This document shows positions 1 to 21,305 of a stretch of DNA of 21,305 bases, one piece after another. The notes beneath the pieces were generated by a model. That model did not search any database. It was not told the DNA's origin and saw only the letters and a program-made list of their open reading frames with translations. Origin of the DNA: a virus; the IMG/VR virus record IMGVR_UViG_3300027747_001414, positions 1 through 21,305 of that record, one strand, 5' to 3'. Numbering within the stretch: position 1 is the stretch's first letter; each line of letters starts with the position of its first letter. The position numbers and the translations under genes are program-made.

Positions 1-432
1 TTTAGAGGCGATACCATTAGCCGACGAACGAAACATGCCGCCTTTAGCAAGCTTCAACTCTGTGCCCTTGCCGCCTTTGTGCTCTTGAGCATCATGCTGC
101 TTGAAGGCTTTTTTAATCATGGCTTTGTCTTGGGCCATGTCGGTCGAGCCACCCTCGGCCATCTTCTTCATCTGTTTCATGTCGAACGCCTCTTCTTTTT
201 TAGAGCCTTCGCGCATGCCTTTGGGCTCTACATCTTTGCCAGACTTCTCGAACTTAGCAAATGGGTTTACACCTTTAGTAGCCATACTTCCACCTTTTGA
301 AAATTTACGGCCCTTGTCGGCTTTGTCGAAGTCTTGACCCACAGACTGTGGGACGCCTACTTTTTTGGCAAACGCAGGGCTATGCGCGATTGCCGCCATG
401 AAATTGTGTTGCTTTTTAGAGCTACTCGGCAT
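1..432 (-). CDS. Lys-rich phage protein, C-terminus cut by window edge
   Basis: The frame is open from an ATG at 432 to the window edge, 144 codons with no stop, so the C-terminus is missing. It begins MPSSSKKQHNFMAAIAHSPA and is very rich in Lys, Gly and Met, with repeated KGG and MKKM-type runs and no membrane segment. The opening (S-K-K-Q-x-x-F-M) resembles the start of small DUF3008-like proteins I recall from phages; that is a weak resemblance and the role is unknown. Its start overlaps the 3' end of the membrane-protein gene by 11 nt, suggesting translational coupling in the late operon. Composition suggests a nucleic-acid-contacting or minor virion protein, which is inference only. Confidence 0.75.
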   Translation of the reverse strand, partial: MPSSSKKQHNFMAAIAHSPAFAKKVGVPQSVGQDFDKADKGRKFSKGGSMATKGVNPFAKFEKSGKDVEPKGMREGSKKEEAFDMKQMKKMAEGGSTDMAQDKAMIKKAFKQHDAQEHKGGKGTELKLAKGGMFRSSANGIASK

Positions 433-616
433 CGGGTTTTCTCCAAATCAACTCGGCAAAATTTTTGCCCGTCACCATTTCTGCAATACGCATCAGCGCC
501 AGAACTGCCCCTATAAAACCAAAAATAGGTGAAAGTAGTTCAAAAAACGAGCCTATTGCTGCCAACGGAGCAAGAATGTCAATAGCGTGTTTAACCGTGT
601 CTTGATGCTCAGTCAT
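422..616 (-). CDS. small membrane protein, holin candidate
   Basis: This 64-aa protein has a short polar N-terminus, a hydrophobic stretch over about residues 12-48 (ILAPLAAIGSFFELLSPIFG, then GAVLALM) that could form two short transmembrane helices, and a charged tail ending WRKPDAE. Size, layout and a basic/aromatic tail are those of small phage holins, and it sits in the late operon. No lysozyme or spanin gene is visible beside it, so the lysis role is inferred. The start lies 1 nt after the stop of the upstream 81-aa gene and has only a weak ribosome site, so reinitiation is likely. Confidence 0.7.
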   Translation of the reverse strand: MTEHQDTVKHAIDILAPLAAIGSFFELLSPIFGFIGAVLALMRIAEMVTGKNFAELIWRKPDAE

Positions 617-617
617 A

Positions 618-863
618 TCAGCAGTTCCAAGCTTTAAGGCTCTTGTTTATACGCGAGTTCGGGTCGTTGGCGGTCTTCGCGCTGGTGAGCTTCTTCTTCA
701 TACCACTCATCCTTGCGCAAAAGGAGTCGCGCCTGCTTCCGCCTTCCGGCTGGGGAGGCTTCAAATTCATCCCTTGTTTTTTGGCCGACGCGCGCCCCTT
801 CGCGTTCAAGCCACCCTCGGGATTTTTGCCTTCCTTGCGAGTCCATGCGGGTGACTTAGCCAT
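618..863 (-). CDS. DUF6321-like basic phage protein
   Basis: This 81-aa basic protein begins MAKSPAWTRKEGKNPEGGLN and ends SRINKSLKAWNC. I recognise the pattern (KSPAWTRKEGKNP, then PEGGSRRDSFCARM, then MKKKLTSxKTANDPNSRINKSLxxW) as a family common in marine and freshwater phages, which I recall as DUF6321. Function is unknown. It is almost all polar and charged, with no predicted membrane segment, and looks partly disordered. It overlaps the end of the upstream virion-type gene by 8 nt and is followed 1 nt later by the holin candidate, so it belongs to the same late transcript. Confidence 0.85.
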   Translation of the reverse strand: MAKSPAWTRKEGKNPEGGLNAKGRASAKKQGMNLKPPQPEGGSRRDSFCARMSGMKKKLTSAKTANDPNSRINKSLKAWNC

Positions 864-1143
864 AGGTCACCGAGATAGCGCTTAGAGTGGTGCCAACCGC
901 ATAAATACCATTAGCGCAAATAATTCCCTCTCCGGGAAGCAACACTTGGAATGGCTGAACCGCCGTTGAAAACTTAAATTGATACACCACGGGGCCAGTG
1001 CTGTCTGTACCGTCGTAAAGAGTAAAAGTTCCGCCAGTTCCATTGCCAATAAAAACAATAGATTTTAGTCGAGTCCGCCCTGTATACAACTGTGCAGGCA
1101 AGGTTCCCGCATAGGCTGACTTGACATCATATTGCATTGTCAT
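856..1143 (-). CDS. small beta-rich virion-type protein
   Basis: This 95-aa protein begins MTMQYDVKSAYAGTLPAQLY and continues with alternating hydrophobic and Gly/Thr residues (SIVFIGNGTGGTFTLYDG, then VLLPGEGI), typical of a small all-beta fold in phage structural modules. No catalytic motif is visible. The start at 1143 is supported by AGGGGG eight bases upstream; a second in-frame ATG lies two codons in. It is the first gene after a minus-strand terminator at 1156-1178, so it depends on readthrough or on a promoter I could not locate. Role as decoration, tail or fibre-associated protein is inference. Confidence 0.8.
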   Translation of the reverse strand: MTMQYDVKSAYAGTLPAQLYTGRTRLKSIVFIGNGTGGTFTLYDGTDSTGPVVYQFKFSTAVQPFQVLLPGEGIICANGIYAVGTTLSAISVTYG

Positions 1144-1155
1144 AACTAACCCCCT

Positions 1156-1178
1156 AAAAAACAGGGGCCGAAGCCCCC
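1156..1178 (-). terminator. rho-independent terminator with UUCG loop
   Basis: Read on the minus strand, GGGGC, a TTCG tetraloop and GCCCC are followed by CTG and six T. It lies just past the stop of the 154-aa gene (stop at 1187-1189) and 13 bases before the start of the 95-aa gene. The U-tract exists only in the leftward direction. Confidence 0.85.
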
Positions 1179-1186
1179 GAGACTAA

Positions 1187-1651
1187 TTACTGTTGGTTGG
1201 CAGGTTGTGCTTGGTTGCCGCTCGAATCACGTACAGCGTATGTAATCACGATGGTGGCAGCACCGGTGGTCAAAGAAGTACCCGCCAAGGTGTAGGTGAT
1301 GAACGTGTCAGTTGCGCCAACATTCAACCAGCCGCCGGGGGTAGTTGCATTAGCACCAAGAGCCACGCTGCCAACAGAGGTGATAGTGCCAGTGGTCGTA
1401 AAGTCTGTGCCGCCGATACTAAGCTTGGCTGTAGTAGCTGCACTAAACACGGTGGTCGTAACAACTTTAACGTCAACGATCTGTGCGCCAGCCGGTACTG
1501 CAATTGCGTTGCCGGTCAAAGTACCGAATACAACGTCAGTGCTTTGCGACACAACGGTGCAGCCAGTGTTGCGGGTGGTGGCTGCAGTAGAGCCAGTGGT
1601 GTTTTTGGTGGTGCCGAGCAGCCAAGGGCCGAGGTGAGTTGCAAATCCCAT
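1187..1651 (-). CDS. Thr/Ala/Gly-rich virion-type protein
   Basis: This 154-aa protein begins MGFATHLGPWLLGTTKNTTG and is dominated by Thr, Ala, Val and Gly in alternating beta-strand patterns (for example AGAQIVDVKVVTTTVF and AATIVITYAVRDSSG). It has one Cys and almost no Lys. This composition is usual for phage structural proteins such as head decoration or tail-tip components. I cannot assign it to a named family. A ribosome site AAGGAAC lies upstream of the ATG at 1651. It is separated from the next gene by a strong terminator, so its transcript probably ends at about 1156. Confidence 0.8.
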   Translation of the reverse strand: MGFATHLGPWLLGTTKNTTGSTAATTRNTGCTVVSQSTDVVFGTLTGNAIAVPAGAQIVDVKVVTTTVFSAATTAKLSIGGTDFTTTGTITSVGSVALGANATTPGGWLNVGATDTFITYTLAGTSLTTGAATIVITYAVRDSSGNQAQPANQQ

Positions 1652-1773
1652 GATATGTGTTCCTTACATACAAGCTAAGTGCGTCAATCGGTATGTCGTC
1701 TGCTGGGGCAGTTTGGCGCACTGGAAGTCCCAGATGCACACAATATACACTAAATTTTGATAGAGTCAAGGGC

Positions 1774-2118
1774 ATGCCCTACAAAGACCCTGCTGTTAGA
1801 AAAGCCAAGCACAAGGAGTATTCGGCTAGTCACTACCAAAAAAATGCAGATGCTGTCAGGGAAAAGTCAAGGACTTTAAGAAAACAAAAGCGCGATGCGT
1901 GGTTACAGTACAAAGCGGGGTTGGCCTGCCATGTTTGCGGATTCTCTCACCCGGCAGTTATTGATTTTCACCACCCACCGGGCACAAAAAAATACGGTGT
2001 AAACGATTTAATTAGCGACGGTCGTTTTGCCCGTGCGTACAAAGAAGCGGCCAAGTGCATCATCCTTTGCGCTAACTGCCATCGTATCCACCACTACAAT
2101 GAAAAAGGGGGCCGCTAA
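1774..2118 (+). CDS. HNH homing-type endonuclease
   Basis: This 114-aa protein begins MPYKDPAVRKAKHKEYSASH. The basic N-terminal helix region is followed by a zinc-binding CHVCG, a DFHHPP catalytic segment (His-His), and a second zinc pair CANCHRIHH. These are the hallmarks of the small HNH family found as mobile nucleases in phages. The frame is open upstream to 1657, but those 39 codons look non-coding, and conserved sequence starts at the ATG at 1774; the ribosome site (AAGGGC) is weak. It is the only plus-strand gene within the leftward late region, between two virion-operon genes, as expected for a free-standing mobile nuclease. Its 3' end overlaps a minus-strand terminator. Confidence 0.9.
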   Translation: MPYKDPAVRKAKHKEYSASHYQKNADAVREKSRTLRKQKRDAWLQYKAGLACHVCGFSHPAVIDFHHPPGTKKYGVNDLISDGRFARAYKEAAKCIILCANCHRIHHYNEKGGR

Positions 2119-2125
2119 GGCCCCC
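2102..2125 (-). terminator. terminator for the acidic gene, inside the HNH 3' end
   Basis: On the minus strand, GGGGGCC, a TTAGC loop and GGCCCCC are followed by TTTTTC: a 7-bp GC stem with a U5 tract. It sits 25 nt beyond the stop of the leftward acidic gene. The loop contains the TAA stop (2116-2118) of the plus-strand HNH gene. No U-tract exists rightward, so it serves leftward transcription. Confidence 0.85.
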
Positions 2126-2128
2126 GTG

Positions 2129-2148
2129 TTGGGTACGATCGTACCCAA
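2129..2148. repeat. perfect 20-bp palindrome
   Basis: The sequence TTGGGTACGATCGTACCCAA is its own reverse complement. It lies between the 3' end of the HNH gene and the 3' end of the acidic gene, directly beside the terminator hairpin. There is no U-tract on either strand. It may be a protein-binding site, a nuclease target or an RNA hairpin; the sequence alone does not decide. Confidence 0.9.
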
Positions 2149-2149
2149 A

Positions 2150-2473
2150 TTAGGCTTCTTCAGCTTCGTCTTCAGCTTCGTCTTCAACTTCGTCTTCAAC
2201 CAGCAGCCACTCGCCGGTCTCTTCGTTCAGCCAGTACCAAGCATCGTACTCTTCATCGTACCAGCAGAAGCACTCAGCGTCTTCGTCGTAGGTGTACTCT
2301 TCGTCTTCGGCAAACAAATGGTCAATGGCTTCAGGGATTTCGATATCGTCTTCAACTTCAACAACTGCACCGTCGCCAAATTCGGCTACGGCTTGCAGAA
2401 ACTGCAGGATGGACTCGGTGGAATATTCAAAAAAACCGCCTTGAGGCAGGTCAACAGCTACGGTAAAAAACAT
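2150..2473 (-). CDS. highly acidic Tyr/Trp-rich small protein
   Basis: This 107-aa protein begins MFFTVAVDLPQGGFFEYSTE. After an N-terminal half with mixed hydrophobics, it becomes extremely acidic and aromatic: DEEYTYDEDAECFCWYDEEY, then AWYWLNEETGEWLL, ending VEDEVEDEAEDEAEEA. The ATG at 2473 is chosen because GGAG lies six bases upstream; a longer reading would need a TTG. The gene is preceded by the two tRNA genes and ends in its own terminator. The aromatic repeat (WYD, YWLNEETGEW) recalls small YxYD/TGxW repeat motifs, and the charge recalls DNA-mimic proteins, but neither is demonstrated. Role unknown. Confidence 0.8.
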   Translation of the reverse strand: MFFTVAVDLPQGGFFEYSTESILQFLQAVAEFGDGAVVEVEDDIEIPEAIDHLFAEDEEYTYDEDAECFCWYDEEYDAWYWLNEETGEWLLVEDEVEDEAEDEAEEA

Positions 2474-2548
2474 GATGTTCTCCAAAAATTAGGTGCAGCG
2501 ACCTTGCTGCAAAGACATCCTACACGGTTTTTGTGACTTGGTTTATGA

Positions 2549-2581
2549 CAAGGTTTGTTGTGTAAATACAACAAAAACTTG
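2549..2581. repeat. imperfect hairpin between tRNA-His and the acidic gene
   Basis: TTTGTTGT (2554-2561) and ACAACAAA (2568-2575) form an 8-bp inverted repeat around a six-base loop, and outer CAAG/CTTG arms (2549-2552, 2578-2581) extend it across a small internal loop. It starts immediately after the 3' end of tRNA-His in the minus direction. It could be a processing hairpin or an operator. It is not a terminator, since no U-tract follows. Confidence 0.6.
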
Positions 2582-2653
2582 GGGTGATGGGGGGAATCGA
2601 ACCCTCGCTGACAGATTCACAGGCTGTCGTGCTACCACTACACTACCTACACC
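2582..2653 (-). tRNA. tRNA-His (GTG), with a weak acceptor stem
   Basis: The minus strand shows a D-arm (GTG, TAGTGGTAG, CAC), an anticodon loop CTGTGAA with anticodon GTG in an ACAG/CTGT stem, and a T-arm GAGGG-TTCGATT-CCCCC. The acceptor strands GGTGTAG and CATCACC pair except for two adjacent mismatches (T-T and A-A), as if the dinucleotide AT had become TA. The T-stem has one A-C mismatch and the top anticodon pair is C-T. The exact 5' end is uncertain by one base. CCA is not encoded. It may be functional or decaying. Confidence 0.75.
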
Positions 2654-2672
2654 GTAGTAGGTCAATGATGAT

Positions 2673-2750
2673 TGGTCTGTGCGGTAGGATTTGAACCTAC
2701 GACCCCTCGGTTCCAAACCGAGAACTCTGACCAGACTGAGCTACGCACAG
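2673..2750 (-). tRNA. tRNA-Pro (TGG) with encoded CCA
   Basis: This is a clean cloverleaf on the minus strand: acceptor CTGTGCG with CGCACAG (7 of 7), D-arm GCTC...GAGT, anticodon stem CTCGG/CCGAG with loop TTTGGAA (anticodon TGG), and T-arm GTAGG-TTCAAAT-CCTAC. The discriminator A is followed directly by an encoded CCA. It lies downstream of the capsid terminator and upstream of tRNA-His, so both probably share one transcript. A minus-strand TATACT at 2799-2794 could be its -10 box, though no good -35 is visible. Confidence 0.95.
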
Positions 2751-2804
2751 TGATCTTAGGTCGCGGGAGGGATGGGGTTTTCATGGTGGGCGAAGTATAC
2801 ACGT

Positions 2805-2832
2805 AAAAAAGGGCTCCCGAAGGAGCCCTTTT
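2805..2832 (-). terminator. strong terminator after the major capsid gene
   Basis: GGGCTCC, loop and GGAGCCC (2811-2817, 2822-2828) form a 7-bp GC stem with a TTCG loop on the minus strand, preceded by four A and followed by six T. The four T on the plus strand could give some rightward activity too. It ends the capsid operon 15 bases past the capsid stop codon. Confidence 0.9.
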
Positions 2833-2847
2833 AATAAGCCCGAGGGC

Positions 2848-3765
2848 TTAGGTCGAACCGGGAGAACCAAAAACGCCCAATGGATCGCTCCAGCCGAAGC
2901 TGTAACGCTCGCGAGCCTTGTAACGGACGTTGCCCGTGTCAAAGTCGCCGTCCATTTTGGTGTCCAAAGCCACACGCTCGAAGTGCTTCAAGCCATCTGG
3001 CACGTCCGTCGTCAAGAACCATGCATTGACGTCGGTCAAATAGTGGTTGACGGTGTAGCCTTCAGGGATCGAACCGTTGTTCTTCAACGCGTTGATATCG
3101 TTGTCGGTGGTACCAACACGCAGGCTGGTTTCCAACAGACGAGTAGCAACGAACATCAGAGCGGTCGGGATGATGAGCTTCTTGGGCTTAGCAGCGATCA
3201 ACAGACCCTTTTCGTCCACCCACTGGGCGATCTGGATAACGGCGGCTTCCAAGGAAGTCTCGTTCAAATCAACACCGGTAGTGGGACGGTTGGAGTTGGT
3301 ACCGCCATTGACCAAGGGGTGAGCCGTGGAGAACAAAGGCACGCCGTCGCCGCCGTAGTACGCAGCAGAGTTAGTGAAGCCGTTGTTCAAAACAGCAGCA
3401 GCCTTAACTTGCTTGGTGTACGCCATAGCGCGGGCCAGACCTTTGGTGTAACGAGCCGACAAGGAGTCGTACAAGTTATCTTCCATTGCCTCTTCCGTGA
3501 TCGCGAAGCCCAAAGCGATGGTTTCGTGGTTGTACCGTGCAGTGAAGGCTTCCTGCGCATTGTCATAAGCAATGGCTTGGCCCTCGTTCTTCACCGGTGC
3601 AGCGCCGAAGCCCGCCAGTTTGGTTTCTTCTTCAAAGCTACGCTCCGAGGTCTCGGTCACGTAGATTTCCTTGTGCTCTTCGCCGTAGCGGGCATATTCC
3701 AGACCAAAAAGTCCGTTCAAGCCGGGGAGCAGTTCTTTCAACAGTTGTGCGCGTGAAACAGCCAT
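2848..3765 (-). CDS. major capsid protein (Mu gpT-like)
   Basis: This 305-aa protein begins MAVSRAQLLKELLPGLNGLF. It has the pattern of Mu gpT-like major head subunits: an N-terminal arm, then EYARYGEEHKEIY, SFEEETKLAGFGAAPVKNEG, TARYNHETIALGFAITEEAM, a Leu/Ala helix with YTKGLARAMAYTKQVKAA, FSTAHPLVNGG, and a C-terminal YKARERYSFGWSDP. HK97-fold membership is expected for the family. AGGAG lies upstream of the ATG. It is the last gene before a strong terminator and follows the scaffold and two accessory genes, the usual order of a head module. The family call rests on recalled similarity. Confidence 0.93.
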   Translation of the reverse strand: MAVSRAQLLKELLPGLNGLFGLEYARYGEEHKEIYVTETSERSFEEETKLAGFGAAPVKNEGQAIAYDNAQEAFTARYNHETIALGFAITEEAMEDNLYDSLSARYTKGLARAMAYTKQVKAAAVLNNGFTNSAAYYGGDGVPLFSTAHPLVNGGTNSNRPTTGVDLNETSLEAAVIQIAQWVDEKGLLIAAKPKKLIIPTALMFVATRLLETSLRVGTTDNDINALKNNGSIPEGYTVNHYLTDVNAWFLTTDVPDGLKHFERVALDTKMDGDFDTGNVRYKARERYSFGWSDPLGVFGSPGST

Positions 3766-3778
3766 GATTTAACTCCTA

Positions 3779-4405
3779 TTACAGACCAACAGCGTTGCTG
3801 TAAGAGTGGTATCCGGGGTTGAACTTCACCAGAATGTCAGTGTAGGCGTCGCCAACTTGCGAGAAGCCAACCATGTCCACGAAACCAACGACGCGGAAAG
3901 CGGCGGTAGTTGTGACAGCGGTGGGGTTCACAGCAGTGTTGGAGTTGCCGGAGGTAGTGCTACCGGTAGAGGTAGATTGCACGGCGTTCAGGTACACGTT
4001 GGAACCCAGATCAGCGATGGTCATAGAACCAGCAGCTTGCACTTGGAACACAGCGCGGTCGTCATCAACGACGTAAGCAACTGCATCAGATGCGACAGTA
4101 CCGGTAGGCCAGTATTGTGCAAACACCTTTTGCTTGGTGCTCGGGTTGGTGTAAGAGCAGCCGACAAATACGCCGACGCAACCAGTGTTAGCCGTACCGA
4201 CGGGGAAACCGTTGGTAGTAGCGTCTGCACCGGTAGCGGTAGCGATTGCCAGATAGCCCGTAGACTGGACATAGACCAACGATCCGTTATAGATGTTGGT
4301 GCCATAGCCAGAGGCGATGGGGAAGCTGCGTGTGCTACCTGCATAAGGTAGACCACCCAGCTCATTTACGGGTTTAAACCCGTAGGGAGAAGAGGTCGAT
4401 GCCAT
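3779..4405 (-). CDS. probable capsid decoration or accessory head protein
   Basis: This 208-aa protein begins MASTSSPYGFKPVNELGGLP and is Gly/Thr/Val-rich, with beta-type stretches (IYNGSLVYVQSTGYLAIATA, CVGVFVGCSYTNPSTKQKVF, AAFRVVGFVDMVGFSQVGDA). It includes a TSTGSTTSGNSN linker. No enzyme motif is present. Position immediately upstream of the major capsid gene (13-nt gap) and composition suggest a head-stabilising or decoration protein; similar proteins are familiar beside Mu-type capsid genes in uncultured phages. GGAG lies nine bases before the ATG at 4405. The exact role is inferred. Confidence 0.8.
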   Translation of the reverse strand: MASTSSPYGFKPVNELGGLPYAGSTRSFPIASGYGTNIYNGSLVYVQSTGYLAIATATGADATTNGFPVGTANTGCVGVFVGCSYTNPSTKQKVFAQYWPTGTVASDAVAYVVDDDRAVFQVQAAGSMTIADLGSNVYLNAVQSTSTGSTTSGNSNTAVNPTAVTTTAAFRVVGFVDMVGFSQVGDAYTDILVKFNPGYHSYSNAVGL

Positions 4406-4419
4406 ATAAAAAACTCCAA

Positions 4420-4872
4420 TTATTTAGAACCGGAACCAAAATTTCCGCGAGTAACTGTTGATCGCTTTTCAGAGAACAAAGTTGCCATACGCGGGTCTTG
4501 TTGGCGCATATAGTTATTGTCCACAGACTCCATATTGGCCTGTGCTGCTTGATTGTAGTAATCAGCGATGGCTTGGGCGCGTTCTGTAGGCATCTTGCAA
4601 AGCATGAGGCCACCAACTTCGACGTTGCCTGTCTTCTCATTACCAACCAACATAAGCTCTTCGTGGTCTGCTGCCTTTACGGGCACCCAACCATCGCGCT
4701 GTTTCGCAGACATGTTAGTCGGAATACTTTGCCCCAAAACATGAGTGGCAATCCACCGGTAGGTGTAGCCGGGTTCGGGCGTTGGGTCGGGCAGTGTGCT
4801 CGAAGGGGTATACACAATGCGAGCGCTTTTGTCGCGGGAAGAAAGGTCACGAGATGTACGAGAATCAGCCAT
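4420..4872 (-). CDS. head-module protein of unknown function
   Basis: This 150-aa soluble protein begins MADSRTSRDLSSRDKSARIV. It contains YRWIATHVLGQSIPTNMSAK, a KQRDGWVPVKAADHEE segment and GNVEVGGLMLCKMPTERAQA, then an alpha-helical Gln/Asn-rich tail. The combination of a conserved K-x-x-D-GWVPV segment and an LMLCKMP motif is one I recall from head modules of uncultured phages, always without assigned function. A strong ribosome site (GGAGG) overlaps the end of the scaffold gene, whose stop is 1 nt upstream, so the two are translationally coupled. It may assist capsid assembly or completion. Confidence 0.8.
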   Translation of the reverse strand: MADSRTSRDLSSRDKSARIVYTPSSTLPDPTPEPGYTYRWIATHVLGQSIPTNMSAKQRDGWVPVKAADHEELMLVGNEKTGNVEVGGLMLCKMPTERAQAIADYYNQAAQANMESVDNNYMRQQDPRMATLFSEKRSTVTRGNFGSGSK

Positions 4873-4873
4873 G

Positions 4874-5797
4874 TTAAGCCTCCAGTTTTGCTGCCTGTGC
4901 AGCGTATTGTTGCGGTGTCATTCCAAATTTCTTAGCCAACGCTAGCGCTGACTTCGTAAGCTGGACTTTACGAACTCCTGACGAACGTGTCGCGGGGGCG
5001 ACAACAGACGCAGGACGCTTGCTGGTCTCAACCTTGCTGTTTCCGAAAACTTCCGGGAACTTACTTCTTACGCGAGCATCAATTTGCTCGAAATATTCAT
5101 CACTACGCGGATCAAGACCCGAATTCACTAGTTTTTGGTGCAGCCCTAATGAGTAGCTGGTTACGTCTTCAAACCCATCAGCCCCGAACCACTGGTTTTT
5201 TGCCTGCCAGCGCAGCGATTTTTCGTCGGGTTGCACCTTTTGGGGTGCTGGTTGTTGCGTTTGTACAGCATTTTCTTGCTGTTGTAAAGGGGTATGGCGA
5301 TAATTTTTGATCGCCTCCAACTTAAACTTGGCGTCAGTCAAGGCTTCTTGGGCGGCAATGATGCCGTCCGTATCGAACGCTTCCTGTGCTTCCTTGTAGG
5401 CGCGACGTGCTTGCGCCACCTCGGCTTCGGCTGCACTTAGACTGGACGCAACTACCTGCTGTGTGCCCTTATCGACATATCCACGCAGGGTCTTGTTCTC
5501 TTCCAAGATACGCTGGGCAAAGGACTCCAGCTCCTGCTTTTCACGCATGGTGGCTTCTTTAACTCGGCGCTCGTCATGACGAGCGTGGGTCAATTCCTTG
5601 ATGCGGTTGCGGACTTTTTCCGAGTATGACTCAATTTCTTCGTCGGTCGGATCGGCGACTTCTCGGTCAAGGGGCTTGCGACCACGGTCTTGTTCGGGGG
5701 TGTCGTCGATGACTTCGATTTCTACATCACCATCGGTGACTTCGATTTCGATGTCCTCGTCTTCTTTTTCATGGGGAAATTTAAATGCTTCAGGCAT
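4874..5797 (-). CDS. capsid scaffolding protein
   Basis: This 307-aa, strongly charged, mostly helical protein begins MPEAFKFPHEKEDEDIEIEV. Its acidic first third (DGDVEIEVIDDTPEQD) is followed by a long coiled-coil section over about residues 60-170 (MREKQELESFAQRILEENKT, then AEAEVAQARRAYKEAQEAFD), a Gln/Pro-rich linker, and a basic C-terminus with VRKVQLTKSALALAKKFGMT. Acidic head, coiled coil and short basic C-terminal binding segment are characteristic of phage scaffolds. It lies between the portal and capsid genes. AGGAG precedes the ATG at 5797. Confidence 0.87.
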   Translation of the reverse strand: MPEAFKFPHEKEDEDIEIEVTDGDVEIEVIDDTPEQDRGRKPLDREVADPTDEEIESYSEKVRNRIKELTHARHDERRVKEATMREKQELESFAQRILEENKTLRGYVDKGTQQVVASSLSAAEAEVAQARRAYKEAQEAFDTDGIIAAQEALTDAKFKLEAIKNYRHTPLQQQENAVQTQQPAPQKVQPDEKSLRWQAKNQWFGADGFEDVTSYSLGLHQKLVNSGLDPRSDEYFEQIDARVRSKFPEVFGNSKVETSKRPASVVAPATRSSGVRKVQLTKSALALAKKFGMTPQQYAAQAAKLEA

Positions 5798-5805
5798 GAT
5801 TGCTC

Positions 5806-6240
5806 CTATACGTGAGTGATGCCACGGGGGTCTTGAACTACGGCTTCGATCTGGTCATCATTGATGAGACGCATTTCTTTGCCGAACATACGAAAGCGCG
5901 TACCGGTATACGTACGCACCATTACGAAGTCGCCTTCTTTGCACCAAGGTCCGTTGGGGAACTTGTTGGTGTCTTTGTAGGCATCGGGGCCAACACGCAG
6001 AACGAACAAAACCGAAGTGGTTTGCTCTTCACGGTGCGCCGTTTCCCACGGCTTCTCAAGGTCTAGCTCCGTACCATCAATCTTTTTGGAGACTTCAGGG
6101 ACGATGCATAGCATCTTGTAGCCGGTAGGCACAGGAAGTACTTTCGCTTTTTCTGCGTCGTCGGCTTTTTCATCCGGTTTTTCAATCGGTTGATATGCTT
6201 TTGGCAGAACAATGTTCGGCGGTAGTATGATTTCACTCAT
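5806..6240 (-). CDS. GroES-like co-chaperonin
   Basis: This 144-aa protein begins MSEIILPPNIVLPKAYQPIE, followed by a charged linker. The remainder matches the GroES layout: a first beta segment (PVPTGYKMLCIVPEVSKK), a variable mobile-loop position (IDGTELDLEKPWETAHREEQ), VLFVLRVGPDAYKDTNKFPN, the GD turn (CKEGDFVMVRTYTGTRFRMF), and the terminal strand GKEMRLINDDQIEAVVQDP. GroES caps GroEL; phage versions such as T4 gp31 let the host chaperonin fold the capsid protein, and this gene sits in the head module. A longer TTG start at 6252 is possible; I prefer the ATG at 6240, which overlaps the upstream gene by 8 nt. Confidence 0.82.
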   Translation of the reverse strand: MSEIILPPNIVLPKAYQPIEKPDEKADDAEKAKVLPVPTGYKMLCIVPEVSKKIDGTELDLEKPWETAHREEQTTSVLFVLRVGPDAYKDTNKFPNGPWCKEGDFVMVRTYTGTRFRMFGKEMRLINDDQIEAVVQDPRGITHV

Positions 6241-6427
6241 TGGAGTCTTCAACTTTCTTTAGCAGGGCCAATAGGTGAGACTCTGCGTAGGCTAGGCCCT
6301 GAATAACCCCGCAAAGTTTTTGGTACTCGTCAAAGGAACGACAGGCCCCACCCGCCAAGTCGTCCGCGTAATTGTTCATATCCGTACGTATTTTCTGGCG
6401 CAGTACGTCTGCGAATTCGGATATCAC
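6233..6427 (-). CDS. small helical protein downstream of portal
   Basis: This 64-aa protein begins with a GTG at 6427, reading MISEFADVLRQKIRTDMNNY. The GTG overlaps the portal stop as GTGA, with AGGAGAAACTGA just upstream as ribosome site. It is predicted alpha-helical, with GGACRSFDEYQKLCGVIQGL and a C-terminal LLALLKKVED. Proteins of this size and pattern recur between portal and GroES or scaffold genes in related uncultured phages as I recall them. No function is assigned; an assembly adaptor is possible. Confidence 0.8.
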   Translation of the reverse strand: MISEFADVLRQKIRTDMNNYADDLAGGACRSFDEYQKLCGVIQGLAYAESHLLALLKKVEDSNE

Positions 6428-8967
6428 TCAGTTTCTCCTTTTGGTGCGGCCTGTTGGGCCAGTTGCAGCGCTGAGAGCGCCTGTTCGTGCTTGTCTTTGG
6501 CAATCTGTGCACCGATTTGCACACCGGCGTGTTCCTGCTCAAAGGCCTGTTTTTGCCTGCTTTCGTTGATCTGTGCACCAATTTTGGTGCCGTCAAGCTG
6601 CAGCTTTGCCTGCAACTCCGCCAGTTTCAACTTGTTCGTGTCCGACTTCGCAGCCGCTTCCATAGCCAACTGCTTCTCTTTGTACTGCTGGTCGGCCATC
6701 GCGATCTGTTGCTCCAACTGCAGTTTGCCCTGTTCGATCTGCAACGCGCCTTGCTTGAGCTGTAGCTCTTGCTGCTGCATCTGCACCAACGGGTCTTGCG
6801 CCTGCTGCTGTGCTTGCTGTTGCGCCGCCTGCTGCTGGTTCTGCTGCAGTGCTTGTTGTGCGGCTTGCGCCAGCATGCCAGACAGTGCTTGCTCAATCTG
6901 GGGCGGCAGCTTCTCGTCTTCGGGCGGCATCGGCATGCCCAACTGCGCTTCTACTTGCTGGCGGTACAGGAACCCAGTGTGCTCGGCAACGTGCGCCATT
7001 GCCGCCGCTTGGATTTTGGGGAAGTTCGGATTCTGGCCGATGGCCTGCATGACCACTGGGTCTTGGAACATTGACATGACCACTTGAATATGCGCCTTGT
7101 GGTCTTGGTACTGGAACGCTTTGACCGGATCGCCCTTGAGGATGGCCATGTTCTCGGTCACCGGGTCTTTCGGCTTCATGTCGTCCGGCAGGGGTACCAA
7201 CTTGTCCGCGTTCTTGATACCCAAAATCTCCAGCATATTGCGGTGCAACTGGGGCATGTTGTAGATGTCAGGCGCGGACTGTGCCATCTGCATGACCGCT
7301 TGGTACTGAACAACACGCTGGCTCATGGTGGCCGCGTTGGGGTCGCTGACGGGGATTACGTCTACGTGGTCGTAGTCTTCTTTCTTTGCGCCTTGGGCTG
7401 GCGCTGCGTCCGTGTCGCCATCGGGCTCGTACTCGTAGTTGGTGTCCGTGTAATCGCGGATGATGCCTGCCAACAGACGCAGTTCTTGTTTGAAGCTGTA
7501 GTGCAAACGGGCTTGGACAGCCGACATCACCTTCAACTGGCGCTCAAGCAATGCAAGGGTCGTACCCACCGGTGCCTGAGCAGACATGTCGCTGATGTTC
7601 ATATCTGCCGTGGAGGCGAAGCGGCGACCTTCTTCAACGATGTTGCCAAGCAACGTGTACAGAACCTGACTCGGCTCCTTGTACGGCAGCATCATTATGT
7701 TGTCACGCAGCGCCCCAGAACCAACGTCTACGTCGCGGAACTCTCCCGGAGAGATCGGCGTATCATCCCCCTTAATGCGCAGTCCACGAGATTTAAGGCC
7801 TCCCGGCAAGTTTGAGAGCGTTCCGGCGTCCACGAGCTGTCGCATAATACTGGTAGCCGACTTCGCGAACCCGCCGATGAGGTGGAAGAGGCCGAAACCG
7901 TAAGCCCCAAAACCGGGGATGTATTGGTAGTGGACAAAGTGTTGGCGCTTGAGTTTGAGGTCATCTTCTTCCAGCCAATTACGGCGAATAGCAAGCACCT
8001 GATTGGTGCCCTTAACCATTGTCACAACGTACGGCAGGGCAATACCCGTCTCTTCGCCGTCTTCTTCGTCGTTGTACCCGTCGATATCTAGGTCAACGTG
8101 AATCTCGTATAGGGTATATCTGTCGTCATTGATGTCCGTGAAGCCAGTTTCCTTGTCCTTGGCCTTCTGAATATCGGTAGATTGCTTTGTAGACTCTTCC
8201 AAGTCACAGTCGCGGTAGAACCCAGCCTTCTGCAGCTTGATAATCTCGTTCTTGGTCTTACGCATGACGTGCGTGATGCGGTAGCAAGTGTCCAAATCGG
8301 TCGTGCCGTACGGCAGAATAATGTCCTCTGCCGGTATAAACATCGAAACCTGCCGGTCAAGGCTTGGGTCGAAGTACACTTTCTTGAATGCCGAGCCTGT
8401 GGCTGGCAAACTCCAGAGCATGCGCTCTTGCTCAGGCCTGAACTCACGCATAACTTCCGTCAGTTCGTAGTTCATGTCAGCCTCGACACGCTGCGCTGCT
8501 TGAATTTTGTCGGGAGTTTCCTTGCCAATTATTTTTGTGCGTACCGGCCCTGCCGCAGGGAACATTTCCGTGATGGTTTCGCTCTGGAACCGCACCACAG
8601 CCTCGGTAATCATGGGGTGGAACACGCCAGACGCCCCGTTCCAAGGCTCCGTACGCTCTTCGTAGTTCAAACCAAGCAGTTTTAGGCCCTCGGTGTACGT
8701 TTTTTCCCAGTCCTTGCGGCTGTTTCGGTCGTTTTCGATGTCGCCATCAAGCTCACCGGCCAGTTTTGATAGGGCACTTTCGTCCAACTCTTCGGCCAAA
8801 TTCATGCCAAAGTCGCTGTCTTCGCCCGGTTCGATGTCAATTTCCAAGTCACCGGCGCTGATGTGCACCTCTTCGGGGTCTACGATCTCAATTTCAATTG
8901 GCTCTTCGTCCTGAGCCAGAGATTCAATTCCTTGGGGAGCTTGGTACAAACTTTTATCAACAGCCAT
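6424..8967 (-). CDS. portal protein with long Gln-rich coiled-coil tail
   Basis: The portal is the dodecameric ring at the capsid vertex through which DNA is packaged and ejected. This 847-aa protein has an acidic N-terminus (PIEIEIVDPEEVHISAGDLE) and a conserved core with TEPWNGASGVFHPMITEAVV, PAAGPVRTKIIGKE, ERMLWSLPATGSAFKKVYFD and IPAEDIILPYGTTDLDTCYR, as in podovirus-type P22/HTVC010P-like portals. The last 170 or so residues are Gln/Ala-rich heptad-like sequence (QQALQQNQQQAAQQQAQQQA), expected to form a coiled-coil barrel inside the capsid. AAGGAT lies upstream of the ATG. The gene directly follows the large terminase. Confidence 0.94.
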   Translation of the reverse strand: MAVDKSLYQAPQGIESLAQDEEPIEIEIVDPEEVHISAGDLEIDIEPGEDSDFGMNLAEELDESALSKLAGELDGDIENDRNSRKDWEKTYTEGLKLLGLNYEERTEPWNGASGVFHPMITEAVVRFQSETITEMFPAAGPVRTKIIGKETPDKIQAAQRVEADMNYELTEVMREFRPEQERMLWSLPATGSAFKKVYFDPSLDRQVSMFIPAEDIILPYGTTDLDTCYRITHVMRKTKNEIIKLQKAGFYRDCDLEESTKQSTDIQKAKDKETGFTDINDDRYTLYEIHVDLDIDGYNDEEDGEETGIALPYVVTMVKGTNQVLAIRRNWLEEDDLKLKRQHFVHYQYIPGFGAYGFGLFHLIGGFAKSATSIMRQLVDAGTLSNLPGGLKSRGLRIKGDDTPISPGEFRDVDVGSGALRDNIMMLPYKEPSQVLYTLLGNIVEEGRRFASTADMNISDMSAQAPVGTTLALLERQLKVMSAVQARLHYSFKQELRLLAGIIRDYTDTNYEYEPDGDTDAAPAQGAKKEDYDHVDVIPVSDPNAATMSQRVVQYQAVMQMAQSAPDIYNMPQLHRNMLEILGIKNADKLVPLPDDMKPKDPVTENMAILKGDPVKAFQYQDHKAHIQVVMSMFQDPVVMQAIGQNPNFPKIQAAAMAHVAEHTGFLYRQQVEAQLGMPMPPEDEKLPPQIEQALSGMLAQAAQQALQQNQQQAAQQQAQQQAQDPLVQMQQQELQLKQGALQIEQGKLQLEQQIAMADQQYKEKQLAMEAAAKSDTNKLKLAELQAKLQLDGTKIGAQINESRQKQAFEQEHAGVQIGAQIAKDKHEQALSALQLAQQAAPKGETE

Positions 8968-8976
8968 TTGGTATCC

Positions 8977-10518
8977 TTAGTAGTATGCGGCAGTGCGACG
9001 GGCGTATCTGTACGGGTCGTCCTGCTCATCGGAGTCTAACGAAATAAACCCGCCTTGGCGATAACGCAGTAAGGCTTGGGTCGTAGTATCCACATAGTCA
9101 TCGTTTTCCCCAACGGGAAACGCGGCAATCTCTTCAATAACTTCTCGCGCCCAGCGTGTGTCAGGTGCCCATACTTTACCAGAGGTGAACAGGTCGGCCA
9201 CGGCGTTCAGGCGAACCATCTTGTCGTTGCCCCTGCTGGGGCTAAACTCTTGAACGGGGATACCCATCGCCCGCAGCTCTTGGATCAGCGGTCCACCAGC
9301 GGCTTTCTTCTCAACGATGAACGCATCGGGCTCCCATTCTTTCCAGTGCTTGAGGGCCACCTGCTTGAGTTCTGGGAAGGTCATGCGGTCTTTGAAAGCG
9401 TCAAGCAGTATCACCTGTGGGCTGTCGCCCTCTTCCTCGTTGTAGAACACGCCCCACGTTGTGCAGGCGCTGTAGTCCGAAGTGTTCTTCACTTCATGGG
9501 CGGTATCCCAGCTCTGCAAGATGTAATCGCACCGGGGCGGCGAGTCACTTTCCCAAATGCGCCAGTTCTTGCGTGCCACTAACGCGGAGTTCTCGGATGT
9601 CGGCTGTTGCATGTACTGGGCGTTCCAGTACCGTGGCTCAATGCTGGCCTTGGTTGCTTTCAGCGTCTCCAGCGGCCACTGCTCCGGCCAGAGCGACTTT
9701 TCGTTTTCTTCGTCCTCATTGAGGATGGCGGGCAGCTCCACAATTTCCCAAGGTATTGCGTCTGGGTTCTTGGCTTGGTACGTCAGCAAGCGGCCTGTAA
9801 GGTCTAAAATTGACCATCTTGTCATGACGATGATGATCGCCCCGCCCGGCATCAAGCGCTGCAGTGGGCCAGTCTGGAACCACGACCATGCAGTATCAAA
9901 CGCCAGACGACTGTTAATTTTTACGTCCTGCTCCGAATGAGGGTCGTCAATAACAAATAAATCAGCACCACGACCGGCAAGAGCGCCCCCCACACCAGCG
10001 GCATAGTACTGACCCCCAGCCGCAGTAGACCACTTACCAGCCGCCTTTTGATCCGCCGCGACACGCGTTTCAGGAAAGATATCATGGTACTCCTCTGTAT
10101 CCAAAAGATTACGAACTCGCCTACCAAAGTCTTCGGACAGTCCCGCCGTGTGGGTGCCCATGATGATCTTCTTGTCGGGGAAGTTGCCTAAAAAATAGGC
10201 AGGGAACAGGTATGAGCTGAACTCCGACTTGCCCATACGCGGCGCAATGTTGATGATGACGCGCTTTTTCTTGCCGTCAATCACGTCTTGGAAAATCTTG
10301 GACAGCTTCCGGTGCTGCGGCCCGATCTTGAATCCGGGGTACACGGCTTGGGCGAAGCCCAGCATGTTTGTCTTTGCCGCCATGAGGGACGCGCGGCGCT
10401 CCCTGACCTCCAAGTCATCGAACAGCTCCATCTTGTCTTTGAGCGACATGGACGGCAGCGCCTGCATGAGCGCTTCGAGTTCTGCCTTACTCAGCGAGGT
10501 CAGCTTGTCGAGGTTCAT
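8977..10518 (-). CDS. terL: large terminase subunit
   Basis: This is the packaging ATPase/nuclease. From the ATG at 10518 it has 513 residues: Walker A APRMGKS (about 92-98), Walker B LFVIDDP (about 187-193), coupling motif VMTRW (about 231-235), and an RNase H-like nuclease with Asp at about 338 (ILQSWDTA), Glu at about 403 (FIVEKKAAGG) and Asp at about 474 to 477 (ENDDYVDTTT). All core motifs are intact. Upstream in-frame ATG and TTG codons would lengthen it by 8-12 residues; MNLDKL looks the natural start, though its ribosome site is weak. It overlaps the small-terminase candidate by 32 nt. Confidence 0.95.
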   Translation of the reverse strand: MNLDKLTSLSKAELEALMQALPSMSLKDKMELFDDLEVRERRASLMAAKTNMLGFAQAVYPGFKIGPQHRKLSKIFQDVIDGKKKRVIINIAPRMGKSEFSSYLFPAYFLGNFPDKKIIMGTHTAGLSEDFGRRVRNLLDTEEYHDIFPETRVAADQKAAGKWSTAAGGQYYAAGVGGALAGRGADLFVIDDPHSEQDVKINSRLAFDTAWSWFQTGPLQRLMPGGAIIIVMTRWSILDLTGRLLTYQAKNPDAIPWEIVELPAILNEDEENEKSLWPEQWPLETLKATKASIEPRYWNAQYMQQPTSENSALVARKNWRIWESDSPPRCDYILQSWDTAHEVKNTSDYSACTTWGVFYNEEEGDSPQVILLDAFKDRMTFPELKQVALKHWKEWEPDAFIVEKKAAGGPLIQELRAMGIPVQEFSPSRGNDKMVRLNAVADLFTSGKVWAPDTRWAREVIEEIAAFPVGENDDYVDTTTQALLRYRQGGFISLDSDEQDDPYRYARRTAAYY

Positions 10519-11089
10519 TTGCGGGGATTTTCTCAGAAACATCAAGCACGTCAACGACTTGCATGAACTTATTCAACTTCTCTTTGATACGCTTGTCGAG
10601 GTCGCTATCGGTAAGCTCTTCCTTCTTGACCTCAATCTTGTCAGTGAACAGACCGATCTCCGTGACCTTGCCGAGCAGCCCTAGCGCTTTGAGGCGGATG
10701 TTGGCGTTGGTGCTTTGGGTTTCTTCGACGAGTTGGGCGACGACGTAGCCCCGCAGCTCTTTGGCTTGGTTCACAAACTCCCAGTCGTAGGCGGTTAGCA
10801 TGCCCACCAAATGCTGCACGGCAGCAGGGGTCTTTATGTTGGCTATGGCCGTTGCTGTATTTTCTTGTGGGGCGGCGGAGACAATGTTGGCGAATGCGGT
10901 TTGCGCGGCTTTGGTATCCAGCGGGTTGATGATTTCTTCGGTGTCCACCGCGCCGAGTTTGGATAGCCAGTCGTTGGTGGCTATTTTGGCGTCAAGCGCT
11001 TGCGCTGGGCTTGCCTTATCAGCGCTCAGTGTATCGGTTGAGATGTGTGCGCACACCTCGGGTTCAAAATCTATCAGGTGGTCTAACAT
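10487..11089 (-). CDS. putative small terminase subunit
   Basis: This 200-aa protein begins MLDHLIDFEPEVCAHISTDT. It has an acidic N-terminus, a helical middle (VQHLVGMLTAYDWEFVNQAK) and ELRGYVVAQLVEETQSTNAN followed by IRLKALGLLGKVTEIGLFTD, then a charged C-terminal helix with KRIKEKLNKFMQVVDV. Position directly upstream of, and overlapping, the large terminase is the usual place of the DNA-recognition subunit, and the RLKALxLLGKVTEIxLF stretch is of the type seen there. AAGGG lies seven bases before the ATG. An alternative upstream in-frame ATG at 11170 is separated by a TAG (see separate entry). Confidence 0.75.
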   Translation of the reverse strand: MLDHLIDFEPEVCAHISTDTLSADKASPAQALDAKIATNDWLSKLGAVDTEEIINPLDTKAAQTAFANIVSAAPQENTATAIANIKTPAAVQHLVGMLTAYDWEFVNQAKELRGYVVAQLVEETQSTNANIRLKALGLLGKVTEIGLFTDKIEVKKEELTDSDLDKRIKEKLNKFMQVVDVLDVSEKIPANEPRQADLAE

Positions 11090-11099
11090 GCGTAAGCCC

Positions 11100-11147
11100 T
11101 TGCAGCCTCGTTGGGCGGAGTATATACTCTATTCCGGTGATTGTGCA
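11100..11147. promoter_or_regulatory. candidate bidirectional promoter with a symmetric -10
   Basis: The 12-bp palindrome GAGTATATACTC (11118-11129) supplies TATACT on both strands. Leftward: TGCACA (11147-11142), 17-bp spacer, TATACT (11124-11119), which would start a transcript about 20 nt ahead of the small-terminase gene. Rightward: TTGCAG (11100-11105), 17-bp spacer, TATACT (11123-11128), which would make a roughly 100-nt RNA ending at the terminator at 11201-11233. The leftward -35 matches 4 of 6 consensus bases, the rightward 3 of 6. Host sigma factor preferences are unknown. Confidence 0.45.
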
Positions 11148-11170
11148 GGGCGGCTCTCCGCTGTGTTCAT
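11129..11170 (-). CDS. 13-codon leader ORF, or amber-interrupted small-terminase N-terminus
   Basis: An ATG at 11170 is preceded by CGAGGAGAAGCAA, the same strong start context used by many right-half genes. It encodes MNTAESRPAQSPE and then TAG (11131-11129). The frame is identical to the small-terminase gene: 13 further sense codons (SIYSAQRGCKGLR) lead straight into its ATG at 11089. It may be a leader peptide, a gene start disabled by an amber mutation, or a site of readthrough. The candidate leftward promoter lies inside it, so a transcript from there would skip this ORF. Confidence 0.4.
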   Translation of the reverse strand: MNTAESRPAQSPE

Positions 11171-11200
11171 TTGCTTCTCCTCGTTCAAGTGATTGGACTT

Positions 11201-11233
11201 AACCCCGGCCCGCAAGGTTCCGGGGTTTTTTTT
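11201..11233 (+). terminator. orphan plus-strand terminator
   Basis: AACCCCGG (11201-11208) and CCGGGGTT (11220-11227) form an 8-bp stem with an 11-base loop, followed by an unbroken run of T to 11233. There is no U-tract in the minus direction. No plus-strand protein gene lies within several kilobases upstream, so it must end either a short RNA from the 11100-11147 promoter or antisense readthrough from the late region. Confidence 0.88.
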
Positions 11234-11459
11234 ACAAAATTTTTTGGGGTGGGCCATTTCTATGACAAGGGGGTGGGTCTGTAGATATGTGTTTTTATTT
11301 CTCGCATTTTGTCTAAGGTTTTACAAAATAGGCTGTGCGGTTACGAAACAGTGTTTATGGCGGCATAGCATCGTCACGTCAAAAAGGGGGCATACCCCCA
11401 CGGTGGGGTCGCTGCAAGGGCTATTTGGGGGCAGTCTACTACCCCTTCAAGTAAAATTG
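11234..11459 (+). other. non-coding structured leader of the right-half genes
   Basis: No credible gene lies here. It contains an inverted repeat ATTTTGT/ACAAAAT (11306-11312, 11323-11329), then two overlapping GC hairpins: GGGGG/CCCCC (11386-11390 with 11395-11399) and CCCCA/TGGGG (11396-11400 with 11404-11408), which share bases and exclude each other. TAAAAT at 11452-11457 could be a -10 box but has no good -35. The early promoter is probably in this stretch but I cannot place it. Confidence 0.5.
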
Positions 11460-11500
11460 ACTTGTCGATGCGGTGGGGAATGGCTCTGCCGCCGACAAGT
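11460..11500 (+). repeat. hairpin in the leader of the first rightward gene
   Basis: ACTTGTCG (11460-11467) pairs with CGACAAGT (11493-11500), and after a two-base bulge GCGG (11470-11473) pairs with CCGC (11489-11492). The last two bases overlap the following GTG...CAC palindrome, so the two hairpins cannot both form fully. Confidence 0.7.
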
Positions 11501-11516
11501 GGGACAACTGTCCCAC
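11499..11516. repeat. GTG...CAC palindrome, type A copy 1
   Basis: GTGGGACA (11499-11506) and TGTCCCAC (11509-11516) are perfect inverted arms around AC. With the flanking A and T the arms reach 9 bp. It lies 17 bases before the start of the 135-aa gene. A second copy follows that gene's stop and a third lies at 13887. Confidence 0.9.
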
Positions 11517-11533
11517 TACTTAGGAGAAACTAA

Positions 11534-11941
11534 ATGAACTTGAATGCAATTACCAAAGCCCTCCATGTTGCTTACGATGCTGTCGTGCTTGGCAAGCGTG
11601 CCCACACATCGTTCATCAAAGCGGTTGATATCCTGCGCCCCTTGCTCAAGGACGCAACACGTGACGAAGCAAAGGCTGTCATCGCACCGGTTTGGGCAAA
11701 GCTGTACGGCGAGACGTTCGAGGACGGCAAGTGGGCGTCCAAGGACTGCGCGGCAAAGCGAGACTGCAATCGCTTGCTGGCAAGCATCTACGTCAAGGCA
11801 TCCCCTGCGACCAGTGCCAAGACCATCGTGCGTTTGCCCAAGGGCACTGTGGAAGCTATCCAAGCGGCACTGGCAGGGCTGACCAAGGCACAGGCGACCG
11901 AGGCTTTGGCACGAGTCAAGGCTGGCCTGTCGTCCAAGTAA
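11534..11941 (+). CDS. unknown helical protein, first gene of the rightward region
   Basis: This 135-aa protein begins MNLNAITKALHVAYDAVVLG, is largely alpha-helical and mildly basic, and contains RAHTSFIKAVDILRPLLKDA, an AKLYGETFEDGKWASKDCAA segment and a C-terminal Ala/Lys-rich helical pair (GTVEAIQAALAGLTKAQATE). I do not recognise the family. The ribosome site is strong (TAGGAGAAACTAA before the ATG). It is flanked on both sides by identical-arm palindromes, one 17 nt upstream and one starting directly after its stop codon. Being first and so flanked, it could be an early regulator, possibly of its own palindromes; this is speculation. Confidence 0.85.
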   Translation: MNLNAITKALHVAYDAVVLGKRAHTSFIKAVDILRPLLKDATRDEAKAVIAPVWAKLYGETFEDGKWASKDCAAKRDCNRLLASIYVKASPATSAKTIVRLPKGTVEAIQAALAGLTKAQATEALARVKAGLSSK

Positions 11942-11959
11942 GTGGGACAGTTGTCCCAC
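11942..11959. repeat. GTG...CAC palindrome, type A copy 2
   Basis: The arms GTGGGACA and TGTCCCAC are identical to copy 1, with GT as spacer. It begins at the base after the TAA of the 135-aa gene. Only four T-poor bases follow, so it is not a standard terminator. Confidence 0.9.
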
Positions 11960-12013
11960 TGAGTTTCTCCGGCGAGTCCTGTGATCGGGGCTTGTCCGGT
12001 GTTTAGTTTCTTG

Positions 12014-12093
12014 TCTAGCGCGTCCACGTCGTGGGCTGCTAGGCTATTTTGTATCTAGCGTGTCCACAATTCGGTGGGCACGTTCATTTTGTG
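12014..12093 (+). repeat. two tandem 40-nt hairpin repeats
   Basis: Unit 1 (12014-12053) and unit 2 (12054-12093) both begin TCTAGCG, C or T, GTCCAC, contain GTGGGC, and end ATTTTGT plus a purine. Each folds: GTCCAC with GTGGGC (12022-12027, 12031-12036), and GTGTCCAC with GTGGGCAC (12060-12067, 12074-12081). The stems use one G-T wobble pair, which fits RNA folding better than a DNA-binding site. The pair ends at a terminator-like hairpin just ahead of the next gene. Confidence 0.7.
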
Positions 12094-12111
12094 ACTGCTC
12101 AGTCACTTTTT
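12091..12111 (+). terminator. terminator-like hairpin directly before a start codon
   Basis: GTGACT, a GCTC loop and AGTCAC are followed by five T. The stem has only six pairs, so it is moderate. It ends 15 bases before the ATG of the 79-aa gene, a position typical of attenuators. It follows the two tandem hairpins. Confidence 0.6.
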
Positions 12112-12126
12112 AAACTGGAGTTTCTT

Positions 12127-12366
12127 ATGAGCTATATCATCCTTGATGGGTCAGCCTTTACTGACCCTGTAACTGCGCTTGATGCGTGGCAAACTGGCGC
12201 GGTGCTTTGCACCCTGAGCGACAAAGCTCCGTTCACCATAGTCGACAGCGAAGTCCTGCACCGCAGGCGCTTTGTTTACATACGCATAGCAGACGGAACC
12301 TACGCCCGTATCGCAAGCCCTTGGGAGGGGTCAATTGTCGCCAAAACCAGCCAAAACGACATTTAG
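12127..12366 (+). CDS. small protein of unknown function behind an attenuator-like leader
   Basis: This 79-aa protein begins MSYIILDGSAFTDPVTALDA. It alternates short beta-like segments (AVLCTLSDKAPFTIVDSEVL) with a basic middle (HRRRFVYIRIADGTYARIAS), and has no motif I recognise. The start at 12127 is supported by GGAG six bases upstream; the frame is open further upstream to 12049, but that part reads through the hairpin repeats and is not coding-like. It stands alone between two structured non-coding stretches. The candidate attenuator just upstream suggests that its expression is conditional. Confidence 0.75.
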   Translation: MSYIILDGSAFTDPVTALDAWQTGAVLCTLSDKAPFTIVDSEVLHRRRFVYIRIADGTYARIASPWEGSIVAKTSQNDI

Positions 12367-12418
12367 GCAACTGTCCCGGCGCGTAGACAAGTGCGCTAAA
12401 TTTCTGCCACTCGCAAAC

Positions 12419-12616
12419 CCGCGCCAATGCTAGCGATAGCCAAAAGCACGCTGAAACATCCAGCTATATATATATACTTAAGAAACTAGTTATATATATA
12501 TGTACGTGTATTTACGTACGTACACTTGGCAAAACTATCTATTAGGGGGGGCTAGTAGTACCTCAAAATAGCTGGATGTTTAAGGCTGCAACTAGCCAAA
12601 GCTAGCATTGGCGCGG
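12419..12616. repeat. 198-bp imperfect palindrome with AT-rich core
   Basis: The outer arms CCGCGCCAATGCTAGC (12419-12434) and its reverse complement (12601-12616) are perfect over 16 bp. The inner arms AAACATCCAGCTAT (12454-12467) and reverse complement (12568-12581) are perfect over 14 bp. The 19-nt gaps between arms are equal, and the exact centre (12517.5) is the centre of TACGTACGTA (12513-12522). The interior carries runs of TATATATATA. No protein gene fits here. A replication origin, the remains of a once-perfect inverted duplication, or a large RNA hairpin are possible. I see no target-site duplication. Confidence 0.8.
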
Positions 12617-12637
12617 CTTCCCGCGTGGCAGTTTTTT
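12612..12637 (+). terminator. weak terminator overlapping the palindrome's right arm
   Basis: CGCGG (12612-12616) pairs with CCGCG (12621-12625), followed six bases later by TTTTTT. The gap before the T-run is longer than usual, so efficiency is doubtful. The 5' strand is also the end of the palindrome's right arm, so the two folds compete. Confidence 0.4.
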
Positions 12638-12641
12638 AGTA

Positions 12642-12720
12642 CACCTATCTAGAACCGTGGTCGGTTTCATAATGTGGAACCACTTTAGACAGGGTACAAT
12701 ATGTACGTAAGAGATAGGTG
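12642..12720 (+). promoter_or_regulatory. candidate promoter inside an inverted repeat
   Basis: TACAAT at 12695-12700 is a good -10 match, embedded in a small palindrome GTACA-ATA-TGTAC (12694-12706); no convincing -35 lies 16-18 bases upstream. The region is bracketed by a 9-bp inverted repeat, CACCTATCT (12642-12650) and AGATAGGTG (12712-12720). The right copy overlaps the following GTG...CAC palindrome. This would be the natural promoter site for the gene cluster starting at 12796. Confidence 0.4.
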
Positions 12721-12737
12721 AGTCACGTTGACTCACC
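12717..12737. repeat. GTG...CAC palindrome, single-copy variant
   Basis: GGTGAGTCA (12717-12725) and TGACTCACC (12729-12737) are perfect 9-bp arms around CGT. It shares with types A and B the outer GTG/CAC and the inner CA/TG but has a different middle. It is immediately followed by the first CCGTCT-loop element. Confidence 0.9.
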
Positions 12738-12738
12738 A

Positions 12739-12767
12739 ACGGTTCGCGGCGTGCCGTCTCACGCCGC
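12739..12767 (+). promoter_or_regulatory. CCGTCT-loop pseudoknot element, copy 1
   Basis: ACGG (12739-12742) is followed by stem GCGGCGTG (12746-12753), loop CCGTCT (12754-12759) and CACGCCGC (12760-12767). The upstream ACGG can pair with CCGT of the loop to make an H-type pseudoknot. The following bases, ACTTGTAACGAGGA, resemble those after the other copies. It lies 28 nt before the 62-aa gene's ATG and directly follows a GTG...CAC palindrome. Confidence 0.85.
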
Positions 12768-12795
12768 ACTTGTAACGAGGATGAAGGAGATAGAT

Positions 12796-12984
12796 ATGAC
12801 ACATAGTGTTATCAAGACAGAGCAGCTAGCACGTCTACGTGCACTGCGTAATGAGATCGCCAAGCGCACAAACTACGAGCGCAACGAACGCTTGCGCAAA
12901 CAAGCACAGGCCGAGGAGATCATCGGCTATTGGGAGGGCTACACCGCCAAGGTATCCCGCCGCACAGGAAGGGGTGCACGATGA
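12796..12984 (+). CDS. small basic helical protein
   Basis: This 62-aa protein begins MTHSVIKTEQLARLRALRNE, is almost wholly alpha-helical and Arg/Lys-rich (KRTNYERNERLRKQAQAEEI), and ends in a basic tail. The frame extends upstream through the pseudoknot element to 12718, but the ATG at 12796 has GAAGGAGA properly spaced and is preferred. It opens a cluster of five short genes, and its stop overlaps the next start as ATGA. A nucleic-acid-binding role is possible from charge; no family recognised. Confidence 0.75.
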   Translation: MTHSVIKTEQLARLRALRNEIAKRTNYERNERLRKQAQAEEIIGYWEGYTAKVSRRTGRGAR

Positions 12985-13238
12985 GAACATGGGAAGAATT
13001 TAAGCGCTTCCACAGCGACAGGCCGTTCTATGGGTGCGTTGCACCTGACGGCACATGGTTCGACTCAGGCGCGTACTTCACGACCGCCGTGCACTGGTGC
13101 GCTGGTAAGGCAGGGGAGTTCGGCCTGAGTCCGGCGCAAGAGATGGAGTGGATGGCAACCAAGGGCATGGAGTTGGGCTACTCAATTATCCACAGCACCA
13201 TGCTGAAACAAATGTACGAGAAAGGACTCATCGCATGA
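12981..13238 (+). CDS. small protein of unknown function
   Basis: This 85-aa protein begins MRTWEEFKRFHSDRPFYGCV, with aromatic-rich sequence (APDGTWFDSGAYFTTAVHWC) and a helical C-terminal half (AQEMEWMATKGMELGYSIIH). Two Cys are present but not in a metal-site spacing. No family recognised. Its start overlaps the previous stop and its stop overlaps the next start, both as ATGA, so translation is coupled through the cluster. It has no strong ribosome site of its own. Confidence 0.78.
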   Translation: MRTWEEFKRFHSDRPFYGCVAPDGTWFDSGAYFTTAVHWCAGKAGEFGLSPAQEMEWMATKGMELGYSIIHSTMLKQMYEKGLIA

Positions 13239-13366
13239 AGTACACGCTGGAACCCGCCCAATCAGGGTGGAAGGTCACCAACTACGCGGGGCAAGCCCGC
13301 ACATTCGCAAAGCTATGGCTCGCGCTCTCATACATCGAGAAGCAGCTAAGCCGCGACAACGATTAA
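13235..13366 (+). CDS. 43-aa protein in the coupled cluster
   Basis: The short protein begins MKYTLEPAQSGWKVTNYAGQ and ends YIEKQLSRDND. The pattern looks like a beta-beta-alpha minidomain. The ATG overlaps the preceding stop (ATGA), and AAAGGA nine bases upstream can serve as ribosome site. A 16-nt gap with a strong ribosome site leads to the next gene. Function unknown. Confidence 0.72.
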   Translation: MKYTLEPAQSGWKVTNYAGQARTFAKLWLALSYIEKQLSRDND

Positions 13367-13382
13367 CCATAGGAGAAACCAA

Positions 13383-13622
13383 ATGAAAATCAAACCCGAA
13401 CACCTAGCGCACATACGCGACGCCATAGCCACACTCGACACGGACTTCCATCGCTCACGCTATGCGGCGGCAGGGCTGTCCACCAAACGCTACCAGTGGG
13501 ACATGCTGTATCAGGCAGGACTCACGCCGTGGATTTGCGACACGCTCTACAAGTACATGGACGACACCCACATCCAGACCGCGCTCAATCGACTCATCAA
13601 ACCACTAGGAGAAACCAAATGA
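13383..13622 (+). CDS. small phage protein, MKIKPEH type
   Basis: This 79-aa protein begins MKIKPEHLAHIRDAIATLDT and continues with TKRYQWDMLYQAGLTPWICD, then DTLYKYMDDTHIQTALNRLI. The alternating helices and the RYxWDxLxxA segment are familiar from small proteins in many phage early regions, all uncharacterised. The ribosome site is strong (ATAGGAGAAACCAA). Its stop overlaps the next ATG as ATGA. Role unknown. Confidence 0.82.
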   Translation: MKIKPEHLAHIRDAIATLDTDFHRSRYAAAGLSTKRYQWDMLYQAGLTPWICDTLYKYMDDTHIQTALNRLIKPLGETK

Positions 13623-13870
13623 CAGCACTCACAACCCCCGAGCAGATTGCGACCTACCGACTGGCCGCGCTGCGCACCGCCCTCAAACTGGAGCTGCGCG
13701 GACTACACATGAGCAAGGGCGCGACAGCGTACTCCATCCTGCGCAAGGAGTACGGATACAAAGGAAAGCGCGAAGCTGTGCTTGCACAGGTGACCGCCGA
13801 TGTGGAGGCCATCCTTGCAGAGATGGGCGCAGAGGGATCGGTCATGGTCTCGCCACAGGCGCAGGCCTGA
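13619..13870 (+). CDS. small helical protein of unknown function
   Basis: This 83-aa protein begins MTALTTPEQIATYRLAALRT. It is helical and basic in the middle (LKLELRGLHMSKGATAYSIL, then RKEYGYKGKREAVLAQVTAD), with an acidic C-terminal helix. The start is set by the ATGA overlap and an AGGAGAAACCAA ribosome site lying in the end of the previous gene. It closes the five-gene cluster, followed 16 nt later by a type A palindrome. A DNA-binding role is possible but unsupported by a clear motif. Confidence 0.78.
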   Translation: MTALTTPEQIATYRLAALRTALKLELRGLHMSKGATAYSILRKEYGYKGKREAVLAQVTADVEAILAEMGAEGSVMVSPQAQA

Positions 13871-13886
13871 CGGGTGTCAGAAACAA

Positions 13887-13904
13887 GTGGGACATTTGTC
13901 CCAC
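13887..13904. repeat. GTG...CAC palindrome, type A copy 3
   Basis: Arms GTGGGACA and TGTCCCAC, identical to copies 1 and 2, with TT as spacer. It lies between the end of the five-gene cluster and the second CCGTCT-loop element, four bases before the latter's CGG. Confidence 0.9.
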
Positions 13905-13908
13905 CTAT

Positions 13909-13936
13909 CGGTTAGCGGCGTGCCGTCTCACGCCGC
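13909..13936 (+). promoter_or_regulatory. CCGTCT-loop pseudoknot element, copy 2
   Basis: The hairpin GCGGCGTG / CCGTCT / CACGCCGC (13915-13936) is identical in stem and loop to copy 1. The upstream strand is TCGG rather than ACGG, so only CGG (13909-13911) can pair with the loop CCG. It is followed by ACTAGCAACTAGGAGAAAGC and the ATG of the 89-aa gene 22 nt later. Confidence 0.85.
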
Positions 13937-13958
13937 ACTAGCAACTAGGAGAAAGCAA

Positions 13959-14228
13959 ATGAAATCATACGAACAACGACAGGCATACGCCCTACTGGAG
14001 AAAGAAGCCGCGCCGCACGTGGTGCTTGCGTTCGCACAAGGGTACATCTCTGCGCGGAAGTACGCCGACCTGCCGGAGGTGAATGCCCGCGTCAACTACA
14101 GGGGGTTCACGTTCCACTTTGTGGGGTGCGACTTAGGTGACGGCATCGAGGAGAACGGGCTGTGCGTCCAAGTGTTCCCGCGTGAGGGTGCAGAGGTGCT
14201 CTATGAGTTCTCGGTGCAAGTTCAATAA
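13959..14228 (+). CDS. small protein of unknown function
   Basis: This 89-aa protein begins MKSYEQRQAYALLEKEAAPH. A helical N-terminal half (VVLAFAQGYISARKYADLPE) is followed by beta-type sequence (RVNYRGFTFHFVGCDLGDGI, then LCVQVFPREGAEVLYEFSVQ). No family recognised. The frame is open far upstream through the regulatory element, but the ATG at 13959 has the strong ACTAGGAGAAAGCAA start context. The next gene begins 15 nt after its stop. Confidence 0.78.
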   Translation: MKSYEQRQAYALLEKEAAPHVVLAFAQGYISARKYADLPEVNARVNYRGFTFHFVGCDLGDGIEENGLCVQVFPREGAEVLYEFSVQVQ

Positions 14229-14243
14229 CCAAGGAGAAAGCAA

Positions 14244-14549
14244 ATGAAAGTAGTAACCAACACCGCTGGTTTCGGGCTGCGCTTGAACAGCGCAGAGATG
14301 CGTATGTTCTGCGCCTTGCGTGGGTGGGCACTCGGCTCACGTCCGAAACAAATATCAAGCACGACCACATGGTTTGTGGGGGTGGACTGGGTAGCGTTCC
14401 GTGCCGACCCTACCCTCGTGCGTTTGTGCGAGGAGGGAATGCTGTCCAACCCAGCGCTCGCTGTTGTTGAAGTGCCCGAGGATTGGGAGATTGATACCGA
14501 CTGGGACACGTACGAAAAACTTATTGGCGTAGTACGCCACGTCTACTAA
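14244..14549 (+). CDS. small protein of unknown function
   Basis: This 101-aa protein begins MKVVTNTAGFGLRLNSAEMR and includes CALRGWALGSRPKQ, an acidic segment EVPEDWEIDTDWDTYEKLIG and a short basic end. The motif-like FGLRLNSAEMR near the start may form a strand-turn-helix. No family recognised. AAGGAGAAAGCAA before the ATG is a strong ribosome site. It is the last gene before the B1 palindrome and the third CCGTCT-loop element. Confidence 0.8.
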   Translation: MKVVTNTAGFGLRLNSAEMRMFCALRGWALGSRPKQISSTTTWFVGVDWVAFRADPTLVRLCEEGMLSNPALAVVEVPEDWEIDTDWDTYEKLIGVVRHVY

Positions 14550-14560
14550 GAAACAAAACT

Positions 14561-14575
14561 GTGACACGGTGTCAC
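14561..14575. repeat. GTG...CAC palindrome, type B copy 1
   Basis: GTGACA, CGG and TGTCAC form a perfect inverted repeat. In RNA the stem extends outward to AACT...GGTT with one G-U pair, about 10 bp. It lies 11 nt after the previous stop and eight bases before the third CCGTCT-loop element. It is the reverse complement of copy 2 at 16325. Confidence 0.88.
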
Positions 14576-14582
14576 GGTTCCA

Positions 14583-14611
14583 ACGGTTAGCAGCCTGCCG
14601 TCTCAGGCTGC
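14583..14611 (+). promoter_or_regulatory. CCGTCT-loop pseudoknot element, copy 3
   Basis: ACGG (14583-14586), stem GCAGCCTG (14590-14597), loop CCGTCT (14598-14603), stem CAGGCTGC (14604-14611). Compared with copies 1 and 2, two stem positions have changed on both strands (G-C to A-T and G-C to C-G), so pairing is kept while the loop is unchanged. ACTTGCAACGAGGA follows, and the 562-aa gene starts 21 nt after the stem. Confidence 0.88.
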
Positions 14612-14632
14612 ACTTGCAACGAGGAAATAAAA

Positions 14633-16321
14633 ATGCTTAACTACAAAGCACAAGCAACCGCGCTCATCAACAAGCTGGAGATGTACGCACGTATCAACAG
14701 GTTCAGCGAGCAGCACAACGCGTTGCTGGAAACGCCGAATGACATAGCGGCGCTCGATCGACTGGAGTACGCCATCCGGCGTAGCAACAACAGCCGCACC
14801 GAGGACAACTATGTGTATGAGGTGTACTATTACTTCCGCAAGCTGGCGAGCTACGAGTGGACTGAGAGCGCATACTTCAACGAGATGCGGTCAAACTACG
14901 ACAGTCTCAACGCGTATCGCTTCCCGCCAGCCAGTAAGGTCAGGGCTGAGTTCGCGCTGCACCTTGAGGAGCGTAGCCGTGCGGCAGACCGCCCGCAGAC
15001 TCTTGTGAATACGCTGTCCCGCATCTTGTGCAAGCATCGTCCGTGGTTCAACCGCGAGTGGTGCAACAACAGCAGCATGCACCCTGCCGTGTACAAAGCG
15101 TGGGACTTGGCTTCGCCTGCCAACTGGCACCAGCTCGTGATGGAGTGGCCGCACGTATCCAAGCAAGGCGCACACATGGTGGCGTATACCCGTGACGACA
15201 AGTACGGCGAGGCCGACCGACAGCTTGTGCTGTCCGTGTCCAAGTATCTGACGCGCCACTTCCCTGCGCTCAACTCCAACGTCATCCGCGACATCAGCGG
15301 TATGTACACCGAGGCAGAGTTCGGTATCGTGCGTACCATGCCGGAGATGCTGGACATAATCGTCAATGGCCCGCCGTCTTGCATGAGCGGTGAGGACGAG
15401 GAGTTCGGTTCATCAGGCAACCGCCATCCTTACGAGGTGTACGACCCGTCTCTTGGCTGGCACATGGCATATGTCAGGGAGGGTGGCCGTTACTCGGGGC
15501 GTGCCTTGCTCAACGACAATATGTGGGTGCGGACGTATCGCCGCAAGGAATACTCGGACAACTACTCGGACACAGACGAGCGTCTCAACTCATGGCTGCG
15601 TGAGCAGGGCTACCGCAAGGCGGATGACTGGGTGGGTTTCTCGTTCAAGCGCATCAAGGTGAGCAACGACTGCGGGTTCCTTGCACCGTACTTGGACGGC
15701 GGCAACAAGGACGTAACCATTGACGGCAACACGCTGGAGATTGTGCGTAACGGTGACGGCGAGTACCGGTGCAATGAGACCAACGGGGATGCCGAGGAGC
15801 TTGAGGCTTGTACTTGCCCGCACTGCGGTGACCGCTGCGATGGGGACGATATGTTCAGCATCGGGTATCACGGTGACGATTCGGTGTGCCGTGGCTGCTA
15901 CGAGAACGATTTCACTACGGTGTACGGTCGCGGCGGCAGGGAGTATGCGGTGCCCAACGATGACGCCATCGAGGTCGATGGAGAGTATTACCACGCTAAC
16001 TGGATTGGCGACAACGGCATCGTGGAGTTGCATGACGGCGAGTATTGCTCCATTAATGACGCGGTGTACATCGAGAGTCAGGGCGAGCATTACCCGGCTG
16101 AGTCCGAGCTTATCTGCTACACACAGGACGGCGAGTACGAGCTGCGTGAGGACTGCGTAGAGCTGGAGAACGGCGAGTGGTGCCTTGAGGATGAGGCATG
16201 GCAGTGCGCCCATAGCGATGACTGGTACGCCAACGATGACGTGTCAGCAGTAGAGACAAAGTGCGGCAAGCATATCCACCCCGACCATGCAGAGCACTAC
16301 GTGCTTGTGACTGCCGAATAA
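14633..16321 (+). CDS. 562-aa protein with zinc ribbon and acidic Tyr/Glu repeats
   Basis: This is the longest right-half gene. Residues 1-200 are helical and basic/aromatic (YVYEVYYYFRKLASYEWTES). Around 249-340 a compact domain has CMSG, HPYEVYDPSLGWHMAYV and GRYSGRALLNDNMWVRTYRR. A probable zinc site follows at about 393-422 (CTCPHCGDRC, then CRGCYENDF). The remainder is made of short repeats pairing GEYY or GEYC with D/E-rich turns (for example LHDGEYCSINDAVYIESQGE). No catalytic motif is recognised; a DNA- or RNA-polymerase-interacting role would be guesswork. GAGGA precedes the ATG. Types B1 and B2 palindromes flank the gene on both sides. Confidence 0.85.
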   Translation: MLNYKAQATALINKLEMYARINRFSEQHNALLETPNDIAALDRLEYAIRRSNNSRTEDNYVYEVYYYFRKLASYEWTESAYFNEMRSNYDSLNAYRFPPASKVRAEFALHLEERSRAADRPQTLVNTLSRILCKHRPWFNREWCNNSSMHPAVYKAWDLASPANWHQLVMEWPHVSKQGAHMVAYTRDDKYGEADRQLVLSVSKYLTRHFPALNSNVIRDISGMYTEAEFGIVRTMPEMLDIIVNGPPSCMSGEDEEFGSSGNRHPYEVYDPSLGWHMAYVREGGRYSGRALLNDNMWVRTYRRKEYSDNYSDTDERLNSWLREQGYRKADDWVGFSFKRIKVSNDCGFLAPYLDGGNKDVTIDGNTLEIVRNGDGEYRCNETNGDAEELEACTCPHCGDRCDGDDMFSIGYHGDDSVCRGCYENDFTTVYGRGGREYAVPNDDAIEVDGEYYHANWIGDNGIVELHDGEYCSINDAVYIESQGEHYPAESELICYTQDGEYELREDCVELENGEWCLEDEAWQCAHSDDWYANDDVSAVETKCGKHIHPDHAEHYVLVTAE

Positions 16322-16324
16322 ACC

Positions 16325-16339
16325 GTGACACCGTGTCAC
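16325..16339. repeat. GTG...CAC palindrome, type B copy 2
   Basis: GTGACA, CCG and TGTCAC form perfect arms, starting 3 nt after the stop of the 562-aa gene and ending 21 nt before the peptidase gene. It is the exact reverse complement of B1. No CCGTCT-loop element follows here. Confidence 0.88.
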
Positions 16340-16360
16340 AGAAACAACAAAGGAACCACC

Positions 16361-17524
16361 ATGAAAAAGAAACAGACTATGGTCTACAAGACCTTGCAGC
16401 GTGCACTGAGCGTGATGCGCCCACACAACTCCGAGGGCAGCTTGATGTTCACGGCGTGGCTGATTGACCGACTGCCCGAGCGCCTACGTGACAACGCATG
16501 GCAAGACGTAGCGGGTAACGTGCACATCGACAACCGCAGACACAGCGACAACAAGACGCTGTTCGTAGCCCACGTGGACACCGTGCACCGCACGACTGGA
16601 GCCAACAAGATTCGCAAGACTACTTCGATGTGGTATGCGGACGGCGCAGCTTTGGGTGCGGATGATGGGGTGGGCTGTGCGCTGCTGATGCATATGATCC
16701 ACGCTGATGTGCCAGCGTACTACGTGTTCACCCAAGGCGAGGAGTGCGGCGGCATCGGTGCCAAGCACTTGGCCAAGCAGTATCCCAACTTGCTCGCTGA
16801 GTTTGACCGCGCCATTGCCTTCGACCGCCGTGGTACGGATAGCATCATCAGTCACCAAGGGTATGGGCGCTGCTGCTCCGATGCGTTTGCCGATGCGCTG
16901 GCTGCCGAGTTGAACGCGACCGATGAGGAGCTTATGTATTCGCCTGACAACACTGGCGTGTACACCGACACCGCCGAGTTCGTTGACATCATCCCCGAGT
17001 GCACCAATGTGTCGTGTGGTTATATGCACGAGCACAGCGACAAGGAGCAGCTCGACATGATTCACTTCGACCGACTGGCCGAGGCCGTGCTGGTCATTGA
17101 TTGGGATGCGCTTGTGACTGACCGCGACCCGACTATTCCTGACCCCGACGAGCTGCTCGTGGGCAACAAGTGGTGGTACAACTACAAGGACGATGCAAGC
17201 AAGTGGGACACAAGCAAGTGGGGCTCGCCTACCAACCTTAACCTTGATGCCGCCATCATGACGTGGGGCACTGATGACGTGGGCTTGCTCGATGCCGATG
17301 AGTATCTGTACGAGTGCCTGCTCGATGCGCGGCAGGGGTTCATGACCAACCTGATCGAGTTGATATCCGAGTCGGTGTACCCCGAGGAACCACACCTTGC
17401 ACGCAAGTACATCAAGCGCAGCAAGCTGACAGATGACGTCATCACGATGGCGATGGGCATGGTCGGGCACAACAGCACAGACGATATTTTGAACACGCTG
17501 TTCGACATGGCGTACGTAGAGTAA
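16361..17524 (+). CDS. M28/M20-type zinc metallopeptidase
   Basis: This 387-aa protein carries the ordered metal ligands of co-catalytic zinc exopeptidases: HVDTVH (His about 71, Asp about 73), GADDGVG (bridging Asp about 101), QGEECGG (catalytic and metal Glu about 127-128), FDRRGTD (Asp about 155) and MHEHSDKEQ (His about 223-225). Spacing fits aminopeptidase, carboxypeptidase or deacylase relatives. A 140-residue acidic, Trp/Tyr-rich C-terminal part (DELLVGNKWWYNYKDDASKW) is extra and unrecognised. There is no signal peptide, so it acts in the cytoplasm. AAAGGAACC precedes the ATG at 16361; a GTG at 16325 inside the palindrome is unlikely. Substrate unknown. Confidence 0.88.
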   Translation: MKKKQTMVYKTLQRALSVMRPHNSEGSLMFTAWLIDRLPERLRDNAWQDVAGNVHIDNRRHSDNKTLFVAHVDTVHRTTGANKIRKTTSMWYADGAALGADDGVGCALLMHMIHADVPAYYVFTQGEECGGIGAKHLAKQYPNLLAEFDRAIAFDRRGTDSIISHQGYGRCCSDAFADALAAELNATDEELMYSPDNTGVYTDTAEFVDIIPECTNVSCGYMHEHSDKEQLDMIHFDRLAEAVLVIDWDALVTDRDPTIPDPDELLVGNKWWYNYKDDASKWDTSKWGSPTNLNLDAAIMTWGTDDVGLLDADEYLYECLLDARQGFMTNLIELISESVYPEEPHLARKYIKRSKLTDDVITMAMGMVGHNSTDDILNTLFDMAYVE

Positions 17525-17533
17525 GGAACGGCT

Positions 17534-17749
17534 ATGAAACCGTGCACCATGTGCCCATGCAAGCCAACCACGCCCGAACTGCACAGGCTAATTGTGCGTT
17601 CGCGAATGGAGGAGATCGCCGCTTCCGGCGGTTTCCCATGCCACGAAAAACACCCAACAGAACACGCACTGAGCGACACAGCACTTGACGCAAACGGCGT
17701 GTACAAGCACACCGACTGCGCCGGATTCAAACTGTGGGGTCTGAAGTAA
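17534..17749 (+). CDS. small Cys-rich protein, DUF6283-like pattern
   Basis: This 71-aa protein begins MKPCTMCPCKPTTPELHRLI. The Cys/His pattern CxxCxC, then GGFPCHEKHP and TDCAGFKLW recalls the CxxCPW...FxCH...CAG layout of DUF6283-type phage proteins, which probably bind zinc or an Fe-S cluster. The match is by memory and imperfect. AAGGAACGG precedes the ATG, 9 nt after the peptidase stop, so it is probably in the same transcript. Directly after its stop comes the fourth CCGTCT-loop element. Confidence 0.75.
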   Translation: MKPCTMCPCKPTTPELHRLIVRSRMEEIAASGGFPCHEKHPTEHALSDTALDANGVYKHTDCAGFKLWGLK

Positions 17750-17752
17750 GGA

Positions 17753-17780
17753 ACGGTCATCCCCGTGCCGTCTCACGGGG
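17753..17780 (+). promoter_or_regulatory. CCGTCT-loop pseudoknot element, copy 4
   Basis: ACGG (17753-17756), stem CCCCGTG (17761-17767), loop CCGTCT (17768-17773), stem CACGGGG (17774-17780). The stem differs from copies 1 to 3 at several positions on both strands with pairing preserved; the inner GTG/CAC, the loop and the upstream ACGG are unchanged. It lies 3 nt after one gene's stop and 19 nt before the next ATG. No GTG...CAC palindrome precedes this copy. Confidence 0.88.
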
Positions 17781-17799
17781 AATTCTTAGGAGAAGTGAA

Positions 17800-17976
17800 A
17801 TGAAAAAGAAACGCTGGACATACAAGGTCTATTACGCAGGACGCTTCGTTGCGTCATTCACATCGAGGGTCAAGGCGCGGGAGTTTATGCAGAACATGAC
17901 CGACTTCGATGTGCCCTTCATCATCACGCCCGACATAGCAAACCAAACCCCTTACATGATAGGAGAACTGAAATGA
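17800..17976 (+). CDS. 58-aa basic protein
   Basis: The protein begins MKKKRWTYKVYYAGRFVASF and has a beta-hairpin-like start, a helix with SRVKAREFMQNMTD and a hydrophobic stretch VPFIITPDIANQTPYMIGEL. No family recognised. TTAGGAGAAGTGAA precedes the ATG at 17800; an earlier in-frame ATG at 17734 lies inside the previous gene and is rejected. The gene opens the run of overlapping genes that ends near 20171, and its stop overlaps the next ATG as ATGA. Confidence 0.75.
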   Translation: MKKKRWTYKVYYAGRFVASFTSRVKAREFMQNMTDFDVPFIITPDIANQTPYMIGELK

Positions 17977-18290
17977 AAGTAAAGACGAGTGAACTGACCG
18001 GAGCCGCCCTCGACTGGGCTGTGGCTAAGTGTGAAGTGGGCGCTGAATTTATCGGTGATATTGACGATCCACATTTTTATTCAACCGACTGGGCACAAGG
18101 CGGGCCAATCATTGAGCGGGAGGGTATAGGTATTGATCGCGATGACCAAGACGTTTGGTTTGCAAGCCACGATCTATCCGCTGAGACGGCATGGGGCGCA
18201 ACAGGCGCAACACCCCTCATCGCAGCCATGCGCTGCTACGTTGCGTCCAAGCTGGGCGCTGATATTGAAATACCAAAGGAGTTGAAATGA
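17973..18290 (+). CDS. ninX: NinX-like protein (DUF2591)
   Basis: This 105-aa protein begins MKVKTSELTGAALDWAVAKC and ends MRCYVASKLGADIEIPKEL. That opening (TSELTGxALDWAVAKC), the central GGPIIEREGIGI and the closing TPLIAAMRCYVASKLGxxIEIP are the hallmarks of the phage NinX/DUF2591 family, of unknown biochemical role; lambdoid relatives lie in ninR-type early regions. Length is normal for the family and the domain is complete. ATAGGAGAACTGAA precedes the ATG, and both ends overlap neighbours by 4 nt. Confidence 0.92.
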   Translation: MKVKTSELTGAALDWAVAKCEVGAEFIGDIDDPHFYSTDWAQGGPIIEREGIGIDRDDQDVWFASHDLSAETAWGATGATPLIAAMRCYVASKLGADIEIPKELK

Positions 18291-18589
18291 AAATAGACGT
18301 AATTTACGGGACGATTCTTTTTCCCGATGACTTTACTGCCATCGTGCAGGAGATTAAGAAGCGGGAGCTTATCGTGGCCGATACCGAGGACGAGTGCATG
18401 GAGATAGCTGAGTGGAACGCTAGCTTCTACGGCGGCGACTGGCTTATCCCTGCGCTGTTCCACAACGGTGACGTACTGTACGAGACAGAAGATGACGAGT
18501 CCGGTATCTGCGCTGCCTGCAACGGCAGCGGCGAGGGCTACAGCGAAGGCACAACATGCAGCAAATGCAAAGGAAAGGGGGAAGTATGA
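18287..18589 (+). CDS. protein with a C-terminal DnaJ-type CxxCxGxG pair
   Basis: This 100-aa protein begins MKIDVIYGTILFPDDFTAIV; its first 70 residues form a mixed domain with DTEDECMEIAEWNASFYGGD. Residues about 74-98 read CAACNGSGEGYSEG and then CSKCKGKGE, two copies of the CxxCxGxG motif of DnaJ zinc fingers, enough for one zinc site. DnaJ itself has four copies, so this is a minimal version, as in several small phage proteins. It may bind protein or nucleic acid. AAAGGAG precedes the ATG; stop and next ATG overlap. Confidence 0.82.
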   Translation: MKIDVIYGTILFPDDFTAIVQEIKKRELIVADTEDECMEIAEWNASFYGGDWLIPALFHNGDVLYETEDDESGICAACNGSGEGYSEGTTCSKCKGKGEV

Positions 18590-18804
18590 AGACCATCATC
18601 CACGTTAACCAACACAACATCCGTGCCAACGCCAAGGGGGCAGACCTGCCCGTGCTCACGGTCAAGACCTACAAGTCGAACACCAAGTGCAACGAGGTGG
18701 CCGTGCACGGCCCAAGCAAGATCGTGTACGCACCGGACAACCCGCTATCGTGCGGAGCCAAGGTGTGGATTGAAACCCAAGCAGAAGTGGAGGTTATATG
18801 CTGA
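18586..18804 (+). CDS. small conserved phage protein (MKTIIHVNQH type)
   Basis: This 72-aa protein begins MKTIIHVNQHNIRANAKGAD and continues LPVLTVKTYKSNTKCNEVAV, then GPSKIVYAPDNPLSCGAKVW and IETQAEVEV. The pattern IHVNQHxIRxNxK...PVxTVKxxKSN...PLxCGAxVWIET is one I have seen in many phage early regions, without a function. It looks like a small beta barrel. GGGGGAAGT precedes the ATG, which overlaps the previous stop as ATGA. Its own stop overlaps the next start by 7 nt. Confidence 0.85.
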   Translation: MKTIIHVNQHNIRANAKGADLPVLTVKTYKSNTKCNEVAVHGPSKIVYAPDNPLSCGAKVWIETQAEVEVIC

Positions 18805-19640
18805 CGCCATTGACCCAACTAAAAGCCATGTCGGACAAGGAACTGCACAACACGCTGATGCGGGACTACCCAACCGATGTAGGCATCCGCGAAGACATCA
18901 AGGAGCGTATCCGCACAGAGCGCGAGGACAAGCGTGTGGCGAACATCAAGCGCACGCAACAACGCAAGGCATGGGCACCGCTCGTGCATCAGGCGTACAA
19001 GGCGGTCAACACGCCGAAGGCTAGGCTGCGCAAGGCCGAGGAGTTGTACGGCTCACCGATGGGGTACGGCAGTCCCTATGAGGCGCAGTTCGATGAGTCG
19101 CCAAGTGCGCGTGTGCTGCATACATACAAGGCATACACCACGCTGGTGCAGAAGGTGGCCGACAAGCTGCGCGACTACAGGGACGCGGGTACGCATACAC
19201 CCAAGCAGATGGCCAAGGAGAAGGGCGTACCCGACGAGGGTGAGCACTGGACGGACTGGGTGCCGCAACGCATCAAGGACGCAACGGAGCGGGCGTTTGA
19301 GCTGCTGAACGAGGAGAATCCAATGGAGCTGTTCCCGCGCACGTTCTACGCGCCAGCCAAAGTGCAGCCCTACAAGCCACGACAGCGCAAGCCCACGACA
19401 AGGACACGACCGCTATCACACATCGAGCAGCTACGCGAGAAGCTGAAGGAGGCAGACGCGCTGGCCATAGCCAATCCCACACCGGAGAACCTAGCGCAGC
19501 GCGACACCCTCATACTGGAGAAGGAGGAAGCAGCAAAAGAGAAGCGGCGTGAGTACGCACGTAAGTACCACGCCAAGATACGAGCCGAGCTACGTGAGTG
19601 GCGCGAGAAACAGAAACAACTGGAAGGAGAAGTGAAATGA
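18798..19640 (+). CDS. 280-aa charged helical protein
   Basis: The protein begins MLTPLTQLKAMSDKELHNTL and is rich in Lys, Arg and Glu. It has helical segments (RIRTEREDKRVANIKRTQQR), a middle with LRKAEELYGSPMGYGSPYEA and a C-terminal coiled coil over about residues 205-278 (LREKLKEADALAIANPTPEN, then KEEAAKEKRREYARKYHAKI). A KPRQRKPTTRTR stretch is strongly basic. No enzyme motif. It may be a nucleic-acid-associated or scaffold-type protein; unknown. GGAGG lies nine bases upstream of the ATG, inside the previous gene. Confidence 0.8.
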   Translation: MLTPLTQLKAMSDKELHNTLMRDYPTDVGIREDIKERIRTEREDKRVANIKRTQQRKAWAPLVHQAYKAVNTPKARLRKAEELYGSPMGYGSPYEAQFDESPSARVLHTYKAYTTLVQKVADKLRDYRDAGTHTPKQMAKEKGVPDEGEHWTDWVPQRIKDATERAFELLNEENPMELFPRTFYAPAKVQPYKPRQRKPTTRTRPLSHIEQLREKLKEADALAIANPTPENLAQRDTLILEKEEAAKEKRREYARKYHAKIRAELREWREKQKQLEGEVK

Positions 19641-19942
19641 AAACAAGCAAGGTATTTAAGGCCGCGAAGGAGCAGCTATGGGACGGCGAGGGCAACTGGT
19701 TCGAAAGCGGCAAGGAGAGGTTTGTCTGCGTCGCCATTTTGGAAGCCCCAAACATAAGAGTTATGGACAAGCGCAAAGCGCGGTATATTGTGCAGTGCCT
19801 GCTAGGGGGGCACGAGAGTTTGGAGGGATGGCTGAACGCTACGCATCAAATCAGAGCGTACGACGAGCGATGCAAAGCGCAGATCACACGCCACGCATGG
19901 CTCGACCATTTGATTAACCACTACGAAAGCATTGGAGATTGA
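19637..19942 (+). CDS. small protein of unknown function
   Basis: This 101-aa protein begins MKTSKVFKAAKEQLWDGEGN. It contains FVCVAILEAPNIRVMDKRKA, a helical ARYIVQCLLGGHESLEGWLN and HAWLDHLINHYESIGD. The layout (a short strand pair, then helices with a conserved HAWLDHLI) resembles small phage early proteins seen with similar spacing; no function known. GAAGGAGAAGTGAA precedes the ATG, which overlaps the preceding stop as ATGA. The next gene starts 1 nt after its stop. Confidence 0.78.
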   Translation: MKTSKVFKAAKEQLWDGEGNWFESGKERFVCVAILEAPNIRVMDKRKARYIVQCLLGGHESLEGWLNATHQIRAYDERCKAQITRHAWLDHLINHYESIGD

Positions 19943-19943
19943 A

Positions 19944-20171
19944 ATGAACTACGACATCAAGACCAAAGAAGGTATGGCCAACTCAGTGGCATGGACTGAG
20001 CGACTGTTCAGCATGCTGCAGGAAGGGGCTATATGGCATGTCCCGCGCAGCGGCATGGAAGTGCGTGTGTATCCGATCAAGAAGGAAGTGCACATCACTG
20101 AGGGGCTGCTGCCCGACAAGTCCATCGAGAAAGTCATCAAGGCAATGGGATGGACGGTGACAATTTTATAA
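19944..20171 (+). CDS. small conserved phage protein (KTKEGMANSVAWTE type)
   Basis: This 75-aa protein begins MNYDIKTKEGMANSVAWTER, then FSMLQEGAIWHVPRSGMEVR, VYPIKKEVHITEGLLPDKSI and EKVIKAMGW. A pattern of IKTxEGMANxVAWTExLF...GxxWxVPRSG...VRVYP...DxSIxKVIxAMGW is familiar from related early regions and always uncharacterised. It looks like a helix followed by three strands and a final helix. GGAGATTGAA precedes the ATG; the frame extends four codons further upstream, with a poor context. Confidence 0.85.
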   Translation: MNYDIKTKEGMANSVAWTERLFSMLQEGAIWHVPRSGMEVRVYPIKKEVHITEGLLPDKSIEKVIKAMGWTVTIL

Positions 20172-20178
20172 ATTGATA

Positions 20179-20200
20179 CCTACCCCCGAGAGGGGGTTGG
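20179..20200 (+). repeat. GC hairpin after the long gene run
   Basis: ACCCCC, GAGA loop, GGGGGT (20182-20197), extended outward by CC/GG across one T-T mismatch. It lies eight bases after the stop of the 75-aa gene and 43 nt before the next ATG. No T-run follows, so it is more likely an mRNA-stabilising or processing hairpin than a terminator. Confidence 0.7.
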
Positions 20201-20243
20201 GACTCTAGAATCATTTACGGCAATTTAAACATAGGAGAAGCAA

Positions 20244-20720
20244 ATGCCCGATATGCAAACCGCACTCAGTAAAGTCATCAGCTCTTGGGAACAAGAAGTA
20301 GATGCAGCAAACGCACCGCAAGTAACGACGGGTGTCAGTCAAGCCACGCACCAGTACGTCAAAGAAAATCCCGGCATAACCAAGTCGGAGGCCATCAAAG
20401 AGCTTAAGAAGCTAGGCTACAAGCCCTCGTCTACCACCACGCTACTGTCGGCCATGATTCGTAACAAACAGATCACCCTTAGCGTGAATGGTGGCATGCA
20501 CATAGCCAACGAGCACTACACGCCCATCAGAACGAAGGTTGAGAAAGCCAAGCCAAAGGTTACACAAATGCCCGCAGAACAAGCGCGGGGTATTGCAGCG
20601 CTGAGCATCCCGACTACACAGGCAACGCCCACGAGGCTGACCGCCAAGCAGGTACTGGAAACGCTCAACGTCCAAGAGGCGTATGAGTTGTACAAAGAAC
20701 TCGACAAAATGTTTAACTGA
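20244..20720 (+). CDS. probable winged-helix DNA-binding protein
   Basis: This 158-aa protein begins MPDMQTALSKVISSWEQEVD. Residues about 35-90 (HQYVKENPGITKSEAIKELK, then KLGYKPSSTTTLLSAMIRNK and QITLSVNGGMHIANE) have the helix-turn-helix and following beta-wing pattern of a winged-helix domain. A Lys/Pro/Thr-rich linker leads to a C-terminal helix pair (RLTAKQVLETLNVQEAYELY). It may be a phage transcription regulator. ATAGGAGAAGCAA precedes the ATG. It sits after a 72-nt gap with a hairpin, so a separate transcript or processing site is possible. Confidence 0.75.
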   Translation: MPDMQTALSKVISSWEQEVDAANAPQVTTGVSQATHQYVKENPGITKSEAIKELKKLGYKPSSTTTLLSAMIRNKQITLSVNGGMHIANEHYTPIRTKVEKAKPKVTQMPAEQARGIAALSIPTTQATPTRLTAKQVLETLNVQEAYELYKELDKMFN

Positions 20721-20731
20721 AAGGAACAATC

Positions 20732-20926
20732 ATGCTTAAATACTTGAAGAAATTGTTATCCGGCCCAACCGACTTGGAAGCCGCCGCTGCTGAGCTGTCC
20801 GAGGCATACCTTGAGCTGCTGGCTGCGCAGACTGGAGTTGACTACGCCAAGAGCATGGTTGACTACAACGAGGCTCGCATCTCCCGCCTTGAGTCCTACC
20901 TTGCGCAGTATGGGGATCGCAAGTGA
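20732..20926 (+). CDS. small helical protein
   Basis: This 64-aa protein begins MLKYLKKLLSGPTDLEAAAA and is one long amphipathic helical stretch (AELSEAYLELLAAQTGVDYA, then NEARISRLESYLAQYGDRK), probably a coiled coil. Similar short proteins recur in phage early regions. AAAGGAAC precedes the ATG, and its stop overlaps the following GTG start as GTGA. No function known. Confidence 0.78.
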   Translation: MLKYLKKLLSGPTDLEAAAAELSEAYLELLAAQTGVDYAKSMVDYNEARISRLESYLAQYGDRK

Positions 20927-21075
20927 AGGCGTTGTATGACTTGGCTATCCGAGGCCTTGCGGCCTTGGGTATGTTCGCCGCGCTGATGTTTCTTTTGGGA
21001 TACACCTACGCACAGATTCCACTGGTGTTGCAGAAGACCTGCACACCTTCCATCATTGATCGGATTTTGAAATGA
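20923..21075 (+). CDS. 50-aa single-span membrane protein
   Basis: The GTG at 20923 overlaps the previous stop as GTGA and encodes MKALYDLAIRGLAALGMFAA, then LMFLLGYTYAQIPLVLQK and a short polar tail ending IIDRILK. Residues about 7-33 form one transmembrane helix with a positively charged start. No strong ribosome site of its own, so translational coupling is likely. A small membrane effector is possible; unknown. Confidence 0.7.
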   Translation: MKALYDLAIRGLAALGMFAALMFLLGYTYAQIPLVLQKTCTPSIIDRILK

Positions 21076-21248
21076 AACTTTATAACGTGCCAAGAAATAG
21101 CAAGGTCATGCTAAGCGATGGCGTGGTGCTTTTGTTCCACCACATCGACGGGATGTACAGTGTTTGTACAGACGAAAACGGCGACATCTTCCATATCAGC
21201 GCCAGTGAGGAAGTCGAAATAGTAGGAGGTAAAGATGAAAGTAAATAA
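21072..21248 (+). CDS. 58-aa protein of unknown function
   Basis: The ATG at 21072 overlaps the preceding stop (ATGA). The protein begins MKLYNVPRNSKVMLSDGVVL, then LFHHIDGMYSVCTDENGDIF and HISASEEVEIVGGKDESK. The alternating strands (VMLSDGVVLLFHHIDG, MYSVCTDENGDIFHI) look like a small beta sheet. Its 3' end contains the ribosome site AGGAGGT of the next gene, with which it overlaps by 14 nt. No family recognised. Confidence 0.72.
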   Translation: MKLYNVPRNSKVMLSDGVVLLFHHIDGMYSVCTDENGDIFHISASEEVEIVGGKDESK

Positions 21249-21305
21249 GCCACAAACGAAAAATGTAACATTAGCTTTACATAAAGCCCCTGATGCGCCA
21301 TTAAC
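21235..21305 (+). CDS. gene start cut by the right edge
   Basis: An ATG at 21235, with AGGAGGT five bases upstream, opens MKVNKPQTKNVTLALHKAPD and continues past the window end. Only 23 codons are visible, so no function can be inferred. It is in a different frame from the gene it overlaps. Confidence 0.65.
   Translation, partial: MKVNKPQTKNVTLALHKAPDAPL

Follow-up and report, generated by a model that had tools for sequence, protein, structure and literature searches.

The results indicate that the leaders of putative early genes in an uncultured virus of bacteria carry four copies of a small structured RNA, best explained as a 28-nt H-type pseudoknot, 5'-S1a(3)-L1(3)-S2a(8)-S1b(3)-L3(3)-S2b(8)-3', in which S1 is 3 bp (CGG:CCG), L1 is 3 nt (U-Y-N), S2 is 8 bp, and L3 is about 3 nt. 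We propose this previously unlisted phage leader pseudoknot as a new RNA family. Its most probable function, judging from sequence and context and with a probability of roughly 40%, is to control translation start at several genes, probably by serving as the docking site of a trans-acting factor.

The window (the whole 21,305-nt stretch of DNA analysed) has its structural genes (terminase, portal, major head protein) on the − strand, in the left part of the 21.3-kb virus record; from 12.7 kb on, the + strand carries a gene cluster made up mostly of small genes. The best named-phage matches to TerL are 023Pt_psg01, HTVC027P, DSL-LC04, and HTVC023P, with 48–52% identity. The pair formed by the 562-aa gene and the peptidase gene is also found in the early region of Autographiviridae (KpV48, Pasto, MA2), a gene-order argument that supports naming the + strand cluster early; a search with the peptidase gene returned one relative only, and family searches with the four genes downstream of the pseudoknots returned no match. 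The features identified are as follows:

12717–12737, + strand: palindromic hairpin before copy 1, GGTGAGTCA-CGT-TGACTCACC (from the sequence and a palindrome scan)
12740–12767, + strand: pseudoknot copy 1, CGG:CCG over stem GCGGCGTG/CACGCCGC, before a 62-aa gene starting at 12796; S1a 12740–12742, S2a 12746–12753, loop 12754–12759, S2b 12760–12767
13887–13904, + strand: palindromic hairpin before copy 2, GTGGGACA-TT-TGTCCCAC (palindrome scan)
13909–13936, + strand: pseudoknot copy 2, before an 89-aa gene starting at 13959; S1a 13909–13911, S2a 13915–13922, loop 13923–13928, S2b 13929–13936
14557–14579, + strand: palindromic hairpin before copy 3, core GTGACAC-G-GTGTCAC (palindrome scan)
14584–14611, + strand: pseudoknot copy 3, stem GCAGCCTG/CAGGCTGC, before the 562-aa gene (14633–16321); S1a 14584–14586, S2a 14590–14597, loop 14598–14603, S2b 14604–14611
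16325–16339, + strand: fourth palindrome, GTGACAC-C-GTGTCAC, with no pseudoknot, between the 562-aa gene and the peptidase gene
17754–17781, + strand: pseudoknot copy 4, stem TCCCCGTG/CACGGGGA, before a 58-aa gene starting at 17800; S1a 17754–17756, S2a 17760–17767, loop 17768–17773, S2b 17774–17781

All four copies have an 8-bp hairpin with the loop CCGTCT, preceded by CGGT[T/C]N, and lie within 1 nt of the positions assigned by a first-pass annotation of this DNA. The annotation had described the stem as differing among the copies, with every change matched; each difference is indeed compensated, but copies 1 and 2 share one stem sequence, so that the window alone contains three stem sequences, and the stem of copy 4, given as the 7-nt CCCCGTG, is in fact one of 8 pairs (TCCCCGTG). 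The distance from the end of the stem to the start codon, given as 19–28 nt, is 28, 22, and 21 nt for copies 1, 2, and 3, but 18 nt for copy 4. Only copy 1 stands at the head of a gene cluster, as had been said of all four; copies 2–4 are intercistronic and follow soon after the preceding stop codon, S1a of copy 4, which has no palindrome, beginning 4 nt past it. Covariance-model E-values for the window copies range from 2e-11 to 2e-8 (all four copies helped to define the model) and, together with further copies in dozens of other contigs, exclude chance. Minimum-free-energy z-scores computed without pseudoknots are mixed (−0.2, −3.5, −3.0, and −0.3 for copies 1–4) and prove nothing on their own. 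A geometry scan of the window's late strand found no copy. One geometry match near 11212 on the − strand is a plain 8-bp hairpin, and a fifth occurrence of TGCCGTCTCA, at 18182–18191 on the − strand, lacks a stem and is put down to chance.

Covariation in relatives confirms the stem. Across 29 distinct sequences, 99.7% of alignment cells are paired, both sides have changed at 7 pairs (that is, at six of the eight stem pairs and at the middle pseudoknot pair), and the covariation score is reached by 0 of 500 shuffles, counts that are inflated by phylogenetic dependence, most copies coming from related phages and CGG:CCG being common by descent. The covariation signal is lost when the partner is slid by 1–3 columns. 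We conclude from these comparisons that the fold is a real RNA element, kept while its letters change in relatives. The near-invariant letters of the aligned set gather at the S1/S2 junction: G3-C15, G14-C21, U13-A22, and U4 of L1. On geometric grounds, a U4.A22-U13 major-groove triple could plausibly account for the invariance of the junction.

Because related sequences inflate covariation counts, we assessed S1 with an additional, alignment-independent scan in which neither S1 strand was fixed (TNNGCNGCNTGNNNNCTCANGCNGC). The scan yielded 102 distinct matches among the loci analysed, of which 49 have an intact stem, a Shine-Dalgarno sequence, and a start codon. The S1 strands are complementary in 49 of these 49 intact elements vs. 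1 of the 53 others (Fisher P ~1e-28), the intact elements (48 with CGG:CCG, one with GGG:CCC) not being independent, in that most share one sequence by descent. The contrast with the background indicates that CGG and CCG belong together. Compensatory variants are of three kinds: GGG:CCC in two copies of contig L309, the stems of which differ by one compensated pair; CAG:CTG over the stem GAGGGTG/CACCCTC in seven core-set contigs (L127, L148, L150, L163, L171, L198, L199), most of which also hold CGG:CCG copies; and TCG:CGA in L228, where the orthologous leader of L239 has CGG:CCG. There is, however, counter-evidence: the orthologous leaders of L232 and L240 keep the hairpin, but their AGG faces CCG, so that one pseudoknot pair is lost. 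A loose test for pseudoknots other than CCG gives weak results, 25 vs. 13.5 after shuffling (maximum 24); when 4 pairs or more are required, the figures are 9 vs. 1.5 (maximum 6 in 1000 shuffles), several of the nine being related copies. The pairing suggested in the first-pass annotation, ACGG with the CCGT of the loop, stands for the three CGG:CCG pairs, on the strength of the free-S1 scan and the compensatory variants; its fourth pair (A with the T of CCGT) does not covary, most copies with the loop CCGACT keeping the A in front. An H-type pseudoknot with three S1 pairs is strongly supported by these sequence patterns.

Pattern scans and the covariance model found the further copies in dozens of IMG/VR contigs. 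Pattern scans of IMG/VR that fixed different parts of the element, combined with terminase-guided loci, gave a core set of 73 distinct copies linked to ribosome-binding sites in uncultured phage contigs (a few entries being fragments of the window). In a scan that left the loop free, elements that had both an intact stem and a start codon showed only the loops CCGTCT or CCGACT; the covariance model added CCGTTCT, CCGTTT, CCGCAT, and CCGAC, in all cases with CGG upstream. The collection scans fixed the stem parts GCNGC and TG/CA, so that diversity beyond these letters is undersampled. Searches limited to the letters that the patterns fixed detected no copy in a collection of 84,980 bacterial and archaeal genomes, and short DNA searches under the same limit gave none in named phages; the model gave no significant match, and the geometry no convincing one, in the first 50 kb each of DSL-LC04, 023Pt_psg01, and HTVC027P or in 20 kb each of KpV48, Pasto, and MA2. 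Fifteen contigs searched in full hold 1–4 copies each, always on a single strand and clustered. No Rfam 15 family reaches its gathering score at the window elements or at nine loci with related or variant elements, in line with the annotation's remark that the RNA was not a known family.

The element is part of a module with the order stop codon, optional palindromic hairpin, H-type pseudoknot, Shine-Dalgarno sequence, and start codon. Among 61 distinct leaders, the pseudoknot ends 17–23 nt before the ATG in 54 and 4–11 nt before the Shine-Dalgarno sequence in 55; the CAG:CTG subclass sits 29–35 nt before the ATG. The likeness between copies in the same contig is limited to positions about −20 to +30 relative to the loop; beyond these limits, the copies resemble each other no more than random sequences do, which indicates that the copies are modules rather than gene duplications. 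The proteins encoded downstream of the core set fall into 26 unrelated clusters, which indicates that the element is used to express genes of many kinds rather than those of a single pathway.

That the distance to the start codon is fixed, the Shine-Dalgarno sequence free, and the junction conserved favours a reading in which the element acts at translation initiation. The usual end point of the pseudoknot would coincide with the upstream edge of an initiating ribosome, and the conserved S1/S2 junction would be the docking site for a phage or host RNA-binding protein. Such a factor, bound beside the ribosome-binding site, would adjust in concert how strongly several unrelated early genes are translated, probably by shutting translation off, and the outcome would be a small post-transcriptional regulon. 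The basis for this docking model is the covarying fold, the spacing, the multiplicity of copies, their clustering on one strand, and the variety of the genes served. Counted against it, the conservation of the junction could serve fold stability alone. A more specific version, that the copies represent a new class of phage RNA, a repeated pseudoknot aptamer through which one phage-coded protein would switch the early set at translation, is possible but rather doubtful. A simpler role, insulating the ribosome-binding site from upstream sequence, finds no support in predicted structure: accessibility averages 0.58 with the element, 0.56 when it is shuffled, and 0.61 without it, and values so nearly equal imply no useful insulation.

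The palindromes immediately 5' of copies 1–3, which the first-pass annotation had overlooked, are 7–11 bp long and vary in letters among copies while keeping their pairing. We rank factor docking first; second, and somewhat unlikely, is mRNA processing or protection, whereby transcripts would be cut between palindrome and pseudoknot and thereafter be capped by a pseudoknot at the 5' end and by a palindrome at the 3' end, so that each early gene would obtain its own stable mRNA constitutively, with no dedicated factor. The layout suits this alternative, since the preceding gene's stop codon, the palindrome, and the pseudoknot come in that order (the distance from stop codon to S1a is often 20–24 nt with a palindrome and often 4–13 nt without one, with a tail of longer distances), and since the spacer separating the two structures is often A-rich. 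In L228–L243, moreover, the structured leader starts right after a TATAAT-like −10 box and is thus probably the 5' end of the message. Against the alternative, a perfect palindrome of at least 7 bp is missing in 28 of the 73 copies, and the near-invariance of S1 and the junction exceeds what a generic cap needs. Under the docking model, the optional palindrome may protect mRNA 3' ends or separate the module from the preceding gene.

A transcriptional element, that is, a put- or nut-like antitermination site or an attenuator in the early transcript, is improbable. The module recalls HK022 put (PMC9378689) in that two RNA structures lie side by side in early phage transcripts, in some relatives near early promoters. 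HK022 put, however, is a ~70-nt element with two stem-loops and a triple helix, present once per early transcript downstream of the promoter (PMC9378689), whereas the present palindrome and H-type pseudoknot recur within one gene cluster, with spacing fixed to the start codon and not to the promoter. A T run, which would favour such an element, follows the stem only in L228–L243 and in the first copy of L307/L309; the four window copies, like most relatives, have none and do not resemble intrinsic terminators.

Even less probable is that the element is mainly a recombination module, a repeated intergenic sequence for shuffling early cassettes between phages. Near-identical modules do precede unrelated genes with sharp boundaries, and a cassette-shuffling role has been proposed for the PeSLs of T4-like phages, in which a terminator stem-loop is combined with an early promoter (Arbiol 2010 and Comeau 2014, as cited in PMC4503421). 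PeSLs are likewise repeated regulatory modules, placed with their stem-loop in the intergenic gaps of small early genes; most copies of the present module, by contrast, show no evident promoter, the upstream sequence being read by eye, and no evident terminator, but have a pseudoknot and a Shine-Dalgarno sequence. Compensatory changes in the stem and the pseudoknot point to selection on RNA pairing and not on DNA identity, and shuffling may be a side effect rather than the function.

The partner of the loop is the 3' tail in the preQ1-I riboswitch but the 5' flank in the present element, which also has its Shine-Dalgarno sequence outside the fold, precedes unrelated genes, and has no Rfam match. 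A small-molecule riboswitch with its pocket at the S1/S2 junction, for which the compact H-type fold, the invariant junction residues, and the nearby Shine-Dalgarno sequence would speak, is the least probable reading, given 26 downstream clusters with no evident metabolic theme, a predicted accessibility that hardly differs with and without the element, and no bacterial genome with a copy by the patterns tried. The likeness to preQ1-type riboswitches (see the review PMC11625349) lies in the very small H-type pseudoknot near a Shine-Dalgarno sequence.

The closest working analogue of the element is the gene 32 operator of phages T4, T2, and RB69, an mRNA-leader pseudoknot bound by gp32 (PMC535899, PMC3014915). 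In both cases, a double-stranded-DNA phage has a leader pseudoknot of ~28 nt, here recognised by covariation and position as H-type and upstream of the Shine-Dalgarno sequence, with a structure that outlasts sequence drift. The gene 32 operator is present in one copy, before the repressor's own gene, and a long unstructured stretch rich in UUAAA separates its pseudoknot from the start (PMC535899, PMC3014915); here, in contrast, 1–4 copies precede unrelated genes, mostly at 17–23 nt from the start, and the linkers of the 61 distinct leaders contain no UUAAA/UAAA-rich tract of >40 nt before the start. No single-strand-binding gene was recognised among the genes served, because the four in the window have no family match and the 26 clusters are unrelated. 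A connection of the element with its binder's own gene was likewise not found.

The proposal of a new RNA family follows from the lack of an Rfam 15 match and from these differences from known systems; the covariation defines the element well enough for one. A 2010 review considered the T4 gene 32 pseudoknot perhaps the sole viral case in translation autoregulation (PMC3014915). The element described here would be a second phage leader pseudoknot, but a modular and multi-gene one, in uncultured phages. If the version with one phage-coded protein is true, it would be, to our knowledge, the first multi-gene pseudoknot regulon in a virus. The element marks early gene clusters in metagenomes and is small enough for a simple reporter test. 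Some distant leaders, which we do not count as members, have the same topology with other pairings, ACCG:CGGT in L277 and L249, AACCG:CGGTT in L279, and ACCA:TGGT in L245, and may be analogues or relatives.

The linker that follows the pseudoknot stem contains a weak third hairpin, for example at 12768-12780 and 13937-13949 (CTAG-CAA-CTAG and CTTG-TAA-CGAG, respectively), which covers the first bases of the Shine-Dalgarno sequence in many leaders, but not in all.

In terminase relatives L246, L248, L272, L282, L288, and L292, another leader class recurs, in which a palindrome is followed by a hairpin, the hairpin by a T/C-rich stretch (for example, TTTCTTTTCCTGTCC), and the T/C-rich stretch by the Shine-Dalgarno sequence. 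Most of these hairpins have 9-11 bp, and their 5-nt loops are rich in G (AGAGG, CGAGT, GTGAG). This class may constitute a second structured family. The early leaders of relatives L228, L232, L236, L239, L240, and L243 start immediately 3' of a TATAAT-like box. At their 3' end, a G+C stem and T run directly abut the Shine-Dalgarno sequence and look like a terminator ahead of an early gene.

Within the window, the divergent gene blocks are separated by an AT-rich intergenic stretch with TA runs (12440-12600), which holds a long inverted repeat, AAACATCCAGCTAT ... ATAGCTGGATGTTT, and is a possible replication origin. Other genes of the window include the following:

17973-18290, + strand, gene that strongly matches Pfam Phage_P22_NinX (E 4e-21), immediately 3' of the 58-aa gene that follows pseudoknot copy 4
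2583-2652, - strand, tRNA gene (Rfam gathering score), within the structural block
2676-2750, - strand, tRNA gene (Rfam gathering score), within the structural block
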